Below, in pieces: positions 1 through 64,000 of a stretch of DNA of 64,000 nt. The translations under genes and the position numbers were made by a program. Origin of the DNA: Janthinobacterium rivuli (lineage in GTDB: Bacteria; Pseudomonadota; Gammaproteobacteria; Burkholderiales; Burkholderiaceae_D); NCBI RefSeq assembly GCF_029690045.1, contig NZ_CP121464.1:3782001-3846000 (forward strand), written 5' to 3'. The stretch's first letter is position 1. Each line of letters begins with the position of its first letter. The notes under the pieces are model-generated. The model did not search any database. It saw only the letters and a list, made by a program, of their open reading frames with translations, and had not been told where the DNA came from.

Positions 1-401
1 TTCGGTTTTTGATAGCAGGCGGCGCGGTAGCCGGGATGGTCGATCTCGTCGCTGGCCTGCTGGTGCAGCACGATGGCGGGATCGGTTTTTCGCCCCGGCG
101 CCGGCGCGATCACGCGCTGGTTGCCATCGAGCGCGTAATAGTGGCGCGCGTAGCTGTCGGCAATATCTTGCAGGAAACGTCCGCCGCGCCGGTCAGCCAC
201 GGCGACCGTGCGGGGCCGGTTGCCGAATTCATAGGCAAAGATCGTGCACTGGGCAATCGGCGCGACCGTGCTGACCGTTTTCAGGATGGCCCCAGCGACG
301 GCATTCACGTCCGCATGGCCGATGGCGGCCATCAGCTCCAGGGTACGCCCGAAGTCCAGCTGCCCTTCCGCCTGCCGCCGCTCGACGCGCCAGTAACGCA
401 T
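1..401 (-). CDS. LuxR-like regulator, N-terminal part (cut by window edge)
   Basis: An uninterrupted frame runs from an ATG at 401 down to the left edge, giving 133 residues that begin MRYWRVERRQ. AGGA lies 8 nt before the ATG, and the gene starts 10 bp after the msrA stop, so it is probably the second gene of that operon. The visible part has no DNA-binding domain. Its pattern (about residues 35-60 resembling a GAF/autoinducer-type fold, then RHYYALDGNQ-like text around residue 90 and a DEIDHPGYRAACY segment) resembles the sensory half of LuxR-type regulators in Burkholderiales; a C-terminal HTH would lie outside the window. The coding frame is certain from the lack of stops and the ribosome-binding site. 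The family is an inference from resemblance. Confidence 0.55.
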   Translation of the reverse strand, partial: MRYWRVERRQAEGQLDFGRTLELMAAIGHADVNAVAGAILKTVSTVAPIAQCTIFAYEFGNRPRTVAVADRRGGRFLQDIADSYARHYYALDGNQRVIAPAPGRKTDPAIVLHQQASDEIDHPGYRAACYQKP

Positions 402-411
402 ATCTGTTTCC

Positions 412-933
412 TTACTGCCCGCGCTGCGGCAAGACCCAGTCCGGCCGGATGTAATGGCAGGTATAGCCATGCGGCAAGCGCTGCAGATAATCCTGGTGCT
501 CGGGTTCCGCTTCCCAGAACGGACCTGCAGGCGCCACTTCCGTCACCACCTTGCCGGGCCACAGGCCGGAAGCGTCGACGTCGCGGATGGTGTCTTCGGC
601 CACCCGTTTTTGCTCGTCGCTCGTGTAATAGATGGCCGAACGGTAGCTCGTGCCGCGGTCGTTGCCCTGGCGGTCTTCCGTGCTGGGGTCGTGGATCTGG
701 AAGAAAAATTCCAGGATCTTGCGGTAGCTGATGGTGTTCGGGTCGAAAATGATCTCGATCGCTTCCGCATGCGTGCCGTGGTTGCGGTAGGTGGCGTTGG
801 CCACGTCGCCGCCGCTGTAGCCCACGCGCGTGGCGAGCACGCCCGGATAGCGGCGCAGCAAGTCTTGCACGCCCCAGAAGCAGCCGCCGGCCAGGATCGC
901 GGTTTCATTGCCTTGTGCATTGTCTTGTGCCAT
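412..933 (-). CDS. msrA: Peptide methionine-S-sulfoxide reductase MsrA
   Basis: Reduces the S-epimer of methionine sulfoxide in free or protein-bound form, repairing oxidative damage in the cytosol. The 173-residue protein carries the catalytic GCFWG motif with Cys18 and the family text RVGYSGG and [15 protein letters not shown]-terminal Cys159 (GYTCHY) is placed to act as a resolving cysteine for thioredoxin recycling. Length is normal for a stand-alone MsrA without an MsrB domain. It is the upstream gene of a two-gene unit with the regulator-like frame that begins 10 bp after its stop. No signal peptide is visible, so a cytosolic location is inferred. Confidence 0.95.
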
Positions 934-989
934 GGTGTCTTTCCCGTTCTAGTCAGAAGCAGCTATCTTACCCTGTCGCGCGACTTTCT

Positions 990-2333
990 TCAGCGGGCCA
1001 GCAAGCGTTTGAGCTGCGCCGCCTGGTAGGCGCCGATGGCGTCGTTGAACAGGCAGCGGATCAGCGGGTCGTCGACGATGTCGGCCTCGTCCAGTTCGTC
1101 CCGCGTGGCGGTGTCGAAAGGACCATCGTTGATGCGCATGTACATTGAGGTGAGCGATTCACCGAGCACCAGCGCCGCATGGCATTTCACCAGCGGCACC
1201 TCGGTGGTCCAGCCGGGCGCCTCGCCCGTGTCCGGCACGAGGTCGATCAAGTCGCCGTGCGTGCGGTAATGCAGGACCGTGGCCGCGCCGTCATGGCCGT
1301 ACAGCGACAGCCGCCACACACGCGGAGCCTGGAAATAGCTGTCTTCGGGCAGCTCCATGTCGCGGTAGCGTTCCAGCAAACCGTGGCGGCAGAAATCGAG
1401 CACCAAGGCCGCATCGGCGTCGCTCAATGACGCGAAACGGCGCGCGATGTCTGCCGTGGCGGGCGGCGGCGCGTCGGGGCGGTAGTCGAAATCCACGTCT
1501 TGCGGGCCCACGGGGATGACCCAGGGCAAGGGTTCGGCACTGCTCACACCGTGCGCGTCGAGCAGCACGGCCGTCGATGGATCGAGGCGGAAGATGTGCG
1601 CCTCGGGCAGCGCGGCGCCGATTTCATCGGCAAAGCGGCGATAGGTAACCGGGAACATCGCATGGTTGTACCAGGACCAGTCTTCCTGCACGAACTGGCA
1701 AGAGCTGGGCACGATGTACCGTGGCGCCAGCGCGCGCAGCTGCGGCACCCAGTCGTCGGGAAGGTCGACCGGGCCAGGTTGCGCCTGCGACGGCGCGATG
1801 ACGGCGATCTCGCGCATGGTCTGGAATGGCCACAGCACCATGTCCCACGGCGCAAAGGCGGCCAGCTGTTCGAGCGTCTCCGGCCCGATCCAGGAATCGA
1901 CCACGTTGAGCACATTCAGGCCGGCGGCGCGCACCTGGAACAGCGAGTCGACATCGTCATCGAGTGCGCGGCGCGGGATCACTTCGATGCTGCCCACCTG
2001 CACAGGCACGTCGACGTGCAGCCGCTCGACGCGGCTAAAACCCAGCGCGCGCAGCATGGCGAACAGTTCGTCGAAGACGCAGTACAGATAGATGGGCGTG
2101 GCGCGGTCCAGCACATCGAGGCTGTCGAGCGAGCAGTGGTCGTCGTGGAAGTGCGAGATGAAGACGGCATCCCAGCGCAGCTGGCGCACGGCGTCGAGGT
2201 CGAAGCGCACGGGCGGAAACGCGTGGCAATTGCGGCTGAACGGGTTTTCGACGATGGGGTCGAAGGCGATGGCCGTGCCTTCGCATTCGAAGACATAGCC
2301 GGCGTGCAGGATGCGGGAGATTTTCAGGGGCAT
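990..2333 (-). CDS. Metallo-beta-lactamase-fold hydrolase
   Basis: A 447-residue protein with the zinc-binding signature HFHDDH at residues 61-66, preceded by the beta-strand text DAVFISH typical of the MBL fold. The N-terminal pattern (ISRILHAGYVFECEGTAI) resembles UlaG/N-acyl-phosphatidylethanolamine-phospholipase-like members that act on small polar substrates, but the substrate cannot be read. Residues after about 300 form an extra alpha/beta region not typical of the minimal fold. The ATG at 2333 is preferred over an in-frame TTG 30 nt upstream, because the extra ten residues are proline-rich and the MPLKIS start fits the first beta strand. The gene lies downstream of hemB on the same strand, with a GGGGTC hairpin between them. 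Confidence 0.75.
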   Translation of the reverse strand: MPLKISRILHAGYVFECEGTAIAFDPIVENPFSRNCHAFPPVRFDLDAVRQLRWDAVFISHFHDDHCSLDSLDVLDRATPIYLYCVFDELFAMLRALGFSRVERLHVDVPVQVGSIEVIPRRALDDDVDSLFQVRAAGLNVLNVVDSWIGPETLEQLAAFAPWDMVLWPFQTMREIAVIAPSQAQPGPVDLPDDWVPQLRALAPRYIVPSSCQFVQEDWSWYNHAMFPVTYRRFADEIGAALPEAHIFRLDPSTAVLLDAHGVSSAEPLPWVIPVGPQDVDFDYRPDAPPPATADIARRFASLSDADAALVLDFCRHGLLERYRDMELPEDSYFQAPRVWRLSLYGHDGAATVLHYRTHGDLIDLVPDTGEAPGWTTEVPLVKCHAALVLGESLTSMYMRINDGPFDTATRDELDEADIVDDPLIRCLFNDAIGAYQAAQLKRLLAR

Positions 2334-2376
2334 GGGAGGCGGGGAATGCAGAAAGAACCCCAACAGCGTAAATGCT

Positions 2377-2403
2377 GGGGTCAGACCCGCCGGGTCTGAC
2401 CCC
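2377..2403. repeat. GGGGTC-type inverted repeat, copy 1
   Basis: A perfect 12-bp inverted repeat, GGGGTCAGACCC and GGGTCTGACCCC, separated by 3 nt. It lies 38 bp after the hemB stop. No T-run follows on the minus strand, so it may be an mRNA 3' hairpin or a mobile REP-like element rather than a classical terminator. Related copies are at 25064 and 43996. Confidence 0.9.
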
Positions 2404-2441
2404 GGAATTTGCTTTCGGGGTGAGAAAAACGCCGGGAATGC

Positions 2442-3416
2442 TCAATACGGATTATTCAGCACATCCATCGCAAAATACGTAAAGATCATGTCCGCGCCCG
2501 CACGCTTGATGGCGCCCAGGGTTTCCTGCACCACGCGGCGCTCGTCGATGGCGCCCGCTTGCGCGGCGAACTTGATCATCGCATATTCGCCGCTGACCTG
2601 GTAAGCGCCGATCGGCAAACGCGTCACTTCGCGCAGGTCGCGGATGATGTCCAGATACGCGCCGGCCGGTTTGACCATCAGCGCGTCGGCGCCTTCGGCT
2701 TCGTCGATCAAGGACTCGCGCACGGCTTCGCGGCGGTTCATCGGATCCATCTGGTAGGTCTTGCGGTCGCCCTTCAGGGTGCTGCCGGCCGCGTCGCGGA
2801 ACGGGCCGTACAGGCCGGAGGCGAACTTGGTCGAATACGCCATCACGGGCGTGTCGTGGAAGCCGGCCGCATCTAACGCGCTGCGGATCGCCGCCACCTG
2901 GCCATCCATGGCGGCCGACGGCGCGATGATGTCGGCGCCCGCCTGGGCCGCGATGACGGCCTGCTTGCCCAGGTTGAGCACCGTGCTGTCATTGTCGACC
3001 GTGTCGCCATGCAGGATGCCGCAATGGCCGTGGTCCGTGTATTCGCAGAAGCAGGTGTCGGACATGACCACCATTTCCGGCACGGCGTCCTTGATGATGC
3101 GCGACATGCGGGCCACCAGGCCGTCCGGGTTCAGGGTGTCCGTGCCGTGGCTGTCCTTGTGGTGCGAAATGCCGAAGGTCATGACGGAGCGCAGGCCGGC
3201 GCGCGCGTAGCGCTCCACTTCCTGCGCCAGCTTCGCTTCGGGAATGCGGCGCACGCCGGGCATGGACTTGATGTCGATGAAATCGCTGGAACCTTCGTCG
3301 ACGAAGATCGGCAGGACCAGGTCGCGCGGATTGATTTCGGTTTCGCGGAACAGCTCGCGCAGTTGCGGGGTCGCGCGCAGGCGGCGCATGCGCGAAGTGG
3401 GGAATTGTGCTGGCAT
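2442..3416 (-). CDS. hemB: Delta-aminolevulinic acid dehydratase (porphobilinogen synthase)
   Basis: Condenses two 5-aminolevulinate molecules to porphobilinogen in tetrapyrrole (haem) synthesis. The 324-residue protein has both Schiff-base lysines in family context: Lys197 ([10 protein letters not shown]) and Lys249 ([10 protein letters not shown]). Cys122, Cys124 and Cys132 in [14 protein letters not shown] form the three-cysteine zinc site, so this is a zinc-dependent type rather than the cysteine-poor magnesium type. Length and start ([14 protein letters not shown]) are typical for betaproteobacteria. It appears to be transcribed alone or with the downstream MBL-fold gene. Confidence 0.97.
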
Positions 3417-3526
3417 GGTAACTGGCTTCAGGTTGAGGACGCCCGCAAGTATACGCCGATCAAGGCGCTTGCGCCGGGCCGCCCGGCAAAAAAGCCGCGC
3501 AGGTCAAGAAACCCCGCCCCGCCCCG

Positions 3527-4429
3527 TCATTGCGCGTGCAGCAGGGCCGCCACTTGCCAGCGCATGTCGGCCGCCAGCTGCAGCAGCATGGCGCCGCGGC
3601 GGCGCGCGTCCGCCCGCTTTTTCGACCGCAGCAGCTCCAGCTCCGGCATCCGGCAAGGGCCGCAAGGCAGGCGGTAATTGCCGCCGCTGGTGGGCAGCGC
3701 ATGCAATTCACGCCACGCCAGGTCGTAATCGCACGAGATATGCCGGCGCCGGCGCCAGTTCAGCGCGATGCGGTTGGCGTTGCTGACCAGGTCAAGGTGG
3801 ACGCAGCCGAAAAAATCGCCCAGGTCGCGCAAGGCGGCCACCATCAGGTTTTTCGGCCGGCAGCCGTGCAGCGCCCGCGTGGCGTCCTTGACCGCCTGCG
3901 CGCCGGCCGGTGAGCGCAAGCCCTGCAAGGCGCCCAGCTGGATCACGGCGCCGCCGGCCTCGGGCCGGAACAGGAAACTGGCCAGGTACAGCGGCACGCC
4001 GTCGCGCGTCAGGCGCAGGCACAACTCCCCTTCGCGGTGGCTGTCGTGGATGGCCGTCAGCTGCAAGCGGTAGGTGGCGCCATCCTTGCCCTCGATGGCG
4101 GCCAGCACCAGCGCGCGGCGCGCCGCGTATTCCACCAGCGGCCGCGCGCCCGCCTGCCACAGGAAACGGTAATGCCCGCACAGCAGGTCCACCCGCGCCG
4201 CGCAGCCGAACTGGCGACTGGCGTAGGGACGATAAATCTTGTACAGCAGGCTGGGATGGGCTTGCGCCAGCGCCGCCATTCCCGGCGTCGCGGCAATGAA
4301 CGCTTGCCAGCGCGCGCGCTGCACGGGAAAGACGATGGCGCCCAGCGCAGCCTTGATACGGTGGCCATGCTGGCGCAGTGGCGCCTGCTGCGGCGCGGCG
4401 TTGTCGCCGGTGGCGGTAAAAGTATGCAT
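3527..4429 (-). CDS. VirK/YbjX family (DUF535) protein
   Basis: A 300-residue protein matching the VirK/YbjX (DUF535) pattern: HPSLLYKIYRPYAS near the N-terminus, a central strand-rich part (LQLTAIHDSHREGELCLRL), the segment AVKDATRALHGCRPKNLMVAALRDLG, and the C-terminal hallmark ISCDYDLAWRELHA. Family members in enterobacteria are linked to virulence regulation and envelope or peptide stress, but the biochemical activity is unknown. The ATG at 4429 is preferred over an upstream in-frame start at 4510, because the upstream extension is Arg/Ala-rich low-complexity sequence and the family begins near MHTF. It is flanked by hemB and a two-component system on the same strand. Confidence 0.7.
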   Translation of the reverse strand: MHTFTATGDNAAPQQAPLRQHGHRIKAALGAIVFPVQRARWQAFIAATPGMAALAQAHPSLLYKIYRPYASRQFGCAARVDLLCGHYRFLWQAGARPLVEYAARRALVLAAIEGKDGATYRLQLTAIHDSHREGELCLRLTRDGVPLYLASFLFRPEAGGAVIQLGALQGLRSPAGAQAVKDATRALHGCRPKNLMVAALRDLGDFFGCVHLDLVSNANRIALNWRRRRHISCDYDLAWRELHALPTSGGNYRLPCGPCRMPELELLRSKKRADARRRGAMLLQLAADMRWQVAALLHAQ

Positions 4430-4593
4430 GCGAACGGCTCTACTGAAATGGACGCGGCGACGGCCGCGGGCAGCCCGGAACAGGCGGCTGCGCGCACGCA
4501 GCCGCTCCACGCCGGGTAGAGCCGATGATAGGGGGAGGCGAAAATGAAGGGGGTTACAAGTTGGTAATGTGCCGATACGCCACGCTGTCCACG

Positions 4594-5946
4594 CTAGCGC
4601 AGCAGCCGCAAACGCAGGCGCAAGCCCGGCGCCGCATCCTCGATCTCCAGACTGCCGCCATGCAGGGCCGCGATGGCCGCCACGATGGACAAGCCCAGGC
4701 CATTGCCGGGCAAGTGGCGGCTCTTGTCGAGCCGGTAAAAGCGCTGCGTCAGCTTCGGCAGTTCTTCCTTTGGTACGCCGGGGCCGTTGTCGCGCACGGC
4801 CAGCCAGCCGCCATGCTCATCGCTGCCGGCCGACACTTCCACCGTGGCGCCCGGCCCCGCATACTTGATGGCGTTGTCGACCAGGCTGGCCAGCGCGCTG
4901 CCCAGCAGGTTGCGGTCGCCGCGCGCGGGCACGCCGTCGCCATACATCTGCACCAGCAGCACGCCCTGCTCGTCAGCCGTGGCTTCGTACATTTCCACGA
5001 TGTCGGCGCCGATCTGCTGCAGGTCGATGTCGTCGAAATTCTCGGGGCGCATGCCCGATTCGGCCGCCGCGATCTGCAGCAGCTTGTCGAACACGCGCGT
5101 GAGGTCGTCGATATCGTCGATGGCCGCCTGCGCCGTCTGCGCATAGCCGGCCACGTCCTGCCGCTGGCGCAGGGCGCCATCGAGCTTGTTGCGGATGCGG
5201 CCCAGCGGCGTGCGCAAGTCGTGCGCGATGGCGTTCGACACGTGGCGCACGCCTTCCATCAAGTGTTCGATGCGGTCGAGCATGCGGTTGATGTCGCGGC
5301 TCAGCAAGCCGAATTCATCTTCGCTGGCGACGGGAATGCGCCGGCTCAGGTCACCGGCCTCGATTTCGCCCGCCGTGCGGCGGATCTGCCCGATACGCGC
5401 CTCGAGCTGGCGGCGGAACAGCCAGGCGCCCGCCACCACCAGCAAAATGGCCACCCCGCCGCCATAGGCCAGCGAGCGCAGCACCAGCGTGCGGATCGAC
5501 TTGCCCTCTTCCATGTCGCGCCCGACGAACAGGCGCGCGCCACCTTCGAGGTCGCGGATCAGCATGCGCGCAGGCACCCTGCGCCCTTCGCGCGTGACGT
5601 CGCGGTGCAGCAAGCGGCCCACGGGGCTGCCCACGTCGGGCCAGGACGACAGATTGCCCGCCACGCGGCGGCCATCGGCGCCCACCAGCAAAAAGATCTC
5701 CGTGTCGCTGTCGGTGCGGTCGGTCAGCAGATGGGCGATTTCCGCCGTCGTGCGGCTGCTGTCGCCCTGCTGGTACAGCGCGGCGAGGCGCTCCGAGAGC
5801 AAAGTCAGCTTGCGGTCCACGCTGCGATCGAGCACGCCGATGGTGCCGAAATAGAACACGGCGCAGACGATGCTGATCGACACGACCACCAGCACGCCAT
5901 AGCCAAGCGCCAGGCGGGCCGCGATCGAGCGGTGCCAGTTACGCAC
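4594..5946 (-). CDS. EnvZ/PhoQ-type sensor histidine kinase
   Basis: A 450-residue inner-membrane kinase. Transmembrane helix 1 spans about residues 12-34, a periplasmic loop covers 35-155, helix 2 lies at 156-178, and a HAMP linker follows to about 230. The HisKA phospho-acceptor is His242 in AIAHDLRTPLGR. The ATPase domain shows the N-box (SLVDNAIKYA), G1 (VRDNGPGVP) and G2 (GNGLGLSIV). The start overlaps the 3' end of the response regulator gene by 8 bp, so the pair is co-transcribed and translationally coupled. The periplasmic sensor region has no recognisable domain, so the stimulus is unknown. Confidence 0.93.
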   Translation of the reverse strand: MRNWHRSIAARLALGYGVLVVVSISIVCAVFYFGTIGVLDRSVDRKLTLLSERLAALYQQGDSSRTTAEIAHLLTDRTDSDTEIFLLVGADGRRVAGNLSSWPDVGSPVGRLLHRDVTREGRRVPARMLIRDLEGGARLFVGRDMEEGKSIRTLVLRSLAYGGGVAILLVVAGAWLFRRQLEARIGQIRRTAGEIEAGDLSRRIPVASEDEFGLLSRDINRMLDRIEHLMEGVRHVSNAIAHDLRTPLGRIRNKLDGALRQRQDVAGYAQTAQAAIDDIDDLTRVFDKLLQIAAAESGMRPENFDDIDLQQIGADIVEMYEATADEQGVLLVQMYGDGVPARGDRNLLGSALASLVDNAIKYAGPGATVEVSAGSDEHGGWLAVRDNGPGVPKEELPKLTQRFYRLDKSRHLPGNGLGLSIVAAIAALHGGSLEIEDAAPGLRLRLRLLR

Positions 5947-6625
5947 CGTCGATCACGCCCAGGGTGTAGCCGACGCCGCGCACCGTGTGGATCAGCGGCG
6001 GCGAGAATTCCTTGTCCACCTTGGTGCGCAAGCGGCTCACCTGCACGTCGATGACGTTGGTCTGCGGGTCGAAATGGTAGTCCCACACGGCTTCGAGCAG
6101 CATGGCGCGCGTGACGGACTGGCCCTGGTGGCGCATCAGGTATTCCAGCAGGCGAAATTCGCGCGGCTGCAGGGCGATCTGCCGGTTGGCGCGCGTCACG
6201 CGCATGGTGCGCATGTCGAGCACCAGGTCGGCCACCTGCAGCTGCGTCGCTTCGGGCACGGGCGCGGCGCGCCGCAGCAGCGCCTCGATGCGCGCCAGCA
6301 GTTCGGCGATGGCGAACGGTTTTGACAGGTAGTCGTCGCCGCCGCTGCGCAGGCCGCGCACGCGCTCGTCGACGCTGGACAACGCCGACAGCACCAGCAC
6401 GGGCGTGTTGCGGCCCATGCCGCGCAGGCGCGCGACGATGGCCAGGCCGTCGATCTCGCCGGGCAGCAGGCGGTCGAGCACCAGCGCATCCCAGTCTTCG
6501 CCGCAGGCCAGGCGCATGCCGTCGATGCCATTGTCGCAGGCAGTGACGTCGTGGCCGGCCTCGCGCAGGCCGGCACAGATATAGCGGGAAGTTTCAGCTT
6601 CGTCTTCGATGACCAGGCAGCGCAC
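5939..6625 (-). CDS. OmpR-family response regulator
   Basis: A 228-residue protein with a receiver domain (acidic pair EDE near residue 8, phospho-acceptor Asp51 in LVLDRLLPG, switch Lys in DDYLSKPFA) and a C-terminal winged-helix Trans_reg_C domain (LQPREFRLLEYLMRHQGQSVTRA ... VSRLRTKVD ... HTVRGVGYTL). It is the first gene of an operon with the downstream sensor kinase. Resemblance to QseB/TctD-like regulators is general, and the regulon cannot be inferred from the window. Confidence 0.94.
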   Translation of the reverse strand: MRCLVIEDEAETSRYICAGLREAGHDVTACDNGIDGMRLACGEDWDALVLDRLLPGEIDGLAIVARLRGMGRNTPVLVLSALSSVDERVRGLRSGGDDYLSKPFAIAELLARIEALLRRAAPVPEATQLQVADLVLDMRTMRVTRANRQIALQPREFRLLEYLMRHQGQSVTRAMLLEAVWDYHFDPQTNVIDVQVSRLRTKVDKEFSPPLIHTVRGVGYTLGVIDGA

Positions 6626-6881
6626 GGGAGTTCCTTGTAAAGATCAGGCAGCAAATAGGCGCAGCATACGCCAGGCGCGCGCCACTTGCCAGCCCCGCCG
6701 CGTGCGGCGCGCGATGGCAGGGTCGGGTACAATACAGCCTCGACAATGTTTGGCCGCGCCCGCGCGCGCATGCTGATGTGCGCATGTTTTCGGCGCCTTC
6801 CGGCTTGCCGCGGCCTGCAAACCACCACTGCCATTAACGAAGATCAGGCGCGCCTGGCGCACGCCACAAACCAATACTGCC

Positions 6882-7664
6882 ATGAAATCGACCCACTCTC
6901 TCGCACTGGCGCTGGCCATGGCCATCAGCTGCGGCAGCGCCGCCGCAGACACCAAAGACACCAAGCAAAGCATGCTGTTCGATGAAATCCCCATCGGCAG
7001 CTGGAGCACTTCCGCCGAACTGGGCGCCATCACCACCTCGGGCAATACGGTCGGCACTTCCGTCACGGGCAAGATCGACGCGCGCCAGGAACTCGATGAC
7101 TGGAGCAACCAGTACATCTTCAGCGGTTACTTCAAGGAAGACGAAACGACCAACGACGATGGCGAGAAAGTGCGCGAACGCTCGGCCGAACGCTTTTCCG
7201 CCTCCGCCAAGGCCGCCTACAAGCTGATGGCCGACCATGAAAAGCTGTTCGTGCTGGCCTCGCACGTCAACGACAAGTTCGGCGCCTACACCAAGTACTC
7301 GACGCTGGCCGTCGGTCATGGCTCGCGCTGGTACCAGTCGAGCGACAAGAGCGTCGACGTGGAAGTCGGTCCGGGCTATTTCAGCGGCACCAACGACGCG
7401 GGCGAATCGGAGCACGGCCTGACGGTGCGCGGCGCAGCCGCCATGAAGTGGAAGATCAGCCAGTCGGCCATGTTCACCCAGACGGTCAGCGTGGAACGGG
7501 GCACGTCGAACACCCACTCGATCGCCGAAACAGCGCTCAGCACCAAGATCAACGGCACCATGCAGATGAAAGCCGCCTTCAGCGCCCGCAACGACACGCG
7601 CGTACCGGACGACAAGAAGAACACGGATACGCAAACGTCGCTGACGCTGGTCTACTCGTTCTGA
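6882..7664 (+). CDS. YdiY-like outer-membrane beta-barrel (DUF481)
   Basis: A 260-residue secreted protein. A signal peptide covers residues 1-22 with likely cleavage after GSAAA. The mature part consists of alternating beta strands with DUF481/YdiY features (TSGNTVGTSVTGKIDARQELDDW early, ARNDTRVPDDKKNTDTQTSLTLVYSF late) and ends in an aromatic Phe, the outer-membrane insertion signal. YdiY relatives are described as salt-induced outer-membrane proteins. The gene is followed one base later by a lipoprotein hydrolase, so the two probably form an operon. A TACAAT box near 6728 could be a -10 element, but the -35 is poor. Confidence 0.75.
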   Translation: MKSTHSLALALAMAISCGSAAADTKDTKQSMLFDEIPIGSWSTSAELGAITTSGNTVGTSVTGKIDARQELDDWSNQYIFSGYFKEDETTNDDGEKVRERSAERFSASAKAAYKLMADHEKLFVLASHVNDKFGAYTKYSTLAVGHGSRWYQSSDKSVDVEVGPGYFSGTNDAGESEHGLTVRGAAAMKWKISQSAMFTQTVSVERGTSNTHSIAETALSTKINGTMQMKAAFSARNDTRVPDDKKNTDTQTSLTLVYSF

Positions 7665-7665
7665 G

Positions 7666-9549
7666 ATGCCGGACACGCTGATGCGGCGCTTGCGCCTGGG
7701 CGCCCTGCTCTGTGCCGCGGCACTGCTGAGCGGCTGCGCCGCCGTCACCGTCAGCGCGATCTCGCCGGCCGACTACCTGCAGCAGCGGCGCGGCGACATC
7801 CTCACCACGGGCAAACTCAGCGCCTCGGCCAGCGAAGTGCTGCGCATCATCGGCAGCGACATCGCCGCTTGCGAAGCCAATACGGGCAGCTGCCGCGCCG
7901 ACCTGGCCCGCTCCGAGCTGCTCAGCGACGAGCAGCGCCTGGCCACCTTGTCCGAACTGTGGCTGGAAAGCGCCCTGGCGGAAGAAAAACAGGGCGGCCA
8001 CCCGAGTGCCGAAACGCTGGCCGCCTGGCTCGAGTCGGCCCGCTACGCGTATGCCTATTTGTTCTACACGACGCGCACGCCGGGCCAGCGCGCCTTCGAA
8101 GAGCGCCAGACGCAAATCCGCGACTACTATAACTATGCCGTGCAAAAAGCCGTCGGCAACCTGTTTCGCCACCGTGGCGAATACCGGCCGGACGGCAATG
8201 TGATCCGCGTCGCCGGCTGGCAGATCGACAGCGAACTGTCGGCCCTGCGCCTGCCCGACGACGGCACCCTGCCCGACGAACTGCTGCCGGCCACCTCGCT
8301 GTCGTTTTCCGGCCTGCGCAATGTGTACCGGCGCGACGGCTTCGGCGCCGACCTGGTGGCCGTCATGCCCAAGCCCCAGGCGTCGAAAGACGAGTACGTA
8401 CCGTACCAGGAAACCCGCTTTCCCGTCGTCACGGCGCTGATCCGCTTCGACGGCAACAGCCTGCAAGAAGTGCTGGCCACGCAGCAGCTGCTGGTGATGC
8501 TGGTCGACCCGACGCGCAGCGAATCGACGCGCATGGCCGGGCAGGAACTGCCCGTGGCCGCCAATTTCACGGCCGGCTATGGCCTGTGGCTGGCCCGTTC
8601 CGGCTTCGGCGTGCAGGCGCTGCGCACCCTGTTCGGCCGCGCCGACGGCATCTCGCGCCCGCAGGTGCACCTGATGCAGCCCTACGATCCGAACAAGCGC
8701 ACCATCGTCATGCTGCACGGCCTGGCCAGCAGCCCGGAAGCGTGGATCAACGTGGCGAATGAACTGATGGGCGACGAACAGCTGCGTCGCCGCTACCAGA
8801 TCTGGCAAGTGTACTACCCGAGCAATGCGCCGCTGGCGGCCAACAACGCCGCCATCCGCAAGGCGCTGAACGCGACCCTGGCGCAGTTCGACCCTTCGGC
8901 CAAGGCCGACGCGGCCAACGACATGGTCTTGATCGGCCACAGCATGGGCGGCGTGCTGGCGCGCCTGATGGTCTCCGATGCCAGCAACACCCTGCTCGAC
9001 GCCATCACGGAAGAATACAATTTGAAGGGCAAGAAGGCGGAAAAAGTGCGCGCCGGCCTGGCGCCCTACCTGAATTTCACGGCCATGCCGCAAGTGAACC
9101 GCGCCATCTTCATCGCCGCGCCGCACCGCGGCACCTCGTTCGCCAACCACAAGGTGGCGCGCTGGATCGCCAACCTGATCACTCTGCCCATCAACATGCT
9201 CGACCAGTTGTCCGACGCAGCCGGCAGCCTGGCGCAGCTCGACACGGGCAGCAGCGAACCGCTGCGCATCCCCAACAGCATCGATAACCTCAGCGACAAG
9301 GATCCGTTCGTGCGCCTGGTAGCCGACCTGCCCATCAGCCCGAACGTGCGCTACTACTCCATCATGGGCAACGACACGCCGGAGCTGCCGCTGGCGGAAT
9401 CGAGCGACGGCGTGGTGCCCTACGCCAGCGCCCACCTCGACGGCGCCCTGTCGGAAAAAGTCATCCCGTCGTGGCACAGCGTGCAGGAAAGTCCGCAGGC
9501 GATTCTGGAGATACGGCGGATTTTGCGCATGCCTGACACCTTGCCCTGA
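7666..9549 (+). CDS. Lipoprotein alpha/beta-hydrolase (lipase/esterase)
   Basis: A 627-residue predicted lipoprotein. The N-terminus has a positively charged stretch, a hydrophobic helix and the lipobox LLSGC with Cys24 as the lipid-anchored residue. The C-terminal half is an alpha/beta-hydrolase: an oxyanion-loop-like MLHGLASSPEAW near residue 350 and the nucleophile elbow GHSMGG near residue 425. A catalytic His candidate sits in IPSWHSVQ near the C-terminus. The N-terminal half (about 300 residues) has no recognised fold. The start overlaps the spacing of the upstream outer-membrane protein (1 nt after its stop), so coupling is likely. Substrate is unknown; a PGAP1-like or triacylglycerol-lipase-like role is possible. 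Confidence 0.8.
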   Translation: MPDTLMRRLRLGALLCAAALLSGCAAVTVSAISPADYLQQRRGDILTTGKLSASASEVLRIIGSDIAACEANTGSCRADLARSELLSDEQRLATLSELWLESALAEEKQGGHPSAETLAAWLESARYAYAYLFYTTRTPGQRAFEERQTQIRDYYNYAVQKAVGNLFRHRGEYRPDGNVIRVAGWQIDSELSALRLPDDGTLPDELLPATSLSFSGLRNVYRRDGFGADLVAVMPKPQASKDEYVPYQETRFPVVTALIRFDGNSLQEVLATQQLLVMLVDPTRSESTRMAGQELPVAANFTAGYGLWLARSGFGVQALRTLFGRADGISRPQVHLMQPYDPNKRTIVMLHGLASSPEAWINVANELMGDEQLRRRYQIWQVYYPSNAPLAANNAAIRKALNATLAQFDPSAKADAANDMVLIGHSMGGVLARLMVSDASNTLLDAITEEYNLKGKKAEKVRAGLAPYLNFTAMPQVNRAIFIAAPHRGTSFANHKVARWIANLITLPINMLDQLSDAAGSLAQLDTGSSEPLRIPNSIDNLSDKDPFVRLVADLPISPNVRYYSIMGNDTPELPLAESSDGVVPYASAHLDGALSEKVIPSWHSVQESPQAILEIRRILRMPDTLP

Positions 9550-9590
9550 TGCACCTGGCATTCTTTCCGCATGCCTTATCGCTGGATAAG

Positions 9591-9625
9591 AAAGTTACAT
9601 CGCATGATAAAGTTGCGAAACATGA
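9591..9625 (+). promoter_or_regulatory. Direct repeats upstream of the TA operon
   Basis: Two 17-bp direct copies, AAAGTTACATCGCATGA (9591-9607) and AAAGTTGCGAAACATGA (9609-9625), share 12 positions. The second overlaps the -35 element of the toxin-antitoxin promoter. This is where an autoregulating antitoxin would be expected to bind; binding itself is inferred. Confidence 0.45.
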
Positions 9626-9641
9626 GAATCTTGTATATGAT
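9613..9641 (+). promoter_or_regulatory. Sigma-70-type promoter of the TA operon
   Basis: TTGCGA (9613-9618) and TATGAT (9636-9641) are separated by 17 bp, a good sigma-70 arrangement. Transcription would begin near 9648. The antitoxin ATG at 9674 follows an AAGGA ribosome-binding site with 6-nt spacing. Confidence 0.6.
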
Positions 9642-9673
9642 GTGCTTTACCACGCTACTGCAAAGGAATCATC

Positions 9674-10318
9674 ATGACAGCGCATCTGCATCACGATACT
9701 CTGGCGCCCGAGCTTCAGGCATTAACGGATAGCGACCTGCGGCTGGTGGAACAATTCTCGCGCCTCTTGACCGCACAGCTCGACATACTGGCGCAAGGGC
9801 CCGAGCGCCAGCGCCTGATCGACCTGGCCACGCGCGCGCTCCATGAGGCGCGCGCCTCGCTGGGCGCCCCGCCGCCGCTCACGCCGCGCCAGCTCCCAAG
9901 GTCAAAACTCAAGGTATCCGATGTCATTGGACAAGGATGGGTGGAACTATCGCAGGCGTCGCTGTATCGCGCGGTGGAAAACAATCGGTTTTATTGCGTA
10001 ACGCCCAAGGGGCGCAGTATCGGCAAGGAATTTCCTGCGTGGCAATTTGTCCAGCCCGTACCGGAACTGATCGCGCCGGTACTGGCCATCCTTGCCGGCC
10101 AGCCCAGCAGTGAAATCCATGCCTTCTGGGTCAGTGGTGCAGACGAACTCAACGAACTGTCGCCAGCAGAGATGCTTGCAGGCAAATCGTTCGAGACGCG
10201 GGCCGAGATCCATCCAGGCCAGCAGGCGCTGCTGAATCTGCCGGCAAACGAGAGATTGCGCAAGGTGCTTGCGGTGGCGAAGTGGCAGCATAGGGGGATG
10301 GCTGACATCGTGGGTTAA
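9674..10318 (+). CDS. Antitoxin of RES-type TA module (Xre/MbcA/ParS-like)
   Basis: A 214-residue protein placed one base before a RES-domain toxin. Residues about 75-125 (LKVSDVIGQGWVELSQASLYRAVENN) could form the DNA-binding part. Residues 125-200 (GKEFPAWQFVQPVPELIAPVLAIL ... LSPAEMLAGK) match the toxin-binding pattern of the Xre/MbcA/ParS (DUF2384-like) antitoxins: a WQF core, a predicted helix, and a final SPAEML turn. It is longer than typical 130-160-residue members because of an extra N-terminal helical region. Expected role: neutralise the toxin by direct binding and repress the operon. The family call rests on the C-terminal pattern and on the neighbour. Confidence 0.7.
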   Translation: MTAHLHHDTLAPELQALTDSDLRLVEQFSRLLTAQLDILAQGPERQRLIDLATRALHEARASLGAPPPLTPRQLPRSKLKVSDVIGQGWVELSQASLYRAVENNRFYCVTPKGRSIGKEFPAWQFVQPVPELIAPVLAILAGQPSSEIHAFWVSGADELNELSPAEMLAGKSFETRAEIHPGQQALLNLPANERLRKVLAVAKWQHRGMADIVG

Positions 10319-10319
10319 C

Positions 10320-11000
10320 ATGCAACACGGACATACAACGTCCCCCGTCCCAGCGGACATGGCTGCGCGCCTGCCGGCGCTGGCATCGTTGAGCGCAGAA
10401 TTATTGCGCAATATCGTCACCTTTCCAACTGGCCAGGCCCTGATACGCGCAGCGTGGAACGTGGCATCCATCTGGCCGGCGAAGGTCGAACGCACCTACC
10501 GCTTCGGGCCGCCCGCCGAGCTGGCTGACTCAAACGGCTTCCCCTATCACTGGGTATATATTGCGGAGGATGCATACACGGCAGCCTGGGAAGCCCAGCT
10601 TTGCCGCAACGACGTCACGCGCCCGGGCACCTTTTACATCGCGCACAGGGCGAAACAAGCGCTGATCGCAACCTTGTCATTCAGCGCCCCGCTGCAATTG
10701 CTCGATCTGACAGGGCTGGCCGCCAGCCGGCTCGGCATTTTTGACCAATTGCGCAGCCCCGATCACGGCTGGTACCAATGGCTGGGCTGGCAGCTGGATC
10801 AGATCATCGCACAGGAAAAAGGCCAGATCCATGGTTTCCTGTATCCATCGCGCCGCCAGCCCGGCAAACTTGCGTATGCCATTTCATCGCGCCACATGGC
10901 AACCTTGGGCCAGACCATGTCGTGCTCACAGCTGGCATTCGGCGACAGCGCTGCGTATGCACAGTTGCTGGCCGATCACCTGCGCGTGGACCCGCCCTGA
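10320..11000 (+). CDS. RES-domain toxin
   Basis: A 226-residue protein with the RES-domain layout: Arg61 in ERTYRFGPP, Tyr80 in the strand WVYIAED, Glu91 in the helix YTAAWEAQ, and a C-terminal Ser in LAYAISSRH. RES toxins of MbcT/Res type consume NAD+ or ADP-ribosylate targets, causing growth arrest. Here the family residues appear in order, but the catalytic assignments are by analogy. The ATG at 10320 lies one base after the antitoxin stop, which is decisive for choosing it over an upstream in-frame start inside the antitoxin gene. The N-terminal 45 residues are an extension that could contact the antitoxin. Confidence 0.75.
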   Translation: MQHGHTTSPVPADMAARLPALASLSAELLRNIVTFPTGQALIRAAWNVASIWPAKVERTYRFGPPAELADSNGFPYHWVYIAEDAYTAAWEAQLCRNDVTRPGTFYIAHRAKQALIATLSFSAPLQLLDLTGLAASRLGIFDQLRSPDHGWYQWLGWQLDQIIAQEKGQIHGFLYPSRRQPGKLAYAISSRHMATLGQTMSCSQLAFGDSAAYAQLLADHLRVDPP

Positions 11001-11011
11001 GCTGAGACTCC

Positions 11012-12007
11012 CTATACCGGCTCGCGCCACTTGTCCTTGATCTCCAGCATGGCTGGCAGCTGTTCCACGAACAGCGCCAGCAGCTCCGGGTCGAAGTGCG
11101 TGCCGCTGTCGCGCTGCATGGTGGCGATGGCTTCGTCGATGGTCCAGGCGCGCTTGTACGGGCGTTCGCTGGTGAGGGCGTCGAAGACGTCGGCAATGGC
11201 GACGATGCGGCCTTCATGGGGGATTTCCTCGCCTTTCAAGCCTTGCGGATAGCCGCTGCCATCCCATTTCTCGTGGTGCGTCAGGGCGATGGTGCGCGCC
11301 ATTTTCAGCAGGCCGCTTGCGTGCTCGCCGATGATCGCCGCGCCGATTTCCGCGTGGCGGCGCATGACTTGCCATTCGTCCGCATCGAGCTTGCCCGGCT
11401 TTTGCAGGATGGCGTCGGGGATGCCGATCTTGCCCACGTCGTGCATGGGCGCCGCATTCAATAAATCTTCCGCCCTGGCCGCGCTGTAGCCGGCCGCCAG
11501 TGCCAGCTGGCGCGCGTAATAGCTCATGCGGATGACGTGCATGCCCGTCTCGTTGTCCTTGTATTCGGCCGCCTGGCCCAGGGTCTGGATCACCTGCAGG
11601 CGCGAGCGGCGCAATTCCTCGGCGTCCACCAGCGACAGATGCGTGCGCACGCGGGCGCGCACGATGGGCGGGCTGACGGGTTTCGTGATGTAGTCGACGG
11701 CGCCGGCATCAAAGCCGTCCGCCTCGTCCTTCACGTCGCACAGGGCCGTCACAAAAATGACGGGGATGGACGCGGTGGCCGGCATGGCCTTCAATTGCCG
11801 GCACACTTCATAGCCCGTCATGGCGGGCATCATGATGTCGAGCAGGATCAGTTCGACGGGATTGTTCTGCGCCAGCTCCAGCGCCTTCTCGCCATCCTTC
11901 GCATACAGCAGGCGGTAATCGTCCTGCAAAATCTGGCGCAGCACCTGCAGATTCGTCGCTTCATCGTCGACCAGCAGCAGGATCGGTTTGTCTTCGTGTA
12001 AGGTCAT
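11012..12007 (-). CDS. Response regulator with HD-GYP c-di-GMP phosphodiesterase domain
   Basis: A 331-residue protein: receiver domain (about 5-125; acidic DDE, phospho-acceptor in ELILLDIMMP, conserved Lys in DYITKPVS) followed by a full HD-GYP domain (about 145-325) with HDVGKIGIPD, HHEKWDGSGYP and RIVAIADVFDAL. HD-GYP domains hydrolyse c-di-GMP, so phosphorylation probably tunes second-messenger levels. The ATG at 12007 is chosen because the receiver starts directly after it; the open frame upstream runs into the preceding kinase gene. It starts 13 bp after the stop of the hybrid kinase at 12021, so the two form an operon and probably a cognate phosphorelay. Confidence 0.93.
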   Translation of the reverse strand: MTLHEDKPILLLVDDEATNLQVLRQILQDDYRLLYAKDGEKALELAQNNPVELILLDIMMPAMTGYEVCRQLKAMPATASIPVIFVTALCDVKDEADGFDAGAVDYITKPVSPPIVRARVRTHLSLVDAEELRRSRLQVIQTLGQAAEYKDNETGMHVIRMSYYARQLALAAGYSAARAEDLLNAAPMHDVGKIGIPDAILQKPGKLDADEWQVMRRHAEIGAAIIGEHASGLLKMARTIALTHHEKWDGSGYPQGLKGEEIPHEGRIVAIADVFDALTSERPYKRAWTIDEAIATMQRDSGTHFDPELLALFVEQLPAMLEIKDKWREPV

Positions 12008-12020
12008 CGTTAGCCCAGTA

Positions 12021-15000
12021 TCAGGAAAGGTCGGCAGGCGCTGGCGTTTCCAGCCACGCCAGCAGCTGGCGCAGCACGCCCGCGGCGCGCGCAAATTCAA
12101 AGTCGTCGATGGCGCTGGCCAGCGCCTGCAGGCGCGGCTGCTGGCCGTGCGGCGCCAGCATGGCGGCGATCTGCGCCATCAGGGCGTCGTCCAGTTGCCC
12201 GCCTTCCAGGCTGGCGATGGCTTGCCGCAGCAAGGCGCCCGCGGCGGATGCATCGAGAAGCGCGCCGGTGGCCGGCGCCTGCATGGCCACGGCCGGCAGC
12301 CCCGCCTCTTCCAGCTCGCCGGCGAGCGCCATGAAGGCGGCCGCCAGCTGCACCAGCAATTGCGTCACCGGCAGCTGGCGCGCGATGGCTTGCTCGATGC
12401 GTCCCAGCAGGCTTTCGACCTGCACCAGGCACAGGTTGCCCGCCGCGCCCTTGATACGGTGCAGCAGATGACCGGCCACGCTGACGCCGCCGCGCTCCAG
12501 TTCCGCCGCCAGCATGGCGGCGCAATCGCCATTGGCCTGCACGAAGCGGCCAATCGCGCGCTGCAAGGCTTCGCGTCCGCCCCACAGGGCGATGCCGCGC
12601 TGCCAGTCGACCTGGCCGGCCGCCGCACGCGCCGCCGCGCCAGCCGCTGGCGGCGGCATGGCCACGGCGATATCGAGCAGGCGGGCGATTTCCGCCGTCA
12701 GCTTGTGCATTTCCAGCGGCTTCGAAGCGAAGCCGTTCATGCCGGCCGTCTGCGCGGCGCGCCGGTCCTGTTCCAGCACGCTGGCCGTCAGGGCGATGAT
12801 GGGCGTCGCCTTGAGGCCCTGTTCGCGCTCGAACACGCGGATCAGGCGCGCCGCTTCCAGGCCATCCATGCGCGGCATCTGCACGTCCATCAGGACGATG
12901 TCGAAACTGCCCTTGCTGAACTCGCGCACGGCGCTCTCGCCATCGCTGGCGGCGATCACCTGGTGGCCGGCCGCGCCCAGGCTGATCAAGAGCAGCTCCA
13001 CGTTCTGCGGCACGTCGTCGGCCGCCAGGATGCGCAGCGGCGGCAGGGCCACCACCGGTTGCTCGCTGCGGCGCGCCACGGCCTTGCCCGGCGCCAGCGG
13101 CAGCAGTACGTGGAACACGCTGCCCACGCCCAGGGTGCTTTCCACCGTGATGGTGCCTTTCATCAGCTCGACCAGCTGCAGCGAAATCGTCGTGCCCAAG
13201 CCCGTGCCGCCAAAGCGCCGGCTCATCGAGGAATCGGCTTGCGTAAACGGGGCAAAGATTTTATCCAGGCGGTCGGCAGGAATGCCGATGCCCGTGTCAT
13301 GCACGGCGATATGCACCTGCTCGCCCTGCATGCCGACGGCCACGCGCACATGGCCCACTTCCGTGAACTTGACAGCGTTACCGATCAAGTTCGTCAGCAC
13401 CTGCTGCACCCGGCGCGCGTCGCCCAGGAAGAACTGGCCCATGCCGGGATTGACGTCGACATGCAGCACCAGGTCGCGCGCCTGCGCCGTGACGCGCAGC
13501 GACGCGGCCACGTGATCGACCAGGTCGGGCAGCGAAAAGTCCACCAGTTCCAGTTCGGTCGCGCCCTTTTCCAGCTTGGCCATATCGAGGATGTCGTTCA
13601 GCAGTTCCAGCAGCGAGCGGGCCGACTGGCGCACCGTGCCCAGATGGCGGCGCTGCAGGCTGTCCAGGGCCGTCCCCAGCAGCACTTCCGTGAAGCCGAT
13701 GATGGCGTTCATCGGCGTGCGGATTTCATGGCTCATATTGGCCAGGAAGCTGGTCTTCGATTCGGCGGCCAGTTCGGCGCGGTCTTTTGCCGCACGCAGG
13801 TTTTCCTGCATGGCGCGCCGTTCGCTCACGTCGGTGGCCAGCTTGACCACCTTGAACGGCTTGCCGTCCGTGTTGAAGATCGGGTTGTACGAGGCCTGTA
13901 TCCACACTTCGCCGCCATCCTTGCCGATGCGCTTGTACTCGCCCGTGTTGAATTCACCTTGCGCCAGGTGCTGCCAGAACGCGATGTAATCGGGCGAGGT
14001 CACATAGCCCGGTTCGCAGAAGATGCTGTGGTGCAGGCCCAGCACGTCGTCGAGCCGGTAGCCGACCAGGTCGAGGAAGTTCTCGTTGGCCGCCAGGATG
14101 CGCCCCTGCAGGTCAAACTCGGCGACGGCCGTCGCGCGCGAGATGGCAGTCACCTTGCCTTCGTATTCGGCGTTGCGCAATTCGCTTTCCGTGATATCGA
14201 GGATGACGCCGTCGATCCAGCGCACCACGCCGTCGTTATCGAGCACGGGGCCGCTGCTTTCGCGCACCCAGCGCTCGCGCCCGTCGCGGTGCATCATGCG
14301 GTAGACGTTTTCGAAATCGCGCTTTTCGCCGGCCGCCTGCACGCAGGTGTCGTTGACGCGCTGGCGGTCGTCCGGGTGCACGAGGTCGAACAGGCGCACG
14401 CGTCCCTCGATGAAGTCCTGCGGCATCCAGCCCGTCAGGTTGAAAACGGCGTCGCTGATGAAGATCATCTTCCATTCGGGCGCGAAGCTGCAGTGGAAGG
14501 ACACGCCGGGGATATTGCGGATCAGGGTGCGGTACTGGCGCTCGCTGTCTTTCAGCGCCTGCTCCATGCTGCGCGACGAGCGCATGTCCGTGACGAACGC
14601 CACGAACAGAGGCTGGCCCGGCGTGTCGATCTTGCCGATCGCCACGCGCATGGGCAGCACCGTGCCATCCTTGTGGCAGCCATCGAGTTCGCGTCCGCTG
14701 TCGAGGATGCGCGAGGCGCCCGTTTCCAGGTAGTCGCGCAGATAGCCCTGGTACTCGGCCGCGTCGGCCGGCTGCAGCAGCACGCTGGCGTCGCGCCCCA
14801 CGATGTCCGCTTCGCGCCAGCCGAACAGGCTTTCCGCGGCCGGATTGAAGGAACGCACCTTGCCCTGGCCATCGATGGTGATCAAGCCGTCGGCCGCCGT
14901 ATCGACGATGGCGCGCAGGCGCGATTCGCTGGCGCTGGCGTGGCGCAGCAACTGGCGGTAGCGCAGCAAGCCATTCGCGGCGGCCACGAAGACGGTCAGG

Positions 15001-15728
15001 GTGACGGTGATCAGGGCCACAGCCAGCGCCACGAACGACGCTTGCACCGTGATCGTGTTGTCGCCCGCCGTGGGCGTGCCGGAAAAGCGCGCCGCCAGCA
15101 TGCCCGTGTAATGCATGCCGGAAATGGCCAACCCCATGACGACGCTGCTGACCAGCAAGGACGCCAGGGGACTGAGGCGCAAACGCATGGCGCTCAGGCC
15201 GAAGCGTATCCACAGCGCGAGCATGGCCATGACGACCGCCACCACCAGCGACAGGGCGAACAGCCACGGCTGGTAATGCAGGGTCAGCGAAGTCTGCATG
15301 GCGGCCATGCCGCTGTAATGCATGGAACCGATGCCCACGCCGACGAGCACGCCGCCCACCACCAGCTGGCGCCAGTTGATGCTCGGACGCGCCAGCATGT
15401 GCAGCGCCACCCACGAAGCGGCCACGCCGGGCAGCATGGACAGCAAGGTCAGGCTGGGGTCGAAGGACACGCGCGTGCAAATGTCGAAAGCCAGCATGCC
15501 GATGAAGTGCATCGACCAGATGCCGCCGCCCAGCGCGATGGCGCCCGTGATGATGGCCGTCTGGCGCTGGAAGCCGCGCTCGCTGCTGCGCGCCATGCCG
15601 GCGATCTGCAGGGCCATGAACGAGGCAAAGATGGCGATGCCGATGGAAAACAGCACCAGCCACGCATTGTGCGTGCCATAGATGTACTGCATGGTATCGG
15701 TCGATACGGCAAAGATGGAACTCAGCAT
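12021..15728 (-). CDS. MHYT-PAS hybrid histidine kinase with REC and HPt
   Basis: A 1235-residue membrane sensor. Domain order: an MHYT seven-helix sensor (about 12-265) with three motifs MHFIGM, MHYSGM and MHYTGM that are proposed to bind copper and sense O2, CO or NO; three PAS/PAC modules (about 268-640); HisKA (acceptor His in ANMSHEIRTPMNA, about 660); an HATPase; a receiver (FDIVLMDVQMP); and a C-terminal HPt domain with acceptor His in LHRIKGAAGN. The complete internal His-Asp-His relay predicts transfer to the receiver of the HD-GYP protein encoded next. MHYT as a gas sensor is a proposal from the literature, not shown here. Confidence 0.93.
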   Translation of the reverse strand: MLSSIFAVSTDTMQYIYGTHNAWLVLFSIGIAIFASFMALQIAGMARSSERGFQRQTAIITGAIALGGGIWSMHFIGMLAFDICTRVSFDPSLTLLSMLPGVAASWVALHMLARPSINWRQLVVGGVLVGVGIGSMHYSGMAAMQTSLTLHYQPWLFALSLVVAVVMAMLALWIRFGLSAMRLRLSPLASLLVSSVVMGLAISGMHYTGMLAARFSGTPTAGDNTITVQASFVALAVALITVTLTVFVAAANGLLRYRQLLRHASASESRLRAIVDTAADGLITIDGQGKVRSFNPAAESLFGWREADIVGRDASVLLQPADAAEYQGYLRDYLETGASRILDSGRELDGCHKDGTVLPMRVAIGKIDTPGQPLFVAFVTDMRSSRSMEQALKDSERQYRTLIRNIPGVSFHCSFAPEWKMIFISDAVFNLTGWMPQDFIEGRVRLFDLVHPDDRQRVNDTCVQAAGEKRDFENVYRMMHRDGRERWVRESSGPVLDNDGVVRWIDGVILDITESELRNAEYEGKVTAISRATAVAEFDLQGRILAANENFLDLVGYRLDDVLGLHHSIFCEPGYVTSPDYIAFWQHLAQGEFNTGEYKRIGKDGGEVWIQASYNPIFNTDGKPFKVVKLATDVSERRAMQENLRAAKDRAELAAESKTSFLANMSHEIRTPMNAIIGFTEVLLGTALDSLQRRHLGTVRQSARSLLELLNDILDMAKLEKGATELELVDFSLPDLVDHVAASLRVTAQARDLVLHVDVNPGMGQFFLGDARRVQQVLTNLIGNAVKFTEVGHVRVAVGMQGEQVHIAVHDTGIGIPADRLDKIFAPFTQADSSMSRRFGGTGLGTTISLQLVELMKGTITVESTLGVGSVFHVLLPLAPGKAVARRSEQPVVALPPLRILAADDVPQNVELLLISLGAAGHQVIAASDGESAVREFSKGSFDIVLMDVQMPRMDGLEAARLIRVFEREQGLKATPIIALTASVLEQDRRAAQTAGMNGFASKPLEMHKLTAEIARLLDIAVAMPPPAAGAAARAAAGQVDWQRGIALWGGREALQRAIGRFVQANGDCAAMLAAELERGGVSVAGHLLHRIKGAAGNLCLVQVESLLGRIEQAIARQLPVTQLLVQLAAAFMALAGELEEAGLPAVAMQAPATGALLDASAAGALLRQAIASLEGGQLDDALMAQIAAMLAPHGQQPRLQALASAIDDFEFARAAGVLRQLLAWLETPAPADLS

Positions 15729-16086
15729 ACTGTCGTGAACTCAATAGAGTGAAACGTGACGTCGCAAAACATGACGGCGCACCGCGCGCGCCGGCGCCAC
15801 GCTTTTTACTAAAGCGGCAACACAGCGGAAAAGACAACGGTAGCAGTCGACCAGGGCAAGGCTCGGTCATCACGCCCGCGCCTGCCGCGCGGGGGAAAGG
15901 TGCTTTTTACAGAGGGAAAAAGCGGAATGCGTACGAACTCTGGCGCGGATGGCTGGCCGCCAGCGTGACGATGATTTTTAAAGAGCCATGAGTATAGTTG
16001 CTTTGCGAACATATTCATAGGACTTCAGCAATATTATGACAAGAAAGGCAATATTCTGAGGTCGCCATGCGACAGCGCTCGTCTGT
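15729..16086. other. Intergenic region without a recognised gene
   Basis: 358 bp between the start of the MHYT kinase gene and the end of the next minus-strand gene. The first part is GC-rich and the segment 15970-16060 is AT-rich. Short frames exist here but lack ribosome-binding sites and family resemblance. It presumably holds the kinase promoter; no clear operator was seen. Confidence 0.6.
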
Positions 16087-16743
16087 TCAGGCTGGCGGCC
16101 ACTGCGCGCGTATGGCGGCAGATGCCTGATAAGTGGGACCGGCCCGCACGGCCACAGGGATACCGGCCAGCGTACAGCGGTCGCTTAGCTCGTCGGTGAT
16201 CTGCCGCAAGGACCAGCGCTGCGGCACGGGCAGATCCATGCCCACCACGCGGATCAGCGGACAGTCGCCGAGGGTCGTGTGCAGCAGCAGCTCCACGCGC
16301 GCCATCGGCGGCCCGCCGCGATAGACATTCACCGCGCCCGCGTAGGTCACTACCTCGAGCGCGCGGATCTGCCGCGGCGCCAGTTGCAGCACCTTGTCAT
16401 GGCCAGGCAGGCGCCGCGCCACCCGGCGCAGCAACAGGCCGGCGTCGTTGATTTCGACATGAAAAGACAGAGCGGGGCCAGTCAGCACGAACAGAGCGAC
16501 GATCCATGCGGCCAGCGCCGGCAGGAGCAGCAGCACTGCCTCGCCCGCGTACGCCGCATCGCGCCAGACGGCTTGTCCGACAAAGGCGAGGATCAGGGCG
16601 CAGCCGCCCAGCAGCACGCTGCGCCACAGCACGGGACGCAGATTGGCCAGCATCGCCGCTTGCGCGCTGGCATCGTCGGCGGCCGCAAAGCGTATCCATT
16701 CCGCGCGCGCCGGCTTGAATCGCCTGGCGGGAATGCCGCTCAA
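16087..16743 (-). CDS. Two-helix membrane protein of unknown function
   Basis: A 218-residue protein starting at TTG 16743, which overlaps the TGA of the upstream gene in a TTGA arrangement; this coupling decides the start, because the reading frame further upstream is low-complexity and lies inside the neighbour. Two adjacent hydrophobic helices (about residues 35-55 and 65-85: SVLLGGCALILAFVGQAVW and EAVLLLLPALAAWIVALFVL) are followed by a soluble beta-rich domain (about 95-190, including NVYRGGPPMARVELLLHTTLG), reminiscent of a PH-like membrane-associated domain. No family is recognised with certainty. Confidence 0.6.
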   Translation of the reverse strand: MSGIPARRFKPARAEWIRFAAADDASAQAAMLANLRPVLWRSVLLGGCALILAFVGQAVWRDAAYAGEAVLLLLPALAAWIVALFVLTGPALSFHVEINDAGLLLRRVARRLPGHDKVLQLAPRQIRALEVVTYAGAVNVYRGGPPMARVELLLHTTLGDCPLIRVVGMDLPVPQRWSLRQITDELSDRCTLAGIPVAVRAGPTYQASAAIRAQWPPA

Positions 16744-17108
16744 GTATGCTGCGCCAGCATGCCGCGGAACCACGCCAGTTGCTCGCGCGTCAGGTAATTG
16801 GCGCCGTCGCCATGCAGGATGACGATTTCGATCTCCGCAGGAATCGAGGCGACCAATTGCGCACCCGTGACGGGAATCTTCGGAAAGGCGATGCCGGCCA
16901 GGAAGGCCAGGTCTTCCGCCACCGTGACGCACTGGCGCTCGGGATTGGGCGACGGCACGAGGAACAGGTCGATCTGCTCGCTTTGCCCGCCGATCACGAC
17001 GTGCAGTTGCGCGGCCAGCAGTTCAGGCAGGATCAGCTCGATGTTATTCTCGGCGCGCGATTGCTGGAAGGCGCTTTTCAGGGGCGTAAGGACAGGAGTA
17101 GCGGTCAT
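16740..17108 (-). CDS. Small cytosolic protein, SseB N-terminal-like
   Basis: A 122-residue protein without signal or membrane segment. The pattern (an N-terminal helix FQQSRAENNIELILPELLAAQLHVVI, a strand with IDLFLVPSPNPERQCVTVAED, then NYLTREQLAWFRGML) resembles the SseB N-terminal domain, a fold found in enhancin/secretion-related and many uncharacterised proteins. The assignment is tentative. The stop codon overlaps the TTG start of the following membrane protein, so the two are translationally coupled and may act together. Confidence 0.5.
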   Translation of the reverse strand: MTATPVLTPLKSAFQQSRAENNIELILPELLAAQLHVVIGGQSEQIDLFLVPSPNPERQCVTVAEDLAFLAGIAFPKIPVTGAQLVASIPAEIEIVILHGDGANYLTREQLAWFRGMLAQHT

Positions 17109-17182
17109 GGCAAAGGAGAAAGATAAAGACGGCGGCAGTGTAGCAGAGGCGCCCGCACAGGCGCGCTCTGCTGGCGCAGCCG

Positions 17183-19678
17183 CTACATCTTGTAGTTCAG
17201 CGAAACAAGCACGCTGCGCGGCGCGCCGTAGCGCTCCAGCCCGCCCGACCAGGAATAGCCGAGCGCCTGATAGTAGCGGCGGTCGAGCACGTTATCGATA
17301 TTCACGCGCAGCTGCAGCTGCTCGTTGATGCGATAGCCGGCCGTCAGCCCGACGGTGGCGTAGCCGCCCTGCCGCGTCAGATAAGCCGTATCGCGGCGGT
17401 ATATCTTGTCCTGCGCGTACACGGAGGCACCCACATTCCATGGCGCCAGGCTGCCGCTCAGCTGCACGTTCGTGTACAGCTTGAACAATTGCTTCGGTTC
17501 ATCGGTGGCGATGCGCTGGCCGATGTTGGCGGCCACGCTGTCCTTTGTGTACTTGGCCAGCACATAGGTGTAGCCTCCCGAAATCTGCCAGCCCGGCAAT
17601 GGTGAGCCCGACAATTGCAAGTCGACGCCTTCGCTCTGCACTTGACCGGCCGCGCGGGCGCAATAGATGGGGCCGCCCGTGGGGCAATTGACTTCATCGG
17701 TCATGGCGCGGTTGTTTTGCCGGATGCGGAACAAGGCGCCGCTGGCGTTAAGCCTGCCGCCAAAATATTCTCCCTTGACGCCCACTTCCAGGTTGGTGCC
17801 GCTCAACGGCGGCAAGGTACTGCCTTTGACATCGAGCACGCTTTGCGGCTCGAATATCTGCGTGCCGCTCGCATACATGGAGTGGTGCTGGTCCAGGTCG
17901 TAGACGAGGCCAGCGTACGGCGTAAATTTCGCGTTCTCCGTCAGGCTGCGGCGCCACGCCGGATTGGTGGCATACCAGCCCGTGACATCCTGCGCATACC
18001 AGCCGAAGCGCCCGCCCAGCACCAGGCGCAGCGGATCGGCCAGGCTGAAGTTGCCGGCCGCGTACAGGCCCTTCTCGTCCGTCTTGCGGCCCCAGTTGTA
18101 CGGCTCAAATGGCGCGCCGTTCATGCGATAGGCGCGCGGATTCCAGTGGCGGATATCGATCACGCGCGTTTGCGCGCCTTCCCAGCTCTGGGCCGCGTCC
18201 GAATCGTCATGGCGGTAGCTGGCGCCGACGATCACGTCATGCTGGCGGCCGAACCAGGTGACGGGGCCGCTCAAGCGCCAGTCCGCCACCACTTGTTGCG
18301 TGCCGTACTTCCAGCCCGTTTCCGACTGTTCCAGCAGATACGTTTCACCAGCGACGCGGCTGTTGGTGGTATTGCGCGTGTCCGACGAGGCGTCGATATG
18401 CGTGATGGCAAAGCGGCTGCGCCAGCCCTTCTCCAGCTTTGTTTCCAGGTCGGCGAAGACGACGTTGTTGTCGCGTTTCTGGAAGGAATCAGCATTGTTC
18501 AGGAAAGTCGAGCGGGGCAAGTCCATGTGACGGCCGTCAAGCAAGGTCGGCAAGCCGACGAACACGCCGCCGGTGCGGCTGTGCTGGCGCGAAAAACCGA
18601 TGCCGGCCGTGGTCGATGGCGTCAGGTCCGCCTCGACGATCGCATACACGGTGCTGTTTTTGTTGTTGACCACGTCCACAAAACTATCGCTGTCGCGCAG
18701 GCTGGCCGCCACGCGCCCGCGCACCTTGCCCGAGTCGTTCAGCGCATTGCTGGCGTCCACCGTCAATTGCCGGTCCTTCCAGCTTCCCAGGTGAATGGAG
18801 GCGTCCAGCAAGGGCGTGGCCGTGGGACGCTTGCGCACCATGTTGATGCTGCCAGACGGCGCGCCCGCCCCTTCCATCAGGCCGGTGGCGCCGCGCACCA
18901 CTTCCACGCGGTCGTACATCAGCATGTCGGCCGAGACGTTGCGCTCATTGAAATCCGTGACGTCGAGCGGCAAGCCATCGACATTCACGTGGCTCAAGGC
19001 GAAGCCGCGCGCGAAATACCTGGTTTCCTGGTCGGACACGCCCTGCGTCTTGCCATAGATGCCGGGCGTGGCGCGCGCCACATCCTGCAGGGTGGTCAGA
19101 TCAAAATCTTCCATTTGCTGACGCGAAATGACGCTCACCGTTTGCGGCGTGTGGCGCTGCGACAAGTTCAAGCCCGTGGCCGTCGACATATTCCTCGACG
19201 TGTATAGCCCCGTGCCTTCCGTGGCGCGGTCGGCTTCGGCGCTGACGACCACGGCCGGCATGCTGGCCAGGCCGCCATCGGCCGTGCTGGCATTGATCTT
19301 GCGCAGCAGGTAATTGCCATTGCCACCGTCCGTCACTTCGAGGCCGCTGCCTTGCAGCAGTTTTTGCAGGCCGGCCGTGACACCATGGCGCCCCTGCAAG
19401 CCCGGCGTCGCCAGGCCGTCGAGCGCCACGCCCTGGGTGGACAGATTGATCCCGGCGGCGATGGCAAACGCGGGCAACGCGTCGCGCAGGCTGCCGGCGG
19501 GGATATGATAGTCGCGTGCGGTGACGGCCGGGGCGGACTCGGCGGCCAGCGCCATTTGCGGCAAGCCGGCGCCGGCGGCGCCCACGGCGAGGAACAGGAC
19601 CAGCGCGGCGCGCACGGCGCCGGTGGTGGGATGGAGCGTCATGCGTGCCGTTGTCAAATTGCGCTGCTGCAAAGCCAT
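17183..19678 (-). CDS. TonB-dependent siderophore receptor with STN signalling domain
   Basis: An 831-residue outer-membrane receptor. After a signal peptide (cleavage near LAAES), an STN domain (about 55-105; ARDYHIPAGSLRDALPAFAIAAGINLS) mediates transmembrane signalling to FecR. A plug domain follows (TPQTVSVISRQQMEDFDLTTLQDVARATPGIY), then a long beta barrel ending VLVSLNYKM. The layout is that of FpvA/FecA-type ferric siderophore receptors. The ATG at 19678 has AAGGG about 9 nt upstream and begins the signal peptide; a longer upstream frame has no such support. Its neighbours fecR and fecI on the same strand complete a cell-surface signalling system. The ligand cannot be deduced. Confidence 0.93.
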   Translation of the reverse strand: MALQQRNLTTARMTLHPTTGAVRAALVLFLAVGAAGAGLPQMALAAESAPAVTARDYHIPAGSLRDALPAFAIAAGINLSTQGVALDGLATPGLQGRHGVTAGLQKLLQGSGLEVTDGGNGNYLLRKINASTADGGLASMPAVVVSAEADRATEGTGLYTSRNMSTATGLNLSQRHTPQTVSVISRQQMEDFDLTTLQDVARATPGIYGKTQGVSDQETRYFARGFALSHVNVDGLPLDVTDFNERNVSADMLMYDRVEVVRGATGLMEGAGAPSGSINMVRKRPTATPLLDASIHLGSWKDRQLTVDASNALNDSGKVRGRVAASLRDSDSFVDVVNNKNSTVYAIVEADLTPSTTAGIGFSRQHSRTGGVFVGLPTLLDGRHMDLPRSTFLNNADSFQKRDNNVVFADLETKLEKGWRSRFAITHIDASSDTRNTTNSRVAGETYLLEQSETGWKYGTQQVVADWRLSGPVTWFGRQHDVIVGASYRHDDSDAAQSWEGAQTRVIDIRHWNPRAYRMNGAPFEPYNWGRKTDEKGLYAAGNFSLADPLRLVLGGRFGWYAQDVTGWYATNPAWRRSLTENAKFTPYAGLVYDLDQHHSMYASGTQIFEPQSVLDVKGSTLPPLSGTNLEVGVKGEYFGGRLNASGALFRIRQNNRAMTDEVNCPTGGPIYCARAAGQVQSEGVDLQLSGSPLPGWQISGGYTYVLAKYTKDSVAANIGQRIATDEPKQLFKLYTNVQLSGSLAPWNVGASVYAQDKIYRRDTAYLTRQGGYATVGLTAGYRINEQLQLRVNIDNVLDRRYYQALGYSWSGGLERYGAPRSVLVSLNYKM

Positions 19679-19792
19679 GTAAAGCCCTTTCGATGGTTCG
19701 GATTGTTCGTTCTCTATCTTGTATGACGAAGCAATCCGCAAAAAGGGACAAGGAAAATGTAAATAGTGGCGCATATTTGCTAGACGGAACAC

Positions 19793-19833
19793 CGTAGGTC
19801 GGCTTAGCGGGGCGCAGCCACGCGTAAGCCGAC
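19793..19833 (+). repeat. GTAGGTCGGCTTAGCG-type repeat, copy A
   Basis: A 41-bp element that begins CGTAGGTCGGCTTAGCGG and ends CGCGTAAGCCGAC. Its ends are complementary (GTCGGCTTA and TAAGCCGAC), so it can fold into a hairpin. It differs from copy C by a single base. Confidence 0.9.
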
Positions 19834-19853
19834 AAAGCCAGCCGGTGTTGCCT

Positions 19854-19887
19854 GTCGGCTTACGCCCTGCGGGCTAAGCCGACCTAC
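19854..19887 (-). repeat. GTAGGTCGGCTTAGC-type repeat, copy B (inverted)
   Basis: A 34-bp copy in inverted orientation, beginning GTCGGCTTACGCC and ending GGCTAAGCCGACCTAC. With copies A and C it forms a repeat cluster between the receptor gene and fecR. Confidence 0.88.
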
Positions 19888-19921
19888 ACAAGCACGCCAA
19901 ACCGCCCATATCCGCACAAAC

Positions 19922-19962
19922 CGTAGGTCGGCTTAGCGGGGCGCAGCCGCGCGTAAGCCGAC
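19922..19962 (+). repeat. GTAGGTCGGCTTAGCG-type repeat, copy C
   Basis: A 41-bp copy in the same orientation as copy A and identical except at one base. It ends 4 bp before the fecR stop codon region at 19967, so it would be part of the 3' end of the fecI-fecR transcript. Confidence 0.9.
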
Positions 19963-19966
19963 CAGC

Positions 19967-20932
19967 TCAAGCCGCCTCGACACTGATCCAGTAGCGCGTG
20001 CGGCGCGCCAGCCGGATTGGCAGAGAGCGCTGCAGTAACAGCAGGATGTTGTCCGGATCGTTCAGCTGGAAAATGCCGTCCACGGGCATGGCGGCCAGCG
20101 CGGGATCGCAGCGCAGCACGCCATAGCGGTAGCGCGCCACCTGCTCCAGCACCTCGCCCAGCGGCATGCGCTCGGCGATCAGTACGCCCCGCAGCCAGGC
20201 ATCCGCATGCGGTGACAACGGCGTCAGGGCCGAAACGGCCACGTCGTCGAAACTGCCCTGCCGGCCTGCATCGACCCTGTGCAATGCCTCGGGCGCCTGC
20301 GATGGCGCGATCTCGACGGCCCCCTCGCTGACGCTGACCTCGGTGCGCGGCGCCAGCACGCTACCACGCTGGCGCACGCTGAAATGCGTGCCCAGCGCGC
20401 GCACGGCGCCATTGCTGCTGCGCACGAGAAACGGACGCGCCGGCACGGCCCCGTCCTGCGCCGTGGCGACATGGATTTCACCGGCATGCAGCATCACCAG
20501 CCGCTCCTCCGCTCCGTAGTGCACGTCGATGGCCGTGTCCGTATTGAGCACCAGCTGCGTGCCGTCGGGTAATGTCATGTGGCGGATTTCGCCCCTGGCC
20601 GTGCGGATGTCGGCGCGCCACGCTTGCCAGGGCGCCGACTGGCTGGCCAGCCACAGGGCCGGCCCGGCCGCGATCAGCCCCGCCAGGCCATAGAGCACGG
20701 CGCGCCGCTGCGGCGACGGCACCGCCGCGTCCGCCGCCTGGCGCAGGGCGGGCGGCACGCTGGCCAGGGTGCTGCACACCAGTTCGGCCCGCTGCCAGGC
20801 CGCTTCATGCGCGGGATCGCTGGCGCGCCAGGCATGGAACGCTTGCTGCTCGTCGTGAGTCAAGGCGCCCCCGTGCAGGCGCACCAGCCATTGCGCCGCC
20901 GCGCGTGCGGCGCGGGGATCGATGGCGCTCAC
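19967..20932 (-). CDS. fecR: FecR-type anti-sigma factor / signal transducer
   Basis: A 321-residue inner-membrane protein. The N-terminal DUF4880 domain (ARAAAQWLVRLHGG ... FHAWRASDPAHEAAWQRAE) binds the sigma factor in the cytoplasm. One transmembrane helix lies at about 77-97. The FecR domain follows in the periplasm (IRTARGEIRHMTLPDGTQLVLNTDTAIDV), and the C-terminal part (about 245-321) has an STN-like/DUF4974 pattern that contacts the receptor's signalling domain. Its start overlaps the stop of the sigma gene by 4 bp (ATGA), so the two are coupled. It relays occupancy of the receptor to FecI. Confidence 0.93.
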   Translation of the reverse strand: MSAIDPRAARAAAQWLVRLHGGALTHDEQQAFHAWRASDPAHEAAWQRAELVCSTLASVPPALRQAADAAVPSPQRRAVLYGLAGLIAAGPALWLASQSAPWQAWRADIRTARGEIRHMTLPDGTQLVLNTDTAIDVHYGAEERLVMLHAGEIHVATAQDGAVPARPFLVRSSNGAVRALGTHFSVRQRGSVLAPRTEVSVSEGAVEIAPSQAPEALHRVDAGRQGSFDDVAVSALTPLSPHADAWLRGVLIAERMPLGEVLEQVARYRYGVLRCDPALAAMPVDGIFQLNDPDNILLLLQRSLPIRLARRTRYWISVEAA

Positions 20933-21435
20933 AGGATCAGCAGGATGCAGCGCTCGAACGCCTGCACCATGTAGCGCTTGATGCTGCGCTCGCTCACGGC
21001 CAGGCGCCGGGCGATTTCCCCGTAGCCGAGGCCGTCAACGTGGGCCAACAGGAAGGCGCTGCGTACCGGCGGCGGCAAGCCGTCGAGCATGGCATCGATG
21101 CGCTGCAGGGCTTCGCGCACGAGCAGCCGTTCTTCCGGCGACTGCATCAGCAATTCAGGCTGCTGCGCCAGCGTTTCCAGCCAGGCCTGCTCCAGCGACA
21201 GGCGCCGGTAATGATCGATCAGCAGGCGCTGCGCCACGGTCGTCAGATAGGCGCGCGGTTCGCGCAAGGCTTGCCGGTTCTCCGGCGGCGCCGTCAGCAG
21301 GCGCACGAAGGTATCGTGTGCCAGGTCGGCCGCATGGTCGGCGCACTGCAGCTTGGCGCGCAGCCAGCGCATCAGCCAGCCATGGTGGTGGCTGTAAATG
21401 CCGGCTATCGACTCGCTGGACTGCGCAATGTTCAC
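20929..21435 (-). CDS. fecI: FecI-type ECF sigma factor
   Basis: A 168-residue ECF sigma factor with sigma2 (GWLMRWLRAKLQCADHAADLAHDTFVRLL) and sigma4 (LPPPVRSAFLLAHVDGLGYGEIARRLAVSERSIKRYM) regions. It directs RNA polymerase to the receptor operon when FecR is signalled. The GTG at 21435 is chosen because GGAG lies 5 nt upstream and the resulting length matches FecI; upstream in-frame ATGs would place the start beyond the Fur box. A Fur box lies 39 bp upstream, so iron repression is expected. Confidence 0.93.
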   Translation of the reverse strand: MNIAQSSESIAGIYSHHHGWLMRWLRAKLQCADHAADLAHDTFVRLLTAPPENRQALREPRAYLTTVAQRLLIDHYRRLSLEQAWLETLAQQPELLMQSPEERLLVREALQRIDAMLDGLPPPVRSAFLLAHVDGLGYGEIARRLAVSERSIKRYMVQAFERCILLIL

Positions 21436-21473
21436 TGGGACTCCGATGCGCGCAAGGCAATGCGCGGCTAATT

Positions 21474-21492
21474 GATAATAATTCTCATTATC
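21474..21492. promoter_or_regulatory. Fur box upstream of fecI
   Basis: GATAATAATTCTCATTATC matches the classical 19-bp Fur box GATAATGATAATCATTATC at 16 positions and is itself strongly palindromic at its ends. It sits 39 bp upstream of the fecI GTG, in an AT-rich promoter segment. Iron-loaded Fur is expected to repress fecI, and through it the receptor. Confidence 0.88.
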
Positions 21493-21569
21493 ACAAATCA
21501 TGGCCTCCGGCGTCAATGCCAATGCCTGCCTATCCCTGGAAACTGTTGTTTCAGCGTGGCGGTAATCTT

Positions 21570-22064
21570 CTAGCGGTCGGTATACAAGCTCTTCATCACC
21601 ATGCCGCCGCGCATTTTCTTCGCTCCCGGCGCCAGCCCGGCCGGACAAGCGCCCTGGAACACGGCCGCCAGTTCCGTGCGCTGCACTTCGCTCTTGCCAT
21701 TGACTTGCACGGTGGTGTCGGCGCTCAGGGTATATGCCCTGGCCAGGTCGCCCTTGAAGGTGACGGCCAGCCTGGCGTCCGGACAGCTGGATTGAAAATG
21801 GTAACTATCGCCCTGGCGGCTGTGCGACTCGATCTGGCATTCCTGTTCAAAATCAGACCACAGGTCATCGTCGATCAGGCGGTCGCGCGCGTGGTCGACG
21901 CAGATTTCCCAGGAAAATGGGGAGGTCGCGGGCGTCACCTTCCACAGTCCGGTGGCACGTTGCAAGCGCTGCGCCGGCTCGGCCGCCGAAGCGAACGTGG
22001 CCGTGGCCGTGGACAGGGCAAGGATGGTCATCAGAAACAGGGGCGCGCTGCGCTGCATGGGCAT
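21570..22064 (-). CDS. DUF3617-like secreted protein
   Basis: A 164-residue exported protein. The signal peptide ends near SAAEP (about residue 29). The mature part shows a pattern of the DUF3617 family (RATGLWKVTPA at the start of the domain, a WEICVD segment with Cys55, and further Cys residues Cys76, Cys94 and Cys139 that could pair). Such proteins are periplasmic and of unknown function. It is transcribed away from fecI and probably independently; no operon partner is evident. Confidence 0.6.
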   Translation of the reverse strand: MPMQRSAPLFLMTILALSTATATFASAAEPAQRLQRATGLWKVTPATSPFSWEICVDHARDRLIDDDLWSDFEQECQIESHSRQGDSYHFQSSCPDARLAVTFKGDLARAYTLSADTTVQVNGKSEVQRTELAAVFQGACPAGLAPGAKKMRGGMVMKSLYTDR

Positions 22065-22118
22065 TCCTTTAGCTAAAAGTTTAAATATAGCAAAGAGGAA
22101 CGCGGGCAGGCCACACGC

Positions 22119-22289
22119 TTAGCGGCGTATCTCGGGCCTTGCGGCCAGCACGAAGGGAATAACAAACGGCCCCAGGAAAGTCACCAATACGGCACGGATG
22201 GCCGTTATTCGCAAGGCGCGGCGTTTGGCGATGAAGAGGCAAGCGAAGGCCGACAGCGACCAGATCAAGGCAGGCAAATACTCGGTCAT
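22119..22289 (-). CDS. Small hydrophobic protein
   Basis: A 56-residue product starting at the second of two adjacent ATGs, 6 nt after GGAG. It contains two hydrophobic segments (LPALIWSLSAFACLFIA and AVLVTFLGPFVIPFVLA) separated by a basic loop, so an integral membrane location is likely. No family is recognised. The good ribosome-binding site and membrane pattern are the only support. Confidence 0.45.
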   Translation of the reverse strand: MTEYLPALIWSLSAFACLFIAKRRALRITAIRAVLVTFLGPFVIPFVLAARPEIRR

Positions 22290-22449
22290 CATGAACTCCG
22301 GATGCGCCCTGGAAGGCAGGAAAGCCATGCTGACACGGAAATGGGGCGACCGCAATGGCAGATTGGGCATCTGCCATTGCGGCGGGTGGCCAAGCGCCTG
22401 TTTTTCAGCCATTCTTAAGGCTGCAGGCGACTGGCGGCGGGCGAGACGG

Positions 22450-23910
22450 TCAGTGCTGGCCGATCTTCATGATTTTCAGCGCGTTCGTGCCGCCGACCTT
22501 GCCCATCGGCTCGCCCCAGGTCAGCACGACGGTGTCGCCCTTGGCCACGACTTTATGCTCGACCAGCAAATCTTCCGCCTGCTGCAAGACCTTGTCGCGG
22601 TCCGTGCCGGACGTCAGTTCCAGGGTGCTGACGTTGCGGTACAGGGCCAGCTTGCGGCGCGTGCCCACGCTCGGCGTCAAGGCGACGATGGGGATGTCGA
22701 TGTTGCAGCGGCTCATCCACAGTGCCGTGGAGCCCGATTCCGTCAGGGTGGCAATCGCTTTGACGCGCAAATGGTGGGCCGTAAACAGGGCGCCATACGC
22801 GATCGACTGGTCGATGCGCGAGAACGTGGCGTTGAGGAAATCGGCGTCCAGCTTGCAAGTATCCCATTTCTCCGCGTCCAGGCAGATGGCGGCCATCGCT
22901 TCCACCGTTTCGATCGGATAGCGGCCAGACGCCGTTTCCGCCGACGTCATGACGGCGTCCGTACCGTCGAGCACGGCATTGGCCACGTCGGACACTTCCG
23001 CACGGGTCGGCACGGCGTTGACGATCATCGATTCCATCATCTGCGTGGCCGTAATGGCCAGCTTGTTCGACGCGCGCGCCATCTTGATCATGCGTTTTTG
23101 CAAGGCCGGCACAGCCGCATTGCCCACTTCCACGGCCAGGTCGCCACGAGCCACCATGATGCCGTCGGACGCGTCGAGAATTTCTTGCAGCGCAGGAATG
23201 GCTTCCGCGCGCTCGATCTTGGCGATCATCATCGGCTTGTGGTCCCACGCTTCGCCGGCGATATTGGCCAGCTGGCGCGCCATGACCATATCGGTGGCAT
23301 TTTTCGGAAACGAGACGGCCACGTAATCGGCCTGGAAGCTCATCGCCGTTTTCACGTCTTCCATATCCTTGGCCGTCAGCGCTGGCGCCGACAAGCCGCC
23401 GCCCTGGCGGTTGATGCCCTTGTTGTTCGACAATTCGCCGCCGATCTTGACGGTGGTGTGGATTTCGCTGCCGACGACTTTATCGACCGTCAGCACGATC
23501 AGGCCGTCGTTGAGCAGCAATACGTCGGCGGCGCGCAAGTCGCGCGGCAATTCCTTGTAGTCGAGGCCGCAGCGCTCGAGATTGCCCAGTTCACCGTTTT
23601 CGCCCCATTTCGCGTCGAGGATGAACTTGGCGCCGTTTTCCAGGAAAATCTTGCCTTCTTCAAACTTGCCGACGCGAATCTTCGGGCCTTGCAAGTCGGC
23701 CATGATGGCCACTTCGCGGCCGCACAGGGCTGCCGCTTCGCGCACCATGCGGGCGCGGTCGATATGGTCTTGTGCCTTGCCATGCGAAAAGTTCAGGCGC
23801 ACGACGTCGACGCCGGCCTTGAACATGCGGACCAGGGTGTCGATATCGTTCGAAGCGGGGCCGATGGTGGAAACGATCTTGGTGGCGCGTTGCTGTACTT
23901 GCATGGTCAT
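22450..23910 (-). CDS. pyk: Pyruvate kinase
   Basis: Converts phosphoenolpyruvate and ADP to pyruvate and ATP, the last step of glycolysis. The 486-residue protein has the family signatures: RATKIVSTIGPASND and VRLNFSHG near the N-terminus, the active-site segment MIAKIERAEAIPALQEIL with the catalytic Lys, GDLAVEVG, and ATQMMESMIVNAVPTRAEVSDVANAVLDGTDAVM. The C-terminal regulatory domain is complete. It lies directly after the GAPDH gene in the same direction (86 bp apart), and the two may be co-transcribed. Confidence 0.97.
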   Translation of the reverse strand: MTMQVQQRATKIVSTIGPASNDIDTLVRMFKAGVDVVRLNFSHGKAQDHIDRARMVREAAALCGREVAIMADLQGPKIRVGKFEEGKIFLENGAKFILDAKWGENGELGNLERCGLDYKELPRDLRAADVLLLNDGLIVLTVDKVVGSEIHTTVKIGGELSNNKGINRQGGGLSAPALTAKDMEDVKTAMSFQADYVAVSFPKNATDMVMARQLANIAGEAWDHKPMMIAKIERAEAIPALQEILDASDGIMVARGDLAVEVGNAAVPALQKRMIKMARASNKLAITATQMMESMIVNAVPTRAEVSDVANAVLDGTDAVMTSAETASGRYPIETVEAMAAICLDAEKWDTCKLDADFLNATFSRIDQSIAYGALFTAHHLRVKAIATLTESGSTALWMSRCNIDIPIVALTPSVGTRRKLALYRNVSTLELTSGTDRDKVLQQAEDLLVEHKVVAKGDTVVLTWGEPMGKVGGTNALKIMKIGQH

Positions 23911-23996
23911 GGTTGCTGCTTTCTAAAATAAGTTGCTACAAGGGCCAGCCTTGTGGGCCGGCCGTCCTGGTGCGCTGGATCAGCGGTACTACGTTC

Positions 23997-25007
23997 TTAC
24001 CTGGCCGCCATCAGGGCGACCGTGGTGTCCAACATGCGGTTCGAGAAGCCCCATTCGTTGTCGTACCACGACGACACTTTCACGAGGCGGCCCGAAACCT
24101 TGGTTAGGGTCGAATCGAAGTTCGACGAAGCGGGGTTGTGGTTGAAATCGATGGATACGAGCGGTTCCGTCTGGTACGTCAGGATGCCCTGCAGGGCGCC
24201 TTCCGACGCCGTTTTCAGCAAGGCGTTGACTTCCTCGACGCTGGTGTCGCGCTTGGCGATGAAGGACAGGTCGACCAGCGAGACGTTAATCGTCGGCACG
24301 CGGATGGCAAAGCCGTCCAGCTTGCCATTCAGTTCCGGCAAGACGAGGCCCACAGCGGCCGCCGCACCCGTCTTGGTGGGAATCATCGAATGCGTGGCCG
24401 AGCGGGCGCGGCGCAAGTCTTCATGCATCACGTCGGACAAGACCTGGTCATTCGTGTAGGCGTGCACGGTGGTCATCAGGCCCGATTCGATGCCGATGGC
24501 GTCGTTGAGGGGTTTGACTAATGGCGCCAGGCAATTCGTCGTGCACGACGCGTTGGAAATGACCGTATCCGATGCCTTCAAGACATGCTGGTTGACGCCG
24601 AACACGATGGTGGCGTCCACGTCCTTGCCGCCCGGTGCCGAAATGATGACTTTTTTCGCCCCGCCCTTCAAATGGGCCGACGCTTTTTCCTTGGTCGTGA
24701 AGAAACCCGTGCATTCGAGCACCACGTCGACACCAAGTTCGCCCCACGGTATCAGGGCCGGGTCGCGCTGCGCGAACACGCGGATGCGGTCGCCATTGAC
24801 GAGCATGTTTTCGCCATCGATAGTGACGACGCCGGGAAACTTGCCGTGCACCGTGTCGTAGCGCGTCAGATGGGCATTCGACTTGGCGTCGCCCAGGTCG
24901 TTGATGGCGACGATCTCGATATCCTGCTGCTTGCCGCCTTCATAAAACGCGCGCAAGACATTGCGGCCGATGCGGCCATAGCCATTGATGGCAACTTTGA
25001 TGGTCAT
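23997..25007 (-). CDS. gap: Glyceraldehyde-3-phosphate dehydrogenase, type I
   Basis: Oxidises glyceraldehyde-3-phosphate to 1,3-bisphosphoglycerate. The 336-residue protein has the NAD-binding start [14 protein letters not shown] and the catalytic [13 protein letters not shown] with Cys155, plus TVHAYTNDQ. It begins at the ATG 25007, preceded by AAGGAGA with about 7-nt spacing; a longer upstream frame has no ribosome-binding site. NAD rather than NADP specificity is likely from the Asp-containing loop after the glycine motif, but this is not certain. Its neighbours are PEP carboxylase upstream and pyruvate kinase downstream, a glycolytic and anaplerotic cluster. Confidence 0.97.
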
Positions 25008-25063
25008 GCTGTCTCCTTGTTGTTTTCTGCTGAGTTCGTAAAGCCAACCCAAGTGCAAGTACC

Positions 25064-25090
25064 GGGGTCGTACCCTGAGGGTACGACCCC
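25064..25090. repeat. GGGGTC-type inverted repeat, copy 2
   Basis: A perfect 12-bp inverted repeat, GGGGTCGTACCC and GGGTACGACCCC, with a 3-nt loop. It lies 28 bp after the ppc stop and about 57 bp before gap. It has no T-run, so termination would be incomplete. Outer sequence matches copies 1 and 3, inner bases differ with compensating changes. Confidence 0.9.
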
Positions 25091-25117
25091 AGCCTTAGCT
25101 GTTGGGCTTGATTTTCA

Positions 25118-27871
<2,754 letters not shown>

Positions 27872-27960
27872 GGTATGTATTTCCTGGGGCGGCCACGGCG
27901 GCACCGCACAGATTGCGTAGTTCGCGCTTCCCGGCCCGGGAAACGCCCATCGTCGAATTT

Positions 27961-28080
27961 GTAGTAAATTTACCTTATTGCTTCACCATCCTCTTGATTT
28001 CCATCAAAAAAAATCCTACTCAAAGGGCCGACAAGGGCTTACGAGCTGTTTGCCATGGCAACAATATGAAAATTTACTAC
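27961..28080. promoter_or_regulatory. Paired 11-bp inverted element between ppc and nsrR
   Basis: GTAGTAAATTT (27961-27971) and its exact complement AAATTTACTAC (28070-28080) are 98 bp apart. The first lies within the palindrome-containing GTAGTAAATTTAC. The sequence resembles HexR-type operators (TGTARTNNNATTACA pattern, 13 of 15 positions for TGTAGTAAATTTACC). HexR controls central carbon genes such as gap, pyk and ppc in many proteobacteria; assignment here is inferred. Confidence 0.4.
27994..28007. promoter_or_regulatory. FNR-type box (ppc-nsrR)
   Basis: TTGATTTCCATCAA is an exact match to the FNR/ANR consensus TTGAT-N4-ATCAA. Its centre is 129 bp from the ppc start and 212 bp from the nsrR start, so either promoter could be the target. 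FNR would sense oxygen. Binding is inferred from the perfect consensus. Confidence 0.65.
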
Positions 28081-28212
28081 GCATTTAAGCGAAAGGCAAT
28101 CAACTTTTGTCTTTCGAGGCTGAAAAGTGACGGCGCAACACACGCGGCCGGCACTCTCCTGTATGCTGCGGTTGAAACAAGGATGTAATCCACATCTTAT
28201 GAACGATACCCC

Positions 28213-28668
28213 ATGCGACTGACTGCCTATACCGACTACACCCTGCGCACCCTGATGTACCTGGGCGTGCACCGCGACCGCCTCGTGACCATCCAGGACA
28301 TCGCCGACCTGCACTCCATCTCGAAGAATCATTTGATGAAGGTGGTGCACCAGCTGGGCCTGTCAGGCATCGTGGAAACGGTGCGCGGCAGAAATGGCGG
28401 CCTGCGCCTGGCGCGCGACCCGGCCGAGATCAATATCGGCACCGTTGTGCGCGAGACGGAAAGCGATTTTTTCATGGCGGAATGTTTTAACAAGGAAAGC
28501 AATACCTGCCCACTCACACCAGATTGCCTGCTGAAGGCCAAGCTGGGCCAGGCCACGGCCGCCTTTCTGGCCGTGCTCGACACGGTGACCCTGGCATCGA
28601 TACTCGAAGCGACGCCAGGCGCGCCCGCGCTGGCGGCCGGCGTCATCCCCCTGCGCGTGGCAAAGTAA
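28213..28668 (+). CDS. nsrR: NsrR, nitric-oxide-sensing Rrf2 repressor
   Basis: A 151-residue Rrf2-family regulator that holds an iron-sulfur cluster destroyed by NO. The N-terminal winged helix (MRLTAYTDYTLRTLMYLG) is characteristic of NsrR rather than IscR, and Cys91, Cys99 and Cys105 (ECFNKESNTC ... PDC) match the cluster ligands of the family. It is placed near hmp and a hemerythrin gene, the classic NsrR targets, with a candidate NsrR site upstream of them. It starts at an ATG with no strong Shine-Dalgarno sequence. A weak near-palindrome just before the gene might serve autoregulation. Confidence 0.9.
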   Translation: MRLTAYTDYTLRTLMYLGVHRDRLVTIQDIADLHSISKNHLMKVVHQLGLSGIVETVRGRNGGLRLARDPAEINIGTVVRETESDFFMAECFNKESNTCPLTPDCLLKAKLGQATAAFLAVLDTVTLASILEATPGAPALAAGVIPLRVAK

Positions 28669-28682
28669 GCGCGCAAAAACAA

Positions 28683-28706
28683 CAATGCCCGGCGAACCGG
28701 GCATTG
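28683..28706. terminator. Bidirectional terminator between nsrR and actP
   Basis: A perfect 10-bp stem (CAATGCCCGG and CCGGGCATTG) with a CGAA tetraloop. It is followed by TCTCTTT on the plus strand and by TTGTTTTTG on the minus strand, so it can end both nsrR and the yjcH-actP transcript, which converge here. Confidence 0.88.
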
Positions 28707-28731
28707 TCTCTTTCAGCAACTATCTAAAACA

Positions 28732-30414
28732 TCAATGCGCGCTGGCGCCTGCCGCGCCGATGCCCGTTTCCGAACGCATTTGCTGCGCTTCGTAGCCGGC
28801 GCGGTCGATGCGCGCGCGGGGGCTCTTGTCGAGCACCGAGAACAGCCAGATGCCGACGAAGCCGGCCGTCATCGAGAACAGCGCCGGCGAGGCATACGGG
28901 AACAGCGCTTCGCCATGGCCGAGCACGTCGACCCACACGGACTTCGACACCACCGTCAGCGCGACGGCCGTGATCAAGCCGAGGAAGCCGCCGATGGTGG
29001 CGCCCCGCGTGGTGCAATCCTTCCACAGCACCGACATGAACAGCACGGGGAAGTTGGCCGAAGCGGCAATCGCGAAAGCCAGCGAGACCATGAAGGCGAT
29101 GTTCTGCTTTTCAAAGGCGATACCGAGCACCACGGCGATGATGCCCAGCACGATCGTCGTCACGCGCGACACTTTCAGTTCGTTGGCGCCCGTCGCCTTG
29201 CCCTTCTTGATGACGGTCGCATACAGATCGTGCGACACGGCCGACGCGCCCGACAGGGTCAGGCCCGCCACGACGGCGAGGATGGTGGCGAACGCGACCG
29301 CCGACATGAAGCCGAGGAAGACGTTGCCGCCCACGGCCTTGGCCAGATGCACGGCCGCCATGTTGTTACCGCCCAGCAGCTTGCCGGCGGCATCCTTGAA
29401 CTCGGGATTGGTGCTCACCAGCACGATGGCGCCAAAACCGATAATGAAGGTCAGAATGTAGAAATAGGCGATCCAGGTGGTGGCCCAGAACACGGATTTG
29501 CGCGCTTCCTTGGCGCTCGGCACCGTGAAGAAACGCATCAGGATGTGCGGCAGGCCGGCCGTGCCGAACATCAGCGCCATGCCGAAGGAGATGGCCGAGA
29601 TCGGATCCTTGATGAAGGAACCGGGGCCCATGATGGCTTCCTTGGTGGCGTGCACGTCCACCGACTTGGCGAACAGCGCTTCCGGGCTGAAGTTGAATTG
29701 CGCCAGCACGGCCACGGCCATGAAGGTGGCGCCGCCCAGCAACATCACGGCCTTGATGATCTGCACCCAGGTGGTGGCCGTCATGCCGCCGAACAGCACG
29801 TAAATCATCATCAAGGTACCGACCAGGACGACGGCGATCCAGTACTCGAGGCCGAACAGCAGCTTGATCAGCTGGCCCGCGCCCACCATCTGCGCGATCA
29901 GGTAAAACGCCACCACGACGAGCGTGCCGGAAGCGGAAAAGATGCGGATCGGCGCCTGCTTGAAACGGTAGGCGGCCACGTCGGCAAACGTGTAGCGGCC
30001 CAGGTTACGCAAGCGCTCGGCCATCAAAAAGGTGATGATGGGCCAGCCGACGAGAAAGCCGATGGCATAGATCAGGCCATCGTAGCCGTTCAAAAAGACG
30101 GCGGCGGAAATACCGAGGAACGATGCGGCCGACATATAGTCGCCGGCAATCGCCAGGCCATTCTGGAAACCCGTGATGCCGCCGCCAGCCGTGTAGAAAT
30201 CGGAAGCCGACTTGGTCTTCGCGGCCGCCCACTTGGTGATGAACAAGGTAAAAATGACGAAGGCGGCGAACATGATGATCGCCGTCCAGTTGGTCGGTTG
30301 CTTGACTGCCTGGCCCAGGTCGGCGCCGGCCGCCAGCACGCTGCTGCTGGCGCCCAGCAATGCCAATGCACTCAGGCAAGACACGCCGCGCAGCACATGC
30401 TTGGCGGCGCTCAT
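28732..30414 (-). CDS. actP: Cation/acetate symporter ActP
   Basis: A 560-residue sodium:solute symporter that imports acetate and similar short carboxylates. The sequence contains a signal-like first hydrophobic segment followed by about 13 transmembrane helices and the family texts [30 protein letters not shown] and [15 protein letters not shown]. It overlaps the preceding small membrane gene (yjcH) by 4 bp, the conserved yjcH-actP arrangement. It terminates at the hairpin at 28683. Confidence 0.95.
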
Positions 30415-30719
30415 GCCTGCACCCGTGCCTGGATGGCGCTGGTCAGGTCGTCGAATTGCTTGTTGGCGCGGCGCACATAGATGCCGGTGATCAGCACGGT
30501 AAACACGATGACGAACAGGCCGATCGGCATGCCCCAGGTCATCACGCCCGCGCCCGTTTTCGTGGCCAGAAATTCCTTGTTGAAGGCGATGAGCAGGATG
30601 TAGCCGTAGTACACCAGCATCATCAGGCCAGTCAGCGCCCAGCCGAAGCGGGAACGCACCTTGACCAGTTGATGATAGCTGGGGTCGCCCTTGATTTTTT
30701 GAACCAGATCGTCATGCAT
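30411..30719 (-). CDS. yjcH: YjcH family (DUF485) membrane protein
   Basis: A 102-residue inner-membrane protein of the DUF485 family, conserved partner of ActP. It has two hydrophobic segments ([20 protein letters not shown] and [19 protein letters not shown]), with the family text [14 protein letters not shown] before the first. The start at 30719 follows GGAGG with 7-nt spacing; an upstream in-frame start lacks this. The stop overlaps the actP start by 4 bp. Its exact role in acetate transport is not known. Confidence 0.9.
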
Positions 30720-30847
30720 TGTGTTGCCTCCTGTTATGTAAAAGCGTGCTCTTTTGTGCGAGCTTGGATTCACAGTACAGCGCGAGACTTACCCGCCCCT
30801 TACGGCAGCGTTTTTTCTCGCAGGGACAACACAAGGCAGGCAGAAAA

Positions 30848-32029
30848 TCAGTTCAAGGCGGCAGCCGGTCCGAAGAATTCATGGTGCGTCTGCTGTTCCG
30901 GCACGCCCAGTTCGCGCAGGTATTGCTTGACGGCCCGCATGAATGGCTGCGGTCCCAGGAAATAGGCATCGACGTCGCGCGAGGCCGGCAGCCAGTGATT
31001 CAATTGCTCTTTATTCAGCAAGCCGACGGCGTCCGGCGCGTCGTGTTCACCACCATGTTCCGCGTAGCAGTAAAAGCGCTGCAACTGCGGGTGCTGCGCG
31101 GCCAGCTCGTCGATCTGCGCGCGGAACGCGTGCACGCCGTGGTGGCGCGCCGCGTGGATGAAATGCACGGGACGCTTGCCGCGCAGGGCCTCCGTCAGCA
31201 TGGCCAGGGTCGGCGTGATGCCCACGCCGCCGCTGATCAGCACCAGCGGCTTGTCGCCATCGCGCAGCACGAAGTCGCCCGATGGCGGCGTCAGCTGCAC
31301 CGTGTCGCCTGCCTGCACATTATCGTGGAAGAATGTCGACACCTTGCCGCCCGCTTCGCGCTTGACGCTGATGCGGTAGGTCTGGCCATTGCTGGCGGCG
31401 GACAAGGAATACTGGCGGCGCATGGGCACGCCATCGACCGTGGCCACCACGCCGATGTACTGGCCTGGCGCAAAGTCAAGCACGGGCTGGCCATCGGCGG
31501 GCGCCAGCAGGAAGGAGGTGATCTCTTCGCTTTCCACCGTCTTGCTGCGCACTAAAAAGTCGCGCGCGCCGCTCCAGCCACCCGGCGCGGCCGCCTGCGC
31601 CTTGTAGATGCGCCCTTCTTCGCCCGCCAAAATATCTGCCAGCTGGCCATAAGCCGCGCCCCAGGCATCGATGACGGCGTCGCTGGCCACTTGTTCACCC
31701 AGCACTTCGCGGATCGCCTGCAGCAGGCTGGCACCGACCAGCGGATAGTGCTCGGCGCGGATCTGCAGGGCCACGTGTTTGTTGACGATGATCGATACGA
31801 GGTCACCGAGCGCATCGAGTTGATCGATATGTTTGGCATACATCAGCACGCCATTCGCCAGCGCGCGCTGCTGGTCGCCGCTGTGCTGGTGCGCCTGGTT
31901 AAAGTACGGCAGCACTTCCGGATGGTCGCGGAACAGATTCTTGTAGAAGTGGCGCGTCAGCGCTTCACCGCCCTGCTCGAGGATGGGGACGGTGGCCGTG
32001 ATGATGGCGCGTTGTTCTTGGGTCAGCAT
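30848..32029 (-). CDS. hmp: Flavohaemoglobin (nitric oxide dioxygenase)
   Basis: Detoxifies nitric oxide to nitrate using O2 and NAD(P)H. The 393-residue protein has an N-terminal globin domain with proximal His85 (VNKHVAL) and distal Tyr29 (HFYKNL), a FAD-binding domain (about 150-255; PMRRQYSLSAAS), and an NAD domain (LVLISGGVGITP). Length and layout match Hmp. It lies 32 bp after the hemerythrin gene, and a candidate NsrR operator is at the promoter of that gene, so the two would be induced together by NO. Confidence 0.97.
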   Translation of the reverse strand: MLTQEQRAIITATVPILEQGGEALTRHFYKNLFRDHPEVLPYFNQAHQHSGDQQRALANGVLMYAKHIDQLDALGDLVSIIVNKHVALQIRAEHYPLVGASLLQAIREVLGEQVASDAVIDAWGAAYGQLADILAGEEGRIYKAQAAAPGGWSGARDFLVRSKTVESEEITSFLLAPADGQPVLDFAPGQYIGVVATVDGVPMRRQYSLSAASNGQTYRISVKREAGGKVSTFFHDNVQAGDTVQLTPPSGDFVLRDGDKPLVLISGGVGITPTLAMLTEALRGKRPVHFIHAARHHGVHAFRAQIDELAAQHPQLQRFYCYAEHGGEHDAPDAVGLLNKEQLNHWLPASRDVDAYFLGPQPFMRAVKQYLRELGVPEQQTHHEFFGPAAALN

Positions 32030-32061
32030 GTGGAACTCCTGTGAGAATGTAAGTAATCGGT

Positions 32062-32475
32062 CTAGGCCAGCGTCTCTACGGCTGGATATAACTCATGGTC
32101 TTCGCGCCGCATGCGCTGGAACAGCGCGTGCAGGACGGTATTGGCTTCGCTGCGAAAGGCTTCGGGTTCCGCTTCCAGGCGCACTGGCGTATTCCAGCGG
32201 CCGGCGAAATCGAGGTAGGCGCCGGCGATGCCGTGCATTTCGTTTTCGTACTGGCGTCCCAGTTGTGCCACCTTGGCCACGCCGGACGCTTGCGCGGCCG
32301 GATACAGGTAGCGCTGCTCGACGGCCAGGTGCAGCTTGATCAAGCCGCTCATGGCGATGATCTGTTCGGCAATGGCCTGTGCCTGCGCGGCCACACCGCC
32401 GCGCGCCAACTGGCGCAAGTCGTCGATGGCGGCCAGGATGTCCAGGTGCTGCTGTTTGAATTTGTCGATATTCAT
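32062..32475 (-). CDS. Hemerythrin-domain protein
   Basis: A 137-residue four-helix protein of the hemerythrin/HHE family. Candidate diiron ligands: His10 (KQQHLD), His53 and Glu57 (KLHLAVEQRYL), His81 (NEMHGI) and His125-Glu (REDHELYP). Such proteins bind oxygen or NO, or repair iron-sulfur clusters, by analogy with YtfE/RIC, but this protein is shorter than YtfE and lacks its N-terminal domain. Operon with hmp, under a candidate NsrR site. A role in NO handling is inferred from context. Confidence 0.8.
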   Translation of the reverse strand: MNIDKFKQQHLDILAAIDDLRQLARGGVAAQAQAIAEQIIAMSGLIKLHLAVEQRYLYPAAQASGVAKVAQLGRQYENEMHGIAGAYLDFAGRWNTPVRLEAEPEAFRSEANTVLHALFQRMRREDHELYPAVETLA

Positions 32476-32502
32476 GGCGTGTTTCTCTTGTTGAGTGTTG
32501 CC

Positions 32503-32531
32503 AGTGTAGCGGAATTCGCTTAAACATGCAA
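32503..32531 (-). promoter_or_regulatory. Candidate promoter of the hemerythrin-hmp operon
   Basis: On the minus strand TTGCAT (32531-32526) and TACACT (32508-32503) are separated by 17 bp. The -35 element is inside the candidate NsrR operator, so binding would block polymerase. Match to consensus is modest. Confidence 0.45.
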
Positions 32532-32542
32532 ATTACATGCAT
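32526..32542. promoter_or_regulatory. Candidate NsrR operator
   Basis: ATGCAAATTACATGCAT has the ATGYA-N7-TRCAT layout of NsrR sites (consensus with two inverted ATGCA half-sites). It is 50 bp upstream of the hemerythrin start and covers the -35 element of that operon. The gene for NsrR is about 4 kb away. The same 210-bp region also carries the upstream part of the divergent stressosome operon. Confidence 0.6.
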
Positions 32543-32688
32543 CTTTAAATGGCCAGTATTTCATACTGACATGGCCACTATGTGCGGCATGGAACACAAG
32601 CTGCGGCCATGTCTGCCTATAATTTCTTCATCACAGCGCGGGCCCGTTTGCGGCCGTGCCGCAACCCCCACTCCAGCCAAGGATGAGC

Positions 32689-33567
32689 ATGAAAAACAAG
32701 ACGGGCACAGGCCAGGCGCAGCAACTGGCCGGCATCATCAACGAGCACCACACGGAACTGCTGGACGGCTGGATGGCCGGCCTGATCGCCCGCCTGGTGC
32801 GGCGCGACAAGATCGCCGAAAACGAGCTGCGCCAGCAGGCATCGCAATTGCTGCCGCTGCTGGCGGGCGCGCTGGAAAGCGGCGACTCGTTCGATCTCGA
32901 AGGCGGCGCCTGGGACGATACGCGCCAGCTGCTCGCGGAAATATCGCAGTCGCGCGTGCGCCAGGGCTATTCGCCGATCGACACGGCCAGCTTCATGTTC
33001 GCCCTGAAGGAGCCGCTGTTCGGCTACCTGCGCAAGGCAATCACGGCGCAGCCGGAGCAGCTGGGCGACGCCATCGTCAGCACCAGCAAACTGTTCGACG
33101 AACTGGGCCTGCTGACCATCGCCATCTACCAGAAGGCGCGCGAACAGGTGATATTGCGCCAGCAGCAGGAATTGCTGGAGCTGTCCACGCCCGTGGTGCA
33201 GCTGTGGCAAAACGTGCTGGCCCTGCCCCTGATCGGCACGCTCGACAGCGCCCGCACGCAGGTGGTGATGGAAAGCCTGCTGCAAAAGATCGTCGACACG
33301 GGCGCCCTGATCGCCATCATCGACATCACGGGCGTGCCGACCGTCGACACCTTGGTGGCGCAGCACCTGCTGAAAACCATCGCCGCCGCGCGCCTGATGG
33401 GCGCCGACTGCATCATCAGCGGCATCCGCCCGCAGATCGCGCAAACCATCGTGCATCTGGGCGTCAACCTGGAAGACGTGATGACCAAGGCCACCCTGGC
33501 CGACGCCTTCGTCGTGGCCCTGAAACGCACGGGCTCCAGCATCACCTACCAGCAGCAACAACACTGA
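32689..33567 (+). CDS. rsbR: RsbR-like stressosome scaffold protein
   Basis: A 292-residue protein with an N-terminal helical globin-like sensor (about 1-165) and a C-terminal STAS domain (about 190-285). The STAS part follows Bacillus RsbRA closely: IDITGVPTVDT and IRPQIAQTIVHLG, so the RsbT-phosphorylated threonines (in ITGVPT and QTIV) are present. RsbR and RsbS form the large stressosome shell that traps RsbT until stress. The ATG at 32689 is chosen because AAGG lies 6 nt upstream; two further in-frame ATGs just before it are possible. It is the first gene of a six-gene cluster. No haem ligand can be assigned, so the stimulus is open. Confidence 0.9.
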   Translation: MKNKTGTGQAQQLAGIINEHHTELLDGWMAGLIARLVRRDKIAENELRQQASQLLPLLAGALESGDSFDLEGGAWDDTRQLLAEISQSRVRQGYSPIDTASFMFALKEPLFGYLRKAITAQPEQLGDAIVSTSKLFDELGLLTIAIYQKAREQVILRQQQELLELSTPVVQLWQNVLALPLIGTLDSARTQVVMESLLQKIVDTGALIAIIDITGVPTVDTLVAQHLLKTIAAARLMGADCIISGIRPQIAQTIVHLGVNLEDVMTKATLADAFVVALKRTGSSITYQQQQH

Positions 33568-33574
33568 GGCGCCT

Positions 33575-33937
33575 ATGGATAGAATCCCCATTTTACGCAT
33601 GGGCCGGCTGCTGCTGGTGACGATCCAGGTGGACATGCATGACCGCCTGGCGATGACCTTGCAGGACGACCTGACCACCCGCATCGTGACGGACCGCGCC
33701 ACGGGCGTGCTGATCGACATTTCCGCGCTCGACATCGTCGACTCCTTCATCGGCCGCATGATCAGCAACACGGCGGCGATGGCGAAGATCCTCGATGCGC
33801 ACACCGTCGTCGTCGGCATGCAGCCGGCCGTCGCCATCACCCTGGTGGAACTGGGCCTGACCCTGGAAGGCGTGAGCACGGCGCTCAACGTGGAACGGGG
33901 CATCAAGCTGCTGGAACGGGACGGCGCATGCGCATGA
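33575..33937 (+). CDS. rsbS: RsbS-like stressosome protein
   Basis: A 120-residue stand-alone STAS-domain protein. It matches Bacillus RsbS (LLLVTIQVDM at the start; DIVDSFIGRM; GMQPAVAITLVELGLTLEGVSTALNVERG). Ser57 in VDSFIG corresponds to the residue phosphorylated by RsbT to release it from the stressosome. The gene lies 7 bp after rsbR. Confidence 0.92.
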   Translation: MDRIPILRMGRLLLVTIQVDMHDRLAMTLQDDLTTRIVTDRATGVLIDISALDIVDSFIGRMISNTAAMAKILDAHTVVVGMQPAVAITLVELGLTLEGVSTALNVERGIKLLERDGACA

Positions 33938-33947
33938 CGGGGGCGCC

Positions 33948-34382
33948 ATGCTAGGCGCGCAGGCACAGGCAGGGGTGCAACAGGCGCAGCAGATCCTGCC
34001 CCTGCACAGCGACGAAGACGTCGTGCGGCTGCGCAAGCAGGTACGCGACAGCATGGTCGCCATGGGATTTGGCCTGATCGAACAGACCAAGATCATCACG
34101 GCGGCCAGCGAACTGGCGCGCAACACCCTGCGCTACGGCGGCGGCGGCGAAGCGCGCATCGCGCGCGTCTGCGATGGCGCGCGGCAGGGACTGGAACTGC
34201 GCTTTGTCGATGCGGGACCGGGCATCGACGATATCCCCCTGGCGCTGACCGATGGCTATACCAGCGGCGGCGGACTGGGACTGGGGCTGGGCGGCGCCAA
34301 GCGCCTGGCCGACGCATTTCACATCGACACGGCGCCCGGCGCGGGCACCACCGTCACCATCGCGAAATGGAAGCTGTTTTGA
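33948..34382 (+). CDS. rsbT: RsbT-like switch kinase
   Basis: A 144-residue GHKL (HATPase_c) protein. The N-box ASELARNTLRYGGGG, the Mg/ATP motif DAGPGIDD and the lid GGGLGLGLGGAKRLAD agree with RsbT, the serine/threonine kinase that phosphorylates RsbS and RsbR and is then released to act on a partner. In Bacillus the partner is the RsbU phosphatase, which is absent here. The gene overlaps the next by 16 bp. The N-terminal ten residues are Ala/Gln-rich and may be an extension. Confidence 0.9.
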   Translation: MLGAQAQAGVQQAQQILPLHSDEDVVRLRKQVRDSMVAMGFGLIEQTKIITAASELARNTLRYGGGGEARIARVCDGARQGLELRFVDAGPGIDDIPLALTDGYTSGGGLGLGLGGAKRLADAFHIDTAPGAGTTVTIAKWKLF

Positions 34383-35464
34383 ACCACATCGAGCAAGCCC
34401 CTGACATAGCCAGGCAACGCAGTTTTCCCATCAGCGAGCCGAGCGAGATCGCCGCGGCCCGGCGCGCCGGCAACGAACTGGCGCGGCGCATCGGCTTCGA
34501 CGACGTGCGCACGGGCCAGCTGGCCATCATCATCAGCGAAGCGGCGACCAACATCGTCAAGCATGCGCAACGCGGCGAGATCCTGCTGCGCAAGGTGCTG
34601 CGCGGCGGCACCAGCGGCATCGAGGTGCTGGCCATCGACAACGGCCCCGGCATGGGCAATGTACGCCAGCACATGGCCGATGGCCATTCCACCACGGGCA
34701 CCTACGGCGTGGGGTTGGGCGCGATACGCCGCCTGGGTCAGGAATTCGACCTGTACACGGCGCCCGGCAAGGGCACGGTGCTGATGGTGGTGGTCTGGGG
34801 ACAGCATGCCAGTAGCGCCATTCCCGCCCATCCGAACTGGCAGGTCGGCGCCGTGTGCCTGCCGCTGCCCTCGGAACAGGTGTGCGGCGACGCCTGGAAC
34901 GTGGTCTGCGAAGGCCATGAACTGAGCTTGCTGGTGGCCGATGGGCTGGGTCACGGCCCGCTGGCGGCGCGCGCCTCGGAACGCGCCAGCGCCTTGCTGG
35001 AAACTGACACACCCGGCTTGCCGCCCCTGCCCGCCCCCTTCATCGAACTGGCCCACGGCGCCCTGCGCACGACGCGCGGCGCGGCCCTGGCGGTGGCGCA
35101 CATCGACAGCGCGCGCCGCGAATTGCGCTTTGCGGGCGTAGGCAACATCGCCGCCTGCGCCTTCGATGCGCAGCAGCGCCGGCATCTGCTGTCGCATAAC
35201 GGCATCGTCGGCAGCAACCTGCGCAAGGTGCAGGAATTCTGCTATCCGTGGCAGCTGGGCGCGACCTTGATCATGCACTCGGACGGCTTGCACACGCGCT
35301 GGGACCTGGAACAGTATCCGGGCCTGGTGCATTGCCACCCCAGCCTCGTCGCCGCCGTGCTGTACCGCGATTTTGCGCGCGGGCGCGACGACGTCACGGT
35401 GGTGGTGCTGCGCGAACACGAGGAGCACCTGCCGGCCGGTACGGAAAGGAGCGAAACAACATGA
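34367..35464 (+). CDS. ATPase-PP2C fusion phosphatase (RsbX-like)
   Basis: A 365-residue protein with two parts. Residues 15-150 form a GHKL ATPase domain like RsbT/RsbW (SEAATNIVKHA, IDNGPGMG, GTYGVGLGAIRR). Residues about 165-355 form a SpoIIE/PP2C phosphatase domain (GDAWNVV, LLVADGLGHGP, GVGNIAAC, MHSDGLHTRW, GRDDVTVVVLR) whose metal-binding Asp residues look intact. RsbX in Bacillus resets the stressosome by dephosphorylating RsbR and RsbS but has only the phosphatase domain, so this fusion is notable. It overlaps rsbT by 16 bp and the next gene by 4 bp. Confidence 0.88.
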   Translation: MEAVLNHIEQAPDIARQRSFPISEPSEIAAARRAGNELARRIGFDDVRTGQLAIIISEAATNIVKHAQRGEILLRKVLRGGTSGIEVLAIDNGPGMGNVRQHMADGHSTTGTYGVGLGAIRRLGQEFDLYTAPGKGTVLMVVVWGQHASSAIPAHPNWQVGAVCLPLPSEQVCGDAWNVVCEGHELSLLVADGLGHGPLAARASERASALLETDTPGLPPLPAPFIELAHGALRTTRGAALAVAHIDSARRELRFAGVGNIAACAFDAQQRRHLLSHNGIVGSNLRKVQEFCYPWQLGATLIMHSDGLHTRWDLEQYPGLVHCHPSLVAAVLYRDFARGRDDVTVVVLREHEEHLPAGTERSETT

Positions 35465-37284
35465 CGCAACGCATATTGACGGCCCATATCGGCAGCGAAC
35501 TCGATGTGGTGGGAGCGCGCCAGCGCGCGCGCCAAATCGCCGCCCTGTGCGGCTTCGGCGTGCAGGACCAGGTGCGCATCGCCACGGCCGTGTCGGAACT
35601 GGCGCGCAACGTCTACAACTACGCCGGCAGCGGCAAGGTGCATTTCGCCATCGATGGCCAGACGGCGCCGCAGGTGCTCAGCATCCGCATCGAAGACCAG
35701 GGCCCCGGCATCGCGCAGCTCGACCGCATATTCGCCGGCACCTACCGCTCACCCACGGGCATGGGCCTGGGCATTCTGGGCGCCCAGCGCCTGATGGACC
35801 GCTGCCATATCCACAGCACGCCCGGCGACGGCACGCACATCACGCTGCACAAGCTGTTCCCGCGCGACGCTCCCCTGCTCGACGGCAGCATGATCGGCAC
35901 GCTGTCCGGCAGCCTGCAGGCGCTGCCATCGGATATCACGCTGTCCGAAGTGCAGCAGCAGAACCGCGAACTATTGACCACCCTGGCCGAACTGAAGACA
36001 CGCCAGGACGACCTGCTGCAACTGACGCGCGAACTGGAAGACACCAACCGTGGCGTGGTGGCGCTGTTCGCGGAACTCGACGAAAAAGCCGACCACCTGC
36101 GCCGCGCCGACCAGATGAAATCGCGCTTCCTGTCGAACATGAGCCATGAATTCCGCACGCCGCTCAGCTCCATCCGCGCCCTGTCCAAGCTGCTGCTCGA
36201 CCGCATCGACGGCGAGCTGTCCGAGGAGCAGGAAAAGCAGGTGCTGTTCATCCTGCAAAGCGCCGTCAGCCTGAGCGACCTGGTGAACGACCTGCTGGAC
36301 CTGGCCAAGATCGAGGCGGGCAAGGTCGACGTGCACGCCAACAGTTTTCAGGTGGCCGACCTGTTCAGCGCCCTGCGCGGCATGCTGCGTCCGCTGCTGG
36401 TGTCCGAATCGCTCACCCTGACCTTCATCGATCCCGACCCGGCGCTGCATATCCATACGGACGAAGGCAAGCTGTCGCAAATCCTGCGCAACTTCATCGC
36501 CAACGCCCTGAAGTTCACGGAAGCGGGCGCCATCATCGTCAGCGCCACGAGCTTGCCGGAGCAGGATGCCATCCGCTTTTCCGTCTCCGACACGGGCCTG
36601 GGCATCGCCGCCGAAGACGTGCAGCTGATCTTCGAGGAATTCAGCCAGGTGGAAAACCACATGCAGCGCAAGGTCAAGGGCACGGGCCTGGGCCTGCCCC
36701 TGTGCCGCAACCTGGCCACCCTGCTCAATGGCACGGTGAGCGTGGAAAGCACGCCTGGCGAGGGCTCGCTGTTTTCCGTCGTCCTGCCCACCAGCTACCA
36801 TGCGCCCGAAGGCAGCCTGCCGCCCAGCGCGCCGGCCAACGACAATGGCAACGACCAGCGCATCGGCGTGCTGGTGGTGGAAGACAATCCGCCCGTGCGC
36901 CTGCTGTATGAAAAATTTTTGGCCGGCAGCGAATTTCGCGTCGTTCCCGCGCGCAGCGTGCGCGAGGCGCAGGAGCGCTGGGAACAGCAGCGTCCCGCCG
37001 CCGTCATCCTCGACATCATGCTGCACGGCGAAACGGCCTGGCACTGGCTGGCCGAGCTGAAAAACGACCCGCTGCGGCGCCAGGTGCCCGTCATCGTCGC
37101 CACCGAAATCGACGACGTGCGCAAGGGCCTGGCCCTGGGCGCCGACGCCTACTACGTCAAGCCGCTGTCGCGCCAGCAATTGCTGGCGACCCTGCGCGCG
37201 CTGATCGGCAATACACACCACCGGCAAGAGCCGGTTCCGCCGCAAGGCACAACCACCTGGGACAATGCGCATGCTACCGGATAA
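35461..37284 (+). CDS. Hybrid histidine kinase with N-terminal RsbT-like ATPase domain
   Basis: A 607-residue soluble protein without membrane helices. Order: an RsbT-like HATPase domain (about 1-135: AVSELARNVYNYAGSG, IEDQGPGIAQ, GMGLGILGAQRLMDR); a coiled-coil region (about 160-220, QQNRELLTTLAELKTRQDDL); HisKA with acceptor His229 in NMSHEFRTPLSS; the kinase HATPase (NFIANALKFTEAG ... GTGLGLPLCRNL); and a receiver (about 465-585, AVILDIMLHG, Lys in YYVKPLS). The start is fixed by overlap with the preceding stop and by the RsbT-like domain starting at once. It is a direct candidate for linking the stressosome to phosphorelay output. Confidence 0.9.
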   Translation: MTQRILTAHIGSELDVVGARQRARQIAALCGFGVQDQVRIATAVSELARNVYNYAGSGKVHFAIDGQTAPQVLSIRIEDQGPGIAQLDRIFAGTYRSPTGMGLGILGAQRLMDRCHIHSTPGDGTHITLHKLFPRDAPLLDGSMIGTLSGSLQALPSDITLSEVQQQNRELLTTLAELKTRQDDLLQLTRELEDTNRGVVALFAELDEKADHLRRADQMKSRFLSNMSHEFRTPLSSIRALSKLLLDRIDGELSEEQEKQVLFILQSAVSLSDLVNDLLDLAKIEAGKVDVHANSFQVADLFSALRGMLRPLLVSESLTLTFIDPDPALHIHTDEGKLSQILRNFIANALKFTEAGAIIVSATSLPEQDAIRFSVSDTGLGIAAEDVQLIFEEFSQVENHMQRKVKGTGLGLPLCRNLATLLNGTVSVESTPGEGSLFSVVLPTSYHAPEGSLPPSAPANDNGNDQRIGVLVVEDNPPVRLLYEKFLAGSEFRVVPARSVREAQERWEQQRPAAVILDIMLHGETAWHWLAELKNDPLRRQVPVIVATEIDDVRKGLALGADAYYVKPLSRQQLLATLRALIGNTHHRQEPVPPQGTTTWDNAHATG

Positions 37285-38785
37285 CAACAGCGATGCTCTG
37301 ATCCTGAACGTCGATGACAGCGATGGCGCACGCTACGCCAAGTCGCGCATCCTCAAACGCGCCGGCTTCAAGGTCATCGAAGCCTCGAACGGAGGCGACG
37401 CGCTGCTGCGCGCCCGCCAGGACCGCCCGAACCTGATCCTCCTCGACGTCAAGCTGCCCGACATCAACGGCCTGGAAGTGTGCCGCCAATTGAAGGGCGG
37501 CGCCGAGACCAACACCATCCTGGTGCTGCAGACGTCCGCTTCCTGCATCGGCTCGGCCGACAAGATCCGCGCCCTCGATGGCGGCGCCGACAACTACCTG
37601 GTCGAGCCGATCGAGGCCGATGAACTGATCGCCAACGTCAAGGCGCTGCTGCGCCTGGGCCGCGTGGAGCGCGCGCTGCGCGACGTGGACCGCCGCAAGG
37701 ATGAATTCCTGGCCACCCTGGCGCACGAATTGCGCAACCCGCTGGGCCCCATCCGCACGGCGCTGGCCCTGCTGTGCAAGCTCGACCCCGTCGTGCCGGC
37801 CGTGCAGGACAATGCGCGCCGCACCATCGGCCGCCACACGGACCACCTGGTGCGCCTGGTGGACGACCTGCTTGACGTGTCGCGCATCTCGCAGGGCAAG
37901 ATCTCGCTGCAATGGGAAAGCGTGAGCCTGGCCAGCGTCATCCGCAGCGCGCTGGAGACGAGTTCGCACAGCGTCGAAGCGCGCGGCCATGCGCTGGACG
38001 TGAACCTGCCCAAGGAAGAACTGTGGGTCTGCGGCGACGCCGTGCGCCTGTCGCAGATCGTCGCCAACCTGCTGCTCAACGCGGCCAAGTTCACGGCGCC
38101 GGGCGGGCGCATCGCCATCACCGCCGCGCGCGAAGGCGACAATGTGCGCATCCGCCTCAGCGACAACGGCATCGGCATCGCCGCCGCCAATATCGACAGC
38201 ATCTTCGGCCTGTTCGAGCAAAGCGGCCACTCGCCCGACCGGGTGCAGGACGGCCTGGGCATCGGCCTGTCGCTGGTGCGCAATCTGGTGACCTTGCACG
38301 GCGGCCAGGTCAGCGTGCACAGCCCCGGCGTGGGACTGGGCAGCACCTTCGAAGTCATCCTGCCGCTCGACGCCAACCTGCCGCAGCCGGCCGCGCCGGT
38401 GCCGGAAGCGGCCACCGGCGGCAGCCAGCGCATCCTCGTCGTCGACGACAACTGCGATGCGGCCGACACCCTGGCCGAACTGCTGGAAATGTACGGCCAC
38501 ACGGTGCGCACGGCCTACACGGGCACGCAAGCGACCGAGCGCACCCTGGAATTCAAGCCCGACATCGTCTTTCTCGACATCGGCCTGCCCGACATGAGCG
38601 GCTACGACGTGGCCGTCAAAATGCGCCAGCTGCCGATACCGCAGCAATTCCTGCTCGTCGCGCTGACCGGCTATGGCCAGGAACACGACCGGCAGGCGGC
38701 CCTGGCGTCGGGTTTCAATGAACACTTTGCCAAACCCGTCGATTTCGGCAAGCTGGCCATGCTGGGATTGCATATCGCGCCCTGA
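37271..38785 (+). CDS. REC-histidine kinase-REC hybrid
   Basis: A 504-residue soluble protein: a receiver (Asp59 in LILLDVKLPD), HisKA with acceptor His152 in LAHELRNPLGP, HATPase (NLLLNAAKFTAPGG ... GLGIGLSLVRNL) and a second receiver near the C-terminus (VFLDIGLPDMSG, Lys in HFAKPVD). It overlaps the preceding kinase by about 14 bp. The second ATG (37271), 8 nt after GGGA, is preferred. No output domain is present, so the final target of the relay lies elsewhere. Together with its neighbours it forms the phosphorelay part of the stressosome cluster. Confidence 0.9.
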   Translation: MLPDNNSDALILNVDDSDGARYAKSRILKRAGFKVIEASNGGDALLRARQDRPNLILLDVKLPDINGLEVCRQLKGGAETNTILVLQTSASCIGSADKIRALDGGADNYLVEPIEADELIANVKALLRLGRVERALRDVDRRKDEFLATLAHELRNPLGPIRTALALLCKLDPVVPAVQDNARRTIGRHTDHLVRLVDDLLDVSRISQGKISLQWESVSLASVIRSALETSSHSVEARGHALDVNLPKEELWVCGDAVRLSQIVANLLLNAAKFTAPGGRIAITAAREGDNVRIRLSDNGIGIAAANIDSIFGLFEQSGHSPDRVQDGLGIGLSLVRNLVTLHGGQVSVHSPGVGLGSTFEVILPLDANLPQPAAPVPEAATGGSQRILVVDDNCDAADTLAELLEMYGHTVRTAYTGTQATERTLEFKPDIVFLDIGLPDMSGYDVAVKMRQLPIPQQFLLVALTGYGQEHDRQAALASGFNEHFAKPVDFGKLAMLGLHIAP

Positions 38786-38865
38786 GCGCGATGGCGGGGA
38801 TGGCGGCTGCGCGTTGCCAGGGCGTCCGCTATAATCGGCGGCCGCCTCACCTCTGGAACCATCAC

Positions 38866-39987
38866 ATGAAAACCCGCACGCCGCTGCTGCGCATCACCAT
38901 GATACTGGGCGCCCTGCACGCCCTGCTCGGCTGGCTGCTGCTGCCGGCCCTGCCCGTCGGCCTGGCCGGCTGGCTGCTGGGCGGCGCCGTCTTGCTGGCC
39001 TCGACCATGCTCATGCCGATGACCATCTTCGCCCGCGCCGTCACCAACGATGCGCGCCTGGCCGACCGCCTGAGCTGGGCCGGCTCGCTGTGCATGGGCT
39101 TTTTTTCCTCGCTGTTCGTGCTCACCGTGCTGCGCGAACTCACCCTGCTGATTCCCGCCGCCCGCCCGCACGCGCAGGCGTCCGCCGTGCTGGTCCTGCT
39201 TCTGGCCCTGCTGGCCACCATCGTCGGCTTCATCAACGCCCGCAAGGTGGCGCGCGTGCGCGAAGTGACGGTGCCCATCGCCGGCCTGCCGGCCGCCTTG
39301 CAGGGCTTGACCATCGTGCAACTGAGCGACATCCACGTGGGCGCCACCATCAAGCGCGCCTACGTGGAAGCCATCGTCGCGCGCGCCAACGGCCTGCGGG
39401 CCGACATCATCGCCATCACGGGCGACGTGGTCGATGGCACGGTGGCGCAACTGGGCAGCCATACGGCGCCACTGGGCGAGCTGCGCGCGCGCCATGGCGT
39501 CTTCCTCGTGACGGGCAACCACGAATACTATTCAGGTGCAGCACCGTGGGTGGCGGAGTTCCGCCGCCTGGGCTTGCGCGTGCTGATGAACGAACATGCG
39601 GTGCTCGAACACGACGGCGCGCGCCTGGCCCTGGCCGGCGTCACCGATTTCAATGCGGGCAGTTTCGACCCGGCCCAGAAAAGCGACCCGCAAGCGGCCA
39701 TCGCCGGCGCACCGGCCGATCTCCCCCGCATCCTGCTGGCGCACCAGCCGCGCAGCGCGCCCGAGGCCGAAGCGGCAGGCTACGACCTGCAATTGTCGGG
39801 CCACACGCACGGCGGCCAGTTCTGGCCATGGAATCTGTTCGTGCCGCTGCAGCAGCCCTACGTGGCGGGACTGCACCGGCAAGGCCGCTTGTGGATTTAC
39901 GTCAGCCGCGGCACGGGTTACTGGGGCCCGCCGAAACGCATCGGCGCGCCGGCGGAAATCACGAGACTGAGGCTGGTGGCAGCGTAA
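38866..39987 (+). CDS. Membrane metallophosphoesterase (YaeI-like)
   Basis: A 373-residue protein with four hydrophobic segments in the first 125 residues and a calcineurin-like phosphoesterase domain (about 145-370). All metal-binding motifs appear: LSDIHVG, GDVVDG, GNHE and GHTHGGQF. Such proteins of the YaeI/YkuE type act on phospholipid or lipid-A related phosphoesters at the membrane; the substrate is unknown. The ATG at 38866 starts the first hydrophobic helix; an upstream in-frame start adds a histidine/arginine-rich stretch. The gene begins 81 bp after the stressosome cluster and might be read from it. Confidence 0.85.
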   Translation: MKTRTPLLRITMILGALHALLGWLLLPALPVGLAGWLLGGAVLLASTMLMPMTIFARAVTNDARLADRLSWAGSLCMGFFSSLFVLTVLRELTLLIPAARPHAQASAVLVLLLALLATIVGFINARKVARVREVTVPIAGLPAALQGLTIVQLSDIHVGATIKRAYVEAIVARANGLRADIIAITGDVVDGTVAQLGSHTAPLGELRARHGVFLVTGNHEYYSGAAPWVAEFRRLGLRVLMNEHAVLEHDGARLALAGVTDFNAGSFDPAQKSDPQAAIAGAPADLPRILLAHQPRSAPEAEAAGYDLQLSGHTHGGQFWPWNLFVPLQQPYVAGLHRQGRLWIYVSRGTGYWGPPKRIGAPAEITRLRLVAA

Positions 39988-39990
39988 ACT

Positions 39991-40755
39991 TCACTCCTCC
40001 CAGCTGGCCATCCACGCCTCGAAACGCGCCAGCACGGCCGGCGGATTCAATCGTGCCATCGCACCTTCCACCGCGTCGCTGTCGCTGACCTCGAACAGCA
40101 GCACGAAATCGTCACGCTGCACTCCCACGCCAAAACAGCCTTCGCCATCGAGCTGCGCCAGCGCCGCGATGCAGGCCTCGAACACGCCGCTGCGAAAAGT
40201 GCTGAAATCGACGCCGAACGGCAAGTCGCGGTGCGCCTGCAGCAGCAAACGGTAGGCGCTGTCGAAATACGCGACCCCATCCTCAAACGCCCATTCGGCC
40301 GGATTCCACAACATCTCTTCGCCGTATTCCGAGGCGGCCAGCGCTTCGCGGCTGTTGGCCGCCGGGCCGATGGTCATGGCGCTGTCGTCGCTGACCAGCG
40401 CGAAAGCGTCGATGTGCTGATCGGGATGCGCACGGCGCACGGCAGCGACAGCCCGGCGCGCGGCGTCCGCCACCAGCGTGTGCAGCAGCGCGAAATCGAA
40501 AACGGCAGGGTCGATGAGCATGGCGCGCGCCAGGATATGGCCACCGGCGACAGCCGCGTCGCAATGGGCCAGATAGGCGGCCTGCGCTTCGGCTACGCTC
40601 GCGTACTGCGTGCGCGTCTCCTCGCCCCAGGTCATGGCCGCACCGGCGGCCGTCCACACGGTGGCGCCGAAGACGCGCACTTCCTGGAAGCGGGCCGGCT
40701 GGTCATGGTCGAAGGTATAAAACAGGCTGTAATTGTCAGGCATAAGATTTTTCAT
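39991..40755 (-). CDS. WGR-like plus DUF4303 protein
   Basis: A 254-residue protein. The N-terminal 75 residues (SLFYTFDHDQPARFQ ... MTWGEETRTQYASVAEAQAAY) resemble a WGR domain, a nucleic-acid-binding or protein-binding module of MolR and PARP-like proteins. The rest (about 85-250) matches the DUF4303 pattern (DAFALVSDDSAMTIGPAANSREAL, WNPAEWAFED). Both assignments are by resemblance. Proteins of the DUF4303 type are often immunity-like or of unknown role. The gene starts 3 bp after the LysR-type gene stop and is probably co-transcribed with it. Confidence 0.55.
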   Translation of the reverse strand: MKNLMPDNYSLFYTFDHDQPARFQEVRVFGATVWTAAGAAMTWGEETRTQYASVAEAQAAYLAHCDAAVAGGHILARAMLIDPAVFDFALLHTLVADAARRAVAAVRRAHPDQHIDAFALVSDDSAMTIGPAANSREALAASEYGEEMLWNPAEWAFEDGVAYFDSAYRLLLQAHRDLPFGVDFSTFRSGVFEACIAALAQLDGEGCFGVGVQRDDFVLLFEVSDSDAVEGAMARLNPPAVLARFEAWMASWEE

Positions 40756-40758
40756 TGT

Positions 40759-41682
40759 TTAATCGGGCCGTATCTGCGCGGCGAAATCGCGCTGGCGGAA
40801 TTGCTCCAGCAAGAAATCGACGAACACGCGCGTCTTCGCGGGCAGCAGTTTCTTGCTCGGATAGTACACGGACAGGGGGCCGGAATCGGCATGCCAGCCG
40901 GGCAGCAAGCGGACCAGGGCGCCGCTGCGCAAGTGGGCCAGCGCGTGCGGCATGGGCAGCAGCGCCACGCCGACGCCGAGGATGGCTGCCTGCGCCATCG
41001 CTTCCGGGTCGTCGAAGATGGCGCGCGGCCGGCATTCGGCCACGCCTTCGCCGCCGGAACCGTCGCGCAGTATCCAGCTGCGCAATCTGCCGCTGCCAGC
41101 CGAGCGGCGCGTCACGCCATCGAATTGGGCCAGATCCGACGGATGCACGGGCATGGCCTTGCCCTGCATGAAGGCGGGCGACGCCGTGGCGACGATGTGG
41201 GCGTGGCCCAGTTCGCGCGCCACCACGCCCGGCGTCAATTCGATGCCGCCGCCGATGGCGACATCAAAGCCTTCGCCGATCAGGTCCACTTGCCGGTTGT
41301 CGAAATGGCAGTCGGGGATGACGCCGGGGTAACGCGCGATGAAGTCGCCCAGCAAGGGCACCACGTAGCTGCGCCCGAACGACGGCGCCATGCTGATTTT
41401 CAGGATGCCGGCCGGCTGGCCGCCCTCTTCGGCCACGCCGGCGATCGCTTCGCGCAAGGTGGACAGGGCGCCGCCGATCTGCTGCAGGAAGCGCTCGCCC
41501 CCTTCCGTCAGGGTCAGGCGGCGCGTGCTGCGCTGGAACAGCCGCAACCCCAGGCTCGCTTCCAGGCGCGCCACGTTCTTGCTGACGGCAGCAGGCGTCA
41601 GCCCCAGGCGGCGCGCGGCCGCGGAAAAGCTGCCCAGCTCGGCAGACAGCACGAACGATTGCAAGTGATTGAGGGCTTCCAT
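40759..41682 (-). CDS. LysR-family transcriptional regulator
   Basis: A 307-residue protein with an N-terminal HTH (GSFSAAARRLGLTPAAVSKNVARLEASLGLRLF) and the type-2 periplasmic-binding-like sensing domain. It is divergent from a short-chain dehydrogenase, the usual arrangement for a LysR target, so that gene is the likely target. No unambiguous T-N11-A operator was recognised in the 123-bp divergent region. Confidence 0.92.
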   Translation of the reverse strand: MEALNHLQSFVLSAELGSFSAAARRLGLTPAAVSKNVARLEASLGLRLFQRSTRRLTLTEGGERFLQQIGGALSTLREAIAGVAEEGGQPAGILKISMAPSFGRSYVVPLLGDFIARYPGVIPDCHFDNRQVDLIGEGFDVAIGGGIELTPGVVARELGHAHIVATASPAFMQGKAMPVHPSDLAQFDGVTRRSAGSGRLRSWILRDGSGGEGVAECRPRAIFDDPEAMAQAAILGVGVALLPMPHALAHLRSGALVRLLPGWHADSGPLSVYYPSKKLLPAKTRVFVDFLLEQFRQRDFAAQIRPD

Positions 41683-41805
41683 GCGCTTATTCTACCTGCT
41701 CATTTGATAGCAATGGTTGAAAGTGATTGTAGGGATTGCTGGCTAGCGCGGCAGGAATGAAAGGCAGATACTGAATTCCTCGACTCCTCACTCAGAAAGC
41801 TCATC

Positions 41806-42573
41806 ATGCAAACCCCAGCCAGCACCAGCACCACCTTGCCACTGCAAGACAAGATCGCCTTTGTGACGGGCGGCTCGCGCGGCATCGGCGCCGCCATCGT
41901 GCGCCGCCTTGCCAGCCAGGGCGCCAACGTCGTCTTCACCTATCAAAGTTCCGCCGCCGAAGCGCAGGCGCTGGCCGCCAAAGTGGAGGCGGCCGGCGGC
42001 AAGGCCCTGGGCGTGCAGGCCGATGCGGCCGACGCCTCCGCCCTGACGGCCGCCATCGCCAAGGTGGCGGCGCAGTTCGGCCGTGTCGACATCCTCGTCA
42101 ACAATGCGGGCGTGTTCCTGCCCGGCGCCATCGATGATTTTTCGCTGGAAGACTTCGACAAGACCTTGAACGTCAACGTGCGCGCCGTGTTCGTGGCCAT
42201 CAAGGCGGCCGTGGCGCACATGCCAACGGGCGGGCGCATCATCAACATCGGCAGCACGAATGCGCACCGCATGCCGTTCGGCGGCGCGGCCGCCTACGCC
42301 ATGAGCAAATCGGCGCTGAGCGGCCTGACGCAAGGCCTGTCGCGCGACCTTGGCCCACGCGGCATCACCATCAACAACGTGGAACCTGGCCCCGTCGCCA
42401 CGGACATGAATCCGCCGACGGGCGACTTCGCCGACCTGATGCACGGCCTGATGGCCCTGCCCCGCCACGGCACGGCCGATGAAATCGCCGGCATGGTTGC
42501 CTATCTGGCCAGCGCGGAAGCGGCGTTCGTCACGGGCACGGGACTGAAGATCGATGGCGGTTTTGCCGCCTGA
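41806..42573 (+). CDS. Short-chain dehydrogenase/reductase
   Basis: A 255-residue NAD(P)-dependent oxidoreductase of the classical SDR type: cofactor motif TGGSRGIG (21-28), NNAG (99-102), and catalytic Ser150, Tyr164 and Lys168 in the YxxxK arrangement. The final FVTGTGLKIDGGF is characteristic of FabG/glucose-dehydrogenase-like enzymes. It is divergent from the LysR gene. Its last 73 bp overlap the 3' end of the convergent flavoprotein gene. Substrate is not deducible. Confidence 0.92.
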   Translation: MQTPASTSTTLPLQDKIAFVTGGSRGIGAAIVRRLASQGANVVFTYQSSAAEAQALAAKVEAAGGKALGVQADAADASALTAAIAKVAAQFGRVDILVNNAGVFLPGAIDDFSLEDFDKTLNVNVRAVFVAIKAAVAHMPTGGRIINIGSTNAHRMPFGGAAAYAMSKSALSGLTQGLSRDLGPRGITINNVEPGPVATDMNPPTGDFADLMHGLMALPRHGTADEIAGMVAYLASAEAAFVTGTGLKIDGGFAA

Positions 42574-43490
42574 TCGAGTCCGAACATCAGCGAACGGTGC
42601 GCCGCCACGCCTGCCATGGCGCCATCGGCCACCGCGAACGCCACGCTGCCCGCCATGCGGCCCGCGTCACCGCAGCAAAAGACGCCAGGCACGCTGCTGG
42701 CCTTTTGCTCGTCGGTGCGCACGAACGGTCCCATGGGTCCCTCTTCCAGCAAGCAGCCCAATTCACCGGCCAGGGAACTGGCCAGGCGGGTGCGGGTCGC
42801 CACGAACAGGCCGGCCATCGCGTGGCAGCTGCCGTCCGTCATGACCACGTCGGCCACGCCGTCGATCCGCGCCACGGGCGTGCGCACCAGCGTTACACCG
42901 CGCGCCTCGAGTTGTTCCAGCTGCGCCGCATCGGGCTCGAACGCGCCATTCAGGAAAAAAGTCACCGTGCCCCAGTCGGGCAGCATCAAGGCATGGTGCA
43001 TGGACAGGGCGCCGGTGGCCAGCACGCCGATGGCGCCCTGCTCCAGTTCATAGCCGTGGCAATACGGGCAGTGAAAAACGCTGCCGCCCCAGCGCTCTGC
43101 CAGGCCATCGACGGGCGGCAATTCATCGATCACGCCAGTGGCCAGCACGAGGCGGCGGCCGTGCACGACATGGCCATCCGCCAGGGTGACGTCGAAGCCG
43201 TCGCCATCGCCGTTGGCCGCCGCTTGCACGGCCATGCCATCCAGCCAGGTGACACTGGCATACGCCATCAACTGCGCCTTGCCCTCGGCCGCGATGGCGG
43301 CCGTGCCGCTGCCGTCCTGGGTCAGGAAACCGTGGGAATGGCTGGCGTAGCGGTTGCGGCGCTGGCCGCCGTCGATCACCAGGACGCGGCGGCGGGCGCG
43401 CGCCAGTTGCGTGGCGGCGGACAGGCCCGCGTAGCTGCCGCCGACGATGATGGCATCGAACGGGATGCCAGGCGATTCAGGAATGTGCAT
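42501..43490 (-). CDS. Thioredoxin-reductase-like flavoprotein
   Basis: A 329-residue FAD/NAD(P)-dependent oxidoreductase: FAD motif VGGSYAGLSA (17-26), redox-active CPYC (Cys141-Cys144, followed by HGYE), NAD domain, and a second FAD motif VFCCGDAGR. It resembles thioredoxin reductase-like proteins that work on small disulfide substrates. The ATG at 43490 is preceded by AAGGAG and is preferred over the in-frame start at 43562. It starts 14 bp before the stop of the Rrf2 gene, so the two are coupled. The C-terminal 24 residues run into the convergent SDR gene. Confidence 0.85.
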   Translation of the reverse strand: MHIPESPGIPFDAIIVGGSYAGLSAATQLARARRRVLVIDGGQRRNRYASHSHGFLTQDGSGTAAIAAEGKAQLMAYASVTWLDGMAVQAAANGDGDGFDVTLADGHVVHGRRLVLATGVIDELPPVDGLAERWGGSVFHCPYCHGYELEQGAIGVLATGALSMHHALMLPDWGTVTFFLNGAFEPDAAQLEQLEARGVTLVRTPVARIDGVADVVMTDGSCHAMAGLFVATRTRLASSLAGELGCLLEEGPMGPFVRTDEQKASSVPGVFCCGDAGRMAGSVAFAVADGAMAGVAAHRSLMFGLDQAAKPPSIFSPVPVTNAASALAR

Positions 43491-43929
43491 GTGGAGCTCC
43501 TTTGTGAATGGCGTATTGTTGGCTGAAACGGTCGGCCAGGTCGGCCAGGGTGACGGCGCCAAAGCGCTGGATCAGCAGCGCCTCGGCTTCATCGAAGGCG
43601 CCGGCCAGCGACTGGTTGACCACTTGCTCGACCAGGCAACCCGGCTGGTCGACGCGGTTGCCCATGGCGAAAATGGTGGGCGAACCCACGGCCACGTATA
43701 TGTCTTGCAGGGTCACCTTGTGCAGGTCGCAGACGATGCGCCAGCCGCCGCCATGCCCCTTGATGGATGCCACGTAGCCGCGCTCGCGCAAGCCGGCCAT
43801 CACGCGCCGCACCAGCACGGGGTTGGTGTCCAGGTAGCCGGAGAGTTCTTCGGACGTCATCGGGCGTCCCGCATGGGCCATGTGCAGCAGCACATGGAGG
43901 ATCGATGATAGTTTGCTGTCGCGTCTCAT
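43477..43929 (-). CDS. Rrf2-family transcriptional regulator
   Basis: A 150-residue winged-helix regulator (MRRDSKLSSILHVLLHMAHA; TNPVLVRRVMAGLRERGYVASIKG). It has only one cysteine in the region where iron-sulfur Rrf2 members have three, so it is probably a cluster-free, YwnA-like member, possibly sensing via that Cys or a ligand. Gene is coupled to the thioredoxin-reductase-like flavoprotein, making a redox-responsive operon plausible. The ATG at 43929 lies inside a palindrome (43928-43948), so autorepression is likely. Confidence 0.8.
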   Translation of the reverse strand: MRRDSKLSSILHVLLHMAHAGRPMTSEELSGYLDTNPVLVRRVMAGLRERGYVASIKGHGGGWRIVCDLHKVTLQDIYVAVGSPTIFAMGNRVDQPGCLVEQVVNQSLAGAFDEAEALLIQRFGAVTLADLADRFSQQYAIHKGAPHAHS

Positions 43930-43948
43930 GTAACTAATGATAGTACAT
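43928..43948. promoter_or_regulatory. Candidate Rrf2 operator at the start codon
   Basis: ATGTAACTAATGATAGTACAT contains inverted arms ATGTA(A)CTA and TAGTACAT around a short centre and overlaps the ATG of the Rrf2 gene. Such a site would allow the regulator to repress its own operon. It is a good near-palindrome, but the binding is inferred. Confidence 0.4.
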
Positions 43949-43995
43949 AATTTCCGCAGATGCAAACCAGTTGCAAATTCTTGCGTAAAAAAAAA

Positions 43996-44023
43996 GGGGT
44001 CAGACCCTGTCGGTTCTGACCCC
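43996..44023 (-). terminator. GGGGTC-type inverted repeat, copy 3, with T9 tail
   Basis: GGGGTCAGACCC (43996-44007) and GGTTCTGACCCC (44012-44023) pair at 11 of 12 positions around a 4-nt loop. In the direction of the dehydrogenase operon the stem is followed by nine T residues, a classical intrinsic terminator, 24 bp after the cytochrome stop. It is related to the repeats at 2377 and 25064, which lack the T-run. Confidence 0.85.
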
Positions 44024-44046
44024 AGCCCTTGCTTCAGGGTGTATTT

Positions 44047-45444
44047 TTACACTGCTGATGTTTCCTTGCGCCGCCGTCCCCGCCACCACAGCAGCAAGCC
44101 CAGCAGCAGCACGCCGACGATGATGCCCGCGCGGGCCAGGCCGATCAGGTTGGACGGCGCACCGCCATTGCGCAGGGTCGTCACCTGCTCCGCCGTGACC
44201 TTGACAGCGGGGTTGCCGTACATCTGCTGCACGTAATTGCCGAGGGTGACGATCTGCTCGTCCGACAGGGTCTGGCGGAAGGCGGGCATCAGGTGTCCAC
44301 TGCCACCATCCTGGCGCTCGACACCATCGAGTATCGCCATCACCAGGTTATTGCTGTTGCTGCGGCCCGTCACCGAATTGTGGAACAGCGGTGGCAAGCT
44401 GCCGTCGAAACTGCCCTCGCCCCTGGCCTGGTGGCAGCTGGCGCACTGCGCATCGTACAGCTGCGCACCCGACATCCTGTTCAGGTTTTGCGGCAGCGGC
44501 ACACCGCGGATGGCGTTCAACTCGTCGCCCGCCTGGCCCCATTGCGTCACCGGTTTCACGTCCGCCTTGTCGCGGATGGCGGGTACACTCTTGAGATAGT
44601 GCGCGATGGCGTTCAAGTCCGCGTCGCTCAGGTGCTTGAGGCTATGGTCGATGGCTTCGGCCATCGGCCCTGCCGCCTGCGCCTTGCTGGCTGCGCGGCC
44701 CGTGCGCAGGTAGCCGGCCAGTTCCTGCTGGCTCCAGCCGCCCACGCCGCTGTTGACGTCCGACGTGATGTTCGGCGCGTACCACGTGCCCAGGTCCGCG
44801 CCGCCCAGGTCCTGCGACAGCTGCTCTGCCATCAGCGCATTGCGCGGCGTGTGGCAGGTGCTGCAGTGGGCCAGGCCCTGCGCCAGATAGGCGCCGCGGT
44901 TCCACTCCATGCTTTTCGACGCATCGGCCACGAAGGGTTTTTTATCGAGGAAGAGCAGGTTCCAGCCCGCCATCGACAGACGGATATTGAAAGGGAACGG
45001 CAAGTCCGTCTTTTGCGAAGGCGCCGTGTCCACCGCCTCCACGCCATGCATGAAGTAGGTGTACAGGGCGGCCGTGTCGTCGTCCGTCACCTTGGCGTAG
45101 GCCGTGTAGGGCATGGCCGGATACAGGTGCGCGCCGTCGGCACGCACGCCATGGCGCACGGCGGCGGAAAACTGCGCCAAGGTGTAGTTCCCGATGCCAT
45201 GCGTTTTTGACGGCGTGATGTTGGTGGCGACGATGGCCCCCAGCGGCGTGGCCAGGGCCAGGCCGCCCGCCATCGGTTTGCCGCCAGGCACGCTATGGCA
45301 GGCGATGCAGTCGCCCGCCGTGGCCAGGTAGCGGCCACGTTCGATCGATTGCACGTCAGCGCCCGGCGCTTGCGCCGCCAGCACCGGCAAGGCCACGAGG
45401 GACAGCAAGGCGGCGCCGGCCGCCGTTCTGAAGATCGCCATCAT
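44047..45444 (-). CDS. Triheme cytochrome c subunit of membrane FAD dehydrogenase
   Basis: A 465-residue cytochrome c with three CxxCH haem sites: CIACH at residues 46-50, CSTCH near 195 and CASCH near 335. A signal peptide leads it to the periplasm and a C-terminal hydrophobic segment (IIVGVLLLGLLLWW, followed by an RGRRRKE cluster) anchors it to the inner membrane. It receives electrons from the GMC flavoprotein encoded upstream and passes them to the quinone pool or oxidases. The ATG at 45444 overlaps the preceding TGA (ATGA), which fixes the start. Length and haem spacing match the cytochrome subunit of gluconate/alcohol/sorbitol dehydrogenases. Confidence 0.9.
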   Translation of the reverse strand: MMAIFRTAAGAALLSLVALPVLAAQAPGADVQSIERGRYLATAGDCIACHSVPGGKPMAGGLALATPLGAIVATNITPSKTHGIGNYTLAQFSAAVRHGVRADGAHLYPAMPYTAYAKVTDDDTAALYTYFMHGVEAVDTAPSQKTDLPFPFNIRLSMAGWNLLFLDKKPFVADASKSMEWNRGAYLAQGLAHCSTCHTPRNALMAEQLSQDLGGADLGTWYAPNITSDVNSGVGGWSQQELAGYLRTGRAASKAQAAGPMAEAIDHSLKHLSDADLNAIAHYLKSVPAIRDKADVKPVTQWGQAGDELNAIRGVPLPQNLNRMSGAQLYDAQCASCHQARGEGSFDGSLPPLFHNSVTGRSNSNNLVMAILDGVERQDGGSGHLMPAFRQTLSDEQIVTLGNYVQQMYGNPAVKVTAEQVTTLRNGGAPSNLIGLARAGIIVGVLLLGLLLWWRGRRRKETSAV

Positions 45445-47054
45445 GCCGTGCCTCCCTGTTGTTCGTCGAGGATGTGCTTGACGGTGCGCAGCGCCACGGC
45501 CAGGCCGTTTTCCGTCGAATTGCAGGTGCCGGACGTGGGCAGCACGCCGGTGCTGCACAGGAACAGGTTGGCGTGGTCGAACGTGCGGCCCCACTGGTCG
45601 CACACGGCCTTGGCCGGGTCGGAACCCATCGACAAGGTGCCGCAGATGTGCTGGTTGTTGGCAAATACGCCTTCTTTGCTGTGGCGCAGATTGGTGCCGC
45701 CCATCAGCTTGGCGATGCGTTCGAAATCCTGCTTCGCCCGCTCGTGGCCGCGCTTGGTGTATTCATCGATCGCGTAATGCGCCTGGGGCTTGGGAATGCC
45801 CATGCTGTCCTTTTCTTCGCTCAGCGTGATGCGGTTTTCAGGATTTGGCAGCACTTCAAGCACCGTCTTCAAGCTCATTTCGCGCGCCGAGCGGAAACGC
45901 AGCTGCTGTTCGAATTCTTCGCCGAACACGCCCTTGCTGATCAGATCCTTGGTGGCGCCGTCGACTCTCGAGATGTTCGTGAAATCGAGGCGATACGGCG
46001 AATGCTCGCTGCGGAAGTCGCCATCGCGCATGGTGTTGATGGAGTTGGGACTTTGCGGACCACGGCCCAGCCACAGGTCTTCATCGGCGTCGAAGGTGAG
46101 CGAAGTGCTCGGGTGGTCCATCAGGTTGCGGCCCACCATGTCGCTGCTGTTGGCCAGGCCGTTCGGATACTTTTCCGAGGCGGACAGCAACAGCAGGCGC
46201 GGGCTTTCGATGCCGTTGGCGGCCAAAACAAACGTCTTGGCCGTCACGCGGTGGCTTTTTTTGTCGACGTCGTAGTACAGCGCGGCCGTGATGCGGCCCT
46301 GCGCGTCGTGCTCCAGCTTGTAGACGTTGGCATTGCACAGGATTTGGACGCCGGCTTCCTCAGCCTGCAGCGCGGCGATGCCGCCGTGGTATTGCGCGTC
46401 GATGGGGCAGATCGGCTGGCAGCTGTTATTGCCGCAGCAGGCCGGACGGCCATCGTAGCTGACGCTGTTGCGCGCCACCGTATTGCCGACCACCTTGTAG
46501 ACGGGGTCGAGGCGCTCGCGGATGCGGCGCATGGCAAACGGTTCCGTCACGGGTTCCATCGGGAAGGCCTGCTTGCGCGGCGAACCCGTATTGTCGGCGC
46601 CCGAGACGCCCATGATGTCTTCCGCTTCCTGGTAGAACGGCTCCAGGTCTGCATAGCTGATCGGCCAGTCGACGCCCACGCCATACAGGGTATGGATGCG
46701 GAAGTCGTTCGGCACGTTGCGCCACGCTTGCGCGGCCCAGTGCCACGAGGTGCCGCCAAACTGGCGGATGTATTCGGCCGGGTACGGATACGGACCGGCC
46801 TGCACCAGGTAGCCGCTGTCCTTGGGCTGGTAAATCGGGTGCGGCGCGGTCGGCACCGACGGGTACGGCGACATCAAGTCGCTGCGGCGCGTGGAATTGC
46901 GGAAGCGGCCGACGATCTCGCCGCGCGTCACGCGCGGTCCCGCTTCCAGTATCTGCACCTTGGCGCCAGCCAGCGCCAGCTTGCGCGCGACCAGGGAACC
47001 GATGATGCCGGAGCCGATCACAATGTAATCGGCAGTGTATTGTTCAGCCATCAT
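45441..47054 (-). CDS. GMC-type FAD dehydrogenase, large subunit
   Basis: A 537-residue flavoprotein with the N-terminal FAD motif VIGSGIIGSLVARKLALAG and the GMC-type C-terminal domain (NLFLCSTGVLPTSGTCNSTENGLAVALR). It belongs to the gluconate 2-dehydrogenase/sorbitol dehydrogenase group of membrane sugar or alcohol dehydrogenases. A Cys cluster near residues 200-218 (PACCGNNSCQPICP) could hold an iron-sulfur centre, as in fructose dehydrogenase-type enzymes. The neighbours are its Tat-type small subunit and its cytochrome. The substrate is not deducible. Confidence 0.9.
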   Translation of the reverse strand: MMAEQYTADYIVIGSGIIGSLVARKLALAGAKVQILEAGPRVTRGEIVGRFRNSTRRSDLMSPYPSVPTAPHPIYQPKDSGYLVQAGPYPYPAEYIRQFGGTSWHWAAQAWRNVPNDFRIHTLYGVGVDWPISYADLEPFYQEAEDIMGVSGADNTGSPRKQAFPMEPVTEPFAMRRIRERLDPVYKVVGNTVARNSVSYDGRPACCGNNSCQPICPIDAQYHGGIAALQAEEAGVQILCNANVYKLEHDAQGRITAALYYDVDKKSHRVTAKTFVLAANGIESPRLLLLSASEKYPNGLANSSDMVGRNLMDHPSTSLTFDADEDLWLGRGPQSPNSINTMRDGDFRSEHSPYRLDFTNISRVDGATKDLISKGVFGEEFEQQLRFRSAREMSLKTVLEVLPNPENRITLSEEKDSMGIPKPQAHYAIDEYTKRGHERAKQDFERIAKLMGGTNLRHSKEGVFANNQHICGTLSMGSDPAKAVCDQWGRTFDHANLFLCSTGVLPTSGTCNSTENGLAVALRTVKHILDEQQGGTA

Positions 47055-47060
47055 GGCTCC

Positions 47061-47576
47061 TTAGATTGGTTTTCTGGCCCAGCTGCCGTAGGCGCCGTAG
47101 GAATACGAAGGGGGGACCAGCACATCGGCGACGACGGCTGCGTTCAGCGCTTCTTCATAAGCGACGCAAACCGCCGCCTCGCCCGTGCCGACGATGCCCA
47201 GGTACCAGGCGCTGGCGATCTGGCGCGGCAAGGCGGCCACCGGCGACTGCGCCGCATCGAGCGCGGCTTGCATGCCTGCGCTCTTCAGTCCTTGCGCGTT
47301 GATCAGCGCCAGCAGGGTGCGCACGTGCGCGGGAAAGGCGGCATCCTGCGCCACCAGCGCCTTGTACAGGCGCTGGGCCAGATCCGGATCGAGTGCCTGG
47401 CGGCCCACCAGCACGGCGGATACGGCCAGGAAAGCGCCCTCTTCCGCATTGGCGACCGGCTCGGCCAGCGCCCAGGGAATCAGCGCCGCGGCAGACACCG
47501 ACAGCAAGCCGGCCAGCACCATGCGGCGGCCGGGATTCAGGGGGCCGCGGCCCTCCTTGTTATATGTAGCGTCCAA
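47061..47576 (-). CDS. Small (Tat-type) subunit of FAD dehydrogenase
   Basis: A 171-residue protein with an N-terminal twin-arginine-like signal (GRRMVLAG) and a helical body (PDLAQRLYKALVAQDAAFPAH), as in the gluconate 2-dehydrogenase subunit 3/sorbitol dehydrogenase small-subunit family. It is thought to help export the flavoprotein as a complex. The TTG at 47576 is chosen because GGGAG lies 6 nt upstream; the frame opens further upstream but the extra residues lack a signal or binding site. It lies 6 bp before the large-subunit gene. Confidence 0.82.
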   Translation of the reverse strand: MDATYNKEGRGPLNPGRRMVLAGLLSVSAAALIPWALAEPVANAEEGAFLAVSAVLVGRQALDPDLAQRLYKALVAQDAAFPAHVRTLLALINAQGLKSAGMQAALDAAQSPVAALPRQIASAWYLGIVGTGEAAVCVAYEEALNAAVVADVLVPPSYSYGAYGSWARKPI

Positions 47577-47604
47577 TTGAAGCTCCCGTGAGTTCAGCAA
47601 CCGT

Positions 47605-48771
47605 TCAGAAAGAATGCTTGAGACCGATCATGACGACCGTCTGGCCGCCGTTCGACGACGGCGTGCCGTTTTGCGAATCGCCGACCGAGGCCACGGCGTT
47701 GACGATGGCGCCATCCTGGCCCAGGGTCTGGCCGCGTGCCAGCTGGCGCGCTTCGATCAGGTAAATCGCCGTGCGCTTCGACAGTGCGTAGTTCTGCTCG
47801 AACGACAGCTGGCGGTAGCGCGCGCGGTCGGCGATGCCGTTGGCGTGGCTGGCGAAGGTATCGCTGTAGCCGGCGGACAGGAACCACTGCGGCGTCAGCT
47901 GGTAGCTCGAGATCAGGCCGGCCGTGTTGAAGATGGCCGTGTCGCGGAAGGCCGAGCGGCTGCCGGCCTGGTACTGCACGTTGCTGGCATTGGCGCCCAC
48001 CATCCACTTGCCCATGGTGTAGCGCGCGCTGGCGGCGATGAACGCGATGCTTTCCGCCGAGGCGTAGCCCCGGTTGATGGCGGAAATGCCGAAGCTGCCC
48101 GAGGCCTTGTCGCTCCAGCCGGCGCCATTCTGCCCATTTTTCAATTTCAGATAGCCGAGCGCGAATTCGGCTGGCGACGTGCCGTACTTGACGGCGGCGC
48201 TGAAGCTGCTGCCTGCGGCATTGCCGTCGGCCGCTTCGCCAAAGCCGTATTGCGCGCTGGCCTGCAAGCCGCGCCAGGCGGGCATGCTGTAGGTGACGGA
48301 ATTGCTGATGCGCACGGTCGTATCGAGGCCGTCGATATCGCCGGGATGGGCGCCGGTGGCACCCGTCAGGACGTTGCTCGATGCCAGGGAACCCACCAGC
48401 AGGTAGTACGGGGTGTACTGGCGCCCGGCCGTCACGCTGCCGTAGGCTGTCGATTGCAAGCCCACGTAAGCCTGGCGGTTGAACAGGGAACTGGCCGAAC
48501 TTTGCGCGCCCGTATCGCTTTCAAAGCCGTTTTCCAGCAGGAACAGCGCCTTCAGGTCGCCGCCCAGGTCTTCCACGCCCTGGAAACCGATCTTGCTGGC
48601 AGACAAGTTACCGCTGCGCATGTAGGTAGTCGATTTGCCGCCCTGGTTGCTGGCGTAGGCGGTGGCCGCATCGACGACGCCGTAAATGGTGACATTGCTT
48701 TGGGCGCAAACGTTTGCGCCGATGAGCGTGGAAACGGCCAGCGCCGCAGCGCGCATGCATGGTGTGTTCAT
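47605..48771 (-). CDS. General porin (Gram-negative type, porin_4)
   Basis: A 388-residue outer-membrane porin. It has a signal peptide (cleavage after VCA), the diagnostic start QSNVTIYGVVDA, and repeated amphipathic strands ending in HSF, with a terminal Phe. It resembles the 16-stranded OmpC-type porins of Burkholderiales. The ATG at 48771 follows AGGA and a poly-A run. It is the first gene of the probable operon with the FAD dehydrogenase, and probably lets the sugar or acid substrate into the periplasm. Confidence 0.93.
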   Translation of the reverse strand: MNTPCMRAAALAVSTLIGANVCAQSNVTIYGVVDAATAYASNQGGKSTTYMRSGNLSASKIGFQGVEDLGGDLKALFLLENGFESDTGAQSSASSLFNRQAYVGLQSTAYGSVTAGRQYTPYYLLVGSLASSNVLTGATGAHPGDIDGLDTTVRISNSVTYSMPAWRGLQASAQYGFGEAADGNAAGSSFSAAVKYGTSPAEFALGYLKLKNGQNGAGWSDKASGSFGISAINRGYASAESIAFIAASARYTMGKWMVGANASNVQYQAGSRSAFRDTAIFNTAGLISSYQLTPQWFLSAGYSDTFASHANGIADRARYRQLSFEQNYALSKRTAIYLIEARQLARGQTLGQDGAIVNAVASVGDSQNGTPSSNGGQTVVMIGLKHSF

Positions 48772-48864
48772 TTTTTTTCCTGACTTTCCTGTTTTATCTG
48801 GCGAAATACGGGCGTGGCGCCGCGTTGCCGCCCCATCCATTGATACGGGCGTCCGCTGTTCTTC

Positions 48865-48878
48865 TTGATTTGGATCAA
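48865..48878. promoter_or_regulatory. FNR-type box at the porin promoter
   Basis: TTGATTTGGATCAA is an exact match to TTGAT-N4-ATCAA. It lies about 10 bp downstream of the TATAAT element on the minus strand, around the predicted +4 to +17, so binding would be expected to repress the porin-dehydrogenase operon at low oxygen. Confidence 0.65.
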
Positions 48879-48887
48879 GTGAGGCAA

Positions 48888-48915
48888 ATTATACGCTTAT
48901 TTACTCACATGTAAG
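48888..48915 (-). promoter_or_regulatory. Porin-dehydrogenase operon promoter
   Basis: On the minus strand, CTTACA (48915-48910) and TATAAT (48893-48888) are separated by 16 bp. TATAAT is a perfect -10 box; the -35 has 4 of 6 matches. The predicted start is near 48881, about 110 nt before the porin ATG. Confidence 0.55.
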
Positions 48916-49086
48916 TGATTGACTGTAGGGCGTAGTCTTATAGCAAAACCGGCAAGCGCGCGGCCGCGTGCCCCGCAATGTGCGGAAATGACGGCGGCAG
49001 GCATGCGGAAAGCAGCGGCGGCGCGTGTCGAAAAACACGCGCCCGGTGGAGGGTCAGGCAGGCGGAAAAACGGGGGAATGGAAAGG

Positions 49087-49542
49087 TCAGCGCAGGATGG
49101 CGGGCGCCACCGGCAGGGTTTCAAGGGCAATAAAGGCTTCCAGGGCGCGGCGCATGTCTTCGAACACCTGCTTGCCGTAGGCCGCTTCCAGGTGCGCATA
49201 CTGCAGGTCGATGAGCTTACCCATTTGCATCAGCAAACTGGCGCCCGCTTCGGACAGGTGCACCTTGCGGCGGCGCTGGTCGCCTTCGAACTTGCTGCGC
49301 CCGATCAAGCCGATTTCTTCCATGCGCGCCAGGATCCCGCTCATGCTGGGGCTGGAAATCTGGCAGATCTCGCACAGCTCGCGCGGCTCCAGCGTCGGGC
49401 TTTCATTGAGCGCGCGCATGATGCGCCACTGCTGCTCCGTCACGCCGAAGTGATTGAGGATGGGGCGGAAATGCTGGAGCAGGCTGTCGCGGGCCTTCAG
49501 CAGCAGTTGCGGCATGTTCGGATAACGGATCGGTGACTGCAA
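49087..49542 (-). CDS. MarR-family regulator, HpaR-like
   Basis: A 151-residue MarR-type protein (FGVTEQQWRIMRALNESPTLEPRELCEICQISSPSMSGILARMEEIGLIGRSK), closest in pattern to HpaR, the regulator of homoprotocatechuate degradation, whose members often respond to aromatic acids. Start: TTG at 49542, with AAGGAG 6 nt upstream; a following ATG at 49515 is possible but its spacing is poor. No aromatic degradation genes are next to it, so the name may not reflect its role. Confidence 0.75.
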   Translation of the reverse strand: MQSPIRYPNMPQLLLKARDSLLQHFRPILNHFGVTEQQWRIMRALNESPTLEPRELCEICQISSPSMSGILARMEEIGLIGRSKFEGDQRRRKVHLSEAGASLLMQMGKLIDLQYAHLEAAYGKQVFEDMRRALEAFIALETLPVAPAILR

Positions 49543-49643
49543 GCGGAACTCCTTGGATGGCCGGCAAATGAGGGGCATTATACGACCCGCCCGAAGACAA
49601 TAGCGGCAAAATTCCCCTTCCCTGCCGCTCCCATGCCATGGCG

Positions 49644-51461
49644 TCAGCTTTTGGCTTTTCTCTGCTCCGGGATGAAGTGTTCGCGCACGGCCTTGGCCAG
49701 CAAGTCCGGCGGCAGCAATCCCTGCCCCAGCAGGAAGTTGTTGAAGGCCAGGCGGTCGAATTTCTCGCCCAGCGCCAGCTCCGTTTCCGCGCGCAGCTGC
49801 AGGATGCGCGTATAGCCATAAAAATAGCTGCCCGCCTGGCCCGGCATGTTGAAGGTGTAGCGGTCCAGCTCCTGGCGCGCCATCGGTTTCGACAGCATCA
49901 CTTCATCCGTCAGGATACGGCCCGCCTCTTCGCGCGTGATCTGCCCCAGGTTCAGCATCGGGTCGAGCATGGCGCGCGCCGCGCGCAGCATGCGAAATTG
50001 CAGCGCGATGAACTGGCCTTCAGCCGGCTCGTAGGGAATCATCTCCGCTTCCGCGTACAGGGCCCAGCCTTCCACGTTGACGCTGTTGAACGCGTACAGG
50101 CTGCGCGCCTGCGACACGCCGCGCTCCACCATGGCGCTGAACTGCAGCTCGTGGCCAGGGCGGCCCTCGTGCGCGCTCAGGGTCCAGGCGGCGCCCGCGA
50201 AATTGAAATCGTCATACGCTTCGCCCTTGCCGCTGGCGGCCGGATTGCTGACGGGCAGGACGAACTGGCCGTGTTCTCCCGTATTGCCGATCAGCGGAGG
50301 CGGACGCATATGCGGCGCCGGGTGGGCCGCCGATTCTGCGGCGGACGCCAGGCGCATGGTCATGGCGCGCGCAGGAATATCGACCACGCGCTGCTGGGCG
50401 ATGCGCTGTTCCAGCTGCGTATTGACGCCCTTGTAGTGCGCTTCGAGCCGCTCGTTGGGAATCGAATCGCTTTTCAGCGCGCGCAGCACCTGGCGGTAGT
50501 CACTGCCGTCCACGCCCTTCAGCGACAGTTTCGACGCCACGACGGGCGCCAGCGCCTGCATGGCGGCGCGCGTTTCCAGGTAGGCCACTTGCGCCCGTTC
50601 GATCAGCGCGCGCGGCTCGATATCGATGCCCACCTGCTTCAGGCGGAATGCATACAGCTCGGGCGCCATGCGGAAATCTGTGCGCGACAGGGGCAGCACC
50701 ACTTGCTTTTCCCACGCCGCATACTCGTTCAGCTGCTGCTCCATGGCCGCCAGCGCAGCTTCGGTGCCAGTGATTTTCATGTCGGCGAACAGCTTGCGGA
50801 TGCCGGCGATATACGTCGGCACGTTTTCCAGCGACTGCTCCACCTGCAGGCGCACGGGTCCCGCCAGGCCAGGCTGGCCGATTTTTTCCGTGAAACGCGC
50901 CTTGGCCTGCGCCGTGATCGGCGTGCTGCCCGGGAACTGGCCCACGTAGCGCCGCAGGCGTTCGAGCGCCTTGGCGCGGCGCGCGGCCGGACGCTGCTCC
51001 TGCAGCAGGCTTTGCATGCTGCCAAAGACCATTTGCGGCACATCGACCCACGGCAAGGTGTACTGGGCTTCCAGCTGCGCGCCAGCGATTTCCTGATCGA
51101 CGGCGCCGATCAGAATTTCCAGGTCCTGGCGTATGCGTTCGTCGCGTTCCAGTTCCAGCTTTTGCTGCAATTGCGCGCGCGCCTTTTGCATGGCCGCCAC
51201 ATGGCGCTCGGTGATGTTCGGCCCCAGGTCGGCGGCCAGGCCGTCGTACTGGGACAGCCCCGTGTCGGAGGCGTCTTCGGGCGAGAACTGCGCCTGCGCC
51301 GCCAGCACGATGGCCGCGTTGCGGTTGCTCGCTTCAACCCAGGCCGATGAAGCGGCGGCAGCTGCGGGAATGGCGGGAGCGGCGGCCATGGTGGGCATGG
51401 CAAATACGATGGAAAGTGCGGCTGCCAGCACGGTCTTGCACAATTGCGCAGTGACGGACAT
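49644..51461 (-). CDS. DUF885 family secreted protein
   Basis: A 605-residue protein with a signal peptide (cleavage near MPTMAAAPA). The body matches the DUF885 family, including HEGRPGHELQF, an HExxxH-like zinc-ligand pattern as seen in related metallopeptidases. Family members are annotated as hydrolases or peptidases without proof. No operon partner is evident. The function is open. Confidence 0.8.
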   Translation of the reverse strand: MSVTAQLCKTVLAAALSIVFAMPTMAAAPAIPAAAAASSAWVEASNRNAAIVLAAQAQFSPEDASDTGLSQYDGLAADLGPNITERHVAAMQKARAQLQQKLELERDERIRQDLEILIGAVDQEIAGAQLEAQYTLPWVDVPQMVFGSMQSLLQEQRPAARRAKALERLRRYVGQFPGSTPITAQAKARFTEKIGQPGLAGPVRLQVEQSLENVPTYIAGIRKLFADMKITGTEAALAAMEQQLNEYAAWEKQVVLPLSRTDFRMAPELYAFRLKQVGIDIEPRALIERAQVAYLETRAAMQALAPVVASKLSLKGVDGSDYRQVLRALKSDSIPNERLEAHYKGVNTQLEQRIAQQRVVDIPARAMTMRLASAAESAAHPAPHMRPPPLIGNTGEHGQFVLPVSNPAASGKGEAYDDFNFAGAAWTLSAHEGRPGHELQFSAMVERGVSQARSLYAFNSVNVEGWALYAEAEMIPYEPAEGQFIALQFRMLRAARAMLDPMLNLGQITREEAGRILTDEVMLSKPMARQELDRYTFNMPGQAGSYFYGYTRILQLRAETELALGEKFDRLAFNNFLLGQGLLPPDLLAKAVREHFIPEQRKAKS

Positions 51462-51527
51462 CGGGGGATTCCTTCCTGAGGTGAACGATGAGCGAAGCGG
51501 CGAGTATCGGCCAGCCTCGCATGCCTG

Positions 51528-52577
51528 TCAATTCAGGCCGTTCAGGGCCGGCAGGTTCCACGGCGTGACGATCTGGATGGCGGACAATGGCGGCGCGTGC
51601 GCCACGACGGGCAGTGCGCCCTGCGCCCGCAGGATTTCCTGGCAGGCGCGGCGCATGTCCTGGCCCAGGTCATGGTGCAGCACGGCCTGGATGGCGCCTG
51701 ACTTGAGCAGTGCCACGTTGTCCGCGTCCAGGTCGTGGCCGATGAAGACCTGGCAAGGCCGGCCCGCCTGCGCGAATGCCTGCACGATGGCGGCATTGCC
51801 GCCGCCTATCGAATACACGGCGGCGATGTCCGCATACCCGGCCAGGGCTTGGCGCACCAGCGCGCCCGTGGCGCCGTCGATGCCGTGGCCTTCGCTCACT
51901 TCGACGATGGATAAATGGCGGTGCCGTTCGCGCAGCGCGCGGCGAAAGCCGATCTCGCGCTCTTCCTCGCCGTGAAAGCGGTTGCTGCTCAGGGTGACCA
52001 GCACTTGCTGTTTCCTTGGCCGCTTGCCCGCCCCCAGCCACTGGCCGATCAGGCAGGCGGCAGTCTCACCCGCCGCGCGGTTATCCATGCCCACATAGCT
52101 GCGGCGCGCGGAAGCGGGCAAATCCGTCACCAGAGTCACCACGGGAATGCCGGCCGCCGCCAGCCGGTTCACCGCCTCGGCCACGGGCGGCAAGTCCGGC
52201 GCTTTCAGCAGCACGCCGTGGCTGCCGTTCTTGCAGATGCGTTCGAGCAGTTCAACGATGCCCTCCACTTCCAGGGTTTCATGCAGGTGAAAGCGCGAGC
52301 GCAGCACGGCCGGGTGCAAGGACGGCAGCTCCGATTCGAGTGCGGCGCGCACGGCGTCCGTAAAACGGCGCGGCGCCACCATCAGCACGTCGAGCATGAA
52401 TTTTCTGCCGGACAGCCCCACCTGCGTGCTTTGCCGCGCCAGCTCGTCGAGCGCCTGCATCACGCGGCGCACCGTATTGGCATGCACGCCGCCGCGCTGC
52501 TTGATCACGCGGTCGACGGTGGCCACGCTGACGCCGGCCTGCAGCGCCACGACCTTGACGGGAAACGGATGCGTCAT
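51528..52577 (-). CDS. LacI-family transcriptional regulator
   Basis: A 349-residue protein: N-terminal LacI HTH (VKVVALQAGVSVATVDRVIKQRGGVHANTVRRVMQAL) and a type-1 periplasmic-binding-like effector domain (residues 60-345) with YVGMDNRAAGETAA and FIGHDLDADNV. It is divergent from a phytanoyl-CoA-dioxygenase-like and a Gfo/Idh/MocA gene, which are its probable targets. An 8-bp perfect inverted repeat (52630-52652) lies in the divergent region and is a good candidate operator. The effector is probably a sugar or a related compound. Confidence 0.9.
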   Translation of the reverse strand: MTHPFPVKVVALQAGVSVATVDRVIKQRGGVHANTVRRVMQALDELARQSTQVGLSGRKFMLDVLMVAPRRFTDAVRAALESELPSLHPAVLRSRFHLHETLEVEGIVELLERICKNGSHGVLLKAPDLPPVAEAVNRLAAAGIPVVTLVTDLPASARRSYVGMDNRAAGETAACLIGQWLGAGKRPRKQQVLVTLSSNRFHGEEEREIGFRRALRERHRHLSIVEVSEGHGIDGATGALVRQALAGYADIAAVYSIGGGNAAIVQAFAQAGRPCQVFIGHDLDADNVALLKSGAIQAVLHHDLGQDMRRACQEILRAQGALPVVAHAPPLSAIQIVTPWNLPALNGLN

Positions 52578-52629
52578 GCCATGTCCATGGTAATTGATCG
52601 TTTATTGATGGTTTTTTGATGGATTTCCT

Positions 52630-52652
52630 GATGAAAAATGCGGATTTTCATC
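52630..52652. promoter_or_regulatory. Candidate LacI-family operator
   Basis: GATGAAAA and TTTTCATC, a perfect 8-bp inverted repeat with a 7-bp centre (ATGCGGA), lies in the 114-bp divergent region between the LacI gene and the dioxygenase gene. It is the only good palindrome there, 40 bp from the dioxygenase start. Confidence 0.6.
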
Positions 52653-52691
52653 CCTATACTGATTCTACAACTTAAACAACGGAGACACCGC

Positions 52692-53879
52692 ATGATCACC
52701 AAAGACGCCGCGCCGCCCGTGCCCTTCTGGCTGTCGCAGCAAGACTGCCAGCTCGATGACTTCATCCGCACCGTCAGCCAAGGCACGGCGCTGGCTGACT
52801 ATCCCCACGCCGCCTCGGTCGATGCAAACATCCTCGTCTACGACTGCGACCAGGTGCGCGCGCTGGCCGCCAGTGCTGCGCCGCTGCGCGCACTGCAGGC
52901 CGAATGGGGCAAGGCGCTGATGGACGGTCCCGGCGTCATCGTGCTCCAGCGCGCCGTCGACGACATGGCTACCCTGGAACAGGTCAGCGGCGTGTTTCGC
53001 GCGCTGATCGCCGAGCAGCATGCCGGCGGCCAGGCGGGCGGCGACCATTTCGCCAAACCGGGAGCGAATGACCGCATCTGGAACGCCCAGCAAAAGCTGT
53101 GTCTGCGCGCGCCCGAAGCGTTCGCGCGCTATTACGCCAATCCCGTCTTCGCGTGGATCGCCGAGGCCTGGCTCGGTCCCGCCTACCAGATGACGGCGCA
53201 AGTGAACGTCGTCAACCCGGGCGGGGCGGCCCAGGCGCCGCACCGCGACTATCACCTGGGCTTCCAGAGCGCCGCCAGCTGCGCCGCCTATCCCGCGCCC
53301 GTGCACCAGATGTCGGCCCTCCTGACCTTGCAGGGCGCCGTCGCCCATTGCGACATGCCGCTGGCATCCGGCCCCACCCTGTATCTGCCCTATTCGCAGC
53401 GCTACCGACCCGGCTTTCTCGCCTGGCAGCAGCGGCCTTTCCGCGATTATTTTGCGCAGCATTGCGTGCAGCTGCCGCTGTCACAAGGCGACGCCGTCTT
53501 TTTCAACCCGGCCCTGTTTCATGCGGCGGGCCATAACCGCTCGCCCGACATCCGCCGCATGGCGAATCTGCTGCAAGTGTCGTCGCCGTTCGGGCGCGCA
53601 ATGGAAGCGCTGGACCGCCGCGCCATGAGCGCCGCGCTGTATCCGGCGCTGCGGACCTTGCGCGCGCAGGGCGTCCTGTCCGCCGACGGCATTGCTCACG
53701 CGATTGCCGCCTGCGCCGAAGGCTATGCCTTCCCCAGCAACCTTGACCGCGACCAGCCCATAGCCGGCATGGCGCCGCCCACGCAGCAGCAGCTCATGCA
53801 CGAAGCGCTGGCGCAAGACTGGCCCATAGCGCGCTTCCTCGACGCGCTCGACAGCCATGCCTGGCGCCAGCAAGCCTGA
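52692..53879 (+). CDS. Phytanoyl-CoA dioxygenase family (Fe/2-oxoglutarate) protein
   Basis: A 395-residue non-haem iron dioxygenase. The facial triad is visible: His184 and Asp186 (HRDYHLGFQ), and His277 or His281 (FHAAGHNRS), followed by the 2-oxoglutarate-binding Arg of DIRRMAN. The ATG at 52692 is preceded by GGAG; an upstream in-frame start lacks this. It is the first gene of a small operon with the Gfo/Idh/MocA gene, 32 bp downstream, and is opposite a LacI regulator. Context suggests a step in catabolism of a sugar-like compound, not phytanate. Confidence 0.82.
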   Translation: MITKDAAPPVPFWLSQQDCQLDDFIRTVSQGTALADYPHAASVDANILVYDCDQVRALAASAAPLRALQAEWGKALMDGPGVIVLQRAVDDMATLEQVSGVFRALIAEQHAGGQAGGDHFAKPGANDRIWNAQQKLCLRAPEAFARYYANPVFAWIAEAWLGPAYQMTAQVNVVNPGGAAQAPHRDYHLGFQSAASCAAYPAPVHQMSALLTLQGAVAHCDMPLASGPTLYLPYSQRYRPGFLAWQQRPFRDYFAQHCVQLPLSQGDAVFFNPALFHAAGHNRSPDIRRMANLLQVSSPFGRAMEALDRRAMSAALYPALRTLRAQGVLSADGIAHAIAACAEGYAFPSNLDRDQPIAGMAPPTQQQLMHEALAQDWPIARFLDALDSHAWRQQA

Positions 53880-53911
53880 CTTCCCTACCGCGACATTTTC
53901 GGAGACTCCGT

Positions 53912-55030
53912 ATGCAAGACATCAACATCGGCCTGATCGGCGCCGGCTACATGGGCAAGGCCCACACCATCGCCTACAAAGCCGTGCGCAGCATTTTTCC
54001 CACGACCTTGAACCCCTTATGCGAATGCATCTGCACCAGCAGCGCGGAAGGCGCGGCCCGCAGCGCGCAGGAACTGGGCTGGAACCGCTCCACGGGCGAC
54101 TGGCGCGCGCTGATCAATGATCGCGCCATCGACGCCATCATCGTCGCCACGCCGCCGGCCACGCACAAGGACATCGTGCTGGCCGCGCTGGCCCTGGGCA
54201 AACCCGTGTTTTGCGAAAAGCCGCTGGGCATGACGGCCGCCGAATCCCTGCTGCTGGCGCAGGCGGCGGAAGCGGCGGGCGTGGCCAACATGGTGGGCTA
54301 TAACTACATCCGCACGCCCGCCAGCCAGTTGGCGCGCCACATCATCGAATCGGGCGAAATCGGCGAAATCATCCACGTCGCCGCCGAACACGTGGAAGAC
54401 TACCTGCACGACCCGCACGCTCCCGCCTCGTGGCGCACGCGGGAAGCGACGGCAACGCGCGCCGGCGCGCTGGCCGACGTCGGCTCGCACCTGCTCAACC
54501 TGGCCCTGCGCCTGGGCGGCCCCGTCGACTCGCTGGTGGCCGACATGAATACCGTGCACGCGCAGCGCCAAGGTCCGGCTGGCATGGAAGCGGTGGAGAA
54601 TGACGACCAGGGGAATGTGATGCTGCGTTTTGCCAGCGGCGCGCTGGGCGCCCTGACCTTCAGCCGCGTGGCGGCCGGACGCAAGATGGGTTACACCTAC
54701 CGCATCACGGGAACGAAAGGCGCACTCGCCTTCGACCAGGAAGAGCAGAATGCACTATGGCTGTACGACGCCGGCCGCCCGGCGCAGCGCCAGGGTTTCC
54801 AGCGCCTGCTGATGGGACCCGCCCACCCCGACTACCTGGCGTTCAGCCAGGGCGCCGGGCACGGCACCGGCTACAACGAGCAGATCGTCATCGAAGCGCG
54901 CGATTTTCTGCAGGCCATCGCCGGCGGCCAGCCGGTCTGGCCCACCTTCCGCGATGGCTACGAGGTGGACCGGCTGATAGCCGCGGCGCTGCGCTCCGTG
55001 CAGGAGCGCAGCTGGATTACCGTACGTTAA
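53912..55030 (+). CDS. Gfo/Idh/MocA family oxidoreductase
   Basis: A 372-residue NAD(P)-dependent dehydrogenase of the inositol dehydrogenase/glucose-fructose oxidoreductase family. It has the nucleotide motif GLIGAGYMGKAHT and the catalytic EKP signature (CEKPLGM, about residue 100). Such enzymes oxidise polyols or sugar derivatives. It follows the dioxygenase gene in the same operon. Convergent to the GH3 gene with 7 bp between stops. Substrate unknown. Confidence 0.9.
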   Translation: MQDINIGLIGAGYMGKAHTIAYKAVRSIFPTTLNPLCECICTSSAEGAARSAQELGWNRSTGDWRALINDRAIDAIIVATPPATHKDIVLAALALGKPVFCEKPLGMTAAESLLLAQAAEAAGVANMVGYNYIRTPASQLARHIIESGEIGEIIHVAAEHVEDYLHDPHAPASWRTREATATRAGALADVGSHLLNLALRLGGPVDSLVADMNTVHAQRQGPAGMEAVENDDQGNVMLRFASGALGALTFSRVAAGRKMGYTYRITGTKGALAFDQEEQNALWLYDAGRPAQRQGFQRLLMGPAHPDYLAFSQGAGHGTGYNEQIVIEARDFLQAIAGGQPVWPTFRDGYEVDRLIAAALRSVQERSWITVR

Positions 55031-55037
55031 ACGGCGT

Positions 55038-57044
55038 TTAGTACGCCAGGCCGTCACCGAACTTGTACAGCGGATGGGCCGTGTCATACGGCACGTCCGA
55101 CTTCTGCACCTGCACTTCGGCCATCGACGACGGCAGTTCGAACGGCAGCTTGCCTTGCGGCTTGGCCTTGCCCGTCAAGACATCGAACAGCGCGCCGTCG
55201 CTGACGCCGAAGTTGGCGAGGATGGCGCTGGCCTTGTCCTGCACGTTGCCGAGGATGGCCGGGCGGTCCAGGTACACCGTCACTACCGTCTTCGGCGCGT
55301 ATTTGGCCGCGTTCTTGATCGCCTCGTAGTCGGCGTCGCCGTCGACATAGTTCAGGCGCCCTTCATGCTGCATGCTGCCGAAGATGTAGTTCGGGTGCAG
55401 GATTTCATACGGCGCGGCCACGCGCAGCAGGGCCACGTCCGCTTCCTGCGGCGTGGCGACCACGGTGTAGCCATACTGCTTGGCCACGGCCGCGTCGATT
55501 CCGTACAGGTAGACTTTCTTGACGGTGGCCGCCAGCGGCAAGACCTTGTCCTTGTTTTCCAGCAGGACGAGCGAGCGGCGCTGGGCTTCCAGGCCTGCCT
55601 CGATGAAGTCCGCCTTGCCCACCGTGGTGGCCGCCTTGGCCGCATCGACAAACGGATGTTCGAACAGGCCCTGCTTGAATTTCTGGATCAGAATGCGCCG
55701 CGCCGACGCATTGATGCGCGCTTCTGTCAACTGGCCGCGCTGCACGGCTTGCGTCAGGTATGGCGCTTCCGTCACGCCGCCAAACTGGTCCATCCCCGCC
55801 GTCACGGCTTTCACATAACGCTCGGCCTTGGTGGCGTCTTCCATGCCCCACGGCGTGCCGAAGCCCATGAAGGAAGGCGCGACGCCGGGCGCCGTGCCAT
55901 TGCGGCAGTTGGCGTCGCAGTCGGACGTGATGCCCCAGTCGGACAGGATCACGCCTTCGAAGCCGTATTTGCCGCGCAGCAGATCCGTCAGCATGGTCTT
56001 GCTGAAGCCGGCCGCCACCTGTTCCAGGGTGATGCCGTCGATGGTGATATTGCCGTCCGGCAGAGCGTAGGTCGGCATGACGGATGCCGCCTTGGCCGTG
56101 AAGGCGCCTTCGAACGGTTTGACGTGGTAGGCGAAGTTGTTGCCCGGGTAAGTCATGTAACGGCCATAGTAATTGTGGCCATCGTAGCCCTCTTTCGTGG
56201 CGCCGTAGCCGACCCAGTGCTTGACGACAGCCACCACGCTGCCGTCATGCAGACCCGTGTTCCCATCCTGGAAGCCTTCGATATAGTGCTGCACCATGCG
56301 CTTGGCCAGGTCCGCATCTTCGCCAAAGGTGCCGTTGATGCGCGACCAGCGCGGCTCGGTGGCCAGATCCGCCTGCGGCGACAGCGCCTGCGTGATGCCG
56401 ACGGCCAGGTATTCCTGGCGCGCGATGTCGCCGAAGCGGCGTACCAGCGCATCGTCGCCGATGGCGGCCAGGCCCAGGGTTTCCGGCCACTGCGAGAAAC
56501 CCTTGGTGCCGGCGCTGGCACCCACCGTGTACTGGAAATGGTGGCGCGGGTCCGTGCTGATGGACACGGGAATGCCGTGGCGCGACGTTTCGCTCAGGGC
56601 TTGCACCTTGTTGTACTGGGTAGCCATGTTGGCCGTATCGCCCGCCATGCGGGTGATGAAGGTGTTGACGTACTGCTTGACGATCAGGTCTTGCAGCGCC
56701 GTCAAATCATACGCGCCGCCCTGGCCGATGCCGGTGGGGTCGGCCACGGTGGGCGCCGTGCCGTGCATCATCAGGCCCGCTTTTTCATCAAGGCTCATGC
56801 GCGACAGCAGGTCGTCGGCGCGCGCCTCGGCCGACAGGCGCCAGTCTTCGTACGGGTCGATCTTGCCGTTGCGGTTCATGTCCTTGAAGGCATAGCCGTC
56901 GACCTTGAGCTGGGCGTAGGTGGTGGCGCCGAACACGGGCTGCTTGTATTCCTCGCTGACGGTGTCGTTGCCGCAGGCGGCCAGGGCAAGCGTGGCGACG
57001 CAGCCGGCGACCATGCGGGCCATCGGTTTCAAAGTGCAATTCAT
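55038..57044 (-). CDS. Glycoside hydrolase family 3 lipoprotein
   Basis: A 668-residue exported lipoprotein with lipobox LALAAC (Cys24). The GH3 N-terminal domain shows the nucleophile region VILSDWGITSDCD (Asp near residue 367) and a KHWVGYG segment; a C-terminal domain follows (about 460-640). Family members release glucose or related sugars from beta-glucosides. The mature protein carries an inserted segment (NRNGKIDPYEDW) that resembles an EF-hand-like calcium loop. The ATG at 57044 is 6 nt after GGAG, better placed than the preceding ATG. Divergent from an AraC gene. Confidence 0.9.
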   Translation of the reverse strand: MNCTLKPMARMVAGCVATLALAACGNDTVSEEYKQPVFGATTYAQLKVDGYAFKDMNRNGKIDPYEDWRLSAEARADDLLSRMSLDEKAGLMMHGTAPTVADPTGIGQGGAYDLTALQDLIVKQYVNTFITRMAGDTANMATQYNKVQALSETSRHGIPVSISTDPRHHFQYTVGASAGTKGFSQWPETLGLAAIGDDALVRRFGDIARQEYLAVGITQALSPQADLATEPRWSRINGTFGEDADLAKRMVQHYIEGFQDGNTGLHDGSVVAVVKHWVGYGATKEGYDGHNYYGRYMTYPGNNFAYHVKPFEGAFTAKAASVMPTYALPDGNITIDGITLEQVAAGFSKTMLTDLLRGKYGFEGVILSDWGITSDCDANCRNGTAPGVAPSFMGFGTPWGMEDATKAERYVKAVTAGMDQFGGVTEAPYLTQAVQRGQLTEARINASARRILIQKFKQGLFEHPFVDAAKAATTVGKADFIEAGLEAQRRSLVLLENKDKVLPLAATVKKVYLYGIDAAVAKQYGYTVVATPQEADVALLRVAAPYEILHPNYIFGSMQHEGRLNYVDGDADYEAIKNAAKYAPKTVVTVYLDRPAILGNVQDKASAILANFGVSDGALFDVLTGKAKPQGKLPFELPSSMAEVQVQKSDVPYDTAHPLYKFGDGLAY

Positions 57045-57264
57045 CATTATCTCCAAGACTGTTTTTGTAGGTATCAAGGCGCGGCAGCAAGGCCGGCCGA
57101 AAACAATATAGCGTGAGAATGCGTGAGTTTCTTGACCGCGCAGCACGCGCTTTATACCCGCGAGAACAATTTTTGGTTAGATGGCACAACAACCAACAAT
57201 TTCCTACAAAGTGCTAATATTTGTGAAAAATTACTACAACAAGCAGAATAAGCAGGAGACAGCC

Positions 57265-58302
57265 TTGCACAAACCCGATACGCGCACGGTTTCAAACCGG
57301 ATCGCGCAACAATGCGCGCGCGCCATGCAGGCCGATGGCCACGATCCCGCCGAGTTCTTTCAGCAAACGGGCATCACGCTGGCGCAGCTGAACGAGCCGG
57401 GCGGCCGCATCAACGCCGAGCGGCACCGCCGCATGACGGCCTACGCCCAGCAACTGCCGCAGCACCGAACCATTCTCGACCTCGACGTGACGCACTGGTT
57501 CGCGCATTACTCGGGCATCGCCCACGTCTGCTTCAACCGCCCCACCCTGCGCAGCGCGCTGCACGAGCTGCTGCACTTGCGGGGCCTGATCGGCGAGTTC
57601 GACTTCATGCTGATGAGTGAAAATGGCACGCGCATCGAGATCGAATACTTGTCCGAGTTCTGCACGGCGGGCGGCGCCATGCAGGCGCTGGCCAATTTCC
57701 GCATGCTGTCGCTGGTGGCGCGCGCCTACGACGATGGCGCACCCACCGCCTTCCATGCCGGCTTCCAGGGCAAGGCGCCGTGGTTCGCGCCGGCCATTTC
57801 CGAGTGCTTCGGCGCCGCCGCCACCTTTGGCCAGGCGCGCAATACCTTGACGTTTGACGCCCCGGCGCTGGACCGGCCTTTCGCCCAGTTCAACGCCATG
57901 CTGGCGCCGCACGCGCTGCGGCACGCGCAGGGGCAATTGCAGCAGTTGCAGGGCGCGCAGCTCTTTTCGGCCCGCGTGGAGCAAGCCATCATCGATCTGC
58001 TGGGCCGGCAAGGCGCAGGCGATGCCGACAGCGCCTCGCTGCTGCCGGCCCTGTGCGACGGCCTGGCGATGAACCGCTGGACCTTGCAACGTCAATTACA
58101 GCAGGAGCAGACCTCGTTCCGCGCCCTGGAACTGCGCGCCAAGAGCCGCGAATCGCGCCGTTTGCTGCGCGAAACGAGCCTGAGCGTGGTGGAAATCGGC
58201 GAACGCCTGGGTTTTTCCTCGCAAAGCGCATTCACCCGCTTCTTCAAGAACCAGTTCGAGCTGCCGCCGGCACGCTACCGGCAGGATGCGACCGGAGCCT
58301 AG
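57265..58302 (+). CDS. AraC-family transcriptional regulator (Arabinose_bd type)
   Basis: A 345-residue regulator with an N-terminal sensing domain of the type pfam12625 (AEFFQQTGITLAQLNEPGGRINAERHRRMTAYAQ) and a C-terminal AraC HTH (NRWTLQRQLQQEQTSFRAL ... VVEIGERLGFSSQSAFTRFFKNQF). The TTG at 57265 is preceded by GGAG 6 nt upstream; a longer frame to 57181 is AT-rich with no binding site. It is divergent from the GH3 gene and probably controls it. Its stop overlaps that of the next minus-strand gene by 4 bp. Confidence 0.85.
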   Translation: MHKPDTRTVSNRIAQQCARAMQADGHDPAEFFQQTGITLAQLNEPGGRINAERHRRMTAYAQQLPQHRTILDLDVTHWFAHYSGIAHVCFNRPTLRSALHELLHLRGLIGEFDFMLMSENGTRIEIEYLSEFCTAGGAMQALANFRMLSLVARAYDDGAPTAFHAGFQGKAPWFAPAISECFGAAATFGQARNTLTFDAPALDRPFAQFNAMLAPHALRHAQGQLQQLQGAQLFSARVEQAIIDLLGRQGAGDADSASLLPALCDGLAMNRWTLQRQLQQEQTSFRALELRAKSRESRRLLRETSLSVVEIGERLGFSSQSAFTRFFKNQFELPPARYRQDATGA

Positions 58303-59042
58303 ACGACGTTCAGTCGCCGGTTCATGGCGACGATGTCGTCATGGCTGGCATGCGCGCCCAGCTTGGCGAACTGCGTCGGCATCTGCTCGCGGATCGCAGC
58401 TGCCTTGCCGGGAACCGCCGCGGTAAGCGCCCTGGCCATCGCGGGCGCCTCAAGGTCGCAACAGTAGGCGGGGGTGCAGGGCTGCTGGCGCCAGGACTGC
58501 GCCAAGGTGCCGCCATCGACCGCGTCAAATCCGGCCTGCTCCACCAAGGTCATCGCCGTCTGCATGGCCATCGGGTCATCTCCGGCGACGGCAATGGCGA
58601 GGCGACCCGGCGTGCCTGCAGGCTGGCCCAGCGCGGCCAGCGTATGCGCCAGCACATTGTTGAAGGCCTTGACCACCGGGCGCCCCAGCTGGGCTGACAC
58701 CCAGATGCTTTCGGCCATGCCCGCATCGATCTGCGCAATCGCCGCGTCACGCATGCCAGGATAATAATTACTGGTGTCGATCACGGTGACCTGCGGCGGC
58801 ACGGCGTCGAACAGGCCGGCAGGCAGGCTGGCCATGGCTGGCAGCGGAATGGCCAGCACCACCACATCCACGCCATCAACGGCGCCATGCACATCGGCCG
58901 GCACTGCGCCGATGTCTTCGGCCAGACTTTGCACGCCTTTGACGCCGCCGGAATTGGCTATCTTCACCTCATGGCCGGCGGACAGCAGCTTGCGCGCCAG
59001 GGTTGCGCCGATATTTCCCGTTCCAATAATTCCTATCTTCAT
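58299..59042 (-). CDS. NADPH-dependent F420-reductase-like oxidoreductase
   Basis: A 247-residue NAD(P)-binding protein starting with MKIGIIGTGNIGATLARKLLSAGHEV, the Rossmann motif of the F420H2:NADP oxidoreductase-like group (YfjH/NPR-type). The rest (DVVVLAIPLPAM; LGRPVVKAFNNVLAHTL) fits these. Cofactor F420 itself is not expected in this organism, so it likely acts as a dehydrogenase of another substrate. The start at 59042 or 59048 is open because of closely spaced ATGs after GGAG. Divergent from an HxlR regulator. Confidence 0.75.
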   Translation of the reverse strand: MKIGIIGTGNIGATLARKLLSAGHEVKIANSGGVKGVQSLAEDIGAVPADVHGAVDGVDVVVLAIPLPAMASLPAGLFDAVPPQVTVIDTSNYYPGMRDAAIAQIDAGMAESIWVSAQLGRPVVKAFNNVLAHTLAALGQPAGTPGRLAIAVAGDDPMAMQTAMTLVEQAGFDAVDGGTLAQSWRQQPCTPAYCCDLEAPAMARALTAAVPGKAAAIREQMPTQFAKLGAHASHDDIVAMNRRLNVV

Positions 59043-59143
59043 GTTCATGAGCTCCGTGTCGTTGATCGTCCAATGTACTGTGATTTTAGGAGCCTTATGC
59101 AATAATGGGAAGTACCCACCAATAAGTAAGTAACCCACATATC

Positions 59144-59536
59144 ATGACAAAACAACGGGAATGGAATTGTGGCGATCCGCAAAATCGCCGAGACTGGGCC
59201 GATGCCACCACCGAGACCTTGCGCGTACTCGAAGGCAAATGGAAGATCATCATCCTGTGCCAGCTGTTTGCGGCCAAGGCGCCCTTGCGCTTTTCCGACC
59301 TGGAGCGCCTGATCGAGGAAGTCAACCAAAAAATGCTGATCCAGCAGCTCAAGCAGCTGGAAAAGGACGGTATCGTCGTGCGCAAGGTCTATGCGCAGGT
59401 ACCGCCCAGGGTGGAATATGCATTGAGCGAGATCGGCCATGCGCTGGGACCGTCGATGCAGGCACTGATCGAGTGGGCCGAACTGCGGCGCGCACGCCTG
59501 GCGCACGCCGCTGCCGATCCTGCCGCGCCAGATTAA
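59144..59536 (+). CDS. HxlR-family transcriptional regulator
   Basis: A 130-residue winged-helix regulator (RVLEGKWKIIILCQLFAAKAPLRFSDLERLI) with Cys9 in a WNCGDPQ position and Cys39; HxlR proteins of this kind often sense redox or reactive carbonyl compounds via a Cys. It is divergent from the F420-reductase-like gene (102 bp apart), so that gene is its probable target. The shared promoter region contains near-repeats AAGTACCCA (59110) and AAGTAACCCA (59128). Confidence 0.85.
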   Translation: MTKQREWNCGDPQNRRDWADATTETLRVLEGKWKIIILCQLFAAKAPLRFSDLERLIEEVNQKMLIQQLKQLEKDGIVVRKVYAQVPPRVEYALSEIGHALGPSMQALIEWAELRRARLAHAAADPAAPD

Positions 59537-62500
59537 ACCTGCGGCGCAGCCCTTGCCTGCGGCCGTATCCGGAACCAGATCGCATACATGGCCGGTAGAA
59601 AGACCAAGGTCAGCACCGTGCCGGCAAACGTGCCGCCGATCAGGGTATAGGCCAAGGTCCCCCAGAAAACCGAATGCGTCAGCGGAATAAACGCCAGGAT
59701 GGCCGCCAGCGCCGTGAGAATCACGGGACGCGCGCGCTGCACGGTCGCTTCCACCACGGCGTCGAACGGCGCCAGTCCCGCCGCCTCGTTCTGGTGGATC
59801 TGGCCGATCAGGATCAGCGTATTGCGCATCAAAATGCCCGACAGCGCGATCAGACCGACCAGCGCATTGATGCCGAACGGCTGCTGGAACAGCAGCAAGG
59901 TGGGCACCACGCCGATCAAGCCCAATGGGCTGGTCAGGAACACCATCACCATCGCCGAGATCGAACGCACCTGCAGAATAATCATCAGCAAGGTCAACGC
60001 CAGCATGATGGGGAACAGCGGCAGCATGGCTTGCGTGGCCTTGGCCGATTCCTCGATGGAGCCGGCCTGCTCGATGCGGTAGCCGGCCGGCAGCTTGTCG
60101 ATCACGGCTTGCAGCTGGGCCGTGATGGCGCCCGAGACGTCGGGCGGCTGCATGCCGTCAGCGATGTCGCCGCGTACGGTAATCGTCGGCTGGCGGTCGC
60201 GCCGGCGCATCACCGGTTCTTCCGAGCGCACTTCCACGCTGCCCACCTGCGACAGCGCGATGCGTTCGCCATTCGCGCCGGCCAGGGTCAGGTCGGCGAT
60301 GCGCGCCGGGTCGAGCCGCACGTCGCCGGCCGCGCGCGCCACCACCTGCACCGTGCGGATATCTTCGCGCACGGCCGTGACGGGCACGCCGCGCAGCAGG
60401 AACTGCAGCTGCTGCGCCACGGCGGCGGACGTCAGGCCCATCGCCTGCAGGCGCTCCTGCTGCAGGCTGAAATGCAGGGTGGGCGTGCGCGTGCCCCAGT
60501 CGGTATTGACGGTGCGCATCAGCGGGCTGGCCTGCATCACAGCTTGCACCTGGCCGGCGATGCCGCGCAACACCTCGGGATCGGGGCCGCTGACCCGGTA
60601 GGCGACGGGAAACGGCGAATACGGGCCGAACACCAGTTGCGTGACGCGCACCCTGGCCTCGGGCGCCAGCCCGGCAGCCACCGCCACACGCAAACGCTGC
60701 TTGAGGGCGTCGCGCGCCTGCTGGCTGTCGGTGCGCACGACGATCTTGGCAAACGACGGGTCGGGCAATTCCGGTCCCATCGCCAGGTAAAAGCGCGGCG
60801 CACCCTGGCCCACATAGGCCGTGACGATCTTCGCCTCGCTCTGGCGCGCCAGCCACGCTTCCACCTTGGCCGCCGCGCCGCTGGTCTGCCCGATCGCGCT
60901 GCCGTAGGGCAGCTGCACTTCGATCAGCACTTCAGGGCGGTCCGAGATGGGAAAAAACTGCTTCTTGACGACGGCCATGCCCAGCACGGCCAGCACGAAC
61001 AGGCCGATCACGGTGCAGAACACCAGCCATTTGCGGGCAATCACGCGCCCCAGCAACCGGCGAAAGCGGTGGTAGCGCGGCGTGTCGTACAAGCCTTCAT
61101 GGCCGCCGGCGACGTGTTTGAGTTCAGGCAGCAGCTTCACGCCCAGGTAGGGAGTGAACACCACCGCCACCACCCACGAGGCGATCAGCGCGATGCCGAC
61201 GATCCAGAACATATTGCTCGTGTATTCACCGGCAGTGGAGCGGGCAAAGCCGTTCGGCATGAAGCCGACAGCCGTGACCAAGGTGCCCGCCAGCATCGGC
61301 GCGGCCGTGTGGCTCCAGGCGTAGGCGGAGGCGGCGATGCGGCTGTAGCCCTCTTCCATTTTCACGACCATCATTTCGATGGCGATGATGGCGTCGTCCA
61401 CCAGCAGACCCAGGCCCAGGATCAATGAACCGAGGGTGATGCGGTCGAAGTTCTTGCCGGTGGCCGCCATCACGATGAACACCACGGCCAACGTCAATGG
61501 CACGGCGGCTGCCACCACGATGCCGACCCGCCAGCCCATGCTGACAAAGCACACCAGCATCACCACCAGCAGCGCGGCGAGAAACTTGAGCATGAATTCG
61601 TCGACGGCCGCGCCGATGTTGACGGCCTGGTCGGTAACCTTGGCCAGGCTCATGCCCAGCGGCATGGCGGCGCCGATGGCCGTCACTTCCCCGTCCAGCG
61701 CCTTGCCCAGATCCAGCCCGTTCCAGCCGTCGCGCATGATCACGCCCAGCAGCAGCGCCGGCTCGCCGCCATTGCGCACCAGGAAACTGGCCGGGTCTTC
61801 CTGGCCACGGCGCACGGTGGCGATATCGGACAGGGTCAAGGTGCGCCCCTGCGCCGCCACGGGCGTGTCGCGGATCTTTTGCAGCGCGTCGAGCGCGCCG
61901 TCGAGGCGGATGAATACCTGCGGCCCGCGCGTTTCCACCGAGCCGGCTGGCGTCAAGGCATTCTGGCCGTTCAGCGCCGCGAACACGTCCTGCGCCCGCA
62001 CGCCCAGGGTGGCCAGGCGCTCCTGCGAAAACTCGACGTAGATGCGTTCGGCCTGCTCGCCGATGATATTGACCTTTTTCACGCCCGGCACGTGCAGCAG
62101 CCGCTGGCGCAGGGTTTCCGCCTCGCGCACCAGCAGGCGCTGCGGTTCGCCCTTGGCTTTCAGCGCATACAGCGCAAAGGTGACGTCGGCGTATTCGTCA
62201 TTGATCATGGGGCCGATCACGCCGGCCGGCAAATTGGCCGCCTCGTCGCCCGCCTTCTTGCGCGCCTGGTAAAACTCGGCCTGCACCTGCCCGGGCGGCG
62301 TGCTGTCGAGCAGGGTCAGGGTGGTAAAGGCCAGGCCCGGCGTGGTGTAGGTCTCGGCACGTTCGTACCAGCGCAGCTCCTGCAGGCGCTTTTCGATCTT
62401 CTCGGCCACCTGGTCCTGCATTTCGCGCGCGCTGGCGCCGGGCCAGGCGGTGACGATGGTCATCACCTTGACCGTGAACGCCGGGTCTTCCGCGCGTCCC

Positions 62501-62610
62501 AGCTTGAAGAACGACAGCAGGCCGGCCAGCGAAATGAGGCAAATCAGGAACAGGGTGACGGAACGCTCGCGCACGGCCAGCGCGGACAGGTTGAAGCCGG
62601 CCGCGCTCAT
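59533..62610 (-). CDS. RND efflux transporter, inner-membrane subunit
   Basis: A 1025-residue RND permease with 12 transmembrane helices and two large periplasmic loops. Typical text: FFKLGRAEDPAFTVKVM near the N-terminus, GLGLLVDDAIIAIE with the proton-relay Asp pair (about residues 405-410), and VVEATVQRARPVILTALAAILAFIPLT near the C-terminus. It pumps hydrophobic or amphiphilic compounds. The gene overlaps the adaptor by 4 bp and the convergent HxlR gene by 4 bp. It matches the HAE1/MexF-like multidrug subgroup rather than metal pumps (CusA), by the absence of Met-rich motifs. Confidence 0.93.
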   Translation of the reverse strand: MSAAGFNLSALAVRERSVTLFLICLISLAGLLSFFKLGRAEDPAFTVKVMTIVTAWPGASAREMQDQVAEKIEKRLQELRWYERAETYTTPGLAFTTLTLLDSTPPGQVQAEFYQARKKAGDEAANLPAGVIGPMINDEYADVTFALYALKAKGEPQRLLVREAETLRQRLLHVPGVKKVNIIGEQAERIYVEFSQERLATLGVRAQDVFAALNGQNALTPAGSVETRGPQVFIRLDGALDALQKIRDTPVAAQGRTLTLSDIATVRRGQEDPASFLVRNGGEPALLLGVIMRDGWNGLDLGKALDGEVTAIGAAMPLGMSLAKVTDQAVNIGAAVDEFMLKFLAALLVVMLVCFVSMGWRVGIVVAAAVPLTLAVVFIVMAATGKNFDRITLGSLILGLGLLVDDAIIAIEMMVVKMEEGYSRIAASAYAWSHTAAPMLAGTLVTAVGFMPNGFARSTAGEYTSNMFWIVGIALIASWVVAVVFTPYLGVKLLPELKHVAGGHEGLYDTPRYHRFRRLLGRVIARKWLVFCTVIGLFVLAVLGMAVVKKQFFPISDRPEVLIEVQLPYGSAIGQTSGAAAKVEAWLARQSEAKIVTAYVGQGAPRFYLAMGPELPDPSFAKIVVRTDSQQARDALKQRLRVAVAAGLAPEARVRVTQLVFGPYSPFPVAYRVSGPDPEVLRGIAGQVQAVMQASPLMRTVNTDWGTRTPTLHFSLQQERLQAMGLTSAAVAQQLQFLLRGVPVTAVREDIRTVQVVARAAGDVRLDPARIADLTLAGANGERIALSQVGSVEVRSEEPVMRRRDRQPTITVRGDIADGMQPPDVSGAITAQLQAVIDKLPAGYRIEQAGSIEESAKATQAMLPLFPIMLALTLLMIILQVRSISAMVMVFLTSPLGLIGVVPTLLLFQQPFGINALVGLIALSGILMRNTLILIGQIHQNEAAGLAPFDAVVEATVQRARPVILTALAAILAFIPLTHSVFWGTLAYTLIGGTFAGTVLTLVFLPAMYAIWFRIRPQARAAPQV

Positions 62611-63713
62611 GGACGCGCTCCCGCGCCGGCGGCCACTGGCGCCTGTTCGACCCTGACCTGCTCTCCCTGATGCAGCAGGTGCGCGCCCAGCGCAACGATG
62701 CGTTCGCCCGCCTTCAGGCCGCTCACGTCGGCGCCGTCATCGTGCAGACCTCGTACTTTCACGGGCCGCCAGCTCACTTGGGCCGGCGCACCGGCAATCA
62801 CCCACACGCCCTGCCCCTTGCCCGCATCATGCAGGGCCGCCAGCGGCACTTGCACGCTGTCGCCGGCCGCTTGCGTGCCGGCCAGGCGCAAGGTGACGGT
62901 GGCGCCCAGCGGCGCGCTTGACAGCGCCGCATCGAGCACATAGCGCGCCTCGAAGGTGCGCGTTTGCCGGTCCGCCGTCTGCGACAGCTGGCGCAAGGTG
63001 GCCGGCACGCTGGCGCCCGGCCTGCCGAACAGGGTGGCCTGCCCGGTGGAACCCAAGGCGGGACGCAAGGTTTCCGGCAGCTGGATCGCCGCTTCGCGCC
63101 GGCCGTCATGGGCCAGTCGCACCACCACCTGCCCAGCCACGACCACCTGGCCCGGTTCGGCCAGGGTGTCCATGACGACGCCGTCGGCGTCGGCCAGCAG
63201 CACCGCGTACTGCAGCGCATTGCGCGCCACCCCGGCCTGGGCTTCGGACGCCTTCAATTGGGCGCCGGCCGCGTCAGCCGCCGCCTTCACCTGGTCGTAA
63301 CTGGATGCCGAAATGGCGCCGGTGCCGCGCAAGTCGCGGTAGCGCGCTTCCTCATCCGCCGCCTGGCGCGCGCGGGCGCGGTCGGCCGTGACGGTTTCAT
63401 GGCGCGCCTGCGCCAGCAGTTGCAGGTCGTCGGCGTCGAGGCGCATCAACGGCTGGCCACGGCGCACGGCCTGGCCAGCGTCGACCAGCCGTTCGCGCAC
63501 CTTGCCGGCCACGCGAAAACCGAGATCGCTCTGCACGCGCGGCGCGACCACGCCCGTAAAGCTGCGCGCGCCCGCTTCGGCGCCCTGCACCGCGACGGCG
63601 CGCACCAGCGGCGTGGCCGTGCGCGGATCGGCCTGCGCCTTGTCGGCGCAGGCGCTCAACACCAGGGGGAAAGTTGAAATGACAACAGATGAAGCGAGGC
63701 GGCGCCAGCGCAT
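62607..63713 (-). CDS. RND periplasmic adaptor (membrane fusion) subunit
   Basis: A 368-residue lipoprotein: signal peptide with lipobox LSAC (Cys22) and the HlyD/AcrA-like structure (about 40-90 lipoyl half; helical hairpin 95-160, including DRARARQAADEEARYRDL; beta-barrel and membrane-proximal domains 180-340). It connects the RND transporter to an outer-membrane channel, for which no gene is seen in the window. It overlaps the transporter gene by 4 bp. Confidence 0.93.
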   Translation of the reverse strand: MRWRRLASSVVISTFPLVLSACADKAQADPRTATPLVRAVAVQGAEAGARSFTGVVAPRVQSDLGFRVAGKVRERLVDAGQAVRRGQPLMRLDADDLQLLAQARHETVTADRARARQAADEEARYRDLRGTGAISASSYDQVKAAADAAGAQLKASEAQAGVARNALQYAVLLADADGVVMDTLAEPGQVVVAGQVVVRLAHDGRREAAIQLPETLRPALGSTGQATLFGRPGASVPATLRQLSQTADRQTRTFEARYVLDAALSSAPLGATVTLRLAGTQAAGDSVQVPLAALHDAGKGQGVWVIAGAPAQVSWRPVKVRGLHDDGADVSGLKAGERIVALGAHLLHQGEQVRVEQAPVAAGAGARP

Positions 63714-63756
63714 AGGAATTCCATGAATGAGTGATCAGAGCCCTCATTCTGGTACT

Positions 63757-63782
63757 AGTGACCAATTAAGTCAATCGTCACT
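63757..63782. promoter_or_regulatory. Candidate TetR operator upstream of the efflux operon
   Basis: AGTGAC and GTCACT, a perfect 6-bp inverted repeat with a 14-bp centre, in the 83-bp gap between the TetR stop and the adaptor start. It is placed to control the efflux genes; the spacing is long for a TetR site, so confidence is moderate. Confidence 0.4.
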
Positions 63783-63796
63783 TATCATTGAAGCGC

Positions 63797-64000
63797 TTAC
63801 GGCGACAAACTGCGCAACACCAGGCTGGACAGCTGCACCACGGCCGTTTCGCTGCTGTCGACGCTGTGTTGCAGCAGCAAAGGATTGACGTAGGGGCGCA
63901 TCACCAGGTAAATCGCGCTGGCCGTTTCGTCGAGCGGCGTCTTGCGTTCGAAGTCGCCCGTCTTGCGCCCCTGCTGCAAGATATCCTGCAGCAAGGCGCC
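63797..64000 (-). CDS. TetR-family regulator, C-terminal part (cut by window edge)
   Basis: An open frame of about 68 residues runs into the right edge. It reads GALLQDILQQGRKTGDFERKTPLDETASAIYLVMRPYVNPLLLQHSV and ends in LVLRSLSP. The pattern is the C-terminal ligand-binding part of TetR regulators. The DNA-binding part lies outside the window. It is located immediately upstream of the efflux operon, the usual place for a pump repressor. Confidence 0.7.
   Translation of the reverse strand, partial: GALLQDILQQGRKTGDFERKTPLDETASAIYLVMRPYVNPLLLQHSVDSSETAVVQLSSLVLRSLSP

Follow-up and report, generated by a model that had tools for sequence, protein, structure and literature searches.

A sigma-factor-free stressosome operon of Janthinobacterium with an RsbT-like domain as possible stressosome input of a hybrid histidine kinase

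The stretch of DNA analysed here (the window, 64,000 nucleotides of Janthinobacterium rivuli) harbours an rsbRST-phosphatase-kinase-kinase operon of six genes, all on the + strand. In our main reading, which has about an even chance of being correct, this is a sigma-free stressosome operon with a phosphorelay as output, in which an RsbT-like N-terminal domain of kinase 1, termed KN, replaces RsbU_N as stressosome input. This reading is based on gene content, domain composition, conservation, the occurrence of KN and RsbU_N in the same place, and loss of the KN ATP site while its helix-1 face is kept. That KN binds RsbT or the core of RsbR and RsbS is inferred, as are the direction of regulation, the route of the phosphate and the final target. 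An RsbT-like domain in cis on a kinase would represent a concrete and testable stressosome output route in a culturable genus and, if true, KN could serve as sequence tag for finding further stressosome outputs. More generally, it is tentatively proposed, with slightly less confidence than the main reading itself, that RsbT has become a modular input of histidine kinases, in many cases without catalytic activity, giving a further output route beside RsbU_N. At the level of titles and abstracts, no RsbT-kinase fusion was found in the literature, where earlier mention in reviews is possible.

Successive genes of the operon are separated by 7 and 10 bases and then overlap by 16, 4 and 20 bases (Table 1), and the six co-directional genes with short gaps or overlaps described in an initial annotation of this DNA are thus found with this spacing. 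As genes 4 and 5 both open with a HATPase_c_2 domain, each possesses a further RsbT-like N-terminal domain (T' and KN, respectively). The product of gene 4, previously regarded as RsbX-like phosphatase, does contain the PP2C domain, but this is preceded by an RsbT-like ATPase domain, which rules out a plain RsbX. Likewise, the 607-residue protein is a soluble hybrid kinase, having the HisKA histidine, the N and G boxes of the ATPase domain and a receiver, but its RsbT-like N-terminal domain (residues 16-130) had been overlooked. Instead of the four phospho-acceptor domains counted before, Pfam gives five, namely two HisKA domains and three receivers. No DNA-binding domain was found by Pfam in the six proteins, and a promoter and terminator scan performed no better than on shuffled sequence.

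Table 1 Features of the stressosome operon and its upstream region, in window coordinates
Feature	Position	Strand	Pfam domains	Description
RsbR	32689..33567	+	RsbRD_N, STAS	RsbRD_N sensor domain and STAS domain, both conserved Thr (Pfam, alignment)
RsbS	33575..33937	+	STAS	STAS domain with Ser57 (Pfam, alignment)
RsbT	33948..34382	+	HATPase	free switch-kinase homologue, ATP motifs intact; R19, R23 and D92 equivalents kept
T'-X	34367..35464	+	HATPase_c_2, SpoIIE phosphatase	RsbT-like ATPase domain (aa 24-141) and SpoIIE/PP2C phosphatase (aa 183-349)
KN	35461..35862	+	HATPase_c_2	N-terminal, RsbT-like part of kinase 1 (aa 1-134)
Predicted continuous helix of kinase 1 (aa 160-246)	35938..36198	+		conserved linker into HisKA domain
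Kinase 1 (607 aa)	35461..37284	+	HATPase_c_2, HisKA, HATPase_c, REC	KN - helix - HisKA - HATPase_c - REC
Kinase 2 (506 aa)	37265..38785	+	REC, HisKA, HATPase_c, REC	REC - HisKA - HATPase_c - REC
NsrR-like palindrome	32523..32545	none		divergent hemerythrin/rsbR intergenic region

Within the family, an RsbS query matched 51 of 145 genomes (in G004 the match falls in RsbR), and neighbourhoods were taken from all 51, window included, together with three extra RsbR places. RsbS of at least 80% identity is encoded in 44 loci including the window, all of which contain R, S, T and T'-X. The order R-S-T-[T'-X]-[KN-kinase]-kinase is present in all 43 loci reaching that far, while the contig of the 44th ends inside X; kinase 2 is found as two ORF pieces in L033, and in L039 the order is the same once an over-long ORF is discounted. 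KN and linker are kept in 43/43 complete loci. The remaining seven loci differ, comprising L054-L057 from one genus (L055 is cut after S), the RSTX loci L058 and L059, and L060. A KN profile matched the same 51 genomes, with at most 28 candidates scored per genome, and its matches in the seven differing loci are RsbT-type domains and not KN-kinases. Conservation of the kinases beside rsbRST in relatives had been suggested as a check, with rare adjacency as the outcome that would speak against a link; with the kinases in place in all 43 complete loci, window included, the coupling of stressosome and phosphorelay is therefore well supported by context.

The RST core itself comprises, by sequence, RsbR with sensor domain and STAS domain carrying its Thr residues, RsbS with its Ser, and RsbT with intact ATP motifs, confirming that the residues for RST switching are present. 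Ser57 of RsbS and the two Thr of RsbR align with identical residues in four relatives from Bacillales and are kept in 44/44 family loci. By their sequence context, they are taken to be S59, T171 and T205 of B. subtilis. These B. subtilis residue numbers appear in the available text of PMC3944199. Free RsbT retains the ATP-motif Asn and the equivalents of R19, R23 and D92 in all 44 loci.

Regarding the output, nine sigma factor matches were obtained in the host genome (a single contig of 6.33 Mb), none above the SigBFG cut-off; the six strongest correspond to two RpoD, RpoS, RpoH and two FliA-type factors, and the three weakest have E-values of 4.5e-5 to 3.1e-4. RsbU_N gave zero matches genome-wide, and neither RsbV nor RsbW was seen in the operon. 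Hence, the operon shares RsbR, RsbS, RsbT and a PP2C phosphatase with the RsbRSTUVW-SigB operon of B. subtilis, but is devoid of RsbU_N, RsbV/W and SigB. The absence of RsbU and SigB put forward in the initial annotation thus stands, but it is not unusual and was rejected as the surprise of this operon, being already in print: the accessible part of PMC9237108 confines the operon with SigB to Bacillales and presents the four-gene rsbRSTX module as widespread. RST modules near two-component genes are equally known, as had been stated, and such modules with two-component genes in place of SigB are in print (available text of PMC9237108 and PMC10014275). One of these, rsbRSTX with VvD1/VvD2 of Vibrio vulnificus, likewise combines a stressosome with subsequent two-component genes and lacks SigB and RsbU, but according to the excerpts of both sources VvRsbR senses through a haem globin domain, RsbX is a phosphatase of a single domain and VvD1 contains PAS and no RsbU_N. 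This comparison relies on the description of VvD1, which in these excerpts makes no mention of an RsbT-like domain. For VvRsbT and the downstream kinase VvD1, the one tested pair, no detectable binding is given in the available text of PMC9237108, where one survey also found most downstream proteins to be without RsbT receptor. Histidine kinases bearing RsbU_N have been described as well (available text of PMC9237108 and PMC12143880); they share with kinase 1 the location downstream of X, solubility and a HisKA core. Kinase 1 of the window differs in having an RsbT-like domain instead of RsbU_N and is not of the RsbU_N type.

For a comparison of KN and RsbU_N, proteins were chosen from the loci taken and represent a subset of those in existence. 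Among 369 genomes of the class, with about a dozen candidates scored per genome, 14 had an RsbS-profile match at 1e-12 (some only RsbR STAS) and ten a KN-profile match at 1e-10. All ten are among these 14; their matches are mostly free RsbT, and only G000 and G455 showed KN-kinases. An RsbT profile matched 35 of 299 phylum genomes, of which 20 provided places, and a wider contig scan yielded at least 80 loci, mostly RSTX or SigB-type operons. From stressosome loci without N-terminal T'-X fusion, 24 proteins following X were run through Pfam. RsbU_N was matched at E<=0.01 in 19 of them, 13 above the Pfam cut-off (L054, L056-L059, L066-L070, L080, L088, L095, L099, L113, L117, L123, L128 and L155). 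The other five (L072, L073, L172, L176 and L177) gave neither RsbU_N nor KN, so there are inputs other than these two domains. Two of the 24 stand apart, since X of L095 bears a C-terminal RsbT-like domain and X and kinase of L073 form one protein. In loci with N-terminal T'-X fusion, RsbU_N was found in 0/13 kinases; eight of these carry KN (window, L064 and L160-L165, with L165 low-scoring and on a long branch) and five carry neither domain (L060, L166-L169). In L173, also a T'-X locus, the next protein is PAS-GGDEF-EAL. Additionally, in L058 (4561-7158, - strand) and L059 (6352-8979, + strand), RSTX is followed by a PAS-GAF-GGDEF-EAL protein with a weak RsbU_N match, and a c-di-GMP output in the same family is possible.

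The properties of KN itself point to binding. Arg residues R19 and R23 of RsbT are implicated in RsbU binding, and D92 is highlighted in an RsbT-RsbU model (available text of PMC12143880). With positions checked on a Bacillus RsbT of 133 aa having R19, R23, N24 and D92, both Arg equivalents are present in 43/43 operonic KNs, and the D92 position is Asp in 1/43, with two gaps. Of five KNs from outside the family, three have R at the second position, one has K and one H. The ATP motifs are present in the window copy, and their Asn is kept in 31 and lost in 12 of the 43 operonic KNs; of these 12, ten have also lost the DxG motif, and in none does more than one of the three glycines in the second motif remain. 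Mean pairwise identity of the 12 Asn-less KNs is 0.70 for residues 4-33, 0.78 for 34-52, only 0.30 for the ATP region 53-106 and 0.50 for 107-134, compared to 0.63, 0.77, 0.59 and 0.62 for 24 intact KNs (window and L011-L016 left out). The helix 161-226 has a mean identity of 0.83 and 0.82 in the two sets, and the kinase His box is intact in 12/12 Asn-less copies. Counts over 52 kinase rows show the N and G boxes; no receiver was detected in 20 of the 43 family copies of kinase 1. On a tree of 43 operonic kinase cores the Asn state changes twice and on one of 53 cores including orphans three times, i.e. at least three changes, where three could include a regain. As the ATP site is repeatedly lost while helix-1 face and kinase core are conserved, KN looks, from its sequence, like a binding domain (input) and not an enzyme. 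An input domain is also favoured over an enzyme because the face that corresponds to RsbU binding is conserved, the ATP face is dispensable and the place of RsbU_N is taken.

An AlphaFold2 model of kinase 1 (mean pLDDT 82.7, pTM 0.44) shows a folded KN region followed by the continuous helix, with domain placement unsure given the low pTM. Searching solved structures by phmmer gave two weak EnvZ matches only for KN and none for RsbT, while the 50 entries listed by Foldseek for whole kinase 1 are all of histidine-kinase type. Among named relatives, proteins of Janthinobacterium are nearest to kinase 1. KN (residues 1-150) matches 4215 protein clusters at E<=0.001; the best 120 were inspected, and other ATPase domains may be among the remainder.

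In a tree of 136 RsbT-like and RsbW domains, which is based on few columns and has many inner forks open, six RsbW split off (support 100) and KN falls on the RsbT side. A KN clade of 19 (support 95) has members from several families, with no supported position for KN of L061 or of L163-L165, and RsbT of the window groups weakly (support 81) with other first RsbTs. An RsbT profile (three KN rows included) found three places in the host genome, with 14 of 61 candidates scored, all of them in the operon, namely KN, RsbT and T'. The idea that KN is the operon's own RsbT relocated onto the kinase was discarded, as free RsbT is present in 44/44 loci and T, T' and KN group separately. In a tree of 80 kinase cores, the KN-bearing kinase 1 cores and six KN-less ones form one clade of 25 (support 99), located inside a clade of 36 (support 96) which takes in, among others, the RsbU_N kinases of L069/L070. 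KN is attached to at least four different kinase cores, i.e. that of kinase 1, another in L161 and L162, a third in L061/L062 and a HisKA_2-type core in L165, and single genomes can carry several KN-kinases.

According to the main reading, RsbR and RsbS would, by homology, form the sensory core with RsbT as switch kinase, and T'-X would probably reset this core as RsbX does, with an RsbT-like domain added. KN would occupy the place held in many other stressosome-linked proteins by RsbU_N, the RsbT receptor, and bind via its helix-1 face, the face which RsbT uses for its effector. As first choice, RsbT released under stress would change the long helix between KN and HisKA and thereby switch autophosphorylation of kinase 1; alternatively, release of KN itself from the stressosome could change this helix. 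Phosphate would then be relayed via the receivers of both kinases to a response regulator whose gene lies elsewhere. Candidate partners of KN are free RsbT, T', the RsbR-RsbS core and its own helix.

Free RsbT released from the stressosome, the route inferred in the initial annotation, might also bind the helix or core of kinase 1 directly and activate it, KN being incidental, which is considered unlikely; KN would provide a more specific route. Such direct action would agree with the retention of the R19, R23 and D92 equivalents in free RsbT, with the modelling of RsbT on the RsbU linker, for which genetic support is given (available text of PMC12143880), and with kinases of the same operon type that do without KN. 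The latter are found in L166-L171, which have the same operon, an orthologous kinase core without KN and a similar linker motif; no RsbU_N was detected in the four of these six run through Pfam. Hence, KN is not always needed, and for these six operons the simplest idea is that free RsbT acts directly on the kinase as such. Conservation of KN and linker throughout the complete family loci and placement of KN on other cores are, however, hard to explain if KN is incidental.

About equally improbable on its own terms is that KN acts as a stressosome client, by which kinase 1 is held on RsbR/RsbS and released under stress; this is a version of the main claim, and the chances of both overlap. It fits with KN being an RsbT paralogue, with the shared set of 51 genomes matched by RsbS query and KN profile, and with two genomes in which an extra KN-kinase lies divergent to an isolated RsbR gene, S, T and X being absent from the vicinity. 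These two belong to ten family genomes with an extra KN-kinase elsewhere (L061, L062, L180-L187), all ten of which also have the operon; an RsbR gene is adjacent in 2/10 and not in 8/10 of these orphan loci, one contig being just 4.4 kb. On the other hand, docking models (available text of PMC9237128) set the ATP site of RsbT at the STAS target Ser, and this region is lost in 12/43 KNs, which renders the partner of the conserved KN face uncertain. That KN is an active Ser/Thr kinase on RsbS/RsbR or on receivers, as a second RsbT enzyme in cis, agrees with the Asn retained in the window and most other operonic KNs but is very improbable, since the ATP site has repeatedly been lost from an otherwise retained protein. 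Points against the main reading are the KN-less operons L166-L171, the five of 24 proteins with neither KN nor RsbU_N, the eight of ten orphans without RsbR, the single Asp at the D92 position among 43 KNs and the lack of detectable VvRsbT binding to VvD1.

The cores of the orphan kinases constitute one side of a branch (support 100). In 10/10 genomes with orphan, the ATP Asn is present in one kind of KN and missing from the other: Asn is lost in the operonic KN in seven genomes and in the orphan KN in three (in G133 in both tandem orphan KNs). Three of the seven Asn-keeping orphans (L061, L062 and L184) have a changed second glycine motif. This distribution hints at active/dead pairs that may work together; due to shared ancestry, the ten genomes are not independent, and in six further genomes, where no orphan was detected, the operonic KN lacks Asn. 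The two tandem KN-kinases of L187 (4616-7646, + strand) are strongly degenerate, and one of them is broken up into separate ORFs; they look to be decaying.

In all 44 family loci, the PP2C phosphatase is joined to an RsbT-like domain, distinguishing it from a single-domain RsbX; T'-X is likely an RsbX with added kinase-like domain. T' keeps the ATP-motif Asn in 44/44 family loci as well as the R19 equivalent, and the R23 equivalent in none, and in the domain tree it clusters with the free second RsbT of L069/L070, in a group comprising 35 rows (support 92). The phosphatase of L095 (6351-7352, + strand), from a Myxococcales MAG, has its RsbT-like domain at the C-terminal and not the N-terminal end. 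A different small module with [T'-X] before RsbR occurs in L074-L076, L078, L079 and L174, with a possible small STAS protein in some and no free RsbT or kinase among the matches listed. The only other SpoIIE phosphatase match in the genome, ORF 1446-2753 (+ strand) of L009 (G000:C1, about 4463872), also matches the SiaB family kinase and is likely a fused SiaA-SiaB-type partner switch.

Divergent to rsbR, the window encodes a hemerythrin and an NO-inducible flavohaemoprotein (Hmp) at 30848-32475 (- strand). This Hmp-hemerythrin pair is found in 8/8 loci of the genus Janthinobacterium and in 0/36 other family loci. The NsrR-like palindrome (Table 1) agrees in 19 of 23 positions with an NsrR consensus, compared to a maximum of 15 in 20 shuffles of the window stretch; all eight Janthinobacterium loci score 18-19. 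It is a genus-level feature which may or may not belong to the operon. With pair and palindrome conserved in the genus, NO stress may be linked to the stressosome there. Control by NO/Hmp was not kept as part of the system, since the pair is restricted to these eight loci. In L024 (about 11600-11830), from another genus, an Hmp-like gene is nevertheless located upstream of the operon, accompanied by two NsrR-like sites with 20 and 19 of 23 positions matching this consensus.
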